In this document: in pieces, positions 1 through 64,000 of the stretch | How the letters are laid out: each line of letters opens with the position of its first letter | How positions within the stretch are numbered: the stretch's first letter is position 1 | Source: Armatimonadota bacterium | GTDB taxonomy: Bacteria; Sysuimicrobiota; Sysuimicrobiia; Sysuimicrobiales; Sysuimicrobiaceae | Length of the DNA: 64,000 bases | NCBI GenBank assembly: GCA_025059775.1 | Contig: JANXCW010000002.1 | Coordinates: forward strand, 62,001 to 126,000 | Direction of reading: 5' to 3' | Notes under the pieces: model-generated | Databases searched by the model: none | The model's input: the letters and a program-made list of their open reading frames with translations, nothing else | Told to the model about the DNA's origin: nothing | Program-made: the position numbers and the translations under genes

Positions 1-111
1 CACCAGCCCCGGATGCGCCCGGCCCGTGCGCAGCCCCGCGAGCTCCCGACGGGTAGCTTCCACCGACTTCTGCATCCGCTGCCGGGCGTCCGCCAGGACC
101 TCCTGGATCAC
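1..111 (-). CDS. frr: Ribosome recycling factor, N-terminal part (cut by window edge)
   Basis: Ribosome recycling factor splits post-termination ribosomes together with EF-G. Only the first 37 codons are present; the rest lies beyond base 1. The reading frame starts at a GTG (111..109) that shares the GTGA overlap with the pyrH stop codon. The visible residues include MQKSVEATRRELAGLRTGRA (residues 13-32), which matches the conserved first helix of the family, where the RTGRA stretch is characteristic. The position directly after pyrH is the standard rpsB-tsf-pyrH-frr order, and the overlap suggests translational coupling. This fragment is too short for automatic ORF listing and was found by reading the frame directly. 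Confidence 0.9.
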   Translation of the reverse strand, partial: MIQEVLADARQRMQKSVEATRRELAGLRTGRAHPGLV

Positions 112-839
112 AGCATCCCTCCGATCAGGGTCCCCACATGCTCGCCCCGCACGATGCGCTCCACGTTGCCCGGCTCCGTCAGCCGGAACACCCAGATATC
201 CATGTTGTTGTCCATACACAAGGATACCGCGGTGGCGTCCACCACCTGTTGGATCCCCCGGTTGAGGAACTCCAGGTAAGTGAGACGGTCCAGCAGCACC
301 GCGTCGGGGTAGCGCGCCGGGTCCTTATCGTAGACCCCTGCCACTCCCTTCTTGGCCATGAGCACGGCTCCCGCCTCAATCTCGATGGCCCGCAGGGCCG
401 CGGCGGTGTCCGTAGTGAAGTAGGGGTTCCCTGTACCTGCCGCGAACAGCACCACCCGTCCCTTTTCAAGGTGCCGGATCGCCCGGCGCCGGATGTAGGG
501 CTCCGCGATCTCGTGCATGGCGATGGCGGTCTGCACCCGGGTGGCAAGCCCTTCCCCTTCCAGGATCTCCTGAAGGGCGAGGGCGTTGATGACCGTGGCC
601 AGCATGCCCATGTAATCCGCGGTGACCTTCTCGATGCCCAGCCGGCGGCTCAGCTCCCCTCCCCGCACGATGTTCCCACCGCCCACCACCAGGGCCACCT
701 GGACTCCCAGCTCCCAGACGGCCTTCACCTCCCGCGCCACCAGTTCCAACACCCGGGGATCCAGGATCTCCCGGCCGTTCCCGCTCAGCTCCTCTCCGCT
801 CAGCTTCAGGACGATGCGGCGGTAGCGGAGGTTCGCCAT
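108..839 (-). CDS. pyrH: Uridylate kinase (UMP kinase)
   Basis: PyrH phosphorylates UMP to UDP in de novo pyrimidine synthesis and belongs to the amino acid kinase fold. The 243-residue product has the normal family length. Visible motifs are the N-terminal phosphate-binding KLSGE (12-16), the VVGGGNI glycine loop (51-57), the nucleotide-binding GTGNPYFTTDTAAALRA segment in the middle and a DATAVSLCMDN segment near the C terminus. The ATG start is 13 bases after the tsf stop, and the stop codon overlaps the frr start, so the gene is the third of a four-gene operon. Bacterial PyrH is usually hexameric and regulated by GTP and UTP; nothing here contradicts that. Confidence 0.97.
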   Translation of the reverse strand: MANLRYRRIVLKLSGEELSGNGREILDPRVLELVAREVKAVWELGVQVALVVGGGNIVRGGELSRRLGIEKVTADYMGMLATVINALALQEILEGEGLATRVQTAIAMHEIAEPYIRRRAIRHLEKGRVVLFAAGTGNPYFTTDTAAALRAIEIEAGAVLMAKKGVAGVYDKDPARYPDAVLLDRLTYLEFLNRGIQQVVDATAVSLCMDNNMDIWVFRLTEPGNVERIVRGEHVGTLIGGML

Positions 840-852
840 GGCAGGCTCGCCC

Positions 853-1473
853 CTACAAACCCTCCCCCACCCGGAACCGGCAGAAGCGCCGCACCACGAT
901 GTTCTCCCCGGTCTTCGCCACCACCTCCGCGATCACGTCCGAGACCTTTCGCTTTTCATCCCGGATGAAGGGCTGCTCCAGGAGCACCACGCCCTCGATC
1001 CACTTCTCCACCTTCCCTTCCACCGCCCGCTCCAGGGCCTGAGGGGGTTTCCCCGCCATGGCCTCCTGGAGCTGGCTGCGGGCGATCTCACGCTCCCGCT
1101 CCAGCTCCTCGGGAGGAATCTGGTCCCGGGAGATGTACTTCGGGTCCGTGGCTGCCACCTGCATGGCCAGGTCCCGCACCAAGCGCCGGAACTCCTCCGT
1201 ACGCGCCACGAAGTCCGTCTCGCAGTTCACCTCGATGAGCACTCCCAACACACCGTTCCCGTGGATGTAGGCATCCACCACGCCCTGAGCCGCGGTACGT
1301 CCTGCCCGCCTGGCGGCGGCCGCAAGTCCCCGGGCCCGCAGGATCTCGATGGCCCGTTCCAGGTCCCCCGCCGCTTCCACGAGCGCCCTGCGGCAGTCCA
1401 GCACGCCGGCCCCCGTACGGGCCCGAAGCTCCCGGATGGCCTCCACGGGTACTTCCCGGTCCTTCTCGCTCAC
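853..1473 (-). CDS. tsf: Elongation factor Ts, short form
   Basis: EF-Ts is the guanine-nucleotide exchange factor of EF-Tu. The 206-residue product starts at a GTG whose last two bases form the TGA stop of rpsB (GTGA overlap), indicating coupled translation. The N-terminal UBA-like domain is clear ([13 protein letters not shown], from about residue 19), followed by the core with the TDFVA exchange motif that contacts EF-Tu. The protein is much shorter than the roughly 280-residue enterobacterial form. It resembles the compact Thermus and cyanobacterial type that lacks the second core half and the coiled coil, so it is a family variant rather than a truncation. Confidence 0.97.
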
Positions 1474-2315
1474 AGGTCTTCATCCTCCTCGAGATCAAAG
1501 GCTTCCTCCATCTCCGACTCCAGATCGAAGGTCTCCAGCTCCTCCTCCAGGCCCTCGACCGGCACGGGTTCCTCGGCGGGCGCGGGTACCGCGGGTGGCA
1601 CCGCCACCGCCTCCTCCCCGAGGAGCTTGCGCCGTTCCTCGATGCCCTCCAGGCATGCGTCCGCCATCTTGGTGGTCACAAGCCGTACGGCCCGGATGGC
1701 GTCATCGTTCCCGGGGATGGGGTAATCCACCTCATCCGGATCCGCGTTGGTGTCCACGATGGCTACGATGGGGATGCGCAGCTTCCGCGCCTCTGCCACC
1801 GCGATGTGCTCCTTCCGGGTGTCCACCACGTACACCGCACCGGGGAGCTTGGGCATATTCTTAATCCCACCCAGGTACTTCTCCAGCCGCTCCAGCTCCT
1901 CCAGAACCCGCACCTGCTCCTTCTTGGGCAGAAGCTCGAGTTCTCCCAGGTGCCTGCGCATCTCCAGTTCCCGCAGCCGATCCACCCGGCGGCGGATGGT
2001 CTGGAAGTTCGTCAACAACCCTCCTAGCCACCGCTGGTTTACGTAGGGCTGACCTGCCCGCGTGGCCTCCTCCCGGATGGCGTCCTGGGCCTGCTTTTTC
2101 GTGCCCACGAACAGCACCTGATCCCCGGCTGCGGTGACGCTGCGCACGAACCGATAGGCCTCTTCCAGAAGCGGCAGGGTCTTCTGGAGATCGATGATGT
2201 GGATCCCGTTGCGCTCCGTGAAGATAAAGCGGGCCATCTTGGGGTTCCATCGACGGGTCTGATGCCCAAAGTGGACCCCCGCCTCCAACAGCTGCTTCAT
2301 GGTCACCACCGACAT
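1470..2315 (-). CDS. rpsB: 30S ribosomal protein S2 with acidic tail
   Basis: S2 is a late-assembling protein of the small ribosomal subunit. The N terminus carries the family signature [13 protein letters not shown] (15-27) and the middle holds the conserved [13 protein letters not shown] and [21 protein letters not shown] segments. The 281 residues are longer than the usual 230-260 because of a C-terminal extension (about 234-281): first Pro/Ala/Val-rich, then strongly acidic, ending EEDEDL. The gene heads the rpsB-tsf-pyrH-frr operon, with a good promoter about 100 bases upstream and a GGAGGAGG-type ribosome binding site. The long untranslated leader could host feedback control by S2, as in other bacteria, but I see no recognisable motif. 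Confidence 0.97.
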
Positions 2316-2420
2316 CCCGCCTTCCTACCTCCTCCGCCCGTACGTGCACGGGGGATTTTTCGGTTTCCCTGGGCTCCGTCCGAGGACACCACAGGCCCTG
2401 GGCAGGCCCACGCCCGCGGT

Positions 2421-2429
2421 AGTATACCA
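2421..2429 (-). promoter_or_regulatory. Extended -10 promoter of the rpsB operon
   Basis: On the minus strand the sequence reads TGG-TATACT, an extended -10 element. A weak -35 (TTCCGG) lies 17 bases upstream. Transcription would begin near base 2414, leaving a leader of about 100 bases before rpsB. It sits between the codY stop and rpsB, where an operon promoter is expected. Confidence 0.6.
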
Positions 2430-2483
2430 GACCGCTCCCCGGTCCGGAAGCACGAGCCCCGGTACCGACCCCCGAACGGCCCT

Positions 2484-3227
2484 CTAGCGGCCGGTCCGGC
2501 CGCGCTCCAGCTCCTCCCGCAGAAGAGGATTGAGGATCTTGATGTAGGTTCCCTTCATCCCTAGGGAACGGGATTGGATGACCCGGGCGCTCTCCAGCTT
2601 GCGCAGGGCGTTCACGATCACGGACCGCGTGATGCCCGCCCGATCCGCCACCCGGCTCGCGACCACGATGCCCTCGGCATCCCCCAGCTCCTGGAGGATG
2701 TGACGGATGGCCTCCAGCTCCGAGTAGGAGAGGGCTCCCAAGGCGGTCCGGACTTGCTCCGCGGCCTGGGGTTCGAGGAGGGCACGGCTTTCCATCACCA
2801 GCATGTGGAGGGCCAGCACCGCGGCCCCGTACTGCACGAGCCCTTCCTCCTCTGGCTGGAAGGCCTCTTTCCGAAGCAGCAGGAGGCTTCCCACCCGACG
2901 GCCGGAGGCCTGCAGGGGAAAAGCGAGCAACGCCTTGCCTCCTCCTTCCAGAGCTTCCAGGAGGGGACCGGAACGGAGGTTCGCGGCAGGCTCCGTGAGC
3001 CTCTCTAGAGCCTGCACCGCGGCAGGAGGTAGACCCGCCTCCACCTCCAGGGGACGGGGTAGGGGTCCCCAGGTGGCAACGACCTTACCCTCCGCGTCCA
3101 GGAGCACCGCGGCACTTCGGGTGGCATCGCCAAGGATGGCCAGAACTTCCTGGGCGCTTGTACGCCCAATTTCCCTGCCGATCGCCTGGGCGATCCGCCT
3201 CGCGCTCTCCAGGAGTACGTCCTTCAA
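2484..3227 (-). CDS. codY: GTP-sensing pleiotropic repressor CodY
   Basis: CodY is a global nutritional regulator that, in Bacillota, binds GTP and branched-chain amino acids and controls amino acid metabolism, competence and motility genes. The product has 247 residues: a GAF-like domain (about 1-150), a linker and a winged helix-turn-helix (about 190-232). The DNA-binding part is nearly identical to characterised CodY (ADRAGITRSVIVNALRK and SLGMKGTYIKILN), making the call secure. The stretch that forms the isoleucine pocket in Bacillus subtilis is not conserved here. The gene follows hslU with its own likely promoter, the same neighbourhood as the Bacillus codVWXY cluster. Downstream is the rpsB operon. 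Confidence 0.96.
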   Translation of the reverse strand: MKDVLLESARRIAQAIGREIGRTSAQEVLAILGDATRSAAVLLDAEGKVVATWGPLPRPLEVEAGLPPAAVQALERLTEPAANLRSGPLLEALEGGGKALLAFPLQASGRRVGSLLLLRKEAFQPEEEGLVQYGAAVLALHMLVMESRALLEPQAAEQVRTALGALSYSELEAIRHILQELGDAEGIVVASRVADRAGITRSVIVNALRKLESARVIQSRSLGMKGTYIKILNPLLREELERGRTGR

Positions 3228-3266
3228 GCCTCCTCCAGGGGAGCATCCCTCGGGGGCCCCGTCCCA

Positions 3267-3275
3267 ATTTTACCA
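3267..3275 (-). promoter_or_regulatory. Extended -10 promoter of codY with a CodY-box-like sequence
   Basis: The minus strand carries TGG-TAAAAT about 40 bases before the codY start, giving a leader of roughly 33 bases. The AT-rich segment 3266-3280 around it matches the CodY consensus AATTTTCWGAAAATT at about 10 of 15 positions, which is striking in GC-rich DNA and suggests autoregulation. No convincing -35 is visible. Confidence 0.45.
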
Positions 3276-3279
3276 CAAG

Positions 3280-4698
3280 TTAAAGAATGTAGCGGCTCAA
3301 ATCCCGATCCTGCAGCACGTCCGCGAGGCGGGCCCGGACATACGGGGCGTCGATGACCACCTCCCGAGGGCCTTCGGGGCCCGCGAAGGAGATCTCCTCC
3401 GTGACCTTCTCCAGCACGGTGTGCAGCCGCCGGGCACCGATGTCCTCCGTCTGCTCGTTGATCCATGCGGCGATGTGGGCCATCTCCCGTACCGCATCGG
3501 GCGTGAAGATCACCTCCACCCCTTCCGTTCGCATGAGGGCCGCGTACTGCTTGAGGAGGGCGTTTTCCGGCTCCGTAAGGATGCGTACGAAGTCCTCCTC
3601 CGTGAGCCGGTCCAGTTCCACCCGGATGGGCAACCGGCCCTGCAGCTCCGGGATGAGGTCCGAGGGCTTACTGGTGTGGAAGGCTCCCGCGCAGATGAAG
3701 AGGATATGGTCCGTACGTACGGGCCCGTACTTCGTGGTGACCGTGCAGCCCTCGATGATGGGCAACAGGTCCCGCTGCACGCCCTCCCGGGACACATCGG
3801 GCCCCACCGGGGTGCCGGAGCCTGCGATCTTGTCGATCTCGTCGATGAACACGATTCCGAGTTCCTCGGCCCGCCGCACACCCTCCCGCTGTACCTCCTC
3901 CTGGTCGATGAGCTTAGCGGCCTCCTCCTGGGCGAAGACCCGCAACCCTTCTGCCACCGTAACGCGCCGACGCTTGCGCCGCTTCGGCAGGAGCCCCCCC
4001 AGCAGGTCCTGTACGTTGATGCCCATCTCCTCCACCCCCTGGGCCCCGATGATCTCCACCACCGGCAGCCCGCTCTCTTCCACCTCGATCTCCACCACCT
4101 CCCGGTCCAGCTCCCCCCGCAGAAGGCGCGGCCGCAGCGCCTCCCGGCGAGACCTTGCGGCCTCCAGCTCCCGGTCGTAGGACTCGCTTAAGCCTGCACT
4201 GGCCCGCCCGCCGAAGAGGGCCTCGAAGGGGTTCTGCGGTCCCGGGCGCGGCGGATCCGGAGCCAGCACGTGCAGCATCCGCTCCTGCGCAAGACGCCAA
4301 GCCTCTTCCTGAACGGTCGAGAGGCGCTCAGAGCGCACCATCTGCACGGAGACCTCCACCAAGTCCCGGATGATGGCGTCCACGTCGCGGCCCACGTACC
4401 CCACCTCGGTGAACTTGGTGGCCTCCACCTTCACGAAGGGGGCCCGCACCAGGTGCGCCAGCCGTCGGGCGATCTCGGTCTTGCCCACCCCCGTGGGCCC
4501 GATCATGAGGATGTTCTTGGGGATCACCTCACGCCGCAGGGGCTCCGGCAGGAGGGCCCGGCGGTACCGGTTGCGGAGCGCGACGGCCACGGCCCGCTTG
4601 GCAGCCTGCTGTCCCACGATGTACTTGTCCAGCTCCTCCACGATTCGCCGGGGCGTGAGCTCCCGCATGGACTCCAGGAGGGTGTCCTCCGATCTCAC
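3280..4698 (-). CDS. hslU: ATP-dependent protease ATPase subunit HslU (ClpY)
   Basis: HslU is the AAA+ unfoldase that feeds substrates into the HslV peptidase. The 472-residue product has Walker A GPTGVGKT (67-74), Walker B with DEIDK (286-290), the pore-loop region around GYVGRDVD (100-107) and an Arg-rich insertion domain between the two Walker motifs. It ends in DLSRYIL, consistent with the C-terminal tail that docks into HslV. The start is a GTG overlapping the hslV stop by four bases (GTGA), so HslV and HslU are translationally coupled. The family is cytoplasmic and heat-inducible in many bacteria; no CIRCE element is present here. Confidence 0.97.
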
Positions 4699-5225
4699 GG
4701 CAGGGTCTCCACAGTGATCTCCGCGTTCGTGAAGATGCAGATCTCTGCCGCGATCCTCATGGCCTCCCGGGCGATCTCCGCCACGGAGAGGCCTGTGTGC
4801 CGGGCCAGAGCCCGGGCCGCGGCGAGTGCATACGGCCCACCGCTTCCGACCGCCGCGATCCCATCATCGGGCTCCACCACGTTGCCATCCCCGGAGAGGA
4901 CGAAGAGGTGCTCCCGGTCGCAGACCACCAGCAGGGCCTCCAACCGCCGCAGAATCCGATCCGTGCGCCACTCCTTCGCCAGCTCCACCGCGGCCCTCGG
5001 GAGATTGCCCCGGTATTCCTGGAGCTTCGCCTCGAACTTCTCGAACAGGGTGAGCCCATCCGCGGCACTCCCCGCGAACCCCGCGAGCACCCGGTCCCCC
5101 ACGCGCCGCACCTTCACCGCCCGATGTTTGAGCACGGTCTCGCCGAGGGTGACCTGCCCATCACCCGCCACCGCGGCCTCTCCCCCGCGGCAGATGCCGA
5201 GGATGGTCGTCCCATAGAACCTCAG
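4695..5225 (-). CDS. hslV: ATP-dependent protease peptidase subunit HslV (ClpQ), probable CTG start
   Basis: HslV is the proteasome-like peptidase of the HslUV complex, with an N-terminal threonine nucleophile. The frame must begin upstream of the first in-frame GTG, because [20 protein letters not shown], which contains the catalytic threonine and the conserved AGDGQ, precedes or spans that codon. The best start is CTG (5225..5223), which overlaps the xerC stop as CTGA, mirroring the GTGA and ATGA overlaps of neighbouring pairs. This yields 176 residues, the usual family length, with the nucleophile at Thr6 or Thr7 after processing. An ATC codon 15 bases further upstream lies behind an AGGAGG sequence and is a less likely alternative. 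The 158-residue frame beginning at 5171 would lack the active site. Confidence 0.9.
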
Positions 5226-6169
5226 GCCCTGGGATGCGATCGGTCGTACACCTCCTTCAGCCGGGCCCGGGAGAGGTGGGTGTAGATCTGGGTGGTCGCC
5301 AGGTTCGCGTGGCCCAACAGCTCCTGGACCACCCGGAGGTCGGCCCCGCCCTCCAGCAGGTGCGTGGCGAAGGTGTGGCGGAAGGTGTGCGGGGTGGCGC
5401 GGAGCCCGGGCAAGCGCGCCCCCAGGCGCTGCACCAGGTACTGCAACCCCCGCACGGAGAGGGGCCGGCCCCGAACGCTGGTGAACAGAGCCTCCACATC
5501 CCGCCCCCGCACCAGCTGCGGTCGGCCTCGCCGGAGATAGGCCTCCAGACTCCTCCGGGCAGCCTCCGTGAGGATCACCACCCGTTCCTTGCCCCCCTTG
5601 CCTACAACCCTCAGTTCCCGCCCCTCCTCGACGTCCCGTACCCGGAGGCCCACCACCTCGGAGGCGCGTAGCCCGCTTCCGTACAGCACCTCCAGCAGGG
5701 CCCGGTCCCGGAGGCCCACGGGATCCCCGCGCGGGGGCGAGGCAAGCAGGGCCCGCATCTGCTCATGGGTGAGGGAGCGGGGCAGGCGGCGGGCCCTCCG
5801 GGGCGTCCGGAGGGCCCGCACGGGATTGGCGGGAAGACGTCCCGCCCGGACGAGGAACCGGCACAGCCCTCGCAGGGCGCTGAGCTGGCGGGCTAGGGTG
5901 GTGGGGGCGACCCGCTGGCTTCTGCGCGCCAGGTAGCGGCGCAGCAGGGCCGGCGAGAGATCCTCCCAGCGGGAAACCCCTTCCTCCTGCAAAAAGCGTG
6001 CCACCTCCATGAGATCCCGGGCATAGGCCCGGTAGGTGTGGGGGGAGATCCCCCGTTCCGAGTGAAGCGCTTCCAGGAAGCGGGCGATGTCCGTCGCTAG
6101 GAGCGAACCATCGTGGTTTCCTGGGTCCGGGACGGGATCTCGCTGGTGGCGCACTCGGGGTTGAGGCAT
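5222..6169 (-). CDS. xerC: Tyrosine recombinase XerC/CodV
   Basis: Xer recombinases resolve chromosome dimers at dif together with FtsK. The C-terminal catalytic domain shows the expected residues: Arg in [12 protein letters not shown], Lys in GKGGKERVV, the [10 protein letters not shown] box, the LGHANLATT His and the nucleophilic Tyr in IYTHLSR. The N-terminal SAM-like domain begins at [19 protein letters not shown]. The longest frame gives 315 residues but overlaps topA by 73 bases, and its first 22 residues look non-native. The real start is probably near the topA stop (about 6085-6105), where no ATG, GTG or TTG exists, so a non-standard start or the overlapping ATG must be used. Its place before hslVU-codY matches CodV of Bacillus. 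Confidence 0.93.
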
Positions 6170-8202
6170 CGCAGCTCCACCTCACCACGTCTGGTCCTCT
6201 TCTCCGCCATGGGATACCCACACACAGGGCACCGTACGTCCTGGGGCCGGTCCCAGGAGGTGAAGGTGCAGGCAGGGTAGTTCCCGCATCCGTAGAACAG
6301 GCGGCCGCGGCGGCTGCGGCGCTCCACGATCTCCCCCCCGCACCGGGGACACCGGACCCCGATTCCCACCGGCCGGGTGTAGGTGCACGCAGGGTACCGG
6401 GTGCACGCGATGAACTCCCCGAAACGGCCCTGCTTGCGCACCAGGGGAGCCGCGCACTGCGGACAGCTCTCGCCCGTGGGTTCGGGACGGAGCTCCACCT
6501 CCTCGATGTGCTGCTCCGCGCGCCGGAGGTCCTGTTCAAAGGGCTCGTAGAACGCACGAACCACGCCCACCCAGTCTGCCTTACCCTCCTCGATGCGGTC
6601 CAGGCTGCTCTCGAGGCGTGCGGTGAACTCCACATCCACCACGTTGGGGAAGTGGGTGGTGAGCAGCTGATTCACGAGCCGGCCCAGGGAGGTTGGCACC
6701 AGCCGCTTCTGCTCCGTGCGCACGTACCCTCGCTTCTTAAGGATCTCCAGGGTGGGGGCATAGGTGGAGGGTCGCCCGATGCCCTTCTCCTCCAGGGCCT
6801 TCACCAGGGTAGCCTCCGTGTAGCGCGGGGGCGGGGTGGTGAAGTGCTGCTGGGAGCGGAGCGCCAACAGCTCCAGTTCCTCCCCCACCGCCAGGGCAGG
6901 AAGCCAACTCCCCTCATCCTCCTCCTGATCCTCCCGGTACACCACCAAAAACCCGGGGAATTTGAGCCGCTGTCCCGTGGCCCGGAAGACGTAGGGACCC
7001 GCCGTGATGTCCACGGAGAGGGTATCGAAGACCGCGGAGCACATCTGGCTCGCCACGAACCGGTCCCACACGAGCTTGTACAACCTGAACTGGTCGGGCC
7101 GCAGGTACGGCCGCACCCGCTCCGGGGTACGGCGGACGGAGGTGGGGCGGATGGCCTCGTGCGCGTCCTGCGCGGACTGTTTGGCCGCATAGCGGCGGGG
7201 GGTTGGGGGAACGTACTCCGGCCCATACCGCTCCTGGATGTACGCCCGTGCCTCCGCCACCGCGCTCGCGGCCACCCGCACGGAGTCCGTGCGCATGTAG
7301 GTGATGAGGCCTACGGTCCCCTCCTCCCCCAGGTCCAGCCCCTCATAGAGCTGCTGCGCGATGGCCATGGTGCGGGCGGCGGTGTATCCGAGCCGGCGGT
7401 GCGCCTCCTGCTGGAGGGTGCTGGTGGTAAAGGGGGGGGCAGGATGCCGCTGCTGATCGCGCCGCCGGACCTCCGCCACCCGATACGTGGCTCCCTCCAG
7501 CTCCGCCAGGACGGCACGCACCGCCTCCTCGTTGGGGAGCTCCACCCGTTCCTCTCCGCGGCTGTGGAGCCGGGCCTCGAAGGAAGCCGCGTCCTGCGGT
7601 CTACGGAGAAGGGCGGAGAGGGTCCAGTACTCCTGAGGCACGAAGGCCTCGATCTCCGCCTCCCGCTCGCATACCAAGCGCAGGGCCACGGACTGCACCC
7701 TTCCCGCGCTGAGCCCGCTGCGCACCTTGCGCCACAGCAGCGGGCTCAGATTGTAGCCCACCAGCCGGTCCAGGATCCGACGGGCCTGCTGCGCCGCCAC
7801 CAGGTTCAGATTGATGTCCCGGGGGTTCTCCAGGGCCCTTCGCACCGCTTCCGGGGTGACCTCGTGGAACTCGATCCGGCGGATGTTGCGGTTCGCGTCC
7901 TCCAGCAGCTGCTGGAGGTGCCAGCTGATGGCCTCCCCCTCCCGATCGGGGTCCTGGGCGAGGTAGACGGCCTTGGCGCGCCTGGCGAACTCCCGCAGCT
8001 CCCGGAGGATGGGTCCCTTGCCCTTGATCACGATGTAGTGCGGCCGGAAGCCGTCCGCGATGTCCACGCCGAGCCGGGATTTGGGGAGGTCCCGCACGTG
8101 CCCCATGGAGGCCAGGACTTCGTACCGCCGGTCCAGCATCCTCTTCAAGGTGCGCGCCTTCGCGGGCGACTCTACCACGATCAGGCTCTTTGCCTTCGCC
8201 AA
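6097..8202 (-). CDS. topA: DNA topoisomerase I
   Basis: TopA relaxes negatively supercoiled DNA by cutting one strand. I start it at TTG (8202..8200), which follows a strong GGAGGGGAGGGGAGG ribosome binding region and gives MAKAKSLIVVESPAKA, the conserved family N terminus. A longer frame opening at 8277 adds non-conserved residues. The 701-residue product has the Toprim domain with DPDRE (84-88) and the catalytic tyrosine in GLITYMRTDS (Tyr302). It ends with three C4 zinc ribbons (CPQC, CPRC and CPVC, each paired with a later C-x-x-x-x-C). It is the first gene of the topA-xerC-hslV-hslU-codY block and divergent from nrdJ. Confidence 0.96.
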   Translation of the reverse strand: MAKAKSLIVVESPAKARTLKRMLDRRYEVLASMGHVRDLPKSRLGVDIADGFRPHYIVIKGKGPILRELREFARRAKAVYLAQDPDREGEAISWHLQQLLEDANRNIRRIEFHEVTPEAVRRALENPRDINLNLVAAQQARRILDRLVGYNLSPLLWRKVRSGLSAGRVQSVALRLVCEREAEIEAFVPQEYWTLSALLRRPQDAASFEARLHSRGEERVELPNEEAVRAVLAELEGATYRVAEVRRRDQQRHPAPPFTTSTLQQEAHRRLGYTAARTMAIAQQLYEGLDLGEEGTVGLITYMRTDSVRVAASAVAEARAYIQERYGPEYVPPTPRRYAAKQSAQDAHEAIRPTSVRRTPERVRPYLRPDQFRLYKLVWDRFVASQMCSAVFDTLSVDITAGPYVFRATGQRLKFPGFLVVYREDQEEDEGSWLPALAVGEELELLALRSQQHFTTPPPRYTEATLVKALEEKGIGRPSTYAPTLEILKKRGYVRTEQKRLVPTSLGRLVNQLLTTHFPNVVDVEFTARLESSLDRIEEGKADWVGVVRAFYEPFEQDLRRAEQHIEEVELRPEPTGESCPQCAAPLVRKQGRFGEFIACTRYPACTYTRPVGIGVRCPRCGGEIVERRSRRGRLFYGCGNYPACTFTSWDRPQDVRCPVCGYPMAEKRTRRGEVELRCLNPECATSEIPSRTQETTMVRS

Positions 8203-8272
8203 ATCCTCCCCTCCCCTCCGGGAGCCCTGCTCGCGCCTCATGGTAGCACAGCCGTCAACCCGCGAGGCGGCG

Positions 8273-8278
8273 TACAAT
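8273..8278 (+). promoter_or_regulatory. -10 element of nrdJ, implying a leaderless mRNA
   Basis: TACAAT matches the -10 consensus at five of six positions. Its predicted start point (about 8285) lies only about three bases before the nrdJ ATG. No clear -35 hexamer and no ribosome binding site are visible. I see neither a cobalamin riboswitch nor an NrdR box in the 85-base divergent region. Confidence 0.5.
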
Positions 8279-8287
8279 GGATCTGGA

Positions 8288-10750
8288 ATGGCGGAAAGCT
8301 CGCTCCCGCCCGAGACCCTGGAAGCCTTCGGGGGAGACCTCCTCCGGGCTCTGGTGTTCTATGAAAAGTATGCCCTGCGGGACTTGGAGGACCGCGTCCT
8401 GGAGACCCGTCCCGAGCAGATGTGGGCCCGGGTGGCCCGGGAGCTGGCGCGCGTGGAACCGGACCCCGAGCGGAGGGCCTCCTGGGAGCGGGCCTTCTAC
8501 TGGCTACTGGAGGACTTCAAGTTCCTCCCCGGGGGCCGCATCCTACACGGGGCCGGCAACCCCCGCAAGGTCACCCTCATCAACTGCTATGTGGAGGCCA
8601 TCCAGGGCGACAGCCTGGAGGCCATCTTCGCCGCGGTGCAGAACTGCGCCCGCACCTTCAGCCGTGGGGGCGGGGTGGGCACGGACATCTCCCCCCTGCG
8701 GCCCCGAGGGGCTCCCGTGCACAACGCGGCCCGGGTGAGCACGGGTGCCGTGAGCTTCATGGAGCTGTTCTCCCTCACCACGGGCATCATCGGGCAGGCG
8801 GGCCGGCGCGGGGCCCTCATGATCACCATCGCGGACCACCACCCGGATGTGCTGGAGTTCTGCAGGGTGAAGCGCGACCTCACGAGCGTCCGGTTCGCGA
8901 ACATCAGTGTGCGGCTCAGCGACGCCTTCCTGCAAGCCGTGGAACGCGACGAGCCCTGGCGCCTGTGGTTCGAGGGGCCCGAGGTGGGCCGGATGGAACG
9001 GGTGATCCCGGCCCGGCACCTGTGGCAGGAGCTGGTGCAGGGAGCCCGGGACTGGGCGGAGCCCGGAGTGCTGTTCTGGGACACGGTCCTGCGCCTGAGC
9101 ACCTCCTGCTACGGGGGGATGGAGCCCGTGACCACGAACCCCTGCGGCGAAGAACCCTTAGAGCACGGGGGGTCCTGCGATCTGGGCTCCCTCAACCTGG
9201 CCCAGTTCGTGCGCGATTCCTTCACTCCGCAGGCCCGGCTGGACTTCGAACAGCTGGGAAAGGCGGTGGAGGTAGGGGTGCGGTTGCTCGACAACGTGCA
9301 CGACTACAACCGGGGCCGACACGCCCTCCCGCACCAGGAAGAAGCCTCCCTCCGGGCCCGCCGCATCGGGCTCGGGATCACGGGCCTTGCGGATGCCCTC
9401 ATCCTGTTGGGGCTCCGGTACGACAGCGACGAGGGCATCGCCTTCGCGGAGCGGATCATGCGATTTATTAAAGAACACGCCTACCGGGCCAGCATCGCCC
9501 TCGCGCGGGAGAAAGGCCCCTTTCCCGCCCTCGATCCGGACCGGCACCTCCGTTCTCCCTTCTTCCGCGATTTCCCGGAGGACATCCTGGAGGGGATCCG
9601 CAAACACGGGCTACGGAACGTGAGCCTCCTCACCATCCCGCCCGTGGGAAGCGGCTCCGCCATGGCCGGAGTGAGCAACGGGCTCGAGCCCGTCTTCGCC
9701 CTCAGCTATGTGCGGCGCAGCGAGTCCCTCTCGCAGCCGAGCTTCCGGGTGCTCCATCCCGTGGTGACCCGATACCTCGCGGTCGCAGGACAACGCCTCG
9801 ATCCCCAGGAGCTGGAGGAGGTGGAGGATCCGGAAAGCTACCTCATGGACCGACTGCCCCCGTACTTCGTCACCGCGCATCGCATCGATCCCCTACGCCG
9901 GGTGGAGATGCAGGCGGCCCTACAGCGCCACATCGACCAGAGCATCAGCAGCACCATAAACCTTCCCCGGGATACGCCCCCGCAGACCGTAGCCCGCATT
10001 TACCTCCATGCTTGGCGCATGGGCCTCAAGGGGGTCAGCGTTTACCGGGAAGGGTCCCGGGAAGGGATCCTGGTAACCCCGGAGGAGGCGAGGCGCGATG
10101 GTGTGATGCTCCTGCGGGAGCGGGTGCGGATCCTAGCCAAGCAGGTCCTGCCGGATCTCCCCACGGGCGGGGACCGGCCGGAGGAGCAGATCGAGGCGGT
10201 GGTGCGGGCGCTGGTGGAGCGGGTGCGGGAAGCGCCTGCGGAGGGGGAAGGGCTGTTGCGGGAACGGCCCGAGCGGCTGGAAGGGCCCACCTACCGCATT
10301 CCCACCCCCTTCGGCACCGCCTTCGTCACCATCACGGAGCACGCGGGGGAGCCCTTTGAGGTCTTCGGCCGGCTGGGAAAAGCGGGGAGCGATGCGGAGG
10401 CGGATGCGGAGGCCATCGGCCGGCTGTGCAGCATCCTTCTCCGGCTGCGGGGCCCCGGCAGCGGGCTGCAGCGGCTGCAGCTCATCGTGGATCAGCTGGA
10501 GGGGATCGGCGGATCCCGGTGGCTGGGCTACGGGGCGGAGCGGGTCCGCAGTATCCCGGACGCGTTTGCCCTGGCCCTCAAGAAGTACCTTCAGGATCGC
10601 GGGGTGCGACAGACGACGGAAGAACCCGTCCTGCCGCCCTCCGGGGAAGCACAGGAGTCCGCAAACCTCTGCCCCCGGTGTCAGCGGTGGGAGCTCGTGA
10701 ACGTGGGCGGATGCACGGTCTGCACCCACTGCGGGTTCCGGGAGTGCTAA
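8288..10750 (+). CDS. nrdJ: Adenosylcobalamin-dependent (class II) ribonucleotide reductase
   Basis: NrdJ reduces ribonucleotides to deoxyribonucleotides with a cobalamin-derived thiyl radical and needs no oxygen. The 820-residue product has the redox pair Cys100 (in TLINCYVEAI) and Cys297 (in GGSCDLGSLNL), and the radical-site loop NPCGE (284-288). The ten-stranded barrel is complete, followed by a TSCPD domain (about 670-740). The C terminus holds a Cys-rich module (CPRC, CTVCTHC and a final Cys) that can serve as the reducing tail. The ATG at 8288 is where homology begins, and the stop codon overlaps the dprA stop by four bases. The gene separates topA from dprA, which are adjacent in Bacillus, so it looks inserted into a conserved block. 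Confidence 0.96.
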   Translation: MAESSLPPETLEAFGGDLLRALVFYEKYALRDLEDRVLETRPEQMWARVARELARVEPDPERRASWERAFYWLLEDFKFLPGGRILHGAGNPRKVTLINCYVEAIQGDSLEAIFAAVQNCARTFSRGGGVGTDISPLRPRGAPVHNAARVSTGAVSFMELFSLTTGIIGQAGRRGALMITIADHHPDVLEFCRVKRDLTSVRFANISVRLSDAFLQAVERDEPWRLWFEGPEVGRMERVIPARHLWQELVQGARDWAEPGVLFWDTVLRLSTSCYGGMEPVTTNPCGEEPLEHGGSCDLGSLNLAQFVRDSFTPQARLDFEQLGKAVEVGVRLLDNVHDYNRGRHALPHQEEASLRARRIGLGITGLADALILLGLRYDSDEGIAFAERIMRFIKEHAYRASIALAREKGPFPALDPDRHLRSPFFRDFPEDILEGIRKHGLRNVSLLTIPPVGSGSAMAGVSNGLEPVFALSYVRRSESLSQPSFRVLHPVVTRYLAVAGQRLDPQELEEVEDPESYLMDRLPPYFVTAHRIDPLRRVEMQAALQRHIDQSISSTINLPRDTPPQTVARIYLHAWRMGLKGVSVYREGSREGILVTPEEARRDGVMLLRERVRILAKQVLPDLPTGGDRPEEQIEAVVRALVERVREAPAEGEGLLRERPERLEGPTYRIPTPFGTAFVTITEHAGEPFEVFGRLGKAGSDAEADAEAIGRLCSILLRLRGPGSGLQRLQLIVDQLEGIGGSRWLGYGAERVRSIPDAFALALKKYLQDRGVRQTTEEPVLPPSGEAQESANLCPRCQRWELVNVGGCTVCTHCGFREC

Positions 10751-11805
10751 CAGGTCCGTACGTACCGGCCGCCCGCCAGCCGGCGCACGATCCCCCGGAC
10801 CTCTAGGGCCACCAGAATGGCGGCCACCGCGGCCGGAGAATGGCCCGTGGCCCGCACCAGCTCATCGAGGTGACAGGGCTCCTCCAGGAGGGCTACCAGG
10901 GGGGCCTCCGCCTCGGAAAGCGGTGCCGCGGTTCGGCCCTTGCGCGGGGGAATTCCCAGGACGGAAAGCACGTCCTCCGCGGACTCCGCGAGGTACGCCC
11001 CCTCCCGCAGCAGCTGATGCGGCCCTCGGCTGCGGGGGTTCAGCACGCACCCCGGCACCGCGAACACCTCCCGCCCCAGGTCCAGGGCGAATTCCGCGGT
11101 GAGGAGGGCCCCGCTGCGCTCGCGGGCTTCCACCACCACCACGGCCCGGCTGAGAGCCGCGAGGATCCGATTGCGGGCGGGGAAGTGATGCCGGAGGGGT
11201 GGAGTACCCGGTGGATACTCGGAGAGGACCGCGCCGTGCGTCGCCACCTGCTCCAGGAGCTCCCCGTGCTCCGCGGGCCAGACCCGGTCCATCCCGCACC
11301 CGAGGACGGCCACGGTCAGGCCCCCCGCTTCCAGAGCTCCCCGGTGTGCGGCGGCATCGATCCCCCGGGCAAGCCCGCTCACCACGCAGACCCCGGCCGC
11401 CGCGAGGTCTGCCGCGAGCCGGCGGCCCACCTCCACGCCGTCCGCGGAGGGTCGGCGGGTTCCCACCACGGCCACGTGGGGAACTTCGGGGAGGTTTCCC
11501 CGGATGTACAAGGCCAGGGGCGGATCCGGGAGTGACCGGAGGAGGGGAGGGTAGTCGGGATCCACCAGGGTAACCAGCCGCGCCCTCATGGCCTCCGCCT
11601 CCCTGCGGAGCGTCTGCGGGTCCCGGACGGCGCAGAAGGCCGCGATCCGTTCCGCGGAATGCTCCGTGACCAATTCCGCCAGCACATCCCGAGGAGCCCG
11701 GACGACCGCCGCCGGGGAGCCCAGGGACTCGAGAAGGCGGTGCTTGGTGCGGGGCGGGATTCCAGGCACGGCGTTGAGCAGGATGCAGGCCTCTCGATCC
11801 GTCAC
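10747..11805 (-). CDS. dprA: DNA processing protein DprA
   Basis: DprA loads RecA onto incoming single-stranded DNA during natural transformation. The 352-residue product has an N-terminal helix-hairpin-like region, a Rossmann-fold core with VVGTRRPSADG, SGLARGIDAAAH and VLGCGMDRVWPAEH, and a C-terminal winged helix from about residue 290. It starts at a GTG behind an AGGAGG ribosome binding site, ten bases after the comM stop. The pairing comM-dprA is typical of competence-associated gene order. Its stop overlaps that of the convergent nrdJ, and the pilus ATPase genes at the other end of the window provide a possible DNA-uptake machine. Confidence 0.95.
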   Translation of the reverse strand: MTDREACILLNAVPGIPPRTKHRLLESLGSPAAVVRAPRDVLAELVTEHSAERIAAFCAVRDPQTLRREAEAMRARLVTLVDPDYPPLLRSLPDPPLALYIRGNLPEVPHVAVVGTRRPSADGVEVGRRLAADLAAAGVCVVSGLARGIDAAAHRGALEAGGLTVAVLGCGMDRVWPAEHGELLEQVATHGAVLSEYPPGTPPLRHHFPARNRILAALSRAVVVVEARERSGALLTAEFALDLGREVFAVPGCVLNPRSRGPHQLLREGAYLAESAEDVLSVLGIPPRKGRTAAPLSEAEAPLVALLEEPCHLDELVRATGHSPAAVAAILVALEVRGIVRRLAGGRYVRTC

Positions 11806-11814
11806 CGCTCCCTC

Positions 11815-13344
11815 CTAGCGCGCCCGGCGGTCCAGCACCCGGTACTGGATGGCCTCCGCGAGGTGGGCGGGCGTAATGCGCTCAGAAGCCTCCAGATCCG
11901 CGATGGTGCGAGCCACCCGGAGGATCCGGTCGTACGCGCGTGCCGTGAGTCCCAGGCGCTCGATGGCCGTCCGCAGCAGCGCTTTCCCGACCTCATCCAG
12001 TCCGCACACCTTCCGTACCACCCGGGGAGGCATCTGGGCATTCGTCCGGTACGGGGCCCCTCGGAATCGCTCCTGCTGGATGCGGCGGGCCCGCACCACC
12101 CGCTCCCGGATGACCGCGGAGGGCTCCCCAGGCTGCTCTTCCAGCAGGGCGTGCGGCGGAAGCCGCGGAACCTCCACGTGCAGATCGATGCGGTCCACGA
12201 GCGGCCCGGAGACCTTGGACTGGTAGCGACGCACCTGACCTGGCGTACAGGTACACTCCCGCACCCGGTCGCCCAGATGCCCACAGGGACACGGATTCAT
12301 GGCGCAGACCAGCAGGAAGGCCGCGGGAAAGGTCACGGTGGCCGCGGCCCGGGCCAGGGTGACCCGGCCTTCCTCGATGGGCTGACGCAGAGCCTCCAGC
12401 ACATCCCGGTGGAACTCCGGGAGTTCGTCCAGGAACAACACGCCCCGGTGCGCCAGGCTCGCCTCTCCGGGTTTCGGAACCGTCCCGCCGCCGAGGAGCG
12501 CCGCGGCGCTCGCGGTGTGGTGGGGGGCCCGGAAGGGCGGCCGCCGGATGAGGGTTCCCTGACGGGGCAGGACGCCCGCCACGCTGTAGATCCGCGTCAC
12601 CTCCACAGCCTCCTCCCAGTTCAAAGGCGGGAGGATGGTGCTGAGCCGACGGGCCAGCATGGTCTTGCCGGACCCCGGAGGTCCCACCAGCAGCACGTTG
12701 TGCCCGCCCGCGGCCGCGATCTCCAAGGCTCTGCGGGCGTGCTCCTGGCCCCGGATCTCCGCGAAGTCCACCTCGTCCGTTGGGTCCTCCGCCTCCATCC
12801 CGTTCCCCTGGACGGGCCGCAGCGACACCTCGCCGGCTAAGAACCGCGCGGCTTCCAGGAGGTGGGACACCCCGTACACCTCCAGCCTGGGAACGACGGC
12901 GGCCTCCAGGGCATTGTCCGCGGGCACCAGGAGGCGCCGCAGGCCCATCTGGGCCGCGACGAGGGCCGCGGAGAGTACCCCGGTCACCGGCCGCACGCTC
13001 CCATCCAGGCCCAGCTCGCCCAGCAGCGCGGTTCCGTGGCTTGCCTCCGGTGGCAGCTGCCCCGTGGCCACGAGGATCCCCACCGCCATGGGGAGGTCGA
13101 ACCCGCAGCCCTCCTTGCGTACGTCCGCGGGCGCCAGGTTTACGGTGATGCGGCGGGTCGGGACCTCATAGTTTGCGTTCTTGAGGGCGGCCCGCACCCG
13201 CTCCCTGGCCTCCTGGACCGCGGCGTCCGGAAGCCCTACGATGGTAAACCCTGGGAGTCCCGTGGCCACGTCCACCTGCACCGTTACGGGATAAGCCTCC
13301 AGTCCGAACACGGATGCAGAGAGGACCTGCGCCAGCATGCGCAC
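11815..13344 (-). CDS. comM: ComM/YifB family AAA+ ATPase
   Basis: ComM is a hexameric helicase that extends branch migration of transforming DNA; the family is also annotated as Mg-chelatase-like YifB. The 509 residues contain an N-terminal Lon-protease-like fold (EAYPVTVQVDVATGLPGFTI, then GVGILVATGQLPPE-type sequence), Walker A GPPGSGKTM, a Walker B region with LFLDELPEF and a Mg-chelatase C-terminal domain. A Cys cluster (CAMNPCPCG with CTCTP) lies between, as usual in this family. The ATG has a GGAGG-type ribosome binding site. It is followed at once by dprA, which supports a recombination or transformation role rather than metal chelation. Confidence 0.94.
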   Translation of the reverse strand: MRMLAQVLSASVFGLEAYPVTVQVDVATGLPGFTIVGLPDAAVQEARERVRAALKNANYEVPTRRITVNLAPADVRKEGCGFDLPMAVGILVATGQLPPEASHGTALLGELGLDGSVRPVTGVLSAALVAAQMGLRRLLVPADNALEAAVVPRLEVYGVSHLLEAARFLAGEVSLRPVQGNGMEAEDPTDEVDFAEIRGQEHARRALEIAAAGGHNVLLVGPPGSGKTMLARRLSTILPPLNWEEAVEVTRIYSVAGVLPRQGTLIRRPPFRAPHHTASAAALLGGGTVPKPGEASLAHRGVLFLDELPEFHRDVLEALRQPIEEGRVTLARAAATVTFPAAFLLVCAMNPCPCGHLGDRVRECTCTPGQVRRYQSKVSGPLVDRIDLHVEVPRLPPHALLEEQPGEPSAVIRERVVRARRIQQERFRGAPYRTNAQMPPRVVRKVCGLDEVGKALLRTAIERLGLTARAYDRILRVARTIADLEASERITPAHLAEAIQYRVLDRRAR

Positions 13345-13438
13345 CTCCTGCGATCCTTCCGACGGAGTGAACGTGGCGGGAGGGGATTTTTAGGGGCCGA
13401 GGGCGCGGAAAGCCGTATGGATCTCCTCCGGGTTGCGC

Positions 13439-14389
13439 TCAAGGGTCCGGAACGATGCGGGTTCCTGCCTCTCCTTGCACCGCCCGCACCACCGACTCCG
13501 TGGCGGCAATCACCACTCCCTTCCCGCCCGCCTCCAGGTACCGGAGAGCTGCTTCGATCTTCGGCCCCATGCTCCCGGGTGGAAAGTGGCCCTCCGCGAG
13601 GTAGCGGCGGGCCTCGGAGGCCGTCAATCGGTCAAGCCAGCGCTCCCCGGGCTTTCGGTAGTGGAGGGCCACGCCGGGCACATCCGTGGAGATGAGGAAG
13701 AGGTCGCAGGAGAGCGCGCTCGCCAGCAGCGCGGAGGTGAGGTCCTTGTCCACCACCGCCTCCACGCCCCGCAGGGAGCCGGACAGCTCCCGGATCACCG
13801 GGATGCCACCTCCTCCTGCCGCGATCACCAGGTACCCCTCCTGGAGCAGCAACCGGATGGCATCCAGCTCCATCACCTCGAGGGGTCTGGGGGAAGGAAC
13901 CACGCGACGCCACCCCCGCTCCTGCCGCACCAGCACCCAGCCCGCTTGCTCCCTGAGGGAGAGGGCCTCCTCCTCGGAGTAGTAGGGTCCCACGGGCTTG
14001 GTGGGGTGGGCGAAGGCGGGATCCCGGGGATCCACCACCACCCGGGTCACCACCACGGCCACGGGCCGCCGCGACCCCGGGCGTTGGAAGGCACGCTCCA
14101 ACGCTTCCGCGATGAGGTATCCGATGCTGCCCTGGGTCTGCGCGTCGAGCACATCCAGGGGAAGTCGCGGCAGCAATCCCGCCCGCGCCGCCACCTCCGA
14201 CCTCAGGAGGTTGAAGCCCACTTGAGGCCCGTTCCCGTGCGTGAGGAGGAGCTTCCAGCCCTGGGCGGTGAGGGCCGCAATCTGTTCCGCGGTCTCCCGC
14301 AGGGTGCGCCGCTCCGCTTCCACGGAGACGTCCCCTTCACCCCGCAGGAGGGCGTTTCCACCCAGGGCTAACAAGGCGAACCCTGCCAC
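13439..14389 (-). CDS. arcC: Carbamate kinase
   Basis: Carbamate kinase transfers phosphate from carbamoyl phosphate to ADP, usually as the last, ATP-yielding step of arginine or agmatine fermentation. The 316-residue product shows ALGGNALLRGEGD at the N terminus, THGNGPQVG, the VVVDPRDPAF region and the GGGGIPVI glycine loop. It starts at GTG with an AAGGAAAGG ribosome binding region. No arginine deiminase or ornithine carbamoyltransferase gene is adjacent. The divergent neighbour is an Ord-like 2,4-diaminopentanoate dehydrogenase homologue, and together these hint at amino acid fermentation. That link is inference. Confidence 0.93.
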   Translation of the reverse strand: MAGFALLALGGNALLRGEGDVSVEAERRTLRETAEQIAALTAQGWKLLLTHGNGPQVGFNLLRSEVAARAGLLPRLPLDVLDAQTQGSIGYLIAEALERAFQRPGSRRPVAVVVTRVVVDPRDPAFAHPTKPVGPYYSEEEALSLREQAGWVLVRQERGWRRVVPSPRPLEVMELDAIRLLLQEGYLVIAAGGGGIPVIRELSGSLRGVEAVVDKDLTSALLASALSCDLFLISTDVPGVALHYRKPGERWLDRLTASEARRYLAEGHFPPGSMGPKIEAALRYLEAGGKGVVIAATESVVRAVQGEAGTRIVPDP

Positions 14390-14434
14390 ACCCTTTCCTT
14401 CTCCGCGCCGCGGCGTATCCCCTCTCCGGCGCGG

Positions 14435-14440
14435 TATACT
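14435..14440 (+). promoter_or_regulatory. -10 element upstream of the Ord-like gene
   Basis: TATACT lies 27 bases before the GTG start of the Ord-like gene, giving a short leader that contains the GGGAGG ribosome binding site. The -35 region is poor. The TATA core is nearly symmetric and could also serve arcC on the other strand. Confidence 0.4.
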
Positions 14441-14466
14441 GGCCTGAGACCCTACGGGAGGCGTGG

Positions 14467-15441
14467 GTGCGCAATCGGCTCCGGGTGGTGCAGTACGGAC
14501 TGGGTTCCATCGGGCTCGGCATCGCCCGGATCCTCCTCGAGCGCCCGGATGTGGAGCTGGTGGGCGCCGTGGACGTGGCGCCTGAGAAGGTGGGACGGGA
14601 TCTGGGGGAACTCCTGGGCATGGACGAACTCGGCGTGCGGGTGAGCGCGGAGGGTGCCATCGCGGAGCGTGCCGATGTGGTGCTCCACGCCACCCACTCC
14701 CACCTCGCTCAGGTGGTGCCCCAGATCCTGGAGGCGGTGCGGGCGGGTGCCAACGTGATCTCCACCTGTGAGGAGCTCGTGTATCCCTGGTTCCACCACG
14801 CGCAGGAGGCGGAGCGGCTGGATGAGGCCGCCCGTGCCCGGGGCGTCACGGTGACCGGAGTAGGTGTGAACCCCGGGTTCGTCATGGACCTCCTCCCCTT
14901 GGTGCTCACCGCGGCCTGCGCGGCGGTCGGGTCCATCCGGGTGGAGCGGCGGGTGGACGTATCCCGGCGACGGGAAGCCCTCCGGCGCAAGGCCGGGGTT
15001 GGGCTTTCGGAGGAGGAGTTCTGGAGCGCCCTCGCGGAGGGGAAGGTGGGACACGTGGGTCTGGCGGAATCCGTAGCCCTCATCGGTGCGGCATTGGGCT
15101 GGCCTCTGGAGCTCATCGCGGACCACGTGGAGCCCATACGTCTTTCCGGCGTTCCGGGGGTGGCGGGCGTGCACCAGGTGGCTAGGGGACTGGTGGGCGG
15201 GGAGGAGCGCATCCGGCTGGAGCTCACCCTCGCCCTGGGTCTGACCCCTGGGGATCGGATCGTGATTCAGGGTGAGCCTTCCCTGGAGGTGGAGATCCCC
15301 GGGGGCCTCCACGGGGACGTGGCCACCTGCGCCCTCGCGGTGAACACCATCCCCCTCGTGGTCCAGGCGCCTCCCGGGCTTCGCACCATCCTCGAGCTCC
15401 CGCCCGTCCGATCCACGGGCTCCAGCAGAGCCGCCTCCTAG
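14467..15441 (+). CDS. 2,4-diaminopentanoate dehydrogenase (Ord)-like oxidoreductase
   Basis: The 324-residue product is an NAD(P)-dependent dehydrogenase of the dihydrodipicolinate-reductase-like family. It has the Rossmann motif GLGSIGLGIA (11-20), a HATHSHLAQV segment after the second strand and NPGFVMDLLPL in the substrate domain. The best-known relative, Ord of clostridia, oxidises 2,4-diaminopentanoate in ornithine fermentation. The other ornithine-pathway genes (oraE, oraS, ortA, ortB) are not visible, so the true substrate may differ. The GTG start follows GGGAGG by six bases. The next gene is convergent, so the gene appears monocistronic. Confidence 0.75.
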   Translation: MRNRLRVVQYGLGSIGLGIARILLERPDVELVGAVDVAPEKVGRDLGELLGMDELGVRVSAEGAIAERADVVLHATHSHLAQVVPQILEAVRAGANVISTCEELVYPWFHHAQEAERLDEAARARGVTVTGVGVNPGFVMDLLPLVLTAACAAVGSIRVERRVDVSRRREALRRKAGVGLSEEEFWSALAEGKVGHVGLAESVALIGAALGWPLELIADHVEPIRLSGVPGVAGVHQVARGLVGGEERIRLELTLALGLTPGDRIVIQGEPSLEVEIPGGLHGDVATCALAVNTIPLVVQAPPGLRTILELPPVRSTGSSRAAS

Positions 15442-15449
15442 TTGCTTCC

Positions 15450-17048
15450 TTAAGCCCAGGCGGGAAGGGGAGCTGGGCCGCGGGCCCGCTCATAGGCCCG
15501 GGCCACCCGGAGGAGGATCGCCTCCCCGAACGGACGGGCCACCACCTGCAGCCCCACCGGAAGACCGGCCACGAACCCACACGGGAGGGAGAGGGCGGGG
15601 AACCCCAAGGCGTTGAAGGGATTGGTGAACCGGGTGAGGAGGGCCCGGGTGTTGTACGGCTTCCCGGCGAGGAAGGTGGTCTCCTCCTCGAGGGGTGGGG
15701 CGGGTACGGGGACCGTGGGAGCGAGGAGCACGTCCACCCGGGAGAACACCTCCTGCAGGAAGCGGCGGATCAGGACGCGGCGTACGGATCTCGCCCGCAC
15801 GTAGCGCTCGCCCCCGAGGGCCAACCCCACCAGCAGCCGCTCCCGCACGTCCCGGCCGTAGGCATAGGGGGTTTCCCGCAGGGCCCGCACATGGACGGTG
15901 CTCGCCTCCACCATCAGTAGGGCCGTGGCCACCGCGGAGGCCACCTCCAACCCCTCCACCTGCACCTCCGCCACCTCCGCCCCCAGGTGCCGGAGGGTTT
16001 CCGTGGCGGCCACGACCGTGCGGGCCACGTCCGTATCCACCGCTTCCTCGAGGAAGCTCCGGAGTATTCCCACCCGGAGGCCACGAACCCTTGCGCTGCG
16101 CCCCCAGGGGATTCCGGTCAGCACCTCGAGGAGGAGGGCCACGTCCTCCACGGTGCGGGCCATAGGTCCCACGTGGTCCAGGGACCACGAGAGAGGGTAG
16201 ACGCCCTGCGTGGGCAGAAGCCCGTAGGTGGGCTTGAGCCCCACGACGCCACACAGAGCCGCGGGGATCCGGATGGACCCTCCGGTATCCGTTCCCAGGG
16301 ATCCGTAGATGCACCCGGTGGCGAGCGCCACCCCGCTTCCTCCGCTCGAACCACCGGGCGAGCGCGAGGGGTCCCAGGGGTTTCGGGCCGGGCCGAAGTG
16401 GGGGTTGTCGTTGGACACCCCATAAGCCCACTCGTGCAGGTGGGTCTTCCCCATGAACACGGCTCCCGCCTCCCGCAGCCGGGCCGTGACCGGGGCGTCC
16501 TCCGAGGCCACCACTTCCCTGCGGAGCGGAGAGCCGCAGGTCCAGGGGGCGCCCTCCTGCGCGATGAGGTCCTTGAGGGCGACGGGAATCCCGTGCAGGG
16601 GCCCCCACCAAGCCCCCCGCGCGGCCGCCTCCTCCGCCTCCTGGGCCCGCCGCAGGGCACCTTCCGCGTCCACGGAGAGAAAGGCCCGCAGCGCCGGGTT
16701 GATCTCCCCGATGCGCCGGAGGGCAGCCTCCACAACCTCCCGCGGGGAGATCCTCCGGTGGCGGACGGCCCGGGCCACCTGCACCAGGGAGAGCCGCAGG
16801 GGGTCCTGTGGAGGTTGCGGAGGAGCGTTCACCAGCCACTCCACGGTGCTCCCAAGCCCGGAGGGGGGCGCGCAGGCGAACTCCGCCCACTTCAGGTCCG
16901 CGGGCGGCTCGACGATCTCCATCCGCTCGAGGGGTTCCAGGCGACGCAGCACCGCATGCAGCTGCTCCGCGGCCCGGGCTTCGTCCTCGGGGGAGACCTC
17001 CAGGCCGTACCGGCGCAGGGTTTCGCGCACCAGGTGTGCCTCCGTCAT
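15450..17048 (-). CDS. Amidase-signature hydrolase with GatC-like N-terminal extension
   Basis: This is a Ser-cisSer-Lys amidase related to GatA and AtzF/AtzE-type hydrolases. The triad is visible as Lys159 (in VALKDLI), Ser234 (in GGSSGGS) and Ser258 (in DTGGSIR). The core begins around residue 85, preceded by a region (about 1-75) whose helical pattern and ERMEIVEPPADLK stretch resemble the small subunit GatC/AtzG. A fused small subunit is therefore possible. No gatB is present, so a transamidosome role is unlikely. The ATG overlaps the dtd stop as ATGA and the gene is last in the recJ-rel-fabI-dtd run. The substrate is unknown. Confidence 0.82.
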   Translation of the reverse strand: MTEAHLVRETLRRYGLEVSPEDEARAAEQLHAVLRRLEPLERMEIVEPPADLKWAEFACAPPSGLGSTVEWLVNAPPQPPQDPLRLSLVQVARAVRHRRISPREVVEAALRRIGEINPALRAFLSVDAEGALRRAQEAEEAAARGAWWGPLHGIPVALKDLIAQEGAPWTCGSPLRREVVASEDAPVTARLREAGAVFMGKTHLHEWAYGVSNDNPHFGPARNPWDPSRSPGGSSGGSGVALATGCIYGSLGTDTGGSIRIPAALCGVVGLKPTYGLLPTQGVYPLSWSLDHVGPMARTVEDVALLLEVLTGIPWGRSARVRGLRVGILRSFLEEAVDTDVARTVVAATETLRHLGAEVAEVQVEGLEVASAVATALLMVEASTVHVRALRETPYAYGRDVRERLLVGLALGGERYVRARSVRRVLIRRFLQEVFSRVDVLLAPTVPVPAPPLEEETTFLAGKPYNTRALLTRFTNPFNALGFPALSLPCGFVAGLPVGLQVVARPFGEAILLRVARAYERARGPAPLPAWA

Positions 17049-17497
17049 GATCGCAGCTCCGCGGTATCCACCAGGATGGTGACGGGGCCGTCGTTGAAGA
17101 TCTCCACCTGCATTACGGCGCCGAACATGCCCGTCCGCACGGGTACACCGAGTGCCCGCAGGGCCTCGTTGAAGGCATCGTACAGTCGTCGTGCGACATC
17201 CGGTGGGGCCGCCAGCACGAAGCTGGGGCGGTTTCCCTTGCGCACGTCTCCGTACAGGGTGAACTGGGAGATGGAGAGCACGGAGCCCCCCACTTCCAGC
17301 ACGGACCGGTTCAGCTTCCCGGCTTCGTCCGGGAAGATGCGCAGCTGCGCCACCTTTCGGGCCAGTCGCCGGGCGTCCTCCTCTGTGTCCTGGACGTGCA
17401 CGCCCACGAGCACCACCAGACCTCGGCCGATCTCCGCAATGCGTTCCTCCCGGACCTGGACCGCGCCCCTCAGAACCCTCTGTACCACCGCCCGCAT
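17045..17497 (-). CDS. dtd: D-aminoacyl-tRNA deacylase
   Basis: Dtd hydrolyses D-aminoacyl-tRNAs (and Gly-tRNA-Ala) to protect translation. The 150-residue product has family length with the SQFTLYGD active-site motif and the cross-subunit cis-Gly-Pro motif in NDGPVTI. The N terminus MRAVVQRV is the usual start. It lies seven bases after the fabI stop and overlaps the amidase start, so it is in the middle of a tightly packed operon. The order rel-dtd is common in Bacillota; here fabI is inserted between them. Confidence 0.95.
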   Translation of the reverse strand: MRAVVQRVLRGAVQVREERIAEIGRGLVVLVGVHVQDTEEDARRLARKVAQLRIFPDEAGKLNRSVLEVGGSVLSISQFTLYGDVRKGNRPSFVLAAPPDVARRLYDAFNEALRALGVPVRTGMFGAVMQVEIFNDGPVTILVDTAELRS

Positions 17498-17504
17498 GGT
17501 CCGG

Positions 17505-18275
17505 CTAGATGCCCAGGACGTGGTAGCCCGCGTCCGCGAACAGCACCTGACCCGTAACCACCCGGCTCAGGTCGCTGGCCAGGAACACCGCCACGTCCCC
17601 CACGTCCTCCGCCTCCACGGCCCGGCGGAGGGGAGCGCGCTCCGCGTACGATCGAAGGAACTCCGCGAACCCTGCCACGGCCCGGGCGGAAGCGGTCCTG
17701 ATGGGACCCGCGGAGATGGCGTTCACCCGGATCCCCCGCGGCCCCAGCTCGTAGGCCAGGTACCGCACGATGCACTCCAGGGCAGCTTTCGCGGGCGCCA
17801 TCACGTTGTAGTTGGGGTACACCCGGGAGCTGGCGGCAAAGGTGAGGGTCAGGACACTACTGCCCGAGGGCATCAACGGTGCCAGGGCCCTGGTGCACGC
17901 CACGAGCGAGTAGGCACTCACCTCCTGGGCCACCAGGTACCCCTCCCGGCTCGTGTCCAGGAAGCTGCCCCGCAGATCCTCGGTGCGGGCGTAGGCGATG
18001 CTGTGTACGAGGACGTGGAGCTCCCCAGGATCCTCCCGCAGGGTCTGTTGCAGCCGGGCCAGGTCCTCCTCCCGGGAGACGTCACACGCCAGGGCCCGCG
18101 CCCCTCCCAGTTCCTCCGCAAGCCTGCGGACCGTGTCCGCCTCCCGCTCTCCGAGATAGGTGAGAAAGCAACGGGCGCCCTCCCGATGGAGGGCGCGGGC
18201 GATTCCCCATGCGATGCTCCACCGGTTTGCCACCCCCATCACGAGGGCATTTTTCCCCGCAAGCAACCCCGACAC
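17505..18275 (-). CDS. fabI: Enoyl-[acyl-carrier-protein] reductase (NADH) FabI
   Basis: FabI catalyses the last reduction of the fatty-acid elongation cycle. Starting at GTG (18275) behind GGAGGGAGG gives 256 residues and the conserved N terminus, with the GVANRWSIAWGIA cofactor motif (14-26). The catalytic Tyr156 and Lys163 (PNYNVMAPAK) fall at the same numbers as in Escherichia coli. The other usually conserved tyrosine (position 146) is Phe here. The long upstream extension in the same frame lies inside rel and is not coding. It is placed between rel and dtd with short gaps, so it is probably co-transcribed with them. Confidence 0.94.
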   Translation of the reverse strand: MSGLLAGKNALVMGVANRWSIAWGIARALHREGARCFLTYLGEREADTVRRLAEELGGARALACDVSREEDLARLQQTLREDPGELHVLVHSIAYARTEDLRGSFLDTSREGYLVAQEVSAYSLVACTRALAPLMPSGSSVLTLTFAASSRVYPNYNVMAPAKAALECIVRYLAYELGPRGIRVNAISAGPIRTASARAVAGFAEFLRSYAERAPLRRAVEAEDVGDVAVFLASDLSRVVTGQVLFADAGYHVLGI

Positions 18276-18298
18276 GATGCCTCCCTCCGTCTGCGGTG

Positions 18299-20500
18299 TT
18301 AGCTGGGGACCCGCTCCACGCGGTAGACGTCCGGCACCTTGCTGATGCGCTGCATCACCGTGGTGAGCTGGCCCACGTTGCGGATGTCCAGGACGAGGTC
18401 GATGACACCCACCTTGTCCCGGCGCACCCGGGCGTTCACGCTCCGGACGTTCGTCCGGGTGTCCGCCACCGCGCTCAGAACGTCCTTGAGAAGGCCCACC
18501 CGATCCAGGGCCTCGATCTGGAGTTCCACGGGATACGTCCCGTCCTCGGACGGCTCCCACTCCACCTCCAGCAGCCGCTCGGGCTGCCGGCGGAGGTGGT
18601 GGAGGTTGGGGCAGTCGCGGCGGTGGATGGTCACTCCTCTCCCCCGGGTGATGTACCCCACCACCGCATCGCCCGGCAGGGGCATGCAGCACCGGGCCAG
18701 GGTGGTGAGCACGTTGTCCACACCCCGCACCCGCAGCCCCCGGGCTGCCGGTGCAGGCGGGGGGGCGGTCGGGGCAGGCGCGGGAAGCACCTCCGTAGGC
18801 GGCACCCCGGGTCCCTGGAGGGCCTGCACCACCTGCAACAGGGTGAGGTCACCGGTTCCCAGCGCCGCGTAGATGTCCTCCTCGCTCTGCAGCTGGAGTC
18901 GCTCCACGGCCTGGCGCAGCCGCTCTGTTTTCAGCAGCTGCCCGTGCAGTCCCAGCCGGCGCAGCTCCCGCTCCAGCAGCTCCCGGCCTCGAGCGATGTT
19001 CTCCTCCCGCTGCTGCTTGCGGAACCACTGCCGGATCTTGGTGCGGGCATTGCTGGTGACCACGAACCCCAGCCAGTCCCGGCTTGGCCCCGAAGAGGTT
19101 TTCGAGGTGAGGATCTCTACGATGTCCCCGCTCTGCAGCCGATAGCTCAGGGGAACCAGGCGCCCGTTCACCTTGGCGCCCACGCAGCGGTGGCCGATGT
19201 CCGTGTGGATGCGGTATGCGAAGTCCACGGGAGTGGCTCCCCTGGGCAGATCGATCACATCGCCCTTTGGGGTGAAGACGAAGACCTCGTTCTGGAAGAG
19301 GTCCAGCTTCACGGACCGCATGAACTCCCGGGCGTCCTGCATCTCCTGGTGCCACTCCAGGAGCTGCCGCAACCAGCTCAGCTTCTCCTCAAAGGCGCGG
19401 TCCCGGGGAACCGTGCGGCCCTCCTTGTACCGCCAGTGGGCCGCGATCCCATACTCCGCCTCCTGGTGCATCTGATGGGTACGGATCTGCACCTCCAGGG
19501 GCATGCCTCGGTAGAGCACGGTGGTGTGCAGAGACCGGTAGCCGCTGGGCTTTGGGTTTGCGATGTAGTCGTCGAACTCGCCGGGAATGGGCCGCCACAG
19601 GGAATGGATGATCCCGAGGGCCGCATAGCAGTCCTTCACCTCGTCCACGATCACCCGCACTCCCAGACGGTCGTAGATCCGGCTCAGGCCCTTCCCCTGG
19701 TACTCGGGCCGCTGCAGCTTCCGGTAGATGCTGTAGGCGTGCTTGGGACGCGCGGTGATGTTCGCGCGATCCACCCGGATCCCCGCCCGGTTCAGCTCCT
19801 GGTACAGCTCCTCCTGGACGCTCCGCAGGATCTCCTCCTGCTGCGTCTGAGCCTCCCGCAGGGCTTCCGTGATCTCCCGGTACGCCTCCGGCTCCAGGAT
19901 GGCGAAGGCGAGATCCTCCAGCTCGTTCTGTACCTGTCCGATCCCCAGACGCTTCGCCAGCGGCGCGTAGATCTCCAGGGTCTCCTGGGCTTTACGGCGC
20001 TGGTGGTCCGGGGGCATGGCGGCGATGGTGCGCAGGTTGTGGAGCCGGTCCGCCAACTTGATGAGGATGATGCGGATATCCTTCGCCATGGCGAGGAGCA
20101 TCTTCCGGAGGTTCTCCGCCTGACGCTCCTCCCGGCTCTTCCACTGGATCCGGCCCAGCTTGGTCACTCCGTCCACCAGGGCAGCGATTTCCTCCCCGAA
20201 CTCCTGCCGGATCTCCTCCAGGGTATGCCGGGTATCCTCCGGTACGTCGTGCAACAGCCCGGCGGCTACGGTCACGGGGTCCAGACGCAAACCGGCCAGA
20301 ATCTCCGCCACCGCGAGGGCGTGGTAGATGTAGGGCTCGCCGCTCCGCCGGAACTGTCCCTCGTGGGCCTCCACGGCGAATGCGTAGGCCCGCCGCAGCA
20401 GCGCGAGGTCCGCCCGTGGGTTCGCTTCCCGAACCCGCTCCACAACCCGCTGCATCTCCGGCGGCAGCGAGGGCTCCGTCTTCAGCTCCTCAAGCGCCAT
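18299..20500 (-). CDS. rel: Bifunctional (p)ppGpp synthetase/hydrolase Rel
   Basis: Rel makes and degrades the stringent-response alarmone (p)ppGpp. The 733 residues show the full long-RSH layout: an HD hydrolase domain with His60, HD at 84-85 and ED at 88-89; a synthetase domain around GVRVIVDEVKDCYAALG and NPKPSGYRSLH; a TGS domain (VFTPKGDVIDLPRGATPVDF); a Cys-containing zinc-finger region (ARCCMPLPGD); and a C-terminal ACT domain. Because the HD motif is intact, it should hydrolyse as well as synthesise. It follows recJ by six bases. Together with CodY, which senses GTP, it would link amino acid starvation to gene expression. Confidence 0.95.
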   Translation of the reverse strand: MALEELKTEPSLPPEMQRVVERVREANPRADLALLRRAYAFAVEAHEGQFRRSGEPYIYHALAVAEILAGLRLDPVTVAAGLLHDVPEDTRHTLEEIRQEFGEEIAALVDGVTKLGRIQWKSREERQAENLRKMLLAMAKDIRIILIKLADRLHNLRTIAAMPPDHQRRKAQETLEIYAPLAKRLGIGQVQNELEDLAFAILEPEAYREITEALREAQTQQEEILRSVQEELYQELNRAGIRVDRANITARPKHAYSIYRKLQRPEYQGKGLSRIYDRLGVRVIVDEVKDCYAALGIIHSLWRPIPGEFDDYIANPKPSGYRSLHTTVLYRGMPLEVQIRTHQMHQEAEYGIAAHWRYKEGRTVPRDRAFEEKLSWLRQLLEWHQEMQDAREFMRSVKLDLFQNEVFVFTPKGDVIDLPRGATPVDFAYRIHTDIGHRCVGAKVNGRLVPLSYRLQSGDIVEILTSKTSSGPSRDWLGFVVTSNARTKIRQWFRKQQREENIARGRELLERELRRLGLHGQLLKTERLRQAVERLQLQSEEDIYAALGTGDLTLLQVVQALQGPGVPPTEVLPAPAPTAPPPAPAARGLRVRGVDNVLTTLARCCMPLPGDAVVGYITRGRGVTIHRRDCPNLHHLRRQPERLLEVEWEPSEDGTYPVELQIEALDRVGLLKDVLSAVADTRTNVRSVNARVRRDKVGVIDLVLDIRNVGQLTTVMQRISKVPDVYRVERVPS

Positions 20501-20506
20501 TCCGCT

Positions 20507-23500
20507 TCACCCCGCGGGAGGAGCGGCGGGACCGGCCACTCCTTCCAGGATCTCCACGGCACCCGCCCGCCGCATCCACCGGATCCCCTGCTCCAGGGCC
20601 CGTCGGATCTCCTCCCCCTCTAGAAACCGTGCGGACACCGCCAGCTCTGCCCGCTGCCGTCCCGGACGGATGGACCACTCTCCTCCTTGCTCCTCCACCA
20701 CCCCAAGCTCCCGCAGGATGGCAAGCGCCGTGGGGAGCCCCTGCGCGGAGGACACGGGCCGCTTCCCCGCCCGGAGCCGCCGGTACACCTCCACCAGGGT
20801 TCTCCGCGAGGGGTATACCTCCTCCCACGCCTCCCGGATCCGCCTTCCATCTTCGGCATCGAAGGCTAGGTGCAGTGTAACACGCTCCCGGCCCGGTGCG
20901 GCACACGCCGCCTGGAGCAGGAAGAGGGCCCGAGGCTGCGGGGCACGCCACACCACGTGATCGACCCGCGTCCCCCCTTCCTCCGGTGGGGGACCCGAGC
21001 ACACCAGGACCTGCAGACGGCCCAGGGAGAGCAGGGCGTGCAGGCTCCTCCGGAGGGGCTGCGGGAGGAACGGGTGGTCGTAGGCGACGCGCACCTCCGG
21101 AAAATGGGCCTGCAGGATCTCCGCGGTGCGTACCGCCTCCTGGGGACCCGCCTCGAAGATCACCACCCGCTCTCCGGAGCGCACGAGGTCCACCAAGTGC
21201 TCCAGCCCCCCTCGACCCCGGCAGTCATCGAGGATCACCTCCCAGCGCATCCCGCCCCAGTACTCCAGGACCCATCCGGCAGGCGGATCTGTCCGGGCGG
21301 ACCACAGGTTCCATCGCACCGGACCGGGGTGTCGGAGCACCATCTCCGGCAGGACCACGGATTCTCCCACCAGGAGGTCCTGCGGCTTCAACAGACCCGG
21401 GTGGCGGCGGAGGTAGGAGAAGGTGGTGAAGAGCACGGGCGCGTGGGCCGCGGCGGGGTGCGGACGTATCCCGTGCCAGCATTCCGCGGGCACCCCGCAG
21501 GCCCGAAGCTTCGGCTCCCACTGCGCCCACCGGATATCCGCGAGGTCATGGGTGGGCCACGCACACACTACCCTCCTCCCCCCACGCGCCTCCTCCGCCA
21601 CCCCCACCAACAGCGCCCTCCACAGGCCTCGCCCCGGACCTCCCACCAGCACTCCCCTTCCTTCCCGGGTCGCGTCCAGCCATCCCCGGAGCGGGTCCGG
21701 GAGTTGCTCCCCCTCCAGGAGCCGGAGCTCCAGCATCCCCTCCCCTCGAAGGCCGGATTCCCAGATCTCCCGCTCCACCCGAATCCGCACGCCATTCAAC
21801 CCCGTCTCCAGCACGACGGCCCGATAGGATTCCCCTCGATCGAGGCCCGGGGCGATCCGGCCCGCCACCTCCGAGGGAAGGCGACCGAGGAAGCGTCCAT
21901 CCTCCGTTTCCACCCGGACGGCGTACGGGTCCGTGGGATGGTCCGGCTCTCGGACGAAGCGGAGGATGTGCCCGGCAACCAGGTTAGGCGTCCCCGCCTC
22001 ATCGCGGAGCTCCAGCTGGAACGAGCAGGCCCGCTCCACCCCTGCCCAGTCGGGTTCCCAGTACTCGCTGGCCCGCTCGAACAGGCGCGTCAGAATCCGC
22101 TCTGTATCCGGGGGAACCGAGGAGGTCCGCGCGGGCCGCAGGTCCTGAACCACCAGCTGGACCGCACTCCGATCTGGCCCGGAAGACGGCTCCACGGAGG
22201 CCGCCACGTCCACCTGCGGGGCCGAAAGGGCAAGACGTTCCGCCCGGTCCCCGAGCCCGAAGGCGATGCCCACCACGCGGCGGGTGCCGTCGGAAAGCCA
22301 AAGGCGCAGGTGGCTGGCATTGGCCCCCACAGGGCGGCTTTCCAGTACCCGGAGGCCGCGCAGGGCGAACACCGGACGGGGGTTCCCCACCCCGTGGGGT
22401 TCTAGGATTCGGAGGGCCTCCAGGAAGCGGTCGTCGAGCTCCGCAAGCGTGAGCTCCGCGTCCAGGTCCACGGTGGGGAGGAGGTCCTGAGGCTGAACCC
22501 AAGCCCGCACCGCCTCCTCGAACCGATCCCGGAAGGCCTCCAGGCGGTCGGTCAGAAGGCTTACACCCGCGGCCTGGGCGTGCCCTCCGAACGCCTCCAG
22601 CAAGGGTGCACAGGCCCGCAGGGCCTCCACGAGGTTCACCTCCGGGATGCTGCGGCCGCTTCCCCGGGCGATCCTCTCCCCCACGCTCAGCAGGATGGTA
22701 GGTCGGTAGAAGGTCTCCCGGACCTTGCCCGCGGCGATCCCCAGCACCCCCGGGTGCCAGGGTCCCCACAGGACCAGTGTGGCACGGTTCGGGGGATCCA
22801 AGGCCTGGGCGGCTTTCACCGCATCCTCCACCACCTCGTCCTGCACCCGCTGGCGCCTCTGGTTGAGGGCCTCCAGCTCCGCGCTCAGCCGTGCTGCCTC
22901 TTCCGGATCCTCCGTGAGGAGGAGATCCAGGGAGAGCTGGGCGGATTCCAGCCGGCCGCTCGCGTTGAGCCGGGGCGCCAGGCGCCACACCACGTCGTCC
23001 GCGGTCAGGCGGTCCGCTAAGCCCGCGGCCCGCAGGAGGGCCTGCAATCCCGGAAGGGAGGTGGTGGACATCCGGGCGAGGCCCGCCTTGGCGAGCATCC
23101 GGTTGGGGCCCACCAGGGGAACCATATCCGCCAGGGTACCGATGGCCGCGAGCTCCACCAGGGCTTCTCCCCCTCCCGTTCCCCCACGGGATTCCAGGAG
23201 TCGCACGAGCAGCCACGCGAGCCCGGCGGCGCAGTACTCCCGAAAGGATCCGGTGCCCAGCTTGGGATCCACCAGGGCATCCGCGGCGGGGAGGATGGGG
23301 GGAGGCTCGTGGTGATCCAACACCACTACCCGCATCCCCCGGCGGCGGGCGAGGGCGACTTCCTCCACCGCGGTGATCCCGCAATCCACCGCTACGAGCA
23401 GGCGGGCACCGCCTGCGACGATGCGATCCACGGCCTGGACGGAGAGGCCGTACCCCTCCTGGAGGCGGTGGGGGATATACGGGGCCACCCGTGCGCCCAT

Positions 23501-23842
23501 GGCCCGCAGGCCACGCACGAGGACGGCACAGGCACACACCCCATCCGCGTCATAGTCCCCGTAAACCACAATGGGGTCCTTGCGCACCGTCGCCTCCTCC
23601 ACCAGGGAGGCCGCCTCCGCCATACCGGGGATGTGTTCTGGATCGGGAAGGTCCCGGAGATCCGCCCGCAGGAAAGCCCGGATCTCCTCCTCCGTGCGGC
23701 AGCCCCGTCGCAGGAGGACCTGCACGAGAACGGGGGGCAAATCGAGCCGATGGGCGAGGACCTGGCAGAGGGAATCCGGGTCCGGGAGGCGCCACCGGGA
23801 GGGAGGCGGGGAGCCCTCAGAGCTTGCGCGTAGGCTCCGCAT
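20507..23842 (-). CDS. recJ: RecJ exonuclease fused to HIRAN-like and helicase-like regions
   Basis: RecJ degrades single-stranded DNA 5' to 3' in recombination and mismatch repair. The nuclease core is complete: DYDAD (96-100), VDCGI (152-156), DHH (176-178), then DHHA1 and OB parts up to about residue 570. At 1,111 residues the protein is far longer than the usual 550-800. Residues 600-695 contain the pattern REPDHPTDPYAVRVETEDG then LGRLPSEVA, which matches HIRAN domains. Residues 730-1000 look like a superfamily 2 helicase, but Walker A is degraded (GGPGRGLW, no Lys). The remaining C terminus is of unknown type. The first 26 bases overlap the LapA-like gene; rel follows immediately. Confidence 0.93.
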   Translation of the reverse strand: MRSLRASSEGSPPPSRWRLPDPDSLCQVLAHRLDLPPVLVQVLLRRGCRTEEEIRAFLRADLRDLPDPEHIPGMAEAASLVEEATVRKDPIVVYGDYDADGVCACAVLVRGLRAMGARVAPYIPHRLQEGYGLSVQAVDRIVAGGARLLVAVDCGITAVEEVALARRRGMRVVVLDHHEPPPILPAADALVDPKLGTGSFREYCAAGLAWLLVRLLESRGGTGGGEALVELAAIGTLADMVPLVGPNRMLAKAGLARMSTTSLPGLQALLRAAGLADRLTADDVVWRLAPRLNASGRLESAQLSLDLLLTEDPEEAARLSAELEALNQRRQRVQDEVVEDAVKAAQALDPPNRATLVLWGPWHPGVLGIAAGKVRETFYRPTILLSVGERIARGSGRSIPEVNLVEALRACAPLLEAFGGHAQAAGVSLLTDRLEAFRDRFEEAVRAWVQPQDLLPTVDLDAELTLAELDDRFLEALRILEPHGVGNPRPVFALRGLRVLESRPVGANASHLRLWLSDGTRRVVGIAFGLGDRAERLALSAPQVDVAASVEPSSGPDRSAVQLVVQDLRPARTSSVPPDTERILTRLFERASEYWEPDWAGVERACSFQLELRDEAGTPNLVAGHILRFVREPDHPTDPYAVRVETEDGRFLGRLPSEVAGRIAPGLDRGESYRAVVLETGLNGVRIRVEREIWESGLRGEGMLELRLLEGEQLPDPLRGWLDATREGRGVLVGGPGRGLWRALLVGVAEEARGGRRVVCAWPTHDLADIRWAQWEPKLRACGVPAECWHGIRPHPAAAHAPVLFTTFSYLRRHPGLLKPQDLLVGESVVLPEMVLRHPGPVRWNLWSARTDPPAGWVLEYWGGMRWEVILDDCRGRGGLEHLVDLVRSGERVVIFEAGPQEAVRTAEILQAHFPEVRVAYDHPFLPQPLRRSLHALLSLGRLQVLVCSGPPPEEGGTRVDHVVWRAPQPRALFLLQAACAAPGRERVTLHLAFDAEDGRRIREAWEEVYPSRRTLVEVYRRLRAGKRPVSSAQGLPTALAILRELGVVEEQGGEWSIRPGRQRAELAVSARFLEGEEIRRALEQGIRWMRRAGAVEILEGVAGPAAPPAG

Positions 23843-24125
23843 CGCCTCCTGGGAGAGGCTCCGTTGAGAGGGCCGTGGGGGTTCGCCTCAGGCGTTCCAG
23901 ACGTCCCACCCGGCCGTGAAGCAGGAGGTTGCTCACCAACAGGGGGACGCCGAGGATGCCCGCCCCGACGAACAGGGCTGCCACGATGGCGCTGGGGATG
24001 GGGCCCTGGAAGGCCACCCACGGGCCCCACCGCACGGACACCGTCTCCGTAGTCTGCAGGTTGCTAAGGACCACGCCCACCGCGAGGAGGGCAAGCACGG
24101 AGAGGGCCACCAGGAACACCCGCAT
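23817..24125 (-). CDS. LapA-domain (DUF1049) small membrane protein
   Basis: The product has 102 residues, with two predicted membrane helices (about 4-22 and 45-68) separated by a short polar loop, and a basic cytoplasmic tail. The NLQTTETVSVRWG and GPIPSAIVAALFVGAGILG patterns fit the LapA family, whose Escherichia coli member helps regulate lipopolysaccharide synthesis. Such proteins also occur in bacteria without an outer membrane, where the role is unknown. It lies between secF and recJ on the same strand and overlaps the recJ start by 26 bases. Confidence 0.75.
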   Translation of the reverse strand: MRVFLVALSVLALLAVGVVLSNLQTTETVSVRWGPWVAFQGPIPSAIVAALFVGAGILGVPLLVSNLLLHGRVGRLERLRRTPTALSTEPLPGGDAEPTRKL

Positions 24126-24162
24126 CCGGTGCTTTGGATGCTAGCACGGGCCGCGCAACGGG

Positions 24163-25137
24163 TCAAACGCGAGAGGTGCGGCGGCCACGGCGGGATCCCG
24201 CCTCCACCGTCTCTGCCCGGGCGCTGGACGGAGCCCCGGGTGCGACCAAGGCCATGCGCTCCCCCCGCACCGCGAGGTCCACGAGAAGGGGGCTTGCAAC
24301 CCCGATGGAGGAGTAGGCGCCCGTGAGGACCGCCACGCACAGGCCGAAGGCGAAGTCTCGGATGGTGGGCCCTCCGAACACGTACACGGCTCCGATGGCA
24401 AGCAGGGTGGTGGCGCTGGTCCCCAGGGACCGCACCAGGGACTCCAGGATGCTGCGGTTCACGAGTTCCGGGAAGGGCTCCCGGGTGCGCAGGTTGAGGT
24501 TCTCCCGGATGCGGTCGAAGACCACGATGGTATCGTTGATGCTGTAGCCCACCACCGTGAGGAGGACCGCCACAAAAGCGCTGTCCACCGTGGCCCGGGT
24601 GAGGGCAAACGCCCCCAGGACCACCAGTACGTCATGCACCAGGGCCACGTCCGCGGCGAGGGCGTAGTGCCAGGAGCGGAACCGGATCGTCACGTAGACC
24701 ACCTGGAGGATCAGGCCGATCACCACCCCGAGGATGGCGATGTTGCGCAGCTCCCGGCCGATCTTGGGCCCCACGTCGTCCACGCTGAGCACCATGAACG
24801 GGCCCACTCCACGACGTAGGGCCCCCAGCACCTGGTTGCGCTCCGCGGCACTCAGGTATCTGGTTCGAATCGAGACATCGCCGGTCCCCGGCGTCTGCTG
24901 GATCATCGCCTCCCCAAGCCGGAGCGGGGTTAGGACGGAGCGCACCCTGCCGGTGGTCACGGTGCGATCCTCGAACCGCAGGAGGAGCAGGGTTCCTCCC
25001 GTGAAGTCCACACCCCAGTTGAGGGGCGGACGTCCCACAGCCATGTTGCCGGCCAGGGCCGCTCCCGCGAGGAGGACGACGAGCAGGGAGGCCAGGTACA
25101 GGTAGCGGCGGTGTCCGATGAGATCCCAGCGTTTCAT
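24163..25137 (-). CDS. secF: Protein translocase subunit SecF
   Basis: SecF pairs with SecD to pull preproteins across the membrane using the proton gradient. The ATG at 25137 overlaps the secD stop as ATGA and yields 324 residues beginning [15 protein letters not shown]; the longer upstream frame lies inside secD and is not real. The GVDFTGGT signature follows the first membrane helix, and six membrane segments are visible, with the conserved [19 protein letters not shown] motif. The C-terminal 40 residues are polar and lie in the cytoplasm. Confidence 0.95.
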
Positions 25138-26480
25138 GCCGCCGCCTCCACGCGGGGCAACCGCGCCATGCGCACAAACCACCCTGCAAGCCCCGTGTCC
25201 ACGCACAGCTCCACCAGCCAGCGGGTCACGAAGACCGCGGTGAACACACTCACCAGAACCCCGATCACCAGGGTGACCGCGAAGCCCCGGATGGGTCCGC
25301 TTCCCAGCCACAGCAGCACGGCGGCGCCGATCAAGGTGGTGGCGTTGCTGTCGACGATGGTTGCGAGGGCGCGCCGCCAGCCCGTGGCGATGGCCGTCCG
25401 CAACGGCTTACCCATCCGGAGCTCCTCTTTGACCTTCTCGAAGATGATCACGTTGCCGTCCACCGCCATCCCCAGGCTCAGGATGAGGCCGGCGATGCCG
25501 GGCAGGGTCAGGGTGGCGCTCAGTGCGGTGAATACGCCGAGGACCGAGAGGGCGTAGATCCCCAGAGCCACGGAGGCCAGCAGCCCTCCAAGGCCGTAGT
25601 AGGAGACCAGGAGGAGGACCACCATGGCCGCGGCGATCCATCCCGCCCGCAGGCTGCGCTCAATGGAGTCCCGCCCCAGGGTAGGTCCCACCGTACGCTC
25701 CTCCACAGGCTGGACGGGGACGGGGAGGGCTCCCCCCCGCAGCAGGATGGCGAGGTCCCGGGCCTGGTCCGAGGTGAAGTTCCCCTCGATCACCCCCTCC
25801 CCGGGGATCCGGGCCCGGATGACGGGCGAACTGATCACCCGGTTGTCGAGGACGATGGTGAGGTACTCGCCGATGCTGCGGCCCGTATGCTCCTCAAACT
25901 TCTTTGCACCCTCCCCTCCGAACCGGAAGCGCACCACCCAGTTCAATCCCTGCGGATCCAGCTCCGCCCGCGCGTCCCGCAGGTCCGCACCCGTCACCAC
26001 CACCTTCTTGGGGAGGGAGACCACGCGGCCATCGGGAAGCCGCACCCGGCGGTTGCCCGGAAGCCACTCCGCGCCCTCCGGAAGGCTCTGGTGGTCCGTG
26101 TCCACGAACTCCAGCAGGGCCGTGCGGCCGATGAGCTCCTTGGCCCGCTGTGGGTCCTGAAGCCCTGGGAACTCCACGATGATGCGGTCCGCGCCCTGGC
26201 GCTGCAGGAGCGGCTCCGCGATCCCCAGGGCGTCGATGCGGCGCTCGATGACCCGCATGGCGGCGTCCACCTTGTCCGGGGTAACCTGCACACCCGGACG
26301 TGGCTGGGCCTCCAGCACGATGCGGGTGCCGCCCTGCAGGTCCAAGCCCAACCGGAGGTGGGGCCGCGGGGGATGGAGCACGGGTCTCCACCCATCCCAC
26401 GCCAGGGGTTGGAAGGTCACCTGAAATGCCCCGAGGACGAGGGCCAGGAGGATCAACACGCGCAGGGGATATCCTCGCAA
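25134..26480 (-). CDS. secD: Protein translocase subunit SecD
   Basis: SecD is the large partner of SecF in the accessory translocase. The 448-residue product begins at a TTG (26480..26478) with AAGGAG eight bases upstream. It has an N-terminal membrane helix, the [14 protein letters not shown] motif, a periplasmic P1 region and five further membrane segments including [16 protein letters not shown]. Homology to the family starts right after the TTG, so no earlier start is needed. Its promoter overlaps the stop codon of the preceding thiolase gene. Confidence 0.95.
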
Positions 26481-26511
26481 CGGTCTCGCTCCTTCGGATC
26501 AAGTCGCGCCC

Positions 26512-26517
26512 ATTATA
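26512..26517 (-). promoter_or_regulatory. Consensus -10 element of secDF
   Basis: The minus strand has a perfect TATAAT whose bases also form the stop codon region of the thiolase gene. The start point would be near 26505, leaving a leader of about 25 bases with the AAGGAG ribosome binding site. The -35 candidate is weak (TTGTGG at short spacing). Confidence 0.5.
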
Positions 26518-27715
26518 CTCCATCCACCCGTTCCACAATCACCGCGATCCCCTGCCCCACCCCGATGCACATGGTGGCAAGCCCGTATCGGGCCTGCCGG
26601 CGGCGCAGCTCCCACACCAGGGTGGTGAGGATGCGGGCCCCGCTACATCCGAGCGGATGTCCCAGGGCGATGGCCCCGCCGTTGGAGTTCACCCGTTCGA
26701 GATCCAATCCCAGCTCCCGCACACACGCCAGCACCTGTGCGGCGAACGCCTCGTTGAGCTCCACGAGATCCACATCCTCCAGCCGCAGCCCCGCCCGCCG
26801 GAGGGCCTTGCGTACCGCGGGCACGGGGCCGAGCCCCATGACCGCGGGGTCCACACCGGCTACCGCGCTGGCCACGATCCGGGCCATGGGCCGGAGCCTC
26901 GCGCAGGTGCGGGCGTCCACGAGCAACAGGGCCGCGGCTCCGTCGTTGAGCCCGGAGCTGTTGCCCGCGGTCACGGTTCCATCCCGGCGGAAGGCGGGAC
27001 GGAGGGCGGCGAGCCGCTCCAGGGTGACATCCGGGCGAGGGTGCTCGTCCTGGTCCACCACCACCGGCTCTTGCTTGCCGGGGAGGATCACGGGCACCAG
27101 CTCGTCCCGGAATCGGCCCTCCGCAAGGGCACGGGCTGTCCGCCGCTGGCTCTCCAGCGCGTATCGGTCCTGCTCCTCCCGGGTAATCCCGTACCGCTCC
27201 GCCACGATCTCCGCGGTCTCCCCCAGGGCCATGGCCACGCCCGGCCACTTCTCCACCAGCCGCGGGTTGGAGAAGCGAGGTCCTAGGGTGGTGTCGTAGA
27301 CCTCGAACCGACGACTCCACGGCTCCTGGGATTTCGCCACCACGAAGGGCGCGCGGGTCATACTTTCCACCCCGCCCGCGATGACCACATCCGCTTCCCC
27401 GCACCGGATGGCGTGAAACGCACTCACCACCGCCTGCAGCCCGCTCCCACACAACCGGTTTACCGTCTGGCCCGGAACCTCTGGGGGAAGCCCCGCCTGC
27501 AGCAAGGCCATCCGGGCCACGTTCCGACCGTCTTCACCCGCCTGATTGGCGCATCCCAGGATCACGTCGTCCACGCGACCGGGATCCACGCCCGTCCGCT
27601 GGAGGAGGGCGGAGATCACCACCGCGGCGAGATCGTCCGGCCGTACGTCCCGCAGGGCGCCCCCGTATCGCCCGATGGGGGTGCGCACCGCGTCCACGAT
27701 CACCACATCCCGCAT
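26513..27715 (-). CDS. Acetyl-CoA acyltransferase (thiolase)
   Basis: Thiolases cleave or form 3-oxoacyl-CoA with a two-cysteine mechanism. The 400 residues show the acyl-accepting Cys in VNRLCGSG (about residue 88), NEAFAAQ, the His in [10 protein letters not shown] and the second Cys in CIGVGQG. The sequence is closest in pattern to degradative thiolases such as 3-oxoadipyl-CoA thiolase (PcaF/PaaJ) rather than to biosynthetic acetoacetyl-CoA thiolase, but this cannot be settled by eye. It follows the PaaG-like hydratase gene by nine bases, so the two probably act in the same acyl-CoA pathway. Confidence 0.9.
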
Positions 27716-27724
27716 GCGCAGCTC

Positions 27725-28498
27725 CTAGCGGCCCGTGAAGTGCGGCGATCGCTTCTCCCAAAATGCCCGAAGGCCCTCCCGGTAGTCCTCCGTTCGGCTG
27801 GCCACCTTCTGCAGCATGGCCTCGTAGTCCAGAACGGAGGTGAGATCCCCATCGAGGGAGCGCAGCAGGGCCCGCTTCAGCAGACCGTAGGCACGGGTGG
27901 GACCCCGTGCGAGCCGGCGTGCCACTTCACCTGCCCGATCCTGGAGCTCGTCCGCGGGCACCACCCAGTTCACCAGTCCCCACCGCAAGGCCTCCTCTGC
28001 ACGGAGGGACTCGGGGAGGGCGCACAGTTCAAAGGTTCTGCCCAGACCTACCAGGCGGGGGAGGAAATACGTGGTCCCCGCATCCGGTACCAGGCCCACT
28101 TGGACAAAGGCGGTGAGGAATCGGGCGTCCTCGGAGGCCATCCGGAGGTCACACGCCAGAGCCAGGCTCCACCCCGCCCCCGCGGCCACCCCGTTCACCG
28201 CCGCCAGCACCGGCTTTTCCATCCGCCGCAGGTGCAGGACCAGGGGGTTGACGTGCTCCCGGAGGTAGTCCAGCACATCCTGTTCCTGCAGCTCTCCCAG
28301 GTCCTGGCCCGCGCAGAAGGCCTTCCCAGCCCCCGTCAGCACCAGACAGCGCACCTGGGCATCCTGCTCCGCCGCACGGAGGGCCGCCCGGAGGTCTGCG
28401 AGCATCTGCCGGTTGAGGGCGTTGTGGACCTCGGGCCGGTTCAGGGTCAGGGTGGCGACCCCTTCTCGAACCTCGTACTGCACGCTCCCACGGGACAT
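27725..28498 (-). CDS. Enoyl-CoA hydratase/isomerase, PaaG-like
   Basis: This is a crotonase-fold enzyme of 257 residues starting at ATG 28498 behind GAGGAGG. The oxyanion-hole segments are CAGQDLGEL and NGVAAGAGWSLALACD. The stretch VGLVPDAGTTYFLPRLVG and the C-terminal FWEKRSPHFTG pattern resemble PaaG, the ring epoxide/oxepin isomerase of phenylacetate degradation, more than fatty-acid enoyl-CoA hydratase. No other paa genes are visible, so a general enoyl-CoA hydratase or isomerase role remains possible. It sits between valS and the thiolase. Confidence 0.85.
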   Translation of the reverse strand: MSRGSVQYEVREGVATLTLNRPEVHNALNRQMLADLRAALRAAEQDAQVRCLVLTGAGKAFCAGQDLGELQEQDVLDYLREHVNPLVLHLRRMEKPVLAAVNGVAAGAGWSLALACDLRMASEDARFLTAFVQVGLVPDAGTTYFLPRLVGLGRTFELCALPESLRAEEALRWGLVNWVVPADELQDRAGEVARRLARGPTRAYGLLKRALLRSLDGDLTSVLDYEAMLQKVASRTEDYREGLRAFWEKRSPHFTGR

Positions 28499-28508
28499 GC
28501 GCGCCTCC

Positions 28509-31157
28509 TCACACCTTCCGTAGGGCATCCAGGTACCGGCGCAGCTTCTGCTCCCGGGTGCGGGCCTCCCACAGTTTCTCCTCCTCCGCCCGCACCACCT
28601 CCGGGGGGGCCTTCTGCTGGAACTCGGGGTTCTGGAGCTTGCGGGCCAGCCGCTCCTGCTCCCGGACGAGGACGTCCAGTTCCCGGTGCACCCGATCCCA
28701 GAGGGCCTGACTCTGCGGGGCCTCCAGGGGGATGTACAGCTCCACGGCTCCCGCAAGGCCCAGGGCCGCGGGGTGCGGCCGGGGTGCGTCAGCGGGCAGA
28801 AGCTCCAGACGCTCCACCCGGGCCAAGGACTGGAGGTAGGGTTGCAGCTGGGCGAACAGCTCCCGCTCCGCCCTGGGAGCAAACACCTGCACATGCACCC
28901 CCTGGTGCGGCCCTAAGCCGAGGTCCGTCCGCAGGCTCCGGATCTCCCGCACAGCCTCCTGAAAGAGCCCCATGTTCCGCTCCACCTCCTCCCGCACGCG
29001 ACGCGGGTCGCTGCGAGGCCAGGGTCCCAGCATCAAGGTCTCGCCCCGGTGCGGCAGGCTCCGGAACACCTCCTCCGTGAGGAAGGGCATAATGGGGTGC
29101 AGCAGCCGCATGGTCTCCAGGAGGACGTGCCACAGCACATAACGGGCGGTGCGCGCCGCTTCCCCCCCCGCCGCCAAATCCACCTTGCTCATCTCCAGAT
29201 ACCAGTCGCAGTACTCGTCCCACACGAACCGGTAGAGGGTGCGGGCGGCCTCATCGAACGCATAGGTCTCGTAGGCCCGGGTCACGGCCTGGATCGTGCG
29301 CTCCATCCGGCTGAGGATCCATACCTCCGGCATCCCGTAGCGCAGGGAGGCAGGGTCCACCTGGGTGGGGTCCTCCGAGGCGAGGTTCCGGTGCACGAAC
29401 CGGGCCGCGTTCCAGATCTTGTTCGCAAAGGTGCGCACGTCCGCGATCATCTTCTCGTCAAAGCGCATGTCCTGCTGGGCCGCAGAACACCGGGAGGTGA
29501 GGGCAAACCGGAGGGCATCGGCGCCGTACTTCTCGATCACCACCATGGGATCGATGCCCGTACCCAAGGATTTGCTCATGCGGCGGCCGTGGATGTCGTG
29601 CACCGTAGGGTGGATGTACACGTCCCGGAAGGGCACCTCATCCAGGAACTCCAGCCCAAACATGATCATGCGGCATACCCACAGGAAGATGATCCCCCGG
29701 TCCGTGATGAGGACGCTCGTGGGATAAAAGTAGCGCAGGTCCTCCGTCTCCCGCGGCCAACCCAGGGTTGCGAGCGGCCAGAGGGCGGAGCTGAACCAGG
29801 TGTCCAGCACGTCCGGATCCTGCTGCCAGGCCCTCCCGCCACATTGCCCGCACGCGAACGGCTCCACCTTCGAGGCCACCTGGTCTCCGCAGCCCGTGCA
29901 GTTCCACACGGGGATCCGGTGGCCCCACCACAGCTGCCGGCTGATGACCCACGGACGGATCCCCTCCAGCCAGTCCAGGGCCACCCGGGTCCACCGTTCC
30001 GGGTGGAACCGCACCCGTCCCGCCTGGATGGCCTCCGCAGTACGCCGGGCCATGTCCCGGACATCCAGGAACCACTGATCCGTGATGTAGGGCTCGATCA
30101 CCGTGTGGCACCGGTCGCACTTCCCTACCCGGGTTCGGTAAGGCTCCGTCCGCACCAGCAATCCCTGCATCTCCAGGGCCCGGACCACCCGGCCGCGGGC
30201 CTCGAACCGGTCCAGCCCTACGAACTTCGGAGCCAGCTCGTTCATGCGGCCGCCCTCGTCCAGGGCCACGAGGACCGCAAGCCCGTGGTCCCGACCGATC
30301 TCGTAGTCGAGGGGATCGTGGCCCGGGGTGATCTTCACCGCGCCCGTCCCAAGGGCGGGATCCACCCGGCGATCTGCGATGACGGGCACCGGACGGTTCA
30401 CGAGGGGTACCAGTACCTCCTTCCCCACCAGATCCCGGTACCGCTCATCATCCGGGTGGACCGCCACCGCCACGTCCGCGAAGATGGTCTCGGGTCGCTG
30501 GGTGGCCACCACCACGTCCGGAGCGTTATGTACGGACCGGTAGCGCACGTACCAGAGGTGGCTTTCTACCTCCTCATACTCCACCTCCAGGTCGGAGATG
30601 GCGGTGCGGCAGCGGGGGCACCAGTTCACCATGTGCTTGCCCCGGTAGATGAGGCCCTTGCGGTAGAGGCGCACGAAGGCCTCCAGCACCGCGTCGTAGT
30701 AGGGCGGGTCGAGGGTGAAGACCCTGCGATCCCAGTCGCAGGAGACGCCCAGCCGCTCCAGCTGCGCGTAGATGATGCTCCCGTATTTCCGGACCCATGC
30801 CCACACCCGCTCCTCAAACCCCTCCCGGCCCAGATCCTCCCGCCGCAGACCCTCCTTGGCCAGTTCCCGCTCCACCACGTTCTGGGTGGCGATCCCCGCG
30901 TGGTCTGTACCGGGCTGATAGAGGGCGCAGCGGCCCCGCATACGCTGAAATCGGGTGAGGATGTCCTGCAGGGTGTTGTTGAGGGCGTGCCCGATGTGCA
31001 GCTCCCCCGTGACGTTCGGGAGCGGCATCATGACCGCCCAGGGAGGTCTGGTGGGATCGGGTCTGGCCCGGAAGTACCCGGCAGCCTTCCACGCCGCGTA
31101 CAGCCGCGTCTCCACGGGACCGGGCTCGTAGACCTTCGGGAGCTCCTGGATGGCCAT
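28509..31157 (-). CDS. valS: Valyl-tRNA synthetase
   Basis: ValS charges tRNA-Val and edits mischarged threonine. The start ATG at 31157 gives 882 residues beginning MAIQELPKVYEPGPVE; a longer frame opening at 31259 reads through a hairpin and is unlikely. HIGH occurs as ELHIGHALNN and KMSKS as RRMSKSLG. Editing-domain segments, a CPRC pair, a CTGC/CGQC zinc site before LDTWFSS and a C-terminal coiled coil (about 815-882) are visible. It is followed by the crotonase and thiolase genes in the same orientation. Confidence 0.96.
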   Translation of the reverse strand: MAIQELPKVYEPGPVETRLYAAWKAAGYFRARPDPTRPPWAVMMPLPNVTGELHIGHALNNTLQDILTRFQRMRGRCALYQPGTDHAGIATQNVVERELAKEGLRREDLGREGFEERVWAWVRKYGSIIYAQLERLGVSCDWDRRVFTLDPPYYDAVLEAFVRLYRKGLIYRGKHMVNWCPRCRTAISDLEVEYEEVESHLWYVRYRSVHNAPDVVVATQRPETIFADVAVAVHPDDERYRDLVGKEVLVPLVNRPVPVIADRRVDPALGTGAVKITPGHDPLDYEIGRDHGLAVLVALDEGGRMNELAPKFVGLDRFEARGRVVRALEMQGLLVRTEPYRTRVGKCDRCHTVIEPYITDQWFLDVRDMARRTAEAIQAGRVRFHPERWTRVALDWLEGIRPWVISRQLWWGHRIPVWNCTGCGDQVASKVEPFACGQCGGRAWQQDPDVLDTWFSSALWPLATLGWPRETEDLRYFYPTSVLITDRGIIFLWVCRMIMFGLEFLDEVPFRDVYIHPTVHDIHGRRMSKSLGTGIDPMVVIEKYGADALRFALTSRCSAAQQDMRFDEKMIADVRTFANKIWNAARFVHRNLASEDPTQVDPASLRYGMPEVWILSRMERTIQAVTRAYETYAFDEAARTLYRFVWDEYCDWYLEMSKVDLAAGGEAARTARYVLWHVLLETMRLLHPIMPFLTEEVFRSLPHRGETLMLGPWPRSDPRRVREEVERNMGLFQEAVREIRSLRTDLGLGPHQGVHVQVFAPRAERELFAQLQPYLQSLARVERLELLPADAPRPHPAALGLAGAVELYIPLEAPQSQALWDRVHRELDVLVREQERLARKLQNPEFQQKAPPEVVRAEEEKLWEARTREQKLRRYLDALRKV

Positions 31158-31179
31158 CCTTCCCTCCGCAGCGCAAAGC

Positions 31180-31207
31180 GCCGCCCCACCCGCACGGGTG
31201 AGGCGGC
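31180..31207 (-). promoter_or_regulatory. Stem-loop in the valS leader
   Basis: A 12-base-pair stem with a four-base loop lies 23 bases before the valS ATG (arms 31180-31191 and 31196-31207, one G-U pair when read as minus-strand RNA). It has no following U tract, so it is not a standard terminator. It contains GGGTGG but not the rest of the T-box core, so I do not call a T-box. Its place before a tRNA synthetase gene suggests leader control. Confidence 0.45.
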
Positions 31208-31252
31208 GTCCGCCGGCTTCGATTATGCGGTAGCCCCCCGCTCGCCTGCAAC

Positions 31253-32230
31253 TCACCACGAGAGGAGCGTACCTAGCCCCCGCTCCTCCGCTCGGCGCAG
31301 GGCCAGCATCCCCACTGCGAGGTCCTGGACCGCGTGCCCCACGGATTTAAAGAGGGTGATCTCCTCCGGCTTTCTGCGCCCGGGCCGGGCTCCCGCGGCC
31401 ACCGCCCCGAGCTCCGTGACGGTGCTCCAATCGAGCTTTGTCTCCCCTGCGGCGAGGATGAGGTCTCCCGCCTCGGCTCGGGCGACCTCCAAGCTCTCCA
31501 CGAACACCCGGCTGCGGGCGACGAGCTCTGCGGGGATCTCCCGGGCCTGTGGGGTGAACGTACCGATGGCGTTCAGGTGGGTACCCGGGGCCACGTCTTC
31601 GGCTCGGAGGACCGGGGTGGTGCTCGTGGTGGCGGTGATCACGATGTCCGCGCCCCGCACGGCAACCTCCGCGCTCGCAGCCGGAAACACGGAGGCCCCC
31701 TGGACCCAGGGCTGCGATCTCGCCCAGGCCGCGAACACCTCCCGATGCTCCGGAGCCCTGGCGTACACCCGGACCTGGGTGATCTCCCGCACCGCGCACA
31801 CCGCCTCCAGCTGCGTCCGGGCCTGTACCCCGGCCCCGATCAAGCCCACCACGGAGGGCTCCCGCCGCGCCAGGAGTTCGGTGGCAACCCCTGTGGCCGC
31901 CCCCGTGCGGAGAGCAGTGAGGGTGGCACCCTCCAGCAACGCCAGGGGTCGGCCGGTGGAGACGTCCTGGAGGAGGACGGCGGCGTGAAGGGTGGGAAGG
32001 CCCACTCCGGGGTTTTGCGGGTAGACGGTGACCGCCTTCAGTCCAAGCCCGATTCCCTCCGCGAACCCGGGCATGTACAGGGCAGCGCCGAATGGGGTGG
32101 ACAGGTGGATCCTCGGCGGGGCGTGGACCTGGCCCTTCCACAGGGCCACGAAGGCCTCCCGTACCGCGGCGATGGCCTCCGCCATAGAGACGGCCCGCCG
32201 CAGATCCTCCCCGGAGAGGACCCGAAGCAC
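31253..32230 (-). CDS. Ornithine cyclodeaminase/mu-crystallin family protein
   Basis: The 325-residue product starts at GTG 32230 with GGGAGG six bases upstream, 14 bases after the lon stop. The family includes ornithine cyclodeaminase, NAD-dependent alanine dehydrogenase, pyrroline-2-carboxylate reductase and tauropine-type enzymes. Visible features are the substrate-binding PPRIHLSTPFGAALYMPGF region, LEGATLTALRTGAATGVA and the Rossmann motif GLIGAGVQARTQ. The exact substrate cannot be read from the sequence. The longer frame upstream of the GTG lies within lon and is not coding. The carbamate kinase and Ord-like genes elsewhere also touch ornithine or amino acid catabolism. Confidence 0.85.
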   Translation of the reverse strand: MLRVLSGEDLRRAVSMAEAIAAVREAFVALWKGQVHAPPRIHLSTPFGAALYMPGFAEGIGLGLKAVTVYPQNPGVGLPTLHAAVLLQDVSTGRPLALLEGATLTALRTGAATGVATELLARREPSVVGLIGAGVQARTQLEAVCAVREITQVRVYARAPEHREVFAAWARSQPWVQGASVFPAASAEVAVRGADIVITATTSTTPVLRAEDVAPGTHLNAIGTFTPQAREIPAELVARSRVFVESLEVARAEAGDLILAAGETKLDWSTVTELGAVAAGARPGRRKPEEITLFKSVGHAVQDLAVGMLALRRAEERGLGTLLSW

Positions 32231-32244
32231 GGCCGCCTCCCGGG

Positions 32245-34680
32245 CTACGCCTGGGGCGGGGGTGGGGGAACCTGGGCAGGGGCCTCTGCGGGAATGCGGG
32301 GCACTTCCCGCACGGGCTGCGGCGGGGCAGCCTCCGGCACCGCCATCCGCTCCTTGGCAGGCAGGAGCGCCGTCTCGAGGACCTCGTCCATGTGCTCCAC
32401 GAGCTTGAAGCGCAGCCGGCGCCGCACGTTCTCCGGGATCTCCACGAGGTCCCGCTCGTTCTCCTTCGGTAGGATCACGGTCTCGATCCCTGCCCGGTGG
32501 GCGGCGATTACCTTCTCCTTCACCCCCCCGATGGGCAGGACCTTCCCCCGGAGGGTGATCTCCCCCGTCATGGCCACATCCTTGCGCACGGGCCGGCCCG
32601 TGAGGGCACTGGCGAGGGCCGTGGCCATGGTGATGCCCGCGGAGGGGCCGTCTTTGGGCTGGGCTCCCGCGGGCACGTGGATGTGCACGTCGTACTTGCT
32701 GTACCAGTCCTCCTCCGCTCCCAGCCAGCGGGTCCTGCTCCGTACGTAGCTCACCGCGGCCTGGGCGGATTCCTTCATCACGTCCCCCAGCTGCCCGGTG
32801 AGCACCAGTTTGCCACTTCCCTTGACCAGGACTACTTCCACGGTCACGATGTCCCCACCCACCTCCGTCCACACCAATCCCGTGGCCGCGCCCACCTCGT
32901 CCTGCTTCTCGGCCACGCCGTAGCGGAATCGAGGCGGACCCAGGTAGCGGTGCAGGACCTTGTGGGTGATGCGCCGGGGCGCCCTCGGGTCCCCGCTGGC
33001 CACCCGGGTGGCCACCTTCCGGCAGATGGTGCCGATCTCCCGCTCCAGGTTCCGGACCCCGGCCTCCCGGGTGTACTCCCGGATGATGCGCAGGATGGCC
33101 TCGTCGCTGAAGCGCAGGCCCCGATCCGCAAGCCCGTTCTCGCGCAACTGCTTGGGCACCAGGAAGTGCTTGGCGATGGCCAGCTTCTCCTCCTCGATGT
33201 ACCCGGGGAAGCGGATCACCTCCATCCGGTCCCGGAGGGCAGGCGGGATGGTGTCCAGGATGTTCGCGGTGCAGATGAACATGACTTCGCTGAGGTCAAA
33301 GGGCAACTCCAGGTAGTGGTCGCTGAAGGCGTGGTTCTGCTCCGGGTCCAGGGCTTCCAGGAGGGCCGCGGACGGATCTCCCCGGAAGTCCAGGCCCAGC
33401 TTGTCGATCTCGTCCAGCATGAACACGGGGTTCTTGCTGCCCGCCATCTTCATGCCCTGGATGATCCGGCCCGGGAGCGCTCCCACGTAGGTACGGCGAT
33501 GGCCCCGGATCTCCGCCTCGTCCCGCACCCCGCCCAACGACACCCGCACGAACTTCCGGCCCAGGGCCCGGGCGATGGACTTGCCCAGGGAGGTCTTGCC
33601 GACCCCAGGGGGGCCCACGAAGCAGAGGATGGGCCCCCGGGTTCCGGGGCTTAGCTTGCGCACCGCCAGGTACTCCACGATCCGGTCCTTGGCCTTGCGC
33701 AGTCCGTAGTGGTCCTCGTCCAGGATCCGGCGGGCCTCCTGGATGTCCAGGCGGTCTTCGGTGCGTACGCTCCAGGGCAGGGCCAGGATCCAGTCCAGGT
33801 AGGTGCGCACCACCACCGCCTCCGCCACCATGGGCGGCATCTTCTCCAGGCGGCTCAGCTCCTCCAGGGCCTTCTCCCGGACGTGGTCGGGGAGGTTTGC
33901 AGCCTCGATCTTCTTCCGGTACTCCTCGACCTCCGCCTGCCGCTCGTCCCGCTCCCCCAGCTCCTGCTGGATGGCCTTGAGCTGCTCTTTGAGGTAGTAC
34001 TCCCGCTGGGAGCGCTCCATGGACTTGCGGACCCGGTTCTGAATCTTGCGCTCCAGCTCCAGGATCTCCAGTTCCCGGTGGAGGATCTGGGCGAGCAGGT
34101 CAAGCCGACCCGCGGGATCCAGCTCCAGGAGCCCCTGACGCTCCTCCACTTTGAGAGGGAGGTGCTGAGCCACCAGGTCCGCGAGCTTCCCAGGCTCCTC
34201 CGTCCCCATGATGGCCATGAAGGCCTCCGGGGGCACGGACCGGCTTAGCCGCGCGTACCGCTCGAACTGCGCCGATACCCCCCGCATGAGGGCCTCGATC
34301 TCCACGGTGCGCTCCGCGGCGTCCTCCACCGCCTCCGCCCGGACGGCGAAGTAGGGATCCGTACGGACGAACTCCAGGATCTTCGCCCGCACCAGCCCCT
34401 CCACCATCACCTGCAGGACGCCGTCGGGCTGGCGGCCCACGTTGATGATCCGGGCGATGGTCCCCCAGGTGAAGAGGTCCTCGGGCTTGGGATCCTCGAG
34501 GTTCTCGTCCCGCTGGGCCACGAGCAGCAACAGCCGTTCGCCCTCCATGGCATGCTCCAGGGCCCGGATGGACTTGGGCCGTCCCACGCCCAGGGCCAGG
34601 GATGCATGCGGGAGGACCACCACCCCCTTCAGGGCGAGCAGGGGAAGGACTGCCGGATAGACCGTCTGTGTCTCGCTCAT
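32245..34680 (-). CDS. lon: ATP-dependent protease Lon
   Basis: Lon degrades misfolded and regulatory proteins. The 811 residues comprise the N-terminal LON domain (about 8-205), a coiled-coil region, an AAA+ module with Walker A GPPGVGKT (356-363) and a C-terminal protease domain. The catalytic dyad is Ser680 (in DGPSAG) and Lys723 (in GGVKEK), nearly the same numbers as in Escherichia coli. The last 30 residues are a Pro/Ala-rich tail not typical of the family. The ATG follows GGAGGG and a promoter that lies inside an inverted repeat. Downstream is the ornithine-cyclodeaminase family gene. Confidence 0.97.
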
Positions 34681-34707
34681 GATCCCTCCACCGGATTCGA
34701 GCCTTCA

Positions 34708-34725
34708 CCCCTGTATACGCAGGGG
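34708..34725 (-). promoter_or_regulatory. lon promoter -10 within an inverted repeat
   Basis: CCCCTG and CAGGGG flank a six-base centre containing TATACA on the minus strand, about 30 bases before the lon ATG. The symmetry centred on a -10-like hexamer looks like an operator for a dimeric regulator of lon. No CIRCE sequence is present here. No clear -35 was found. Confidence 0.4.
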
Positions 34726-34750
34726 AGGGCGGGAAGATTCCACCGCGCGG

Positions 34751-36043
34751 CTAGGAGGCAGGCCGTTCCTTCGGCAACCGCTTCGCCTCCGCCGCGGTGA
34801 TCAGGATCGGTGGGACCCGGCGCTCCACCGCCTCTAGGGTCACCAGACACCGCTTCACGTCCGGACGGGAGGGGATCTCGTACATCACGTCCAGCATGAT
34901 GTCCTCGATGATGGTCCGTAGCCCCCGGGCGCCCGTATTGCGGGCCATGGCCTCCCGGGCGATGGCCCGCAGGGCCTCCTCCGTGAACACCAGATCCACC
35001 CCGTCCATCTCCAGGATCCGCTGGTACTGACGCACCAAGGCGTTTTTGGGTTCCACCAGGATGCGCACCAGCTGCTCCTCCGTGAGGGGGTCCAGGGTGA
35101 CCACGATGGGGAGCCGACCGATGAATTCCGGGATGAGGCCGTACCGCAGGAGATCCTGTGGCATCACCTGGCGCAGCAGCTCCCCGGTATCCCGGGCCCG
35201 GGCCTCGCTTCTGGCCCCGAAGCCGATGCTGGCCCGACGCACCCGGCTCTCCACGATCTTATCAAGGCCCTCGAAGGCCCCCCCGCAGATGAAGAGGATG
35301 TTGGTGGTGTCGATCTGGATGAACTCCTGGTGCGGGTGTTTGCGGCCACCCTGCGGAGGGACGTTCGCTACGGTTCCTTCCAGGATCTTCAGGAGGGCCT
35401 GCTGAACCCCCTCCCCGCTCACATCCCGGGTGATGGAGGGGTTCTCGGACTTGCGGGCGATCTTGTCCACCTCGTCGATGTAGACGATTCCACGCTCCGC
35501 GCGCTTCACGTCGTAGTCCGCGGCCTGGATAAGGCGGAGGAGGATGTTCTCCACGTCCTCCCCCACATATCCGGCCTCCGTGAGGCTCGTGGCATCCGCG
35601 ATGGCGAAGGGGACGTCCAGGATCTTCGCCAGGGTTTGGGCCAGGTAGGTCTTGCCGCACCCCGTGGGCCCGATGAGGAGGATGTTGCTCTTCTGCAGCT
35701 CCACATCGTTGGGACGGCGATGGCCGATGCGTTTGTAGTGGTTGTAGACGGCCACCGCCAGCACCTTCTTCGCCCGCTCCTGTCCCACCACGTACTGGCA
35801 GAGGACCTCGTAGATCTCCTGGGGTTTGGGAAGACTGCGGGGGACCACCTCGTCGGGCTCCCCGTACAGCTCCTCCTCCAGGATCTCGTTGCACAGCTCG
35901 ATGCACTCATCGCAGATGTACACCCCGGGCCCCGCCACCAGCTTGCGCACCTGCTCCTGGGGCTTCCCACAGAAGGAGCACTTCACCCGGTCGTGTTCAT
36001 CCCCGAACCGGAACATGCGTCCGCCCCCGAAGCCCTTCGCCAT
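34751..36043 (-). CDS. clpX: ATP-dependent Clp protease ATP-binding subunit ClpX
   Basis: ClpX unfolds tagged substrates and delivers them to ClpP. The 430-residue product has the N-terminal C4 zinc-binding domain (Cys at 22, 25 and about 44-47), Walker A GPTGCGKT, the GYVGEDVEN pore loop, Walker B with YIDEVDKIA, and the IGF loop (ASIGFGA) that docks into ClpP. The GGAGGAG ribosome binding site lies just before the ATG. The order tig-clpP-clpX is the classic chaperone-protease operon. Confidence 0.97.
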
Positions 36044-36058
36044 GGTCTCCTCCGGTCT

Positions 36059-36682
36059 TCAGCCGGTTTGGTTCACCCGCGCGTACGCCGCCACCTTCTC
36101 CGGTCGTGGTTCGATGACCTGATCGATGAGCCCGTACTCTTTCGCCTTCTGAGCGCTCATCCAGAAGTTCCGATCCGTGTCTCGCTCGATACGCTCCAGC
36201 GGCTGGCCCGTGTGCCGGCTCAGGATCTCGTTCACGATCCGGCGCATCTCCAAAAACTCCCGGGCCTGGATCTCGATGTCCGTGACCTGGCCCTGGGCGC
36301 CCCCCCATGGCTGGTGGATCATGATGCGGGAGTACGGCAGGGCCCCCCGCTTTCCCTTCGTGCCCCCAGCCAGGAGCAGGGCCGCGGCGGAGGCCGCGAG
36401 CCCCACGCAGATGGTGGCCACGTCCGGCTGGATGTGCTGCATGGTGTCGTAGATGGCCAACCCGGCGGTGATGGACCCCCCGGGGCTGTTGATGTAGAGC
36501 TGGATGTCCTTCTGCGGGTCCTCGTAGGCCAAAAACAGCAGCTGTGCGATCACCAGGTTCGCGGTCTCGTCGTCGATGGCTCCCCCCACGAACACGATGC
36601 GGTCCTTCAGCAGGCGCGAGTAGATATCGTAGGCGCGCTCCCCCCGCGCGCTCTGCTCCACCACAATGGGGACCAGGGTCAT
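36059..36682 (-). CDS. clpP: ATP-dependent Clp protease proteolytic subunit ClpP
   Basis: ClpP is the barrel-shaped serine peptidase partnered with ClpX. The ATG at 36682 overlaps the tig stop as ATGA and gives 207 residues; an upstream extension within tig is spurious. The triad is Ser98 (in [11 protein letters not shown]), His123 (in IMIHQPWGG) and an Asp within ERDTDRNF (about 167-173). The N terminus [25 protein letters not shown] is canonical. It is co-transcribed with tig and clpX. Confidence 0.96.
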
Positions 36683-37959
36683 ACGGATTCCTCCCCGGAC
36701 GGACTCTCCTCTGCTCCACTCGCCACGGCCACGAGGAAGGCCAGGGTCTTGCGCCGGCGCAGCCGGGACCGGAGGGAGGATTCCCGTCCCTCCGCCTCCA
36801 GCCATCTCCGCACCTCCGCCACCTCCTGACCCAGCTCCTGCGCTAGGTTCTCGACCTCCCGCTGAACCTCCTCCTCCGTTGGCTCCAGACGCTCGAGTTC
36901 CGCGATCCGGTCCAGTACGAGCCGGGCGCGCACCCGCCGCTCCGCCACCGGCCGGTATTCCTCGTGCAGCTGCTCCAGGGTCTTCCCCGAGAGGGCCAGA
37001 TACCGCTCTAGGGTCAGACCCCTCGCCCGCAGCCGGTCGACCAACTCCTCCAGGAGGGCGTGGACCTCCGCGTGCACAAGGCTGCTGGGAAGGTCCACCT
37101 CGGATCCCTCCACCACCCTCCGGAGGACCTCTGTCTCATACTCCTCCGCCGCGCGTCGGGCCGCTTCCTCCACCAGCCTCTTACGCACCTCTTCCCGGAG
37201 GGCCTCCAGGGTCTGGTGGTCGCTCACCTGGCGCGCGAAGGCATCGTCCAGGGGCGGGAGGTCCCGGCGGCGCACGCCAACCACTACAACCTTCAGGACG
37301 CCCTCTCCATCCCAGGGGACCTCTACCACCTGCCCTTCCTGGACTCCCCGGAGGGCCTCCGCCAAGACCTGTGGGGTCTCCTGCCCCCCCACCTCCACCA
37401 GCAACTCCTTCCCTGGTCCGAACCGGGCCTCCCTTTCCGGTGCCTCCTCCACCCGGACCAGGACGAAGTCCCCCACCTCCGCGGGGCCCTCCTTCGCCAC
37501 CAGCTGCGCCAGCTGGGCCCGCATGGTTTCCAAGGTCCGGTCCACCTCTTCCTCCGTCACCTGGGACTCCGGTCGGGGAATCCGGAGGGATCGGTAGTCC
37601 ATGGGCCGGACCTCAGGGACCACCTCCACCGTAGCCCGCAGCCGGAGCGGCTGGCCTTCCACCAGATCCTCCACATCCACCTGGGGGCGGGTGATAGGCC
37701 GAATCCCGGTCTGGGTTACCGCCTCCTGGAGGACTTCCGGCACCAGCTCCTCCAATGCCGTTTCCTGCACCACCTGCTTCCCGAGATACCGCTCCAGGAG
37801 GAAACGAGGGGCCCTGCCCCGCCGGAAGCCTGGCACCGTAGTGGAGCGTCCCAGGCGGGCAAACGCCCGCTCCAGGGCGCGCCCCACCCGCTCCGGGGGG
37901 ATTTCCACCTCCAGCACGGCCCGGCTTCCCGGTTCGCGGTGCACCTCAACCCTCAACAT
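36679..37959 (-). CDS. tig: Trigger factor
   Basis: Trigger factor is the ribosome-associated chaperone and prolyl isomerase. The 426 residues beginning [20 protein letters not shown] contain the ribosome-binding motif as [15 protein letters not shown], a PPIase domain (about 150-245) and a long helical C-terminal chaperone region. The start is ATG 37959 with AGGAGG six bases upstream. Any longer frame runs into the tRNA-Leu gene only 14 bases away and is an artefact. It leads the tig-clpP-clpX operon. Confidence 0.95.
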
Positions 37960-37973
37960 CGGCTCCTCCTGTG

Positions 37974-38058
37974 TGGTGCGGGCGGAGGGACTCGAACCCC
38001 CACGGGAGATCCCACCGGATCCTAAGTCCGGCGCGTCTGCCAGTTCCGCCACGCCCGC
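37974..38058 (-). tRNA. tRNA-Leu (anticodon UAG)
   Basis: The minus strand folds into a class II tRNA of 85 bases, including an encoded CCA. The acceptor arms are GCGGGCG and CGCCCGC, the anticodon stem CCGGA/TCCGG encloses the loop CTTAGGA, and there is a long variable arm and a GGTTCGAGTCC T arm. It reads CUN leucine codons. Its 3' end is 14 bases from the tig start. Confidence 0.97.
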
Positions 38059-38079
38059 GGCTTTCTGGACTCCAGCTCG

Positions 38080-38118
38080 AAACCAAAGCCCCGCAGGCCA
38101 ACCTCACCCCTGCGGGGC
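38080..38118 (-). terminator. Rho-independent terminator after tRNA-Lys
   Basis: A perfect 10-base-pair stem (38088-38097 with 38109-38118) and an 11-base loop is followed on the minus strand by TTTGGTTT. It would end transcripts that include tRNA-Lys, so tRNA-Leu and tig need read-through or their own start in the remaining 21 bases. Confidence 0.75.
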
Positions 38119-38133
38119 CGAAAATCCCAACCC

Positions 38134-38209
38134 TGGTGGGCCGTGCAGGACTCGAACCTGCAACCTTGGGATTAAGAGTCCCCTGCTCTACCAGTTGAGC
38201 TAACGGCCC
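38134..38209 (-). tRNA. tRNA-Lys (anticodon CUU)
   Basis: This 76-base minus-strand tRNA has acceptor arms GGGCCGT and ACGGCCC, discriminator A and an encoded CCA. The anticodon loop CTCTTAA gives CUU. The D arm (TTAGCTCAACTGGTAGAGCA) and T arm (GGTTCGAGTCC) are standard. It follows the DUF881 gene by 37 bases. Confidence 0.97.
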
Positions 38210-38246
38210 ACCCCCATGGTAGCAACGGACCTCCGCCCTGTCCAGG

Positions 38247-38981
38247 CTACGGCACGGGTTTGGCCCACCGGGTCCCCAGAGGTCCCGTATAGGCCGGAAG
38301 ACGCAGGAAGAGAACCCGGCGGATCCGGACCACGATCCCCACGGACCGCAGGCCCTCCACCACCCCCCCGGGGGTCCGGAGGGCCGCCTCCATGAGCGCG
38401 GCATCTCCGATCGCCTGAATCACGTAGGGAGGGGAGAGCGGAACCCCGTCTATCAGGATCCTCGGACCCGACTGCCGGAACCCGGACCGGGCCAGGACCC
38501 GCCGCCCGCCCACCGCCACGGCCTCCGCCCCGGAGGCCCACAGCTCGTTCACGAGTCCTGCCAGTTCCGTTGCCTGCACCTGCCCGCCCGGGAGGCCCAC
38601 GAGGGGACGCGCCCCAGCCTCCAAGCGCACCTCAATTCCGGGCCCCCGTACGGGTACGAGCCCCAGCACCATCCGCTGCCGCTCCAACTCCTGTGCCAAC
38701 GCGGCTCCCAGGGCCCTTCCCTCTGCCACCAGGGTCTCGTGGTTCTGCAGCCGCCGCTGCAGGTCAGCCACCTCTGCCTCCAGGGCCTTTCGCGCGGTCT
38801 CCGCCTGGGCTACCAGCGCCGCCAGTTCCTCCACCCGGCGGGAGGGAAGCTCCCGTTGCTGCCGGATCTCCCGGACGCTGCGGACCTGGAGCACCACCAG
38901 AACCCCCAGGAGGAAACCGACCCCTCCCAGGGCGGCCCACACTTCCCGGAACCGATGCGGCCCACCCACAGGCTTGCCCAC
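38247..38981 (-). CDS. DUF881 family membrane protein (YlxW/YlxX-like)
   Basis: The product is a membrane-anchored protein of unknown function. One membrane helix (about residues 15-33) is followed by a coiled coil (about 45-95) and the DUF881 domain. Recognisable family pieces are VRGPGIEVRL, ELAGLVNELWASGAEAVAVGG, ILIDGVPLSPPYVIQAIGD and a C-terminal LPAYTG. DUF881 genes often sit near division genes in Gram-positive bacteria; here the neighbour is groEL. I choose the GTG at 38981 because an extended -10 (TGT-TAGAAT) lies directly before it. The longer frame from TTG 39029 reaches into the groEL promoter and is an alternative. Confidence 0.85.
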   Translation of the reverse strand: MGKPVGGPHRFREVWAALGGVGFLLGVLVVLQVRSVREIRQQRELPSRRVEELAALVAQAETARKALEAEVADLQRRLQNHETLVAEGRALGAALAQELERQRMVLGLVPVRGPGIEVRLEAGARPLVGLPGGQVQATELAGLVNELWASGAEAVAVGGRRVLARSGFRQSGPRILIDGVPLSPPYVIQAIGDAALMEAALRTPGGVVEGLRSVGIVVRIRRVLFLRLPAYTGPLGTRWAKPVP

Positions 38982-38988
38982 CCGGGTA

Positions 38989-38997
38989 ATTCTAACA
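38989..38997 (-). promoter_or_regulatory. Extended -10 promoter of the DUF881 gene
   Basis: The minus strand reads TGT-TAGAAT, seven bases from the GTG at 38981, so transcription and translation would start at nearly the same base. No ribosome binding site is seen before that GTG. Confidence 0.4.
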
Positions 38998-39004
38998 GAA
39001 CGAC

Positions 39005-39033
39005 TTGCAACGCCCGCACGGCCTCCCAAAAAT
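39005..39033 (+). promoter_or_regulatory. Likely groEL promoter
   Basis: TTGCAA (39005-39010) and AAAAAT (39028-39033) are spaced by 17 bases. Each matches its consensus at only about four of six positions. The start point would be near 39040, directly before the CIRCE operator, which is the standard arrangement. Confidence 0.4.
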
Positions 39034-39047
39034 GGAGAACCGGGGGG

Positions 39048-39074
39048 TTAGCACTCTCCAGGTGCGAGTGCTAA
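39048..39074 (+). promoter_or_regulatory. CIRCE operator (HrcA binding site)
   Basis: A perfect TTAGCACTC-N9-GAGTGCTAA inverted repeat lies 38 bases before the groEL ATG. CIRCE is bound by the heat-shock repressor HrcA, so groEL should be HrcA-controlled. No hrcA gene is in the window. Confidence 0.97.
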
Positions 39075-39112
39075 CCTGGAGTTCCGAGATCTCAGGGGAA
39101 AGGAGGGAGAGC

Positions 39113-40738
39113 ATGCCGGCCAAGCTCTTGCTGTACGAGGAGACGGCCCGGAGGGCCCTGGAGCGGGGGGTGGAGAAGGTGGCGAACGCGGTCCGAGTGA
39201 CCCTGGGGCCTAAGGGGCGCAATGTGGTGCTGGAGAAGAAGTGGGGGTCCCCCACCATCACCAAGGACGGGGTGACGGTGGCGAAGGAGATCGAGCTGGA
39301 GGACCCCTACGAGAACATGGGGGCACAGCTGGTGAAGGAGGTGGCCAGCCGGACCAACGACCAGGCCGGGGACGGCACCACCACGGCCACGGTGCTCGCA
39401 TGGGCCATGGTGCGGGAGGGATTGAAGAACGTGGCCGCGGGTCGGAACCCCATGCTCATCAAGCGGGGGATCGACGCCGCGGTAGAGGTGTGCGTGCAGG
39501 AGCTCAAGAACCTCAGTCAGCCCGTGACGAACCGAGAGGACATCGCGCACGTGGCGGGGATCGCGGCCAATGACCCCAGCATCGGGGAGATCATCGCGGA
39601 CGCCATGGAGAAAGTGGGGAGGGATGGGGTCATCACCATCGAGGAGTCCAAGGGCATAGAGACCACCGTGGAAGTGGTGGAGGGGATGCAGTTCGACCGC
39701 GGCTACATCTCCCCCTACTTCATCACGGATCCGGACAAGATGGAATGTGTGCTGGAGGAGCCCTTCCTGTTGCTCACGGAGAAGAAGATCAGCGCCGCCC
39801 GGGACATCGTGCCCGTGATGGAGAAGGTCATCCGGTTCGGCAAGCCCCTCGTGGTGATCGCGGAGGACGTGGAGGGAGAGGCCCTGGCCACCCTGGTGGT
39901 CAATAAGCTGCGGGGGGTGCTGCCCAGCGTGGCGGTGAAGGCTCCGGGCTACGGGGACCGTCGGAAGGCCATGCTGCAGGACATGGCCATCCTCACGGGC
40001 GGCCGGGTGATCTCGGACGACATCGGCGTCAAGCTGGAGAGTGTGGAAGTGGACATGCTGGGTCGGGCGGAGAAGGTCCGGGTCACCAAGGACGACACCA
40101 CCATCATCGGCGGTAAGGGCAAGCCCGAGGACATCAAGGGCCGCATCGCCCAGATCAAGAAGGAGATCGAGGAGACCACCTCGGACTACGACCGGGAGAA
40201 GCTTCAGGAGCGGCTGGCGAAGCTGTCGGGCGGGGTGGCCCAGATCCGGGTGGGGGCTGCCACGGAGACGGAGATGAAGGAGCGCAAAATGCGCTTCGAG
40301 GACGCGGTGAACACCACCAAGGCCGCGGTGGAGGAGGGCATCGTGCCCGGCGGTGGGGTGGCCCTCATCCGGTGCCTACCGGCCCTGGAGCGGCTGCAGC
40401 TGGAGGGGGATGAGGCGGTGGGCGTCCAGATCGTCCGTCGGGCGCTGGAGGAACCCCTCCGGCAGATCGCGGAGAATGCGGGGTTGGAGGGGTCCCTGGT
40501 GGTGGAGCGGGTGAAGGAGACCCCGGACCGCAACTTCGGCCTGGATGTACGCACCGGAGAGTTCACGGACCTGGTGAAGGCCGGGGTGGTGGACGCCACC
40601 AAGGTGGTGCGGCTCGCGCTCCAGAACGCTGCATCCGTAGCAGGGCTCCTGCTCACCACGGAGGCCCTAGTGGTGGAGAAGCGGGAGAAGAAGAAGGAGA
40701 AGCCGCCCACCCCGGGGATGCAGGAGGAGGAGTTCTAG
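39113..40738 (+). CDS. groEL: 60 kDa chaperonin GroEL
   Basis: GroEL forms the double-ring folding chamber. The 541 residues start at ATG 39113 behind AAAGGAGGGAG. Typical features are the ATP-binding [11 protein letters not shown], the equatorial [12 protein letters not shown], the apical substrate-binding region and [10 protein letters not shown] near the C terminus. The tail ends in TPGMQEEEF without the Gly-Gly-Met repeats of many GroELs. No groES precedes it: CIRCE lies directly upstream and the divergent gene is DUF881. GroES must therefore be encoded elsewhere. A strong terminator follows. Confidence 0.97.
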
Positions 40739-40758
40739 CCGCGCGGGGCTAAACCGCA

Positions 40759-40794
40759 GGGCCGGGGATCCCAAGGATCCCCGGCCCTTTGTTT
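40759..40794 (+). terminator. Rho-independent terminator of groEL
   Basis: A perfect 13-base-pair stem (40759-40771 with 40775-40787) with a three-base loop is followed by TTTGTTT. It lies 20 bases after the groEL stop codon. The minus strand lacks a T tract after the hairpin, so it serves groEL only. Confidence 0.92.
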
Positions 40795-40805
40795 GGTGGG
40801 ACCGA

Positions 40806-42122
40806 TCAGGGGCGTACCCGTAGGGGAGCCCCCGCGAACTGCTCCGCCTCCGTGGAGCCCTGTAAGGCCAGGGTGGAGGCTTCCCCGCCGGCGATCACCT
40901 GGGCCACGAGATCGAAGTACCCGGTGCCCGCCTCCCGCTGGTGGCGCACCGCGGTGTATCCCTGCCGCTCCAGCTCGAACTCCCGTTCCTGCAGCCGCAC
41001 GTAGGCGGACATGCCCTCCTCCGCGTACCCCCGGGCGAGCTCGAAGGTGCTGGCACAGAGGGCGTGGAATCCTGCAAGGGTGACGAACTGGAATCTGTAG
41101 CCCATGGCTGCGAGCTCCCGCTGGAAGCGTGCAATGGTGTCGGGATCCAGGTGGCGTCGCCAGTTGAAGCTGGGAGAGCAGTTGTACGCGAGGAGTTTCC
41201 CCGGGTAGCGGGCGTGAATGGCCTCCGCGAACCGCCGGGCCTCCTCCAGGTCGGGTCGAGAGGTCTCGAACCACAGCAGGTCCGCGTACGGCGCATACGC
41301 CAGCCCCCGGGCGATGGCCGCCTCCAGCCCTCCCCGCACCCGGTAGTACCCTTCCGGCGTCCGCTCGCCCAGTAAGAAGGGGTGGTCGTAGGGGTCCGCG
41401 TCGCTGAGCAGGAAGGGGGCGGAGAGGGCATCCGTCCGGGCGATGAGCACCGTCGGCACGTCCAGGACATCCGCGGCGAGGCGGGCCGCGGTGAGGGTTC
41501 GGAGGAACTGCCGGGTGGGGACCAGGACCTTTCCGCCCAGATGCCCGCACTTCTTCTCAGCGCTCAGCTGATCCTCCAGGTGGACGCCCGCAGCGCCCGC
41601 CTCGATGAGGGCCTTGGTGAGTTCAAAGGCGTGGAGGGGGCCTCCGAATCCCGCCTCCGCATCCGCCACGATGGGCACAAGCCAGTCCCGGGTCAAGTGC
41701 CCTTCTGACCATTCGATCTGGTCCGCCCGCAGCAGGGCGTTTTGGATGCGGCGCACGAGGGCAGGCACGCTGTTGGCGGGATACAGGCTCAGGTCCGGGT
41801 AGACCTGTCCGGCCAGATTGGCATCCGCGGCCACCTGCCACCCGCTCACGTAGATGGCCCGCAGTCCCGCCCGCACCATCTGGACCGCCTGCATCCCCGT
41901 GAGGGCCCCCAGGGCTGCCACGAACGCCTCCTTCTCCAGCAGCTCCCACAGGCGCTCCGCTCCCCGGCGGGCCAGGGTGTACTCCACCCGGATGGATCCC
42001 CGTAGCCGTACCACGTCCTCCGCGGTGTAGCTTCGCTGGATCCCCTGCCATCGGGGATCCGTCCGCCAGCGACGTTCGAGCTCTTCCGCCTCCCTGCGGA
42101 GATGATCCACCGTTTGGCTCAT
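40806..42122 (-). CDS. aceA: Isocitrate lyase
   Basis: Isocitrate lyase splits isocitrate into glyoxylate and succinate, opening the glyoxylate shunt for growth on C2 units. The 438-residue product has the catalytic KKCGH (190-194, Cys192), the [10 protein letters not shown] metal-binding segment and YNCSPSFNW near the C-terminal half, and it fits the short prokaryotic type. The ATG at 42122 follows GGAGGGG and overlaps the stop codon of a Cys-rich small gene (ATGA). Malate synthase is not in the window. Upstream extensions of the frame run through that small gene and are not coding. Confidence 0.96.
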
Positions 42123-42340
42123 CGAATCCCCTCCATCTGCATCCTCCATCCGGGAACGTGGAGGCTGGCGTGGGTCGCGAGCACTGGCTCCGCCCACGGA
42201 GTGCGGTCCGCGCAGTCCTGACAGTAGATGGTCGCTTCCGGGCGGTACGCACAGTCTGGACAGCACGGCGCACCGCAGGCCTGGCACGTCCAAGCGTCCA
42301 TCCACCGCACCACACGGCCACACGTGCACTTCCCCACCAT
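42119..42340 (-). CDS. Small Cys-rich putative zinc-ribbon protein, coupled to aceA
   Basis: A 73-residue reading frame directly precedes isocitrate lyase. It starts at ATG 42340 with GGAGG eight bases upstream, and its TGA overlaps the aceA ATG, so it looks genuinely translated. It carries ten cysteines in about 45 residues, with [15 protein letters not shown] and CQDC motifs suggesting one or two zinc-binding knuckles. A GTG three codons earlier is an alternative start. I do not recognise the family. Coupling suggests a role linked to glyoxylate-shunt expression or simply a translational booster; both are inference. Confidence 0.7.
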
Positions 42341-42455
42341 GGTACACACCTCCGCCTCCAGTATGGCGGCAGATCCCGGGTAGGCTCCACTCCCGGGCGA
42401 CGAACGGTTGAATTTCCAGGGTTAGTGGTGGGTTCCGCGGGGCGTTTTCGATTCC

Positions 42456-43556
42456 TCAGGTGGTGGCCGCCTCCTCATCGTCGAAGAGATTCCCCTCCAC
42501 AGGCAGGTTCTCCAGCGACGGCGTATGGAGGAGCTCGATCCGGAAGAGGGCGGAGAAGTACCACAGGTGTGCCGGCCGGGTGCGCACGGGAAGCCACCGC
42601 CAAGCCCGCATGGTTTCCACGTAGTCCCAGTTGTCGTAGGCGTTGAACCCGTCCCGGATGTCCGTGATCACCGCGCCCAGGTCCAGCAGAATCCGCTGGA
42701 TGCGGGCCCACTTCTCGAGGCTGGACTCCCCGTGGGTGAGGCCGAAGTACCCCGCGGCTCCCGCCCCATGGAGGGCGGCCACACCCCGCTCCAGGAAGGT
42801 CCGGAAGCCCCGCAGGCTCTCCGTGGGATCCGTAAAGAAGGTGTCGAAGCGCGCCCGCCATGCCTCCGGGAGGGGAGAGCGCACGTCGTAGACGTGGGCC
42901 TCCACCATGCCCAGGTCCTCCTGGCGCGCCACCTCCCGGATGAACCCCACGATGCGCTCGTCCACGTCCACCGCCACCACCCGCCGGGGCTGGTGGGTGA
43001 GCGCCAGGGCGATGCTTACCAGGTCGTCGTCCCCCAGGACGAAGATCTCCTTGCCCTGCACGTCCCCCCGATCCAGGGCAAAGGCCACCCTGGCCAGGGT
43101 GGTCTCCTCCGTAACGTAGCCCTGATCGAAGGCCTGGAGGGCGGGTGGTCGGTGGCGGGCGATGGCCCGGAAGCGCTCCGTGACCTCCTCCCCGAGGACT
43201 CCGAGTTCCACCCCCCGTCCTCCACAGCGGGAACAGGCGGCCTCCTGGGTCGGAGGGATTCCGAGGGACCCGACCCACCCCAGCCCCTCCAGGCTGAGGC
43301 GCAGGTGAACGCCCTCTAGATGCACCAGACCTTGGGTGATCAGTTCCTGCAGGAAGGCGCAGAGGAAGCGGATGGGGGCCCGGCTCAGCCGGAAGACCTC
43401 CCACAGGTCGTCTGCGACCTGAAGGGCTCCCAGGGCTCGCTCCGCATCGCGCCGGCTCACCACCACGGGCACCCGTTCCCCCACCCGTTCGAGGACTGCC
43501 TGCAGACGCCTGCGGGCTTCCCCGCGATCCACCACACGGGGTGTGCTTCCTCCCAT
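42456..43556 (-). CDS. bpsA: N4-bis(aminopropyl)spermidine synthase (branched polyamine synthase)
   Basis: BpsA adds aminopropyl groups to spermidine to make branched polyamines that protect nucleic acids at high temperature. The 366 residues contain the diagnostic GDDDL (175-179), VVAVDVDERIV for decarboxylated SAM binding and FTDPTESLRG (241-250), equivalent to the family's DPPET motif. An N-terminal winged-helix-like part and a CSRCGG pair (108-113) precede them. The ATG at 43556 has GGAGGAGG seven bases upstream; an upstream ATG at 43586 would place that ribosome site inside the gene. BpsA is known mainly from Thermus, thermophilic archaea and other thermophiles. Confidence 0.9.
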   Translation of the reverse strand: MGGSTPRVVDRGEARRRLQAVLERVGERVPVVVSRRDAERALGALQVADDLWEVFRLSRAPIRFLCAFLQELITQGLVHLEGVHLRLSLEGLGWVGSLGIPPTQEAACSRCGGRGVELGVLGEEVTERFRAIARHRPPALQAFDQGYVTEETTLARVAFALDRGDVQGKEIFVLGDDDLVSIALALTHQPRRVVAVDVDERIVGFIREVARQEDLGMVEAHVYDVRSPLPEAWRARFDTFFTDPTESLRGFRTFLERGVAALHGAGAAGYFGLTHGESSLEKWARIQRILLDLGAVITDIRDGFNAYDNWDYVETMRAWRWLPVRTRPAHLWYFSALFRIELLHTPSLENLPVEGNLFDDEEAATT

Positions 43557-43634
43557 CCGCTCACCTCCTCCACCCGAGGGCTGCATCCTAAAGGGTACGG
43601 CGAGGACGGAAATGAGGGAAGGTTGAGGCAGCGG

Positions 43635-44342
43635 CTACAGCTGGAGGAGGGCTTTCAGGAACCTAGCCGCGGAGCGGCTCACCGGAATCTCCGTGCGGTG
43701 GGGGTCGTCCAGACGGAGGAGCATGGTCCCGGAGAAGAACGGGTGCAGCTCCACCACGTGGTCGAGGTTCACAAGGTAGCTCCGGTGAACCCGGAGGAAA
43801 CGGGTGGGAGGAAGGCGCCGGGCCACCTCCCGAAGAGTCGTGCGGGCCTCGTAGGTGCCATCCCGGGTCACCACCCGGATCAGATCGCCCTGGGCCTGCA
43901 CGTAGAGGATCTGGTCGGGATCCAGCAGCACCACCCGGTCCGCGGTGGGGAGGGCCAGGCGCGAGGGGAGCCCCTGAGCGGGTTCAGCCGCTAGCCGTTC
44001 CAGGGTTCTCCGGAGGCGATCTGGGTCCACGGGCTTGAGGAGGTAATCGAAGGCCGCGGCCTCGAAAGCCTCCAGGGCGTGCTCGTCGAAGGCACTGACC
44101 AGCACCACACGAGGGCGCTGCGGGAGGGCGTTGAGAGCACGGAGAGCATCGAGTCCGCTCAACCCCGGCATCCGGATGTCTAGGAACACCACCTCCGGTG
44201 GGGAGTCCCGGATCCGGTCCAGAAGGGCATAGGCGTTCTCCGCGGTTTCCACCTGGTCCTGACCCAGAGCCTGAAGCAGTCGCTCCAGGTGCGCCCGGGC
44301 CGTGGGATCGTCGTCCACAATCAGGATCCGGAACGGCCTCAT
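43635..44342 (-). CDS. LytTR-family response regulator
   Basis: The 235-residue product has a receiver domain with the acidic pair VDDD (9-12), the phosphorylated Asp in VVFLDIRMPG (about residue 55) and Lys in LLKPVDP. It is followed by a LytTR DNA-binding domain (about 135-235) with VRVVTRDGTYEARTTL and FLRVHRSYLVNLDHV. LytTR proteins bind direct repeats and often control cell-surface or metabolic transport genes. The ATG overlaps the stop of the sensor kinase gene, so the pair is translationally coupled. Targets are not evident. Confidence 0.94.
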   Translation of the reverse strand: MRPFRILIVDDDPTARAHLERLLQALGQDQVETAENAYALLDRIRDSPPEVVFLDIRMPGLSGLDALRALNALPQRPRVVLVSAFDEHALEAFEAAAFDYLLKPVDPDRLRRTLERLAAEPAQGLPSRLALPTADRVVLLDPDQILYVQAQGDLIRVVTRDGTYEARTTLREVARRLPPTRFLRVHRSYLVNLDHVVELHPFFSGTMLLRLDDPHRTEIPVSRSAARFLKALLQL

Positions 44343-45499
44343 GGGCGATCGGGGGGGAACCCGCGGGGGATGCGGACCACCACCCGGGTCCCCTTGCCCT
44401 CCTCGCTCTCGATGCGCAGGCCGAACCCGGGCCCATAGATGGTCTCCAGACGGCGGTGCACGTTAAAAAGGCCTACGCCCAGTCCGGACCCGACCCCCCG
44501 CCGGGTGACGTGTTCCACCAGCTCCTCCGGAATCCCCACTCCGTCGTCCTCCACGGTAAAGACCGCAACCCCATCCTCCTCCCACCCCCGCACGCGGACC
44601 GTACCGGGTCCCGGCTTGGGCTCCACCCCGTGCACCACCGCGTTCTCCACAAGAGGTTGCAGGGTCAGTACGGGAACCAAGAGGTTCCACAGGGAACGGG
44701 GAACCTCCACCTCAACCCGCAGCCGTTCCCCTAGCCGCATCCGTTCGAAGTTCAGGTAGTGCTGGACGTACCACAGCTCCTCCTCCAGGGTGCAGAACTC
44801 CCCGTGGGCCCGGAGGGCGTGCCGCAGGAACTCCGCAAAGTCCAACACGAGCCGCCTTGCCCGCTCGGGGTCGTTGCCGCAGGTGGCGGCCACCGCATGG
44901 AGGGTGTTGAAGACGAAGTGAGGGGAGATCTCCGCCCGGAGGGCCCGCAGCTCCTCCCGCTCCAGCCGCCGAACCTCCGCCTCCAGGAGGCTCAGCTCCA
45001 GCTGGGCACCCAGCAGCTCCCCCAACAGGACCGCTCCCTCCACCGCCTCCGGCCGGAAGGGGCGGCCGTCGGTCCGGTAGAGCTTGAGAGCCGCAGGCAC
45101 CATGCCCTTCACCCGCATGGGGACCACGATGGCCGCGGTCAGGGGGCAGGCGGGATCGGGACACCCGATGGCGGCCCGATCCCGGGCCACCGCGGGCTCC
45201 CCCGTGGACAGCACCCGCTTGGTGAACTCCGTGGTCACGGGCTCCCCCGGCCGATGGTGGTCGCTCCCCGCACCCACGAAGGCCAGGACTTTCGCGCGGC
45301 CCACCAGGGAAACCGCGTCCACCTCGAAGGCTTCCCGCACCAGGGTAGCCACCCGGTGGGCCGCCACCTGGGTGAGCCCTGAGTGGAACTCCTCTCGGGA
45401 AGCCCGGGCCACGGACCGGAGGCGGCGGATCATGGTCCGCAGCCATACCCGGCTGCTGAGGGCGTCGAGGTTCCTTCGGATCCGAGCGGTGGCTGGCAT
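44339..45499 (-). CDS. LytS-type sensor histidine kinase, soluble, with GAF domain
   Basis: The product pairs a GAF-like sensor (about 60-190) with a His-kinase domain (ISPHFVFNTLHAV carrying the phospho-His) and an HATPase domain (LVENAVVHGVEPKPG, then EDDGVGIP and GVGLFNVHRRLE). Unlike classical LytS there is no 5-helix membrane domain, so it senses an internal signal. The sensor contains CPDPACPL, a Cys pair that could bind metal or sense redox state. The start is uncertain: ATG 45499 (386 residues) sits just after a possible promoter; ATG 45514 and 45565 are alternatives. None has a good ribosome binding site. Confidence 0.9.
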   Translation of the reverse strand: MPATARIRRNLDALSSRVWLRTMIRRLRSVARASREEFHSGLTQVAAHRVATLVREAFEVDAVSLVGRAKVLAFVGAGSDHHRPGEPVTTEFTKRVLSTGEPAVARDRAAIGCPDPACPLTAAIVVPMRVKGMVPAALKLYRTDGRPFRPEAVEGAVLLGELLGAQLELSLLEAEVRRLEREELRALRAEISPHFVFNTLHAVAATCGNDPERARRLVLDFAEFLRHALRAHGEFCTLEEELWYVQHYLNFERMRLGERLRVEVEVPRSLWNLLVPVLTLQPLVENAVVHGVEPKPGPGTVRVRGWEEDGVAVFTVEDDGVGIPEELVEHVTRRGVGSGLGVGLFNVHRRLETIYGPGFGLRIESEEGKGTRVVVRIPRGFPPDRP

Positions 45500-45509
45500 G
45501 CTCAGAACC

Positions 45510-45539
45510 AGCATACCGCGCGGGGAAGGTGAACCGGAA
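45510..45539 (-). promoter_or_regulatory. Possible promoter of the lytS-lytT pair
   Basis: On the minus strand, TTCCGG and TATGCT are separated by 18 bases. The predicted start lies about four bases before the ATG at 45499, implying a leaderless message. The -35 is weak, but it is the same hexamer as upstream of rpsB. Confidence 0.3.
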
Positions 45540-45663
45540 CGCCCCGCCGATTCAGGGGAATTCATAAACGGCGGAGAAGGGGAAGGAAGGAGGGAATCGA
45601 ATACTCTCTCCTGGGGAACGGGGATTAAACCCCGCGGGAACTCCGGCTTCTGGAAAAAACGGG

Positions 45664-46500
45664 ATGCGCTCGGGATCGCAGCGCCGGGATCCGTGGCTTT
45701 GGTCTTACCTGAACCAAGTCCCGCGGAGCCCGCGCCTGACACGGGAGGAGGAAGAGCGCCTCAGCCGGCAGATCCAGAGCGGGGACAAGGGTGCCCTGCG
45801 TGTCCTGGTGGAAGCGCATCTCTACCTGGTGATCTCCCTGGCCAGACGATTCGCCCGCCTCGGAGGATCCCTGGCGGACCTGATCCAGGAGGGCAACTTG
45901 GCTCTGGTGGAGGCCGCGGCCCGGTTCGACGGGCGAAGGGGGCAACGCTTCAGTACCTACGCCGCGTGGTGGGTCCGCCATGCCCTTCAGCGGGCCCTGC
46001 TGGAGCAGCACCGGGGGCTGCACCTTCCCACCTACCGGCGGCGGGAGCTCGCCAGCCTCCGGAGGGAGCAGCGGATCCTAGCGCAGCGCCTGGGACGGGA
46101 GCCCACACCCCAGGAAATCGCCCGCTGCCTGGGATGGCCCCTGGATCGGGTTCTGCAGGACCTTCCCCTACTGGAGGCTCCCGTGTCCCTGGAGGCCTTG
46201 GTGCCCGACGACGACTTTGAAAAACTCATCCCTGCTCTGGAAGCCCCTGATCCAGAGGAGGCCCTTGCCCCCGGTATACGGCGGGAGGCCCTTCAGCAGC
46301 TGCTGGACCGGCTCCCGGAGCGCGAGCGCGCGGTCATCCGGCTGCGCTACGGGCTCGACGGCGAGCCCCCCCAGACCATGCGGGAGGTGGGCCGACGGCT
46401 CGGGCTCACCGCGGAAGGGGTCCGGCAGGCGGAGCGGAGAGCGCTCGCGAAGCTGCGCCGAAGCGCTTGGCTGGCCTACCTGCGCGATCTCACGGGCTGA
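45664..46500 (+). CDS. Sigma-70 family RNA polymerase sigma factor, group 2 type
   Basis: The 278-residue product resembles primary sigma factors without the N-terminal extension. It has region 1.2 (WLWSYLNQVPRSPRLTREEE), region 2 with DLIQEGNLALVEAAARFD and FSTYAAWWVRHALQ, region 3 (RREQRILAQRLGREPTPQEIA) and region 4 with ERERAVIRLRYGLDG and the helix-turn-helix EVGRRLGLTAEGVRQ. The nearly complete SigA-like architecture suggests an alternative group 2 factor that recognises ordinary -10/-35 promoters. It is divergent from the LytS gene. The ATG lacks a strong ribosome binding site. Confidence 0.92.
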   Translation: MRSGSQRRDPWLWSYLNQVPRSPRLTREEEERLSRQIQSGDKGALRVLVEAHLYLVISLARRFARLGGSLADLIQEGNLALVEAAARFDGRRGQRFSTYAAWWVRHALQRALLEQHRGLHLPTYRRRELASLRREQRILAQRLGREPTPQEIARCLGWPLDRVLQDLPLLEAPVSLEALVPDDDFEKLIPALEAPDPEEALAPGIRREALQQLLDRLPERERAVIRLRYGLDGEPPQTMREVGRRLGLTAEGVRQAERRALAKLRRSAWLAYLRDLTG

Positions 46501-46570
46501 TCGCTCCCGAGAAAGGGCTGGTCCGGGGAGGCGGAACGACTGCCTTCGTGCCTCCAAGGGGCCCTAACGG

Positions 46571-46576
46571 TATACT
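46571..46576 (+). promoter_or_regulatory. -10 element of pckG
   Basis: TATACT lies 17 bases before the pckG ATG, so the leader would be about ten bases and just include the AGGAG ribosome site. No good -35 is visible. Confidence 0.4.
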
Positions 46577-46593
46577 CCCGGAGAGGAGCTCCC

Positions 46594-48429
46594 ATGGTGC
46601 CAGAATGGCCCCGGAATCGGGCTCTCGTGCGGTGGGTGGAGGAGGTGGCTGAGCTCACCCGGCCGGAACGGATCCATTGGTGCGACGGGTCCCGGGAGGA
46701 GTACGAACAGCTGTGCCATATTCTGGTCCACAGGGGGACCTTCGTTCCATTGAACCCGAAGAGGCGGCCGGGATGCTACGCGGCTTTTTCCGACCCCTCG
46801 GACACCGCCCGGGTGGAGGAACGCACCTTCGTGTGCACCCGGCGGCGGGAAGACGCGGGCCCCACCAATCTCTGGGTGGATCCCCAGGAGATGAAGCGCA
46901 CCCTGAAGCACCTCCTCCGGGGATGCATGCGGGGCCGCACGCTCTACGTGATCCCCTTCAGCATGGGTCCCCTGGGCTCGCCCTATGCCCGGTTCGGGGT
47001 TCAGATCACGGACTCCGAGTACGTAGTGGTGAACATGCGGATCATGACCCGCATGGGACGCAGGGTACTGGAAGCCCTAGGGACGGGGGAGTTCGTCCGG
47101 TGCCTGCACTCCGTGGGCGTTCCCCTCCGGCCCGGAGAACGGGACGTCCCCTGGCCCTGCAACGCCACCAAATACATCGTGCACTTCCCAGAGGAACGCC
47201 TCATAGTCTCCTTCGGCAGCGGTTACGGCGGAAACGCGCTGCTGGGTAAGAAGTCCCTCGCCCTTCGCCTGGCCAGTTGGATGGCTCGGGAGGAGGGGTG
47301 GTTGGCGGAGCACATGCTGATCCTGGGCGTTCGCTCCCCGGAGGGGGAGAAGACGTACCTGGGCGCCGCGTTCCCCAGCGCCAGCGGCAAGACGAACTTC
47401 GCCATGCTGGTGCCGCCCCCGAGCTTCCGGCGCCGGGGCTGGACGGTCACCACCGTGGGGGATGATATCGCATGGATCTTTCCACAACCGGACGGTACCC
47501 TCCGGGCCATCAATCCGGAGACCGGGTTCTTTGGGGTTGCCCCTGGCACCAACTGGGAGACCAACCCCAACGCCATGGCCACCGTGGAGCGTGACACCAT
47601 CTTCACCAACGTGGCCCTCACTCCGGATGGAGATGTGTGGTGGGAGGGGCTCACGGAAGCCCCGCCCCCGGGGCTCTTGGACTGGCGGCGGCAGCCATAC
47701 GATCCGGAGCGCGGACAGCCCGCGGCTCACCCCAACGCCCGGTTCACCGCTCCCGCCCACCAGTGTCCCTCCATGGATCCCGCGTGGGAGGATCCCGAAG
47801 GGGTACCGGTGAGCGGGTTCATCTTCGGCTCCCGGCGCGGCGATACGGTTCCCCTCGTGTATCAGGCGGTGAACTGGTACTTCGGCGTGTACCTGGCGGC
47901 CACCATGGGGGCGGAGACCACCGCGGCAGCCGCGGGCGAGGTGGGGCGGGTACGCCGGGATCCGTTTGCCATGTTGCCCTTCTGCGGTTACCACATGGGA
48001 GATTACTTCCACCATTGGCTCCAGTTCGGCCGGGAGCTCCCGAACCCGCCCCGCATCTTCTTCGTGAACTGGTTCCGGAGGGGACCCGACGGGAGGTACC
48101 TCTGGCCGGGCTACGGGGAGAACATGCGGGTCCTGCGGTGGATCGTGGAGCGGGTGCGGGGCCGCGCGTACGCGGTGGAGAGCCCCATCGGCTGGATGCC
48201 CCGTTACGAGGATCTGGACTGGGAGGGACTGGGGTTCAGCCGGGAGCAGTTCGGGCGTCTCATGCGGGTGGACCGGACCGAGTGGATGCAGGAGATCCGC
48301 GCGCATGAGGAGCTCCTCACCCTCCTGTACGATCGCCTCCCAAAGGAGTTCCTCTTCATCCGGGAGCTTCTGCGCAGCAGCCTGTGGCGCTCTCCGGAAC
48401 GCTGGAGCTCCGTTGTGGAGCCGGAGTAA
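46594..48429 (+). CDS. pckG: Phosphoenolpyruvate carboxykinase (GTP), P-loop Cys replaced by Ser
   Basis: PEPCK interconverts oxaloacetate and PEP with GTP and commits carbon to gluconeogenesis. The 611 residues have GTP-type family length and the conserved [14 protein letters not shown] and [14 protein letters not shown] regions. The active-site loop reads [11 protein letters not shown] (260-270): the reactive Cys normally in FPSACGKTN is Ser264. The metal-binding and PEP-binding residues otherwise look intact, so it is probably active. The gene stands between a sigma factor and a ZIP transporter. With ppdK close by and aceA upstream it marks a gluconeogenic set. Confidence 0.96.
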
Positions 48430-48493
48430 CCCTTGGCCCGCCGAATACGGATCGCACGGATCCCCTTACCGACGTTCTTCAGAATCGACGAAA

Positions 48494-48527
48494 CCGCTAC
48501 CCCGCGCCTATCCTAGTGCGGGAGCGG
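48494..48527 (+). promoter_or_regulatory. Inverted repeat around a possible ZIP-gene promoter
   Basis: CCGCT-CCCGC and GCGGG-AGCGG form an imperfect ten-base inverted repeat (48494-48505 with a two-base bulge, and 48518-48527) flanking TATCCT (48509-48514). A weak -35, TCGACG, lies 18 bases further upstream. The arrangement suits a metal-responsive repressor site. Confidence 0.35.
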
Positions 48528-48533
48528 GGAAGC

Positions 48534-49277
48534 GTGCCCCACAGCGGCCTTGGATCGGTCTTCCTGTATGCCCTGGGAACCGCGGTGTGCACGGGGTTCG
48601 GGGCCGTCCCCTTCCTGGTCTATCGGAACGCCACGCGCACCTGGCTTGGGGCCTTCAACGCGGCGGCTGCAGGGGTCATGCTGGCCGCCAGCTTCGGGCT
48701 CCTCCAGGAAGGTTCGCACTACCACCTGGGGCGCACGCTCTTGGGGGCCCTGGTGGGCATCGGCTTCATCGCCTGGAGCTCGAACGCCCTGCGGCGGCGG
48801 GAAGACCTGCGTCTGGGGAATCTGTCCGGCGGGGAAGCCCGCAAGGCGCTCCTCGTGGTGGGCGTGATGACCCTGCACTCCTTCACGGAGGGGATCGGGA
48901 TCGGCGTCTCCTTCAGCGGTGGGGAGGAACTCGGTCTCTTCATCGCCCTCGCCATCGCCGTGCACAACATCCCGGAAGGCCTCGCCATCAGCCTGGTGCT
49001 GGTGCCCCGGGGGGTTTCCGTCTGGCAGGCCGCGGGGTGGAGCATCTTCAGCAGCCTCCCCCAGCCCCTCCTTGCCCCTCCCGCCTACCTCTTCGTGGAG
49101 GTCTTCCGGGCCCACCTGCCCACGGGGCTTGGGTTCGCGGCAGGGGCCATGATCTGGATGGTGCTCTCGGAGATCCTGCCGGACGCCTTGCTGGACGCCT
49201 CCCAGAGGCTCGTGGCCACCACCGTGACCCTCACGGCCCTGGCCATGGTAGCTTTCCAGGCCCTCCTCCGGGCCTGA
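48534..49277 (+). CDS. ZIP-family metal transporter
   Basis: ZIP proteins import zinc and other divalent metals. From the GTG at 48534 the product has 247 residues and eight predicted membrane segments. The metal-site motifs HSFTEGIGIG in helix 4 and HNIPEGLAI in helix 5 are clear, and the intervening loop is short. The closest general type is ZupT/GufA. The frame extends upstream to 48384, inside pckG, but those residues are not conserved; a GTG at 48516 is a second option. It is followed by the convergent ppdK. Confidence 0.9.
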   Translation: MPHSGLGSVFLYALGTAVCTGFGAVPFLVYRNATRTWLGAFNAAAAGVMLAASFGLLQEGSHYHLGRTLLGALVGIGFIAWSSNALRRREDLRLGNLSGGEARKALLVVGVMTLHSFTEGIGIGVSFSGGEELGLFIALAIAVHNIPEGLAISLVLVPRGVSVWQAAGWSIFSSLPQPLLAPPAYLFVEVFRAHLPTGLGFAAGAMIWMVLSEILPDALLDASQRLVATTVTLTALAMVAFQALLRA

Positions 49278-49287
49278 GGGGCCAGCG

Positions 49288-51951
49288 TTACACGTCCCGG
49301 ACCCCTTCCCCCAAGGCCGCCTGGGCCGCCGCGAGCCGGGCCACGGGTACCCGGTAGGGGGAGCAGGAGACGTAGTCCAGTCCCACCGTGTAGCAGAACC
49401 GGACGCTGCTGGGCTCTCCCCCATGCTCCCCGCAGATCCCCACCACGAGATCCGGCCTGGCCCCACGCCCCCGCTCGGTCCCCATCTGTACCAGCTGCCC
49501 TACTCCCTCCCGGTCCAGCACCTGGAAGGGATCCTCAGGGAGGATCTTCTGGTCGAGATAGCGGGGCAGAAATCTGCCCGCGTCGTCCCGACTCATCCCG
49601 AAGGTGAACTGGGTGAGGTCGTTGGTGCCGAAGCTGAAGAACTCCGCCACCTCCGCGATCTGGTCCGCCACCAAGGCCGCCCGGGGCACCTCGATCATGG
49701 TCCCCACCCGGTAGGGGATCTGCTGCCCCGTACGCTCCATCACCTCCCGGGCCACCCGGTGCACGATCTCCGCCTGGGCTCGTAGCTCGTTGAGGTCCGA
49801 GACGAGGGGAATCATCACCTCCGGCTCCACGTGCACCCCTTCCGCCTGGCAGAGGGCGGCGGCTTCGAAGATGGCCCGGGCCTGCATCTCCGTGATCTCC
49901 GGATAGAGGATCCCCAGCCGGCACCCCCGCAGGCCCATCATGGGGTTGAACTCCCGAAGGGCGGCGACCTTCTGCCGAAGGGCCTCCACGGACACCCCGA
50001 TGCGCTCCGCGGTCTCCCGGATGGCCTCCTCCTCCTGGGGCAGGAACTCGTGGAGGGGGGGGTCCAGGGTGCGGATCACCACCGGGTATCCGTCCATGGC
50101 CCGGAAGATCTCCACGAAATCCTGCCGCTGAAGGGGCTCGATCTTCGCGAGGGCCCTCTGCCGTTCCTCCGGGGTGGTGGCCATGATCATCTCCCGCATG
50201 GCGTAGATGCGGTCGCCGGTGAAGAACATGTGTTCCGTGCGGCACAGCCCGATTCCCTCCGCCCCGAACTGCCGGGCCCGGCGGGCGTCCTGGGGGGTGT
50301 CCGCGTTGGCCCGGACGCCCATGGTGCGGAACTCATCCACCCACTGCATGAAGGTGCGGAACTCCTCCGTCAGGGCCGGTTCCCGGGTAGGGAGCTCCCC
50401 TAGGAACACCTCGCCCGTTCCTCCGTCCACGGTGATCCACTCCCCGGCCCGGACCACCCTCCCGTTGACCCGCATCTCGCGGGTTTCCGGATGGATCACC
50501 AAGGCCTCCGCGCCCACCACGCAGGGCTTGCCCATGCCCCGGGCCACCACCGCGGCGTGGGAGGTCATTCCGCCCCGGGCGGTAAGCACCGCGCGCGCCG
50601 CCACCATGCCGTGGAAGTCCTCTGGGGAGGTCTCCGTGCGCACCAGGATCACCTTCTCTCCCCGGGCCGCCCGCTGCTCCGCCTCGTCTGGGTCGAACAC
50701 CACCTGCCCGCTCGCGGCTCCTGGAGAGGCGGGAAGTCCGCGGGCGAGGAAGCGCCCGTCCCGATGGGCCATCGCGCGCGCGGCTTCGTCCACCGTGGGG
50801 TGTAGGAGCTGGGCGAGCTGCTCCGGATCCACCCGGAGAACCGCGGTTCTCCGGTCGATGAGCCCCTCCCGGACCATGTCCACCGCGATGCGCACCGCGG
50901 CCGCTCCCGTGCGTTTGCCGGACCGGGTCTGCAGCATCCACAGCCGGCCGTTCTCGATGGTGAACTCCACGTCCTGCATGTCCCGGTAGTGCCGCTCCAG
51001 GAGTTCCGCCACCCGCACGAACTCCCGGTACACCTCCGGCATCTCCTCCGCCAGCTGCGCGATGGGTTTCGGGGTGCGGATGCCTGCCACCACATCCTCC
51101 CCCTGGGCCTGCGGGAGGTACTCCCCGTACAGATGCTTCTCCCCCGTCACGGGGTTGCGGGTGAAGGCCACGCCCGTAGCGGACCGCGGGCCCAGATTCC
51201 CGAACACCATGGCCTGTACGTTCACCGCGGTCCCCAGGGTGTCCGGGATCCGGTGCACCCGCCGGTAGTCCACGGCACGCTTGCCCATCCAGGAGTCGAA
51301 CACCGCGGCGATGGCGAGCCGCAGCTGCTCATAAGGATCCCGCGGCACCTCCCGACCCGTGTGCTCCCGGATGAGCTCCTGAAACCGCCTGCAGAGCTCC
51401 CTGAGCTCCTCCGCGGTGAGGTCCGTGTCCTGACGCGGCTCCTCCCCCCGGTGCTTGTACGCCTCCAGCACCCGCTCGAAGACCTCGCCGGGCACGTCCA
51501 GGACGATGCGGCCGAACATCTGCAAAAACCGCCGGTACGCGTCGTAGGCGAAGCGGGGATTCCCGGAGATACGGCCGAGACCCTCTGCCACCTCGTCGTT
51601 CATGCCCAGGTTCAGCACCGTGTCCATCATCCCGGGCATGCTGAACTTGGCTCCCGAGCGCACGGAGACCAAAAGCGGCTGGCTGGGATCCCCGAAACGT
51701 TTGCCCGTGCGCGCCTCCACCTCCCGTAGGGCCTCCAGCACCTGTTCCCACAGTCCCTCCGGCAGCCGACGGCCCGCCTCGTAGTATGCGTTGCAGGCCT
51801 CCGTGGTGATCACGAACCCGGGAGGGACCGGAACACCCGCTCGGGTCATCTCCGCAAGGCCCGCGCCCTTACCGCCCAGCAGATCCCGAAGGGCTTCGCC
51901 TCCTTCCTCAAACCGGTAAACCCACTTCCTGCCCATTCCGCACCCCCACAC
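49288..51951 (-). CDS. ppdK: Pyruvate, phosphate dikinase
   Basis: PPDK interconverts pyruvate, ATP and phosphate with PEP, AMP and pyrophosphate. The 887 residues contain the ATP-grasp domain (GGKGAGLAEM, then SVRSGAKFSMPGMMDT), the swivelling phosphohistidine domain with GGMTSHAAVVARGMG, and the PEP-binding barrel with GLRGCRLGI and FGTNDLTQ and a CGEHGGEPSS near the end. I start at the GTG 51951, which has AGGAGG eight bases upstream; an in-frame ATG at 51936 is also possible. Together with pckG it provides two routes to PEP. Confidence 0.96.
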   Translation of the reverse strand: MWGCGMGRKWVYRFEEGGEALRDLLGGKGAGLAEMTRAGVPVPPGFVITTEACNAYYEAGRRLPEGLWEQVLEALREVEARTGKRFGDPSQPLLVSVRSGAKFSMPGMMDTVLNLGMNDEVAEGLGRISGNPRFAYDAYRRFLQMFGRIVLDVPGEVFERVLEAYKHRGEEPRQDTDLTAEELRELCRRFQELIREHTGREVPRDPYEQLRLAIAAVFDSWMGKRAVDYRRVHRIPDTLGTAVNVQAMVFGNLGPRSATGVAFTRNPVTGEKHLYGEYLPQAQGEDVVAGIRTPKPIAQLAEEMPEVYREFVRVAELLERHYRDMQDVEFTIENGRLWMLQTRSGKRTGAAAVRIAVDMVREGLIDRRTAVLRVDPEQLAQLLHPTVDEAARAMAHRDGRFLARGLPASPGAASGQVVFDPDEAEQRAARGEKVILVRTETSPEDFHGMVAARAVLTARGGMTSHAAVVARGMGKPCVVGAEALVIHPETREMRVNGRVVRAGEWITVDGGTGEVFLGELPTREPALTEEFRTFMQWVDEFRTMGVRANADTPQDARRARQFGAEGIGLCRTEHMFFTGDRIYAMREMIMATTPEERQRALAKIEPLQRQDFVEIFRAMDGYPVVIRTLDPPLHEFLPQEEEAIRETAERIGVSVEALRQKVAALREFNPMMGLRGCRLGILYPEITEMQARAIFEAAALCQAEGVHVEPEVMIPLVSDLNELRAQAEIVHRVAREVMERTGQQIPYRVGTMIEVPRAALVADQIAEVAEFFSFGTNDLTQFTFGMSRDDAGRFLPRYLDQKILPEDPFQVLDREGVGQLVQMGTERGRGARPDLVVGICGEHGGEPSSVRFCYTVGLDYVSCSPYRVPVARLAAAQAALGEGVRDV

Positions 51952-52024
51952 GGTTGTTCCCTCCTAAAGCCTACACGTCTCCCAGGGGATTGCGCATCCC
52001 ACGGCGAATGGAAAATTTCAGGCC

Positions 52025-53026
52025 ATGCCGACCCTGGCCCTCGTGGGAGACGTGATGCTGGGCCGCGGGGTCAACGTCCTGATCCCGCGTCGGTCCCCCG
52101 AGTGGTTTTGGGGAGATGTGCTGCCCGTGCTTCGGGCGGCGGATGCGGTGCTTGCAAATCTGGAGTGTGCCCTCACCACGCACCGCCGCCCGTGGAGGAA
52201 GACCCCCAAGGTCTTCCACTTCCGCGCAGATCCCGCGGCGGTAGAGGTCCTCCGGGCCGGGGGAATCCGGTGCGTGAGCCTCGCGAACAACCATGTGCTG
52301 GACTACGACGTCCCGGGTCTGCTGGACACCCTCCGGTACCTGGACGAGGCGGGCATCGCGCATGCGGGCGCGGGCCGCAACCGGGAGGAGGCGGAAGCCC
52401 CGGCCCTGATGGAGGTGGGAGGGATCCGGGTGGGCGTTCTCTCCGCCACGGACAACGAGCCCCCCTTCGCCGCAGGACCGGACGAGCCGGGCACCAACTA
52501 CCTGGAGATCCGGACGGACCCCGACACCCTGGGCCGCGTGGAGGGCTGGATCGCCCGGGCCCGCCAGGCCGGTGCGCAGCTCGTGGTGCTCTCCCTCCAC
52601 TGGGGTCCCAACATGGTTCTCGTCCCCCCCTCCCCCTTCCGGGCCTTCGCCCGGGAGGTGACCCGCCGGGGTGTGGACCTGGTGCACGGGCACTCCGCCC
52701 ACGTCTTCCAGGGGGTGGAACGGTTCGGCCGCCGGCTCGTGCTCTACGACACGGGGGACTTCCTGGACGACTACGCGGTAGACCCGGAACTGCGCAACGA
52801 CTGGTCCTTTGTGTTCCTCGTGGAATTCGATGCCACCACCCTCCGCCGTCTGCAGCTCGTTCCCGTGCGGCTACACTACGCCCGGGTGACGCTCGCCCAA
52901 GGGGAGGAGTTCGCCGCCATCTGCCAGCGCATGAAGGTCCTCTCCGCCGCCTTCGGCACCCACCTCCGGCAGACTCCGGCCGGCCTGGAGCTCCTGCTGG
53001 CAGAGGCGGGATCTCAGGCGAGGTAG
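52025..53026 (+). CDS. CapA/PgsA-family metallophosphatase-like protein
   Basis: The 333-residue product belongs to the family of PgsA/CapA, known for poly-gamma-glutamate export in Bacillus, but most members have no proven role. Motifs are GDVMLGRGV (8-16), ANLECALT, SLANNHVLDYD, SLHWGPNM and VHGHSAHVFQG, which match the calcineurin-like metal site. There is no signal peptide or membrane anchor, unlike true PgsA, so a cytoplasmic phosphatase role is more likely. The ATG has no ribosome binding site. The last 13 bases overlap the convergent eRF1-like gene. No other capsule genes are near. Confidence 0.85.
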   Translation: MPTLALVGDVMLGRGVNVLIPRRSPEWFWGDVLPVLRAADAVLANLECALTTHRRPWRKTPKVFHFRADPAAVEVLRAGGIRCVSLANNHVLDYDVPGLLDTLRYLDEAGIAHAGAGRNREEAEAPALMEVGGIRVGVLSATDNEPPFAAGPDEPGTNYLEIRTDPDTLGRVEGWIARARQAGAQLVVLSLHWGPNMVLVPPSPFRAFAREVTRRGVDLVHGHSAHVFQGVERFGRRLVLYDTGDFLDDYAVDPELRNDWSFVFLVEFDATTLRRLQLVPVRLHYARVTLAQGEEFAAICQRMKVLSAAFGTHLRQTPAGLELLLAEAGSQAR

Positions 53027-54174
53027 CGGAGCAGGGCGCCGATGCCGCCGTGCAACCGCAGGATGGGTTGCGGGTTGACGAGCTCGATTCCCGCGTGGTT
53101 GCGATGCGCAAGAAGGGGCAACACCTGCGTGAGCCAGGTGCGCATCATCACCGCCCCACACACGGGACAGATCTCGGCGGGCCGGGCGCTTACGTATCCG
53201 CAGCCCGGGCACTCCACCACCTCCGCCTCCAGTTCCCGGTCCACCACCAGCAGCTGCACCTGCCGCCGTACGAGGGCCTCCAGGGTGGAGGCCAGTCCCA
53301 GAACCCCTCTCCCCTGGCCGCTCCGATCCACCAGCTCCTGAACCCGCTCCGCCTCGCGCTGACGCTCCGCCTGCCGCGCCACCTCCAGGACCCGCTCCCG
53401 GATCTGCGGCCATTCCTCAAGGGGCGAGGGGAGAGGCACGACCGCCACCACCTTCCGGGCTGCGGATTCGGGGAGCTGATCCCGGACGGCGAAGGCCGCC
53501 TCCTCCGGTCCACCGAGGAGGAGCCGTTCGATTCGCCGCTCCTCCACGAACCGCGCGGCCGCGTCCGCCACCCCCGTCCAGAACCGGCGCAGATGGTCGT
53601 CCACCCGGGCCTCGAAGGTGTCCCGCTGGGCGCCCCGGGTGGCCCCTGTCCCTAGGCGTCCGGTAAAGGTGGGGGGGCGCCCCGCGGTGAACCGCCAGCT
53701 GGTGGTATCCAGTTCCAGGGTCTCCTCCTCGATCAGGCTCGCGGATCCGAGGTAGGCCACGAGCAGCCGTGCGTGGTCCCGGTGCACGATGAGGATGGCG
53801 TGGGGCTCGTACTCGTCCATGGCCCACAGGAGGGGCCACACGTCCGGCCGGCCGTAGCGGACCCGGTTCAGAAGCGGCACGGGAAGCACGTACTCCCGCC
53901 AGAGATCCGAGGCCGCGAAGAGGGCGAGGCCTCGTCCCTGCAGCCGGCTGTCCCGAAGGTACTGGACGATCCGGTCGGCCACCTCCTTGGCCGACCGCCG
54001 TTCCTCCCTGGGGAGCTGCTCCACCACCTCGTGCAGGGCGTGCCGCGCCCAGATGCGCCAGGCGGGCTCAGGCCGCTGGTTTTCAGGCTTGGTGGGATCC
54101 ACATCCAGGCAGATGGAGAGCACGTCCCGCCGGGACAGGCTCACGAGGTTCTCCAGATCCCCAGCCTCGAGCAT
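53014..54174 (-). CDS. Bacterial eRF1/Vms1-like protein with zinc ribbon
   Basis: The 386 residues resemble bacterial and archaeal eRF1-family (baeRF/VLRF1) proteins. The N-terminal part has SICLDVDPTKPENQ. The middle contains a loop rich in Gly and Thr with GAQ (181-183), where eRF1 proteins carry GGQ. An eRF1 domain-3-like alpha/beta unit with LLLGGPEEAAFAV (about 218-230) follows, then a helical stretch. A C4 zinc ribbon sits at Cys322, 325, 336 and 339. Related proteins release peptides from stalled ribosomes (Vms1/VLRF1); whether this one does is inference. The start ATG follows GGAGG by six bases and a palindromic promoter element. Confidence 0.75.
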   Translation of the reverse strand: MLEAGDLENLVSLSRRDVLSICLDVDPTKPENQRPEPAWRIWARHALHEVVEQLPREERRSAKEVADRIVQYLRDSRLQGRGLALFAASDLWREYVLPVPLLNRVRYGRPDVWPLLWAMDEYEPHAILIVHRDHARLLVAYLGSASLIEEETLELDTTSWRFTAGRPPTFTGRLGTGATRGAQRDTFEARVDDHLRRFWTGVADAAARFVEERRIERLLLGGPEEAAFAVRDQLPESAARKVVAVVPLPSPLEEWPQIRERVLEVARQAERQREAERVQELVDRSGQGRGVLGLASTLEALVRRQVQLLVVDRELEAEVVECPGCGYVSARPAEICPVCGAVMMRTWLTQVLPLLAHRNHAGIELVNPQPILRLHGGIGALLRYLA

Positions 54175-54203
54175 GTCTCACCTCCGAAGCCGTACCATGC
54201 CTC

Positions 54204-54237
54204 GGAACAGTATCTTCACTGTTCCCTCCGTGCGCAA
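54204..54237 (-). promoter_or_regulatory. Promoter with palindromic operator before the eRF1-like gene
   Basis: A perfect eight-base inverted repeat, GGAACAGT-N6-ACTGTTCC (54204-54225), covers a GATACT -10 (54209-54214, minus strand). A TTGCGC -35 lies 17 bases upstream (54232-54237). There is no U tract, so it is not a terminator of the alcohol dehydrogenase gene. It looks like a repressor operator, but I do not recognise the regulator. Confidence 0.55.
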
Positions 54238-54243
54238 GAGCGT

Positions 54244-55236
54244 TCAGGTCCGCACCACGAGGACCGCGGCCCCGCGGCGAATGCGGCCAAGGCGGAGATC
54301 CTCCAGGGCCCGGTTGGCCTCCTCCAGGGGATACGGCTGCACCTCCGTGCGTACGGGCACCTGAGGGGCCAAGCGCAGGAACTCCTCTCCGTCACGCCGG
54401 GTGAGGTTGGCCACACTCCGGAGCACCCGCTCGCGCCACAAGAGCTCATAGGGGAACGAGGGGATAGCTGTCATGTGGATCCCGCCGCACACCACCACCC
54501 CGCCCGGAGCCACGGCCCGGAGGGCCAGGGGCACCAGCTCCCCTGCGGGGGCAAAGAGGATGGCGGCATCCAGCTCTTCCGGAGGTGACTGCGTGCTATC
54601 CCCGGCCCAGACCGCGCCCAGCTCCAAGGCAAACCGCTGGGCATCGAGGTCCCCAGGCCTCGTGAAGGCGAACACCCGCCGTCCCTGGTATCGGGCCACC
54701 TGGGTCAGGATGTGGGCGGCGGCTCCGAACCCGTAAATCCCCAGGCGCTCCGCGTCCCCGGTCATGCGGAGGCATCGGTAGCCGATGAGCCCCGCGCACA
54801 GCAGCGGGGCGGCCTCCAGATCCGGGTACGCCCCGGGAATCGGGAAGCAGTAGCGGGCGTCCGCCACCACGTACTCCGCATACCCTCCGTCCAGGTGATA
54901 CCCGGTGAAGCGCGCGTGGGGGCACAGGTTCTCCTGTCCCCGCCGGCAGTACCGGCACTCCCCGCAGGTCCAACCCAGCCAGGGGACCCCGACCCGGTCT
55001 CCCTCCTGAATCCCTCCCACGCCTTCTCCTACCTGCACCACGGTCCCCACGATCTGGTGTCCAAGTACGAGGGGGAGCCTGGGATTTGCGAGTTCCCCCT
55101 GCAGGATGTGAAGGTCCGTGCGACAGACTCCGCACGCATGCACCCGGAGGAGCACCTGGCCCCTAAGAGGGAGGAGGATCTCCCGCTCCACCAGCTGGAG
55201 GGGGGAGCGGAGATCCGGCAGAACCATAGCCCGCAT
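54244..55236 (-). CDS. Zinc-dependent alcohol dehydrogenase, MDR family
   Basis: The product of 330 residues is an NAD(P)-dependent medium-chain dehydrogenase. Catalytic zinc ligands are Cys38, His60 and Cys147; the structural zinc ligands are Cys91, 94, 97 and 105. The coenzyme-binding motif is GIYGFGAAAH (166-175). The pattern fits AdhP/AdhT-like alcohol dehydrogenases of thermophilic bacilli. The start ATG 55236 lies behind an AGGAGCTGGGAAG stretch; ATG 55227 is an alternative. A longer frame to 55359 is a translation of the tRNA-Pro gene and not real. Confidence 0.9.
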   Translation of the reverse strand: MRAMVLPDLRSPLQLVEREILLPLRGQVLLRVHACGVCRTDLHILQGELANPRLPLVLGHQIVGTVVQVGEGVGGIQEGDRVGVPWLGWTCGECRYCRRGQENLCPHARFTGYHLDGGYAEYVVADARYCFPIPGAYPDLEAAPLLCAGLIGYRCLRMTGDAERLGIYGFGAAAHILTQVARYQGRRVFAFTRPGDLDAQRFALELGAVWAGDSTQSPPEELDAAILFAPAGELVPLALRAVAPGGVVVCGGIHMTAIPSFPYELLWRERVLRSVANLTRRDGEEFLRLAPQVPVRTEVQPYPLEEANRALEDLRLGRIRRGAAVLVVRT

Positions 55237-55288
55237 GGTCTTCCCAGCTCCTGGGGGCAAGCGGTCTGAGCACGAAGAGGACCGCATC

Positions 55289-55365
55289 TGGTCGGGCCGG
55301 CCGGATTTGAACCGGCGACCTCCTGAACCCCATTCAGGTGCGCTCCCAGGCTGCGCCACGGCCCG
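55289..55365 (-). tRNA. tRNA-Pro (anticodon GGG)
   Basis: This 77-base minus-strand tRNA has acceptor arms CGGGCCG and CGGCCCG, an encoded CCA and the anticodon stem CCTGA/TCAGG around loop ATGGGGT. The T arm GGTTCAAATCC is standard. It reads CCC and CCU codons. An extended -10 promoter lies just upstream. Confidence 0.97.
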
Positions 55366-55379
55366 ATGCGGCTAGGAGG

Positions 55380-55388
55380 ATTATATCA
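55380..55388 (-). promoter_or_regulatory. Extended -10 promoter of tRNA-Pro
   Basis: TGA-TATAAT on the minus strand lies 14 bases before the mature tRNA 5' end, a perfect -10 with an extended TG. The same AT-rich bases precede the divergent DUF2939 gene. Confidence 0.65.
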
Positions 55389-55401
55389 TGGAGGCTGCAG
55401 C

Positions 55402-56031
55402 ATGCGGGTGGTGCGTACCATCGCCCTAGCAGGAATCGCCCTGGTGCTCCTCGCGGGCATGGGCTCTCTGCGCAGGAGCCCCTACCCCGATATGATCGGC
55501 CTCGCCCACGCCCTCCGGTCAGGGGATCCTGAGGCGGCGCTCCGATGGATCCATCTCCCCTCCCTCGCCGCCTCCGTGGTGGACGTGCTCGAGGAGACCT
55601 GGGTTGCCGGCCGCATGGGAGATCCTGCCCACTATCCCCTTTCCCCCTTGCTCCGCCCGTTCTTCCAGGCCGCCTTCGGCCTTGCCCGACCTCTCGCCCA
55701 GAAACGGGTGGAGGAGGAGATCCGGGAACTGGTGCGCAGGGTGGCCCTCGGTGCCCCGGATGCCCCCGTGCACCTGCCCCGGTGGGGCGGCCTTCCCGTT
55801 GCCGCGGCCGCGGTTCTCGCTTTCGTGCGATTCGAGGCGCTCCCCGAGGGAAAGGTCCGGATGTCCGTGGTGGATTCCTCCCCTCCCCTTCAGCTCCTCC
55901 TCGATTATGCCCACGGTCGGTGGGTCATCGTGGCCGTGGACCGCGCCTGGCTTCAGCAAGTTCTTCTCCAGCAGCCGACCCCCACCCGTCCGAGTTCGTC
56001 GCCCCCAACGCTTCCCCGTCCCTCCCGCTAA
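55402..56031 (+). CDS. DUF2939-like membrane-anchored or secreted protein
   Basis: The 209-residue product starts at ATG 55402 with GGAGG seven bases upstream. Residues 1-22 form a signal or anchor helix. The following SPYPDMIGLAHALRSGDPEAALRWIHLPSL matches the DUF2939 pattern in pieces (a short helix pair, then a charged strand), though the family has no known function. The C terminus is a Pro/Thr/Ser-rich tail. The stop overlaps that of the convergent pilC by four bases. The frame opening at 55366 includes tRNA-side sequence and is not used. Confidence 0.65.
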   Translation: MRVVRTIALAGIALVLLAGMGSLRRSPYPDMIGLAHALRSGDPEAALRWIHLPSLAASVVDVLEETWVAGRMGDPAHYPLSPLLRPFFQAAFGLARPLAQKRVEEEIRELVRRVALGAPDAPVHLPRWGGLPVAAAAVLAFVRFEALPEGKVRMSVVDSSPPLQLLLDYAHGRWVIVAVDRAWLQQVLLQQPTPTRPSSSPPTLPRPSR

Positions 56032-57245
56032 CCCGCCTGGGCCACCAGCTTGAAGATGGGAAGGTACAGGGAAACCACCATGGCGCCCACCACGACCCCC
56101 ATGAACACGATCATGGCGGGCTCCAGGGTACTGGCCAACGCTCCCACCGTGGCCTCCACCTCCGTGTCGTAGAAGTCCGCCACCTTCACCAGCATCTCGT
56201 CGAGATTTCCCGCCTCCTCTCCCACCCGCACCATCTGTACCACCATGGGGGGGAACAGCGGAATGGAGGACAGGGGGACCGCGATGCTCTCCCCTTCCCG
56301 GATGCTGCTCCGCACCTTCTGGATGCCTTCCTCCACCACCGCGTTGTCCACCGCCTTTCCCGTCACCTCGAAGGCCTGCAGCAGGGGAACCCCCGCGCCC
56401 AGGAGGGTTCCCAGGGTCCGGGCAAACCGGGCGAGGATGGTCTTCTGCACGAGGGGCCCGAACAAGGGCAGACGCAGTTTCGTCCGGTCCCACCACGCCT
56501 TGCCCGCCGGGGTCCGGATCCACCGGAGGAATCCGTAGATGGCCACGGCCAGGGCGGGGATCCAGACGTACCAGAAGGAGCGGATCACCAGGCTCACCCA
56601 CATGAGGATCTGGGTGGGCACGGGGAGGTCTCCCACGTCCAGCTCCCGGTAGAACACCACGAACTGCGGGATGATGAACACCGTCATGAGGAGGAGGGCC
56701 AGGGTGGCCACCACCGCCAGGATTGCGGGATACACCATGGCAGACTTGATCTTCTGTCGGAGGGCGTACTCCTTCTCCAGGAAGGTGGACAAGCGCTGCA
56801 GCACGTCGTCCAGCACCCCTCCCGCCTCCCCGGCCCGCACCATGTTCACGTACAGGGAGCTGAAGGCCTGCGGGTGCTTCGCCAGGGAGTCCGCCAGGGC
56901 CCGTCCCTGCTCTACGTCCGCCCGCACCTGCGCCAGGATCCGCCGCAACTTGGGATTGGTGGTCTGCTGCTCGAGAATCCCCAAGGCCCGCACCAGGGAG
57001 AGGCCGGAGTTCACCATGGTGGCGAACTGCCGGCTCATAAGGGCCAGCTCCCGCAGGCTGATCCCCCGGAGGAGGTCCCACAGGCTACGGGCCTCCCCGG
57101 GGCCCGCCCGCACGGGCTCGATGGCGGTGATGAACAGGCCCATCTCCCGCAGCCGGCTCGCCACTTGCGCTCCGTTCTCCGCCTCCAGGACTCCTTGGAT
57201 CACCCGGCCCATTTGATCCCGAGCCGTGTACTGAAAGACCGCCAC
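56028..57245 (-). CDS. pilC: Type IV pilus inner-membrane platform protein PilC
   Basis: PilC (GspF family) forms the membrane platform on which the pilus ATPases act. The 405 residues start at GTG with an AGGAGGGAGG ribosome site. The N terminus (VFQYTARDQMGRVIQG) is typical, followed by two repeated GspF domains, each ending in membrane helices: VVATLALLLMTVFIIPQFV in the first half and VFMGVVVGAMVVSLYLPIF at the end. RAGEAGGVLDD and RVGEEAGNLDEML mark the repeat. It follows pilT by 15 bases. Confidence 0.95.
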   Translation of the reverse strand: MAVFQYTARDQMGRVIQGVLEAENGAQVASRLREMGLFITAIEPVRAGPGEARSLWDLLRGISLRELALMSRQFATMVNSGLSLVRALGILEQQTTNPKLRRILAQVRADVEQGRALADSLAKHPQAFSSLYVNMVRAGEAGGVLDDVLQRLSTFLEKEYALRQKIKSAMVYPAILAVVATLALLLMTVFIIPQFVVFYRELDVGDLPVPTQILMWVSLVIRSFWYVWIPALAVAIYGFLRWIRTPAGKAWWDRTKLRLPLFGPLVQKTILARFARTLGTLLGAGVPLLQAFEVTGKAVDNAVVEEGIQKVRSSIREGESIAVPLSSIPLFPPMVVQMVRVGEEAGNLDEMLVKVADFYDTEVEATVGALASTLEPAMIVFMGVVVGAMVVSLYLPIFKLVAQAG

Positions 57246-57260
57246 CGCCGCACCTCCCTC

Positions 57261-58418
57261 CTAGCGATGCCCCACGATCATCTTCCGCAGCTCATCGGGT
57301 CGGATGGCCCGGCTGATGGCATCCTCGAACGAGATGAGGCCCCGCTCGTACAGGTCCCGCAGGGATTGGTCCATGGTCTGCATGCCATGCTGGTGTCCCG
57401 TCTGGATGGCCGCGTCGATCTGGTGGGTCTTGCCCTCCCGGATGAGGTTGCGGATGGCGGGGGTGGCGATCATCACCTCCACCGCGGGGACCCGACCTAC
57501 CTCCTCCAGGGTGGGCCACGTCCGCGGCACGGTATGCACCCCGCTCCCCCTCCGGGCCGCCGCGAGCCGCTCCGGACTCCCGTACCGGCGCAGGAACATC
57601 TGGTTGGGCAGGAGCTGCTGGCTGATCACGGCTTCTAGGACATTTGCCAGCTGCACCCGGATCTGCTGTTGTTGGTGAGGGGGGAAGACGTCAACGATCC
57701 GGTCCACGGACTGCGCCGCGGTTCCCGTGTGCAGAGTGGCCAGCACCAAGTGCCCGGTCTCCGCGGCGGTGAGGGCAAGGGCGATGGTCTCCAGATCCCG
57801 CATCTCCCCCACCATGATCACGTTGGGGTCCTCCCGGAGGACGGCCCGCAGGGCGTTCGGGAAGGATTGGGTGTCGAATCCAAGCTCCCGCTGGTTCACG
57901 ATGCTCCGCTTGTGCTCGTGCAGGTACTCGATGGGATCCTCGATGGTGACGATGTGGCAGCTACGCTCCTCGTTGATCCGGTCGATCATCGCTGCCAGGG
58001 TGGTGGACTTCCCCTGGCCCGTGGGACCTGTGACCAGGATGAGCCCCCTGGGCCGGCGGGTGAGCTCCACCAGGACGGGGGGTAGGTTGAGGTCCTCGAT
58101 CCGGGGGATCTGGTGGGGAATCACCCGGATGGCCACCCCCACCGCTCCCCGTTGCCGGTACACGTTGACCCGGAACCGTCCCAACCCGCTCACCCCGTAG
58201 GAGAGGTCCAGCTCCCAGGTCCGCTCGAACTTCTGCTTCTGGAACGCGTTCATCATGCTGTAGGCGAGCTGGTACGTGTCCTCCGGGGTGAGAACGGGGT
58301 AGTGCGCCAGGGGCACCAGCCGTCCCCAGACGCGAAGGGTGGGGGGAACCCCCGCGGTGAGGTGGAGATCTGAAGCCTGGTTGTCCACCGCGTGCCGCAG
58401 CAGCTCGTGGATCTCCAT
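57261..58418 (-). CDS. pilT: Type IV pilus retraction ATPase PilT
   Basis: PilT powers pilus retraction, and thus twitching and DNA uptake. The 385 residues include the SDLHLTAG N-terminal region, Walker A GPTGQGKS (131-138, Gln where Ser is usual), the Asp box IEDPIEYLH (159-167), Walker B VGEMRD and the His box ATLHTGTAAQ. A segment of about 37 residues (272-308) is inserted between ISQQLLP and RVPAVEV compared with standard PilT. The ATG follows GGAGG by seven bases. It lies between the DnaB-like ATPase gene and pilC. Confidence 0.94.
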   Translation of the reverse strand: MEIHELLRHAVDNQASDLHLTAGVPPTLRVWGRLVPLAHYPVLTPEDTYQLAYSMMNAFQKQKFERTWELDLSYGVSGLGRFRVNVYRQRGAVGVAIRVIPHQIPRIEDLNLPPVLVELTRRPRGLILVTGPTGQGKSTTLAAMIDRINEERSCHIVTIEDPIEYLHEHKRSIVNQRELGFDTQSFPNALRAVLREDPNVIMVGEMRDLETIALALTAAETGHLVLATLHTGTAAQSVDRIVDVFPPHQQQQIRVQLANVLEAVISQQLLPNQMFLRRYGSPERLAAARRGSGVHTVPRTWPTLEEVGRVPAVEVMIATPAIRNLIREGKTHQIDAAIQTGHQHGMQTMDQSLRDLYERGLISFEDAISRAIRPDELRKMIVGHR

Positions 58419-58434
58419 CTCCTTACCTCCCGGA

Positions 58435-59976
58435 TCAGAAAGTGGCCGGCTGAGGCTGCAGGAGCCCTGCCTCTCGCAGCACGTTGTACATCTCCACGAT
58501 TTTGGAGAAGGCTCGGTAGTCGCCCCGGTACTCCTTCTCCAACTTGAAGCCCAGCTCCACGAACCGGTTCAGAGTCACGAAGAAGGCGAACTGCACGATG
58601 TTCACCTCCGCCTCCGGAGCATCCCGGTTCTTGTCGATGAAGAGGTTGAGGATATCGATCTTCGGAAGGGTGTCCGGATCGATCCCCTCCTGTCGCGCCT
58701 TGGATTCCAGGTACTCCCGCAGCTCCCGCGTGGCCTTCCAGTCCTTCACCAGCACCATGGCCACATCCAGATCGTACTCCAGATCCCCGGAGCCCACGCT
58801 GTGGTGCATGGTGGGCCGCTCATAAGGGCTGCTGAGTTCCTCCTCCTCCGCGGGCTTCTCATCGAGCCGGCATCCCTCCTTGTCGAGGGGGGAGATGGCC
58901 ACGATGGGCGCCCGCAGCTCCAGGCTGAGCTCCGCCAGCTGGCTGCTGATGAGGTCCGTGCGGGCCTTGTCGTCTTCGATGGGCTGCGGAAGAGGGATCT
59001 TCTGGAGGTAATCGAGGCAGATGAGAACCTGGTCCGTGCCGTGCTCCTGCATGACGTTGTAGGCGTGGATCTTGATCCGGTCCAGGGTATCCTTCCGGCC
59101 CGCCTCGATGAGGTAGAAGTACGGGGCGTACTGGAAGACGTTCTCCTCTGCTCGTCGTAGAGACGTCAGGAGCGCGGGGGTGCGGTCCAGGTTGCCGCTC
59201 AGGAGATCTGTGGGGTTCACGAGGAGCTCCTTGGCCAGCAAGCGGGCGGCCAGCACCTGGGCCGTCTGCTCCCAGCTGTAGTAGAGGACAGGGATCCGGT
59301 GGTTCCGGGCCACGTAACTGGCCAATTGCAGCACCAGGTTCGTCTTGCCCCGGCGAGGCGCACCCGCCAGTCCGTAGTAGAACCCCGGGCGCAGGCCGGA
59401 CAGCACCTGGTTGAGCCGATCGAAGGGGGAGATGGAGTAGCCCAGAATCCCTACCCGCTGGGGATCCCGCACGCGCTCCACGAGGTCCTGCAACAGCTCG
59501 CTGACGGGCACCAGGCGCTTGCGCAGCCTCCGCTTTTGGAGCTCGAAGAGCTCTGTGATCACCTGCCCCGTGAACTGCAGGACCTCGTGAGTCCCCGCCC
59601 CGGGACTTCGCACGAGGAACTCCTGGATACGCCGTCCTACAGCTTCCAACCGTCTGCGGCTCTCCTGGCTCTTCAGCAGCTCCAGATAGGCCACCAGCTG
59701 GGCCGCGGTGGGGGGACGGGTCTGGGAGAGGGCCTGCACCGCCCTCTCCACCTCCGGGGTGAGCATCCCCCGGTCCTGCAGGTACGCCGTCAGGGTGACC
59801 GCATCCAGCGCCTCCCTACGGGTTAGGGAGAGCTCCAGGAGCGAGCGGGCCAACCGCTGCATCACGGGGTGGCGCAGCAGCTCCGGACTGAACCCTTCGT
59901 TGAGGGCCAGGGTCAGGAGGTGGCGATCCGCCACCATCCCGCTCAGGACAACCAGTTCCGCCGCTTCGAAGTCCAT
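58435..59976 (-). CDS. DnaB-family ATPase/helicase within the pilus operon
   Basis: The 513-residue product starts at ATG 59976 behind AGGGAGGG. Residues 1-120 resemble the DnaB N-terminal helical domain, and the C-terminal half is a RecA-type ATPase: Walker A GAPRRGKT (205-212), the SWEQ glutamate (234-237) and a Walker B LDYLQ (321-325). Later, SVGSGDLEYDLDVAMVL and IDKNRDAPEAEV correspond to DnaB motifs H3 and H4 but diverge. It is unlikely to be the replicative helicase because it leads the pilT-pilC operon. A role in DNA uptake or plasmid-like replication is conceivable. What the family does here is unknown. Confidence 0.8.
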   Translation of the reverse strand: MDFEAAELVVLSGMVADRHLLTLALNEGFSPELLRHPVMQRLARSLLELSLTRREALDAVTLTAYLQDRGMLTPEVERAVQALSQTRPPTAAQLVAYLELLKSQESRRRLEAVGRRIQEFLVRSPGAGTHEVLQFTGQVITELFELQKRRLRKRLVPVSELLQDLVERVRDPQRVGILGYSISPFDRLNQVLSGLRPGFYYGLAGAPRRGKTNLVLQLASYVARNHRIPVLYYSWEQTAQVLAARLLAKELLVNPTDLLSGNLDRTPALLTSLRRAEENVFQYAPYFYLIEAGRKDTLDRIKIHAYNVMQEHGTDQVLICLDYLQKIPLPQPIEDDKARTDLISSQLAELSLELRAPIVAISPLDKEGCRLDEKPAEEEELSSPYERPTMHHSVGSGDLEYDLDVAMVLVKDWKATRELREYLESKARQEGIDPDTLPKIDILNLFIDKNRDAPEAEVNIVQFAFFVTLNRFVELGFKLEKEYRGDYRAFSKIVEMYNVLREAGLLQPQPATF

Positions 59977-60068
59977 GTTCCCTCCCTCTGGGTCCCCCTG
60001 GAGGGTTAAGCAAATTCCGTTCCACTCCCGCTCGCTTTTCCCCCTCAAAGGGTTCTGCATACCCCACT

Positions 60069-60118
60069 GGACCCCTCCTTGTCGGCAATCCCCCTGTGGG
60101 CAAAACTGAGGAGGGTCC
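60069..60118 (-). promoter_or_regulatory. Structured leader element of the DnaB-like/pilT/pilC operon
   Basis: Arms GGACCCTCCT and AGGAGGGGTCC (one bulge) can pair across a 29-base loop, about 90 bases before the DnaB-like start. It lies upstream of the pilB promoter, so only the minus-strand operon would carry it. I could not match it to cyclic-di-GMP or other known riboswitches. Confidence 0.35.
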
Positions 60119-60178
60119 GTGGGAAACCTGGGGAGGACACCCCGGGAGGCGCACGCCCTGGGATCCTGGCATGGATCT

Positions 60179-60187
60179 TGCTATAGT
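60179..60187 (+). promoter_or_regulatory. Extended -10 promoter of pilB
   Basis: TGC-TATAGT lies 21 bases before the pilB ATG. The -35 is weak. The start point would be near 60194, giving a leader of about 15 bases with an AAGG ribosome site. Confidence 0.5.
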
Positions 60188-60208
60188 AGTCAGGTAAGGT
60201 AGACCGAT

Positions 60209-62515
60209 ATGGCCAAGGTGGAGGACGCGCTCACCCGAAGGGACGGACCGGAAGCCTGGGAGAGCCCTACCATCCAGACCTACAAAACCCTCCTCCGGCT
60301 CCCACCGGGGAACCGGACACTGGAGTGTGCCTTCCAGTATCACCAGGCCACGCGGCATCTCCGGAACGGCCGGCTTTTGGATGCCATCCGGGACTACAAG
60401 CACCTGCTGGAGCTGGATCCCCAGGATCCTTCCGTGTACCTGGAACTCGCGGAGCTGTATCTGAAGACGGGAACCACGAGGGAGGCCGCGGGTGTCCTCC
60501 GGGCGCTTGGGGCACTGTACCGAAGGGAGGGAATGGAGCAGGCCGCCCAGGAGGTGGAGACCCGGGCCCTGGCCCTGGAGGGGAACGGGAATGGCGTGGT
60601 GCCGCGGGCGAGCGGGCTGGCTTCGGCCATGGAGCCGGCGGAGGGACCGGCTCCCGCTTTCACTCCAGAGGCCCAGGCGGTGAGGGCCGAGGACACTGCC
60701 CCTTCCCCGGCCTCCGCAGAGGAGCTGGAGACCGCTCTGCCGGCCCGGCTCTCTGCAACCCCTCCCAGTCCCACCCGTCCCGCGGACCGCCCCCCCACGC
60801 GCCCTGGGGGACCTGCCCTGGGGAAACGGGAACCCCTGGGGCGCATCCTCCTCCGCATGGGGCTGGTGACGGAGGAGCAGCTGGAGCAGGCCCTGGCGAT
60901 CCACGAGCGTACCCGGGAGAAGCTGGGGCGCATCCTGATCTCCATGGGGGCCATCACGGAACAGGACCTGGCGAAGGCCATCGGGATCCAGTGGAACTAC
61001 CCGTACGTCGCCCTCTCCTCCGCGGGGATCGACCCGGAGGTGGCGCGGATGGTTCCGCACCACCTCTGCATCCGGCACAAGGTGCTGCCCTACGCCCGGA
61101 ACGGGGACAAACTGCTGGTGGCCCTGGTGGATCCCTTGAACCTCCTGGCCTTGGACGACGTGCGGCTCATCACCGGGCTCGATGTGGAGCCTCGGATCAC
61201 CACGGAGGAGGAACTGCTCCAGGCCATCCACAAGCACCACCAGCTGGGTTCGCTTCTGGAGCAGACCGCGCACGTGGAGGTAGGCCCGGAAGCACCGGTC
61301 GAGGAGGAGATCAGCCTGGACCGGCTCCGCCAGATGGTGGACGAAGCGCCCGTGGTGAAGCTGGTCAACCTCATCCTCGACCAAGCCATCCGGGAGGGCG
61401 CTTCGGACATCCACATTGAGCCCTACCGGCATGGGATCCACGTGCGCTACCGGATCGACGGAGTCCTCCACGATGTCCTGAGCCCCCCCAAGAATCTCAA
61501 AGCCGCCCTGGTCTCCCGGATCAAGATCATGGCCAATCTGGACATCGCGGAACGGCGCCGACCACAGGACGGCCGCATCCACCTGCGGGTAGACGGTCGG
61601 GAGATCGACCTGCGGGTCTCCACGCTCCCCACCATGTTCGGGGAGAAGGTGGTGATGCGGATCCTGGATCAATCCAGCACCCTCATCCAGTTGGGGCAGC
61701 TGGGCATGGCCAGCGACGTGCAGGAGACCTGGGAGCGCCTGGCCACCAAGCCCTACGGCATGCTCCTCATCACGGGCCCCACCGGGAGCGGGAAGACCAC
61801 CACCCTCTACGCCACCCTCACGAAGATCAACACCCTGGAGAAGAACATCGTCACCATTGAGGATCCGGTGGAGTACCAGCTCCCCCGCATCAACCAAGTA
61901 CAGGTGAATCCCAAAGCCGGGCTCACCTTCGCCACCGCCCTCCGATCCATCCTCCGCCAGGACCCGGACATCATCATGGTGGGAGAGATCCGGGACCGGG
62001 AGACCGCGGAGCTGGCGGTGCAGGCGGCCCTCACGGGCCATCTCGTGTTCAGCACCCTCCACACCAACGACGCGGCCAGCGCCTTTACGCGCCTGCTGGA
62101 CATGGGCATCGAGCCGTACCTGGTGGCCTCCTCCGTCATCGGGGTGATGGCGCAGCGGCTGGCCCGGAAGATCTGCTCCCGGTGTAAGGAGGCCTACCGG
62201 GCTCCCGGGGAAGCCATCCGCCGTTTGAGCGAGGACCTGGCGGAGGTGGAGGAGGAGGTGGTCCTGTACCGGGGAGCGGGCTGTGAGGCATGCCGCCACA
62301 CGGGGTACAAGGGGCGGGTGGGGGTGTTCGAGCTATTGGTGGTGAGTGACCGGATCCGGTCCCTGGTCCTGACCCGTGCTCCTTCCACGGAGGTCCGGGA
62401 GGCGGCCCGCGCAGAGGGCATGCGCGCCATGCGGGAAGACGGCCTCCAGAAGGTGCTGGAGGGGCTCAGCACCGTGGAGGAGATCCTCCGGGTGGTGTAC
62501 AGCACGGAGGTGTAG
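60209..62515 (+). CDS. pilB: Type IV pilus assembly ATPase PilB with N-terminal TPR region
   Basis: PilB drives pilus extension. The 768 residues are longer than usual. Residues 40-125 form about two TPR-like repeats (LLDAIRDYKHLLELDPQDPS), then a Pro/Ala-rich linker (135-205), an MshEN/GspE N-terminal domain (208-350) and the ATPase core with Walker A GPTGSGKT (523-530), the EDPVEYQ Asp box, VGEIRDRETAELA and the STLHTNDA His box. A C4 zinc motif (CSRC and CEAC) lies near the end. The ATG follows a clear extended -10. It is divergent from the DnaB-like operon and convergent with the Roadblock gene. Confidence 0.94.
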   Translation: MAKVEDALTRRDGPEAWESPTIQTYKTLLRLPPGNRTLECAFQYHQATRHLRNGRLLDAIRDYKHLLELDPQDPSVYLELAELYLKTGTTREAAGVLRALGALYRREGMEQAAQEVETRALALEGNGNGVVPRASGLASAMEPAEGPAPAFTPEAQAVRAEDTAPSPASAEELETALPARLSATPPSPTRPADRPPTRPGGPALGKREPLGRILLRMGLVTEEQLEQALAIHERTREKLGRILISMGAITEQDLAKAIGIQWNYPYVALSSAGIDPEVARMVPHHLCIRHKVLPYARNGDKLLVALVDPLNLLALDDVRLITGLDVEPRITTEEELLQAIHKHHQLGSLLEQTAHVEVGPEAPVEEEISLDRLRQMVDEAPVVKLVNLILDQAIREGASDIHIEPYRHGIHVRYRIDGVLHDVLSPPKNLKAALVSRIKIMANLDIAERRRPQDGRIHLRVDGREIDLRVSTLPTMFGEKVVMRILDQSSTLIQLGQLGMASDVQETWERLATKPYGMLLITGPTGSGKTTTLYATLTKINTLEKNIVTIEDPVEYQLPRINQVQVNPKAGLTFATALRSILRQDPDIIMVGEIRDRETAELAVQAALTGHLVFSTLHTNDAASAFTRLLDMGIEPYLVASSVIGVMAQRLARKICSRCKEAYRAPGEAIRRLSEDLAEVEEEVVLYRGAGCEACRHTGYKGRVGVFELLVVSDRIRSLVLTRAPSTEVREAARAEGMRAMREDGLQKVLEGLSTVEEILRVVYSTEV

Positions 62516-62517
62516 GG

Positions 62518-62874
62518 CTACAGCGCCTCGATCACAGCCGGGCGGCGCTTCCGGAGTTCCAGCCGAACCCGCCCCAGGGTGGCTGAACCGGTGGTGACCA
62601 CTACCAGCATCGCCTCCCCTCCCACGGGCGCCACCACGATAACCCCTCCCTCGTACTCCAGCATCAGGCTTACCAGCTGCCCCCGCCGGAGGTCCGCGGA
62701 CAGGATCTCCGAGGCCCCGAGCGCACTCGCGGTCACCGCCCCCACCGCCTCCAGATCCAGATCTTCCTCCGCGCTCACCCCTCCGATCAGGAACCCATCC
62801 CTTCCCACCACCAGGGCGGCGGCCACACCGTCCACCCGGGCAAGCTCGGCCAGAATGTTGCGCAGATCCGTCAT
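62518..62874 (-). CDS. Roadblock/LC7-domain protein
   Basis: The 118-residue product is a single Roadblock/LC7 domain (VDGVAAALVVGRDGFLIGGV and LMLEYEGGVIVVAPVG). In Myxococcus and Thermus the relative MglB is the activator of the small GTPase MglA, which controls polarity of type IV pili and gliding. No mglA is in view, and other Roadblock proteins serve as scaffolds, so the role is inferred from the neighbouring pil genes. It starts at an ATG preceded by GGGGGAAG and follows the sigma gene by about ten bases. Confidence 0.85.
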   Translation of the reverse strand: MTDLRNILAELARVDGVAAALVVGRDGFLIGGVSAEEDLDLEAVGAVTASALGASEILSADLRRGQLVSLMLEYEGGVIVVAPVGGEAMLVVVTTGSATLGRVRLELRKRRPAVIEAL

Positions 62875-62885
62875 CTTCCCCCTCC

Positions 62886-63635
62886 CTAGGATTTGTCCTC
62901 GCTAGGCATCTCCGAGCGCACGAGCGCGCTCAGCCGATCGAGGGCCCGGTGCAGGATCCGGGAGATCCGCCGCTGGGACATCTGAAGCCACCGGGCGGTC
63001 TCCGTCTCCGTCAGGTCCAGGTAGAACAGGGCATAGATCACCTTCCGCTCCACTTCCCGCAGCCGCTCCAGGGCTGCCAGTACCGTGATGCGATCCTCGA
63101 TGGGCAGCTGGAAGCTCTCGTACCACTGATGGCGTAGGGAGGCCCGCAACCGCTGGATCTCCTCCGGCTCCAGGGGAATCGGCGTTCGCATGGCCCGCAG
63201 GCGCAGGATCCGATCCACCCCTTCCGGAGTCACGTTTAGACTCCGCGCCAGCTCCTCCACGGTGGGGGCCCGGCTGTGGGTGGTCCAGAAGGCGTCCACG
63301 GCCCGATCCACCTCCCGGAGCACCGCGCCCAGCCATCGGGGGAGCCGGATGAGGCGGCCGTGATCCCGAAGGTAGTGCCGAATCTCCCCGGCCACCAGGG
63401 CCGCGGCGTACGTCTTGAAAGGAACCCCTCTTTCCGGATCGTACCGATTCAGGGCCTGCAGGAGCCCCAGGTATCCCACCTGCACCAGGTCCTCCAAGGG
63501 CTCCCCTTGCCCGCGGAACTGGGACGCGATGCGGCGCACCATGGGCCCGAACCACGCGCTCAGCCGGGCCTGGACCATGGGATCCCGGGACCGCAGGTAC
63601 TCCCGCAGCAGCGCCTCGACCTCTTCCTCCTTCAT
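62886..63635 (-). CDS. Sigma-70 family factor, SigB/SigF-like
   Basis: The 249-residue product starts at ATG 63635 and lacks region 1. Region 2 is clear (PLEDLVQVGYLGLLQALNRYD and FKTYAAALVAGEIRHYLRD), followed by region 3 (ALNVTPEGVDR-type helices) and region 4 with ETETARWLQMSQRRISRILH. This layout matches group 3 factors such as SigB, SigF and FliA. No anti-sigma factor gene is in view. The ATG overlaps the stop of the upstream partial gene (ATGA), so the two are coupled; the downstream Roadblock gene is likely co-transcribed. It could direct pilus or motility genes, which is inference. Confidence 0.9.
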   Translation of the reverse strand: MKEEEVEALLREYLRSRDPMVQARLSAWFGPMVRRIASQFRGQGEPLEDLVQVGYLGLLQALNRYDPERGVPFKTYAAALVAGEIRHYLRDHGRLIRLPRWLGAVLREVDRAVDAFWTTHSRAPTVEELARSLNVTPEGVDRILRLRAMRTPIPLEPEEIQRLRASLRHQWYESFQLPIEDRITVLAALERLREVERKVIYALFYLDLTETETARWLQMSQRRISRILHRALDRLSALVRSEMPSEDKS

Positions 63636-64000
63636 GCCCCCGTCCGCTTGCGCCGGATGAACCGGTACACCCACTTCCGCCGCTGGAGCTGGAGCAAGAT
63701 TCGTTCCACCTCGTTCGGGGGCTCGGCCAATTCCTGAGCCAATCGGTGGAGATCCCGGGTTCCGTCCAGGTGTTCGAGGATCCGCACCGCCAGGGGGCCC
63801 AGGGCCTCCAAGACCTGTGCGGGGGGAAGGCCAGGAGCCGCGATGAACACCTCATCTCCCCGGAAGGAGGTCCACGTGCGGCCGCTCTCCTCGGAAGCTT
63901 GCCAGACGTCTATTTCCGCGGGCAGATGCGCGATCTCGGAGATCAGCCCGGCCTGGTCCCGCTCGCTCGTCGCCTCCCGGTCGTAGTACAGGGCCTGGGA
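63632..64000 (-). CDS. C-terminal part of an unrecognised protein (cut by window edge)
   Basis: The reading frame is open from the window edge (64000) to a TGA at 63632-63634, 122 codons plus stop. Visible residues start SQALYYDREATSERDQAGLI and continue through EIDVWQASEESGRTWTSF; the last 70 residues form a helical, winged-helix-like end (TRDLHRLAQELAEPPNEVER, then a basic YRFIRRKR tail). A GTG at 63850 would give a 72-residue protein, but coding-like sequence continues upstream, so I treat this as the C terminus of a larger protein. A DUF4388/PATAN-type regulator is a possible family. It is coupled to the sigma gene by an ATGA overlap. Confidence 0.7.
   Translation of the reverse strand, partial: SQALYYDREATSERDQAGLISEIAHLPAEIDVWQASEESGRTWTSFRGDEVFIAAPGLPPAQVLEALGPLAVRILEHLDGTRDLHRLAQELAEPPNEVERILLQLQRRKWVYRFIRRKRTGA

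Follow-up and report, generated by a model that had tools for sequence, protein, structure and literature searches.

A RecJ exonuclease fused to a HIRAN domain and a motor-dead RecQ-type helicase module in Sysuimicrobiota, with intact and decayed relatives in other bacteria

The recJ gene of the window (the whole 64,000-nucleotide stretch analysed, from a 2.35 Mb genome of the phylum named Sysuimicrobiota/CSP1-3 (PMC11604079)) encodes a RecJ core followed by a HIRAN domain and a helicase module of RecQ-type ancestry, a layout that is present throughout the phylum, always with the motor destroyed. The module lacks its ATPase motifs phylum-wide and is kept under selection, and versions of it with an intact motor are fused to RecJ in some Bacillota. 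The best explanation, which is regarded as rather probable, is that the protein joins a RecJ exonuclease, acting 5'->3' on single strands, to a RecQ-type module without a working motor that would serve passively in DNA holding or docking. The protein represents a new form of RecJ, and its intact and split relatives are of wider interest still.

Table 1. Coordinates of the recJ fusion gene, the parts of its product and the neighbouring genes in the window.
Feature	Position	Strand	Evidence and remarks
recJ fusion gene	20507..23842	minus	ORF, ATG start, 1111 aa plus stop
RecJ core, residues 1-570	22133..23842	minus	DHH 91-235, DHHA1 362-446, RecJ_OB 460-567
HIRAN domain, residues 618-694	21761..21991	minus	PF08797, E 4.6e-11; N-terminal pocket segment absent in genus
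RecQ-type RecA-like lobe 1, about residues 712-862	21257..21709	minus	profile against PDB, model, motif table; motor motifs lost
Degenerate Walker A GGPGRGLW, residues 734-741	21620..21643	minus	GTGRGKS in intact relatives
RecQ-type RecA-like lobe 2, about residues 866-1010	20813..21247	minus	motifs V and VI lost
Winged-helix-like tail, about residues 1011-1092	20567..20812	minus	motif of '(R/K)xDLxxSxRYxEG' type; collinear with the end of PF10141
Small ORF, 102 aa	23817..24125	minus	between secF and recJ; no Pfam match; overlaps recJ start by 26 bases
secF	24163..25311	minus	PF02355, E 7e-56; ORF, true start probably more internal
secD	25134..26480	minus	
relA/spoT	18299..20500	minus	directly downstream of recJ; PF04607, PF13328, TGS, ACT; neighbour conserved
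dtd, D-Tyr-tRNA deacylase	17045..17497	minus	PF02580, E 1e-56

The gene order secD-secF-recJ-relA is that of the window's phylum, and the plus strand of positions 20507 to 23842 is interrupted by stops. The small ORF ahead of recJ lies in what is presumably the same place as the YrvD/LapA-like proteins of B. subtilis.

A full DHH/DHHA1/OB core reaching to about residue 570 had been predicted and was found: all three domains are matched by Pfam in the window protein, TIGR00644 matches residues 37-568 (E 1e-139; 465.9 bits against a cut-off of 396.9 in the NCBIfam search), and the full-length model matches the RecJ structures of D. radiodurans (5f55) and S. aureus (8y30) over about 570 residues. 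Because the catalytic residues (D98, D100, D153, D176-H177-H178, D239 and G419-G420-H421), among them the DxD, DHH and GGH motifs, are invariant in the 18 sequences of the phylum alignment, the nuclease is probably active. Compared with RecJ proper, the window protein has 540 additional residues, which comprise the HIRAN domain, two RecQ-type RecA lobes and the winged-helix-like tail. In a tree of the RecJ core (built by a quick method, with most rows of odd composition), Sysuimicrobiota form a single clade (support 100), and since this clade is not nested in Bacillota, no recent transfer is seen.

Neither Pfam nor NCBIfam gave a helicase match to the window protein alone, the tail yielding only HIRAN by Pfam and no NCBIfam match at all (the cut-off of TIGR00614 was not reached), and the tail alone drew only weak HLTF matches from PDB sequences. 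Since the rest of the protein has no family match by itself, the proposed helicase was tested through its relatives. A search of genome contigs with the divergent window tail as query found no match; an alignment of phylum members as query succeeded. The profile of the 25-member tail family matched RecQ across both RecA lobes in PDB (4tmu, E 4e-22; 1oyw, E 3e-19; RecQ4, E 9e-19), and single relatives were matched by Helicase_C (20 of 25), DEAD (13 of 25) and RecQ models (18 of 25). Against the TIGR00614 cut-off of 219.8 bits, intact relatives reach 160-210, those of Bacillota falling just short. AlphaFold, given the window tail with 21 relatives, produced a two-lobe helicase fold (pLDDT 84, pTM 0.86), for which the top Foldseek matches were WRN (E 2e-11), Brr2, RecQ (E 1.5e-10) and Hel308, all between 2e-11 and 2e-10. 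The tail is thus a pair of RecA-like lobes of RecQ-type ancestry, resembling the RecQ family (TIGR00614; 4tmu, 1oyw, WRN) in profile and fold across both lobes; it differs from that family in the phylum's loss of the catalytic motifs, in the HIRAN domain that precedes the motor and in its fusion to RecJ. The superfamily 2 helicase of the original prediction was correct and can be specified further as RecQ-type; its length, given as about 270 residues, was understated, the RecA lobes occupying about 300 residues and a winged-helix-like tail about 100 more.

The destroyed Walker A and missing DExx box that had been read from the sequence hold for the window and for its phylum alike. When the Walker A lysine, the DExH motif and the arginine fingers were sought in the window tail, the lysine position was found to be Leu740, and neither DE nor an arginine finger was present; across the phylum, the Walker lysine is lost in 30 of 30 sequences, the DE glutamate in 29 of 30 and the first arginine finger in 30 of 30. 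That the tail binds ATP in a non-standard way, as a working or regulatory motor, is scarcely credible: a GPGRG-like loop is conserved in most members, but lysine, DE glutamate, motif III and arginine fingers have been lost together phylum-wide.

A match to the same gene was found in 41 of 43 genomes of the phylum (28 of the 28 good ones), in seven families and in an assembly of only four contigs, and complete members are open frames of about 1100-1340 residues. The named phylum genomes are metagenome assemblies, as would suit an artefact of assembly or annotation; such an origin can be given practically no credence, in view of the match in so many genomes, the single open frame and the conserved neighbours. 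The survey of the phylum rules out this reading and also that of a recent fusion. A combination of RecJ, HIRAN and a motor-dead superfamily 2 helicase was rightly predicted; it is no one-off, for it is phylum-wide and has counterparts with an intact motor in about 8% of the Bacillota sampled. Within the phylum, dN/dS is 0.17-0.36 in the helicase region of the tail and 0.15-0.27 in the RecJ core, and this similarity implies that the tail is kept under selection and is not junk. A functionless, decaying leftover is therefore very unlikely, even with the graded decay seen in Bacillota and the dN/dS of 0.68 for HIRAN in the window's genus, given also that full length is retained across seven families and that the fold is predicted with confidence. 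RecQ above its family cut-off is absent from 42 of 43 genomes of the phylum, a count slightly limited by fragmented assemblies. The sole exception (L217; G029:C17:25725-26768) lies within an open frame of 1800 residues and is probably a separately acquired, larger RecQ-containing protein.

The HIRAN pattern predicted at residues 600-695 is borne out by PF08797, whose score of 42.8 bits exceeds the cut-off of 24.7. As a profile it resembles the HIRAN domains of HLTF and Rad5 (4xzf, 2mzn), from which it differs in being followed by a RecQ-type motor rather than SWI/SNF. The dinucleotide pocket of HLTF is bordered by two aromatic residues, Tyr72 and Tyr93 (PMC4666394), neither of which is present in the window's HIRAN domain: in its genus the segment matching Tyr72 is deleted, and in the window the equivalents of Tyr93 and Asn91 are Thr and His (comparison of pocket columns). 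The Tyr72 place is aromatic (F or Y) in 28 of 30 phylum members, an equivalence assigned by motif rather than by aligned match because the HLTF alignment begins just past Tyr72, and most relatives keep the Asn and Asp of NPxD (Asn91 and Asp94 of HLTF). For HIRAN, dN/dS is 0.68 in the window's genus, 0.08-0.12 in five other pairs from the phylum and 0.44 in one pair from Bacillota. The HIRAN pocket of this genus is decaying, which suggests that part of the module is dispensable there, and on account of the deletion, the Thr/His substitutions and the raised dN/dS, the end-binding that the original prediction ascribed to HIRAN is doubtful in this genus and is the least safe part of that prediction.

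RecQ and RecJ are textbook partners, made as separate proteins. They work as a couple (PMC3000357). In the intact form of the fusion, one polypeptide would couple RecQ-like unwinding to RecJ digestion: HIRAN would hold a DNA end or junction, the motor would unwind and the RecJ part would degrade the 5' strand. In the window protein, the module would act without the usual ATP hydrolysis as a passive clamp, as a docking surface, or as both, for a strand, a junction or a partner, with unwinding presumably supplied by another helicase of the organism. A precedent is AddB, which retains an inactivated helicase domain (PMC4824097). AddB and RecC (of AddAB and RecBCD) resemble the window protein as parts of nuclease systems with a motor-dead helicase fold, which there reads the strand, and differ from it in belonging to superfamily 1 and in working in complexes with a live motor, whereas the module here is of superfamily 2 and shares its own protein with no live motor. 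A rival reading, judged unlikely, is that the tail serves off DNA as a domain for protein-protein docking only, with partners such as SSB, HerA-like proteins or the replisome. It draws on Deinococcus RecJ, whose extra C-terminal domain is required for interaction with HerA and for function (PMC4663267), on B. subtilis RecJ as a major partner of SSB (PMC3000357), and on the loss of the HIRAN pocket in the window's genus; yet selection has preserved an entire two-lobe and winged-helix fold, more than a docking surface needs, and other phylum members retain the pocket residues. No text linking RecJ with HIRAN or describing the fusion was found in a literature search that covered few subscription journals (domain databases may list the architecture), and the search turned up no biochemical work on any of these proteins.

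Related genomes had been proposed as a place to look for the same fusion, and beyond the phylum it was found with an intact motor in Bacillota. When 200 Bacillota genomes were surveyed for RecJ, numerous ORFs had a length of about 1200 residues; in one RecJ of 1212 residues Pfam found HIRAN, DEAD and Helicase_C together, and the tails of these long proteins matched the Sysuimicrobiota profile with E down to 1e-146. A wider draw found the module in 32 of 399 genomes. The intact motifs are GTGRGKS, DE(S/A)HH, TATA, YVNSR, TSAFGEG and QxxGRxGRD, and the motif table records K, D, E, H, H and both R as intact in all 17 Bacillota fusions and all 22 standalone proteins compared. Several of the Bacillota genomes with an intact fusion have no other RecQ. 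Decay is graded in other Bacillota, from L185, which is without HIRAN and Walker A, to later ones without most of lobe 1. The genome of L185 (G208), in which the recJ-fused helicase is decayed, also encodes a standalone HIRAN-helicase of 648 residues with all motifs (L262:5343-7289, plus strand), as if the function had shifted to a second gene; beside it lies a 311-residue ORF that by eye resembles a recombination protein of phage type, so the standalone copy may be mobile.

The tail of ordinary Bacillus-type RecJ is PF10141 (E 4e-68 by Pfam), the type to which B. subtilis RecJ presumably belongs. Pfam found no PF10141 match in the window protein or in 25 relatives, and the homology emerges only from profile-profile comparison. 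PF10141-type tails (ssDNA-exonuc_C) align in the same order with the intact fusion, along its lobe 2 and winged helix as far as the xDLxxS motif at the close (HHalign 97.4%, score 90.8; maximum of 28 among 60 column-shuffled controls), and differ from the window's module in having only about 200 residues and neither lobe 1 nor HIRAN. When PF10141 was split, its winged-helix half gave 96% and its RecA half 30% (score 34 against a null maximum of 22). The tails of Clostridium-like RecJ proteins are collinear with the fused module at 99.9%, and both of their halves are strong (98.6 and 99.3%). This collinearity makes it probable that PF10141 is what is left of a RecJ-fused helicase module, its RecA half being linked through intermediate sequences. 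Bacillota RecJ tails of about 360 residues (L134/L206 and L138) align with the intact fused module at 99.2% and are an unrecorded stage of decay; no significant Pfam match was found for the L134 tail. The possibility that the window's layout is merely the common C-terminal domain of Bacillota RecJ is half right, in that a decayed piece of it (PF10141) is common and the full layout is not.

Beyond the window's phylum, 386 genomes were surveyed, for the most part one or two from each family. Apart from the Sysuimicrobiota and Bacillota fusions, the whole HIRAN-helicase was found in one family only, f133 (possibly Eremiobacterota, at a guess), where it stands alone and has about 650-800 residues (L219, L220, L239-L257). 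Among 98 genomes of the phylum of f133, the HIRAN-helicase is encoded by 52 of 53 in f133 and by 0 of 45 others; RecJ is encoded by 0 of 53 and 28 of 45, respectively. In 20 of 21 f133 loci, secF is directly upstream on the same strand, which is the usual place of recJ, and where other families of the phylum encode RecJ, the protein ends in a relic tail (HHalign 99.1%). The simplest account of f133 is that the nuclease half was lost in situ. A different history, considered doubtful and compatible with the preferred function of the window protein, is that the HIRAN-RecQ helicase began as a standalone protein, became joined to RecJ in a common ancestor of Bacillota and Sysuimicrobiota, and persists in f133 in its original form. 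It would explain why the f133 proteins branch outside every fused form in a tail tree rooted on RecQ (in which L188 is a long branch and from which rows L001 and L002 dropped out, so that the placement of the window's own protein rests on the core tree); it does not sit well with the position of the f133 genes after secF in genomes without RecJ, or with the relic tails on RecJ in sister families.

The intact motor in relatives from other bacteria suggests that the RecQ-RecJ pair was once a single protein that decayed differently by lineage. The ancestral RecJ-HIRAN-helicase protein probably had a working motor, and the losses would have been those of the motor in Sysuimicrobiota, of most of the helicase in ordinary Bacillota RecJ, leaving PF10141, and of the nuclease in f133. 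The history narrowly favoured is that of an ancient one-polypeptide RecJ-HIRAN-RecQ machine for end resection, intact in some Bacillota, fossilized as PF10141, reduced to the helicase alone in f133 and motor-dead in the RecQ-less Sysuimicrobiota. If this is true, the descent of intact, motor-dead and nuclease-less forms from one fusion would mean that the RecQ-RecJ pair was once one enzyme, and would explain the C-terminal domain of Bacillota RecJ, which is uncharacterised. The fusion relatives would be ready constructs for the study of helicase-exonuclease coupling in end resection, and in a phylum without RecQ, whose RecJ carries a dead module of the RecQ type, the role of a dead helicase can be tested directly.

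Follow-up and report, generated by a model that had tools for sequence, protein, structure and literature searches.

A bacterial relative of eRF1, most like Balon, carries a loop glutamine limited to its phylum

Does a GAQ triplet, in a bacterial relative of eRF1 and at the place where eRF1 has GGQ, denote peptide release? The question is raised by an open reading frame in the window analysed here, a stretch of 64,000 nucleotides from an Armatimonadota bacterium (assembly GCA_025059775.1, contig JANXCW010000002.1). A preliminary description had read the product as an eRF1/Vms1-like protein and placed its gene at 53014-54174; these coordinates are correct, and translation of the window supplied the strand, which that description lacked. 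The frame lies on the minus strand, encodes 386 amino acids from an ATG and contains one stop, which is terminal, while the plus strand has an internal stop across the same interval. Just before the ATG at 54174, the Shine-Dalgarno-like element GGAGGTGA (54178-54185, minus strand) would, as read from the sequence, make a good ribosome-binding site for the frame. In a search of 61 genomes the protein was matched in 24, counting that of the window (a genus neighbour shares 87% identity), and it matches the Pfam family PF18854 at E 1.8e-24, indicating that the frame has not arisen by chance. A protein search of its own genome found one copy only, and a tblastn search for plasmid copies returned one weak partial match.

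Upstream on the same strand lies an adh_fam_2 gene (TIGR02822, 359.9 bits; 54244-55359, minus strand) for a zinc-type alcohol dehydrogenase, a possible operon partner. The same neighbour was found on the same strand at five of the 23 loci of the phylum clade described below (L001, L002, L006, L008 and L009), all from the window's own family, and we therefore draw no functional link. As listed, the dehydrogenase frame starts inside a tRNA-Pro gene (ggg; 55289-55365, minus strand), and its true start is probably further in. On the other side, a convergent PGA_cap (CapA-like) gene (52025-53026, plus strand, from the ORF list and annotation) provides context only; its 3′ end overlaps that of the 386-residue frame by 13 bases (53014-53026). 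A scan of 52800-55700 for promoters and terminators found none.

Sequence profiles place the protein in baeRF_family10. The PF18854 match defines its middle domain (residues 110-265; 53380-53847, minus strand) at 87.1 bits, above the gathering cut-off of 27.1 bits, and baeRF_family5 (36.8) and baeRF_family2 (32.5) likewise exceed their own Pfam cut-offs. Among NCBIfam models the MSMEG_1130 hibernation factor (NF052288, covering residues 15-383) ranked first at 91.6 bits, which is far below its equivalog cut-off of 480, followed by Rv2629 (57.3), Balon AOC03_06830 (38.7) and aRF1_eRF1 (TIGR03676; 21.5 against a cut-off of 234.7). The families reported up to an E of 1 included neither a VLRF1 model (Pfam and NCBIfam) nor the Pfam model eRF1_3. 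Msmeg1130 of Mycobacterium smegmatis is itself a PF18854 protein (124.7 bits) and is the closest solved structure by sequence. The view that the role of this group in bacteria is poorly described is thus out of date, since Msmeg1130 is a published hibernation factor (PMC10901736) of the same Pfam family.

An AlphaFold2 model built from 20 aligned sequences (mean pLDDT 87.8, pTM 0.77) and its structure matches bear out the eRF1-like three-domain fold that had been proposed. Confidence fell below a pLDDT of 50 over at least three residues in one segment only, residues 164-180, which form the loop before GAQ. Compared by VIA-align, the model matched Msmeg1130 (PDB 8v9j, 8v9l) with a Z of 30.9 (rmsd 3.6 over 356 residues, 23% identity). 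Balon of Psychrobacter urativorans (AOC03_06830; PDB 8rd8, 8rdv, 8rdw) followed with a Z of ~26 over the full-length fold, although it shares 16-17% identity with the window protein, and Rv2629 with 23.2. Matches to eRF1/aRF1 reached a Z of at most 18.2 and, at full length, had an rmsd of 9 or more, which on this model probably reflects a different domain arrangement. Residues 272-386 matched the eRF1 C domain 5dmr (Z 12.6, 101 residues), supporting the suggested domain-3-like unit, and the C domain of human Pelota 5eo3 (Z 12.9, 90 residues). Structure prediction against Vms1, run as a check on the Vms1/VLRF1 likeness in the preliminary description, favoured Balon instead: Vms1 (6r84) stood at rank 49 in Foldseek (TM 0.24, E 1e-3). 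A Vms1/VLRF1 identity is not supported by this rank or by the profile search. Taken together, the profiles and the model indicate that the protein is a bacterial relative of eRF1 and most like Balon.

The N-terminal domain (approximately residues 1-110; 53845-54174, minus strand) contains neither NIKS nor YxCxxxF. These two motifs and GGQ are the motifs of the eRF1/aRF1 termination factors, and none of the three was present in any of the 21 members scanned of the 23-member clade. At the other end, the L7Ae/eRF1-domain-3-like domain (approximately residues 268-386; 53017-53373, minus strand; matches to 5dmr_B, 5eo3_A and 2ktu) carries an inserted C4 zinc ribbon (residues 322-339; 53158-53211, minus strand), seen as C322-x2-C325-x10-C336-x2-C339 in agreement with the earlier account. 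All four cysteines are kept in 19/23 clade members; the ribbon has been cleanly excised in L012 and L021, and the C-terminal part is missing in L018 and L022. The ribbon therefore seems dispensable. L012 and L021, without a ribbon, also stand apart in the tree. Alignments set the ribbon on that of archaeal aRF1, at the same insertion point, and on a cysteine-free insert in the C domain of Msmeg1130. The hairpin by which Balon contacts EF-Tu lies at the place of this insert, according to PMC10901736. No such beta-hairpin insertion was found in the window protein; the C4 ribbon stands there and may touch EF-Tu. The outgroup proteins L034, L036 and L038 keep the ribbon and have no glutamine at the position of Gln183, so that ribbon and glutamine are not tied.

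The GAQ triplet (residues 181-183; 53626-53634, minus strand) directly follows the low-confidence loop and is embedded, as originally noted, in a Gly/Thr-rich stretch, TFTGRLGTGATRGAQ. In the alignment of the 23 clade members from the window's phylum, R180 and G181 are invariant (23/23 each) and Q183 is kept in 20/23, being replaced by Glu in L005 and L016 and by Ala in L018. Residue 182 is Ala in 11, Ser in one and Thr, Val, Arg, Ile or Glu in the other 11, and the exact triplet GAQ is present in 11/23; within the clade, conservation equals or exceeds that of Q183 at 80 of the 386 positions. Among the nearest outgroup relatives the same column holds Gln in 0/16 and Asn in nine, seven of which are closely similar, L091-like proteins, and the 16 rows thus represent fewer than 16 independent cases. 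Conservation of Gln183, put forward as a test of the GAQ assignment, was therefore found within the phylum but not in its nearest neighbours. A well-conserved loop glutamine has been reported for family 10 (PMC6514570), and other groups of the family have theirs within GGxSQ. The arginine of the following helix, R190, is present in 23/23 clade members and in 15/16 outgroup proteins. The end of the last strand is separated from R190 by 37 residues in 22/23 clade members, against 22 to 44 in the outgroups, and by the loop-length criterion of PMC6514570 this near-fixed stretch points to an active loop.

The register of the loop is less favourable to a homologue of GGQ. Gly-181 aligned with a glycine of GGQ, as expected if GAQ stands in place of that motif, but Gln-183 reached the eRF1 glutamine only when one residue was omitted ahead of the next helix: for human eRF1, both HHalign and hmmsearch matched RGxQ to RGGQ only by opening a single gap downstream, and hmmsearch against archaeal aRF1, without a gap, set Gln-183 on the serine after GGQ. 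In the profile alignment with the GGWSQ group of family 10, Gln183 fell in a gap. In a manual count back from F187, in the helix that follows, the position of the glutamine is -4 for the window protein, -5 for eRF1 and -3 for the GGWSQ group. The loop itself reads TRGAQ, with glycine at Gln minus 2, and conforms to neither GxuQ nor GGxSQ. In VLRF-1 proteins the catalytic glutamine is preceded by a nearly invariant tiny residue, as stated in PMC6514570; in the window clade Ala or Ser precedes it in only 12/23. Reading GAQ as a sign of peptide release is doubtful on these grounds, the 20/23 conservation of Gln183 notwithstanding, and GAQ as a simple homologue of GGQ became doubtful after the outgroup check and the profile alignments.

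The history of the glutamine was followed in trees drawn from the 146 distinct proteins that the 183 matching loci encode. A first, rapid tree (108 rows) left out proteins shorter than 335 residues or more than 75% identical to one already kept, and included Msmeg1130 and two fragments; 69 of its rows, picked by hand, were used for a second, unrooted tree with the loop columns excluded, in which the bootstrap had not settled. In the 69-row tree the clade is separate (17 rows, 100/99) within groups of 23 rows (100/98) and 27 rows (99/93), and none of the remaining 10 rows of the 27-row group has Gln at the Q183 column. The 108-row tree gives the same three groups. In the 69-row tree Msmeg1130 is placed next to the 27-row clade, weakly supported (53/74); in the 108-row tree it falls in the other half. 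For parsimony, Gln states were coded by hand, and Msmeg1130 was omitted or tried both ways. L115, with a glutamine two columns further on (GGGHQH), and L107 (RGQQ, outside the clade) were coded as lacking Gln; the L091-like loops have a glutamine six residues earlier (RAQAMGN). An ancestor without the loop glutamine was preferred for both the 27-row group (9 vs 11 changes) and the 23-row group (9 vs 10), and the contrast shrank to 10 vs 11 for both when Msmeg1130 was coded as Gln. Register and parsimony thus argue mildly, by one or two steps, against homology of the glutamines; as judged from sequence, unbroken inheritance of Gln183 from GGQ is unlikely. The triplet probably marks a branch of its own within the family, and as evidence of release it is not clear.

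Judged by the protein genes sought, there is no obvious gap in ribosome rescue, since the genome contains SmpB, an NFACT (RqcH-type) gene, two S30AE (HPF-type) matches and two genes with an RF-1 domain, which we take to be RF1 and RF2. The second S30AE match is a weak one (G000:C4:6230-6511, 23.8 bits vs a cut-off of 23.7). No stress or HPF gene adjoins the window gene, whose neighbours are adh_fam_2 and CapA. Neighbours were counted around the 146 relatives, mostly within flanks of 1.5 kb, with one representative per cluster checked in Pfam; among the frames in these flanks blastp at E 1e-4 detected no HPF-type neighbour. HtrA-type proteases adjoin nine loci, sigma-70-like proteins four, Hsp20 three and Usp three, and a DnaJ-type gene adjoins seven, six of these among the seven L091-like proteins, which are related to the 27-row group. 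Diacylglycerol-kinase-type (nine loci) and DFP-type (seven) neighbours, without a plain stress role, were also found. L091, L093, L097, L100, L101 and L113 share an AMGNRDRF loop and have no zinc ligands, and the DnaJ-type gene adjoins 6/7 of their group. At L009/L028 (bacterium HR32) the baeRF gene has a radical-SAM-type neighbour that, by eye, seems to contain an intein-like insert after what is presumably its Cys motif.

We consider it reasonably probable that the protein is a Balon-type factor that occupies the ribosomal A site during hibernation, with an archaeal-RF1-like ribbon replacing the EF-Tu hairpin. Most baeRF-1 families have been proposed to be inactive plugs of the A site and family 10 to be possibly active (Burroughs and Aravind 2019, PMC6514570), and Msmeg1130 has been shown in the A site with EF-Tu and is described as having neither GGQ nor NIKS (Helena-Bueno et al. 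2024, PMC10901736). By analogy, the window protein would most likely sit tRNA-like in a vacant A site. Its N domain would lie at the decoding centre and read no codon, the middle-domain loop and the arginine-bearing helix would rest against the peptidyl-transferase centre, and the L7Ae-like C domain would face EF-Tu with the C4 ribbon in place of the Balon hairpin. The net effect would be to block and protect ribosomes during stress. This reading is favoured by PF18854, the NCBIfam order, the fold match to Msmeg1130 and the membership of Msmeg1130 in PF18854 despite its own loop, RAGQ. It is also favoured by the absence of Gln183 from the outgroups, a residue 182 that is not tiny in 11/23, the conserved R190, the parsimony result, the rescue genes already present and the DnaJ, Hsp20, Usp and HtrA genes beside some relatives. 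Against it stand a score far under the equivalog cut-off, the unsettled tree position of Msmeg1130, a ribbon where the published hairpin would be, the constancy of RG, Q and loop length within the clade, the lack of a stress or HPF neighbour at the window gene and the equally recurrent non-stress neighbours around relatives.

The same constancy of the loop would be explained if the protein were a peptidyl-tRNA hydrolase of ribosome rescue, in which the RGAQ loop entered the peptidyl-transferase centre and Gln183 placed the water, nascent chains being released with no stop codon read. The archaeal-RF1-like ribbon, the gapped alignment of RGxQ with RGGQ and the naming of family 10 as possibly active (PMC6514570) also suit this explanation, which we nevertheless regard as rather unlikely. 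All 16 nearest outgroups are without the glutamine, three clade members have E or A, fewer than half have the exact triplet, and the glutamine is one residue out of register from the helix; moreover, the hibernation-factor model outscores the aRF1 model, a protein with an RAGQ loop is a published hibernation factor, and SmpB, the RqcH-type gene and two RF-1-domain genes are already at hand. Since that factor belongs to family 10, release cannot be claimed from a GxQ-like loop triplet alone. The two functions could also be combined, one phylum within a Balon-like branch that had lost the catalytic glutamine having regained a fixed-length Arg-Gly-x-Gln loop while keeping the archaeal-type ribbon, so that a hibernation factor with re-evolved peptide release would both park ribosomes and clear nascent chains; the chances of this are small. 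Smaller still are those of a Pelota/Dom34-like factor without catalysis, which would split or recycle stalled ribosomes by opening them with EF-Tu or another GTPase: the superfamily is the same, 5eo3 fits the C-terminal residues and neither a stop-codon motif nor GGQ is present, but the full-length fold is closer to Balon than to Pelota. A role in bacterial quality control as a Vms1/VLRF1-type factor has in its favour the shared superfamily and a distant Foldseek match. It is highly improbable in view of the profile search and the loop motif, and because the window protein keeps the N domain that is said to be missing from acVLRF-1 (PMC6514570).

Comparison with characterised and related proteins delimits the Balon-type reading. 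Msmeg1130 shares PF18854, three full-length domains and a loop glutamine without GGQ, but its C-domain insert has no zinc ligands, and the loop of the window protein is longer and Gly-rich. Psychrobacter Balon has a hairpin instead of the ribbon and a loop without GGQ, as described in PMC10901736. Archaeal aRF1 (4af1) and human eRF1 share the domain order and folds, and aRF1 the insertion point of the ribbon, but not the absence of NIKS, YxCxxxF and GGQ. Chloroflexota family-10 proteins such as L110 share PF18854, three domains and the C4 ribbon, whereas their loop is GGWSQ and L110 scores higher with aRF1_eRF1 (90.7) than with the hibernation factor (67.3), an order opposite to that of the window protein. 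Other GGWSQ proteins are in turn reversed (L072, which also has the ribbon, hibernation 99.1 over 62.5; L135, 65.1 over 23.0), and the split between aRF1-like and hibernation-like scores is not clean. Seven Chloroflexota proteins (L110, L112, L117, L118, L120, L122 and L126) are full-length family-10 members with a GGWSQ/GGWAQ loop and a C4 ribbon; L110, the one scanned of its group, also matches acVLRF1 and eRF1 domain models. As a candidate for a bacterial hydrolase of aeRF1 type that is active, this group ranks above the window protein. L168 (G355, phylum of L034) encodes an aeRF1-type protein whose loop, KGGQSSTRFARIR, is truly GGQ-like.

PF18854 was matched in 24/43 genomes of the window's phylum (23/43 above cut-off), in 123/400 of the phylum of L034, titled Chloroflexi (115 above cut-off), in 8/299 of the phylum of an Ammonifex genome and in 8/14 control genomes (four of these eight being archaea), the archaeal matches probably arising through aRF1. 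Bacterium HR32 and Armatimonadetes CSP1-3 are among the named contigs recovered by alignment; the window's phylum is taken to be that of CSP1-3, now Candidatus Sysuimicrobiota at NCBI, where HR32 is unclassified. Among the papers listed by the literature searches, which extended to few subscription papers, we found no work on family-10 proteins of Sysuimicrobiota.

The protein thus belongs to the Balon side of baeRF_family10, where it is unexceptional yet informative; release activity is possible for it and not the likeliest function. A GxQ triplet in the aeRF1 superfamily is not readable as peptide release without a check of the neighbouring clades. Should release have been regained in this phylum, the clade and its relatives would offer a natural before-and-after series for the regain of hydrolysis in the aeRF1 fold. 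If instead the hibernation reading is true, Balon-type hibernation extends to Candidatus Sysuimicrobiota with the ribbon retained, and this form would serve as a natural control for the role of the EF-Tu hairpin of Balon.
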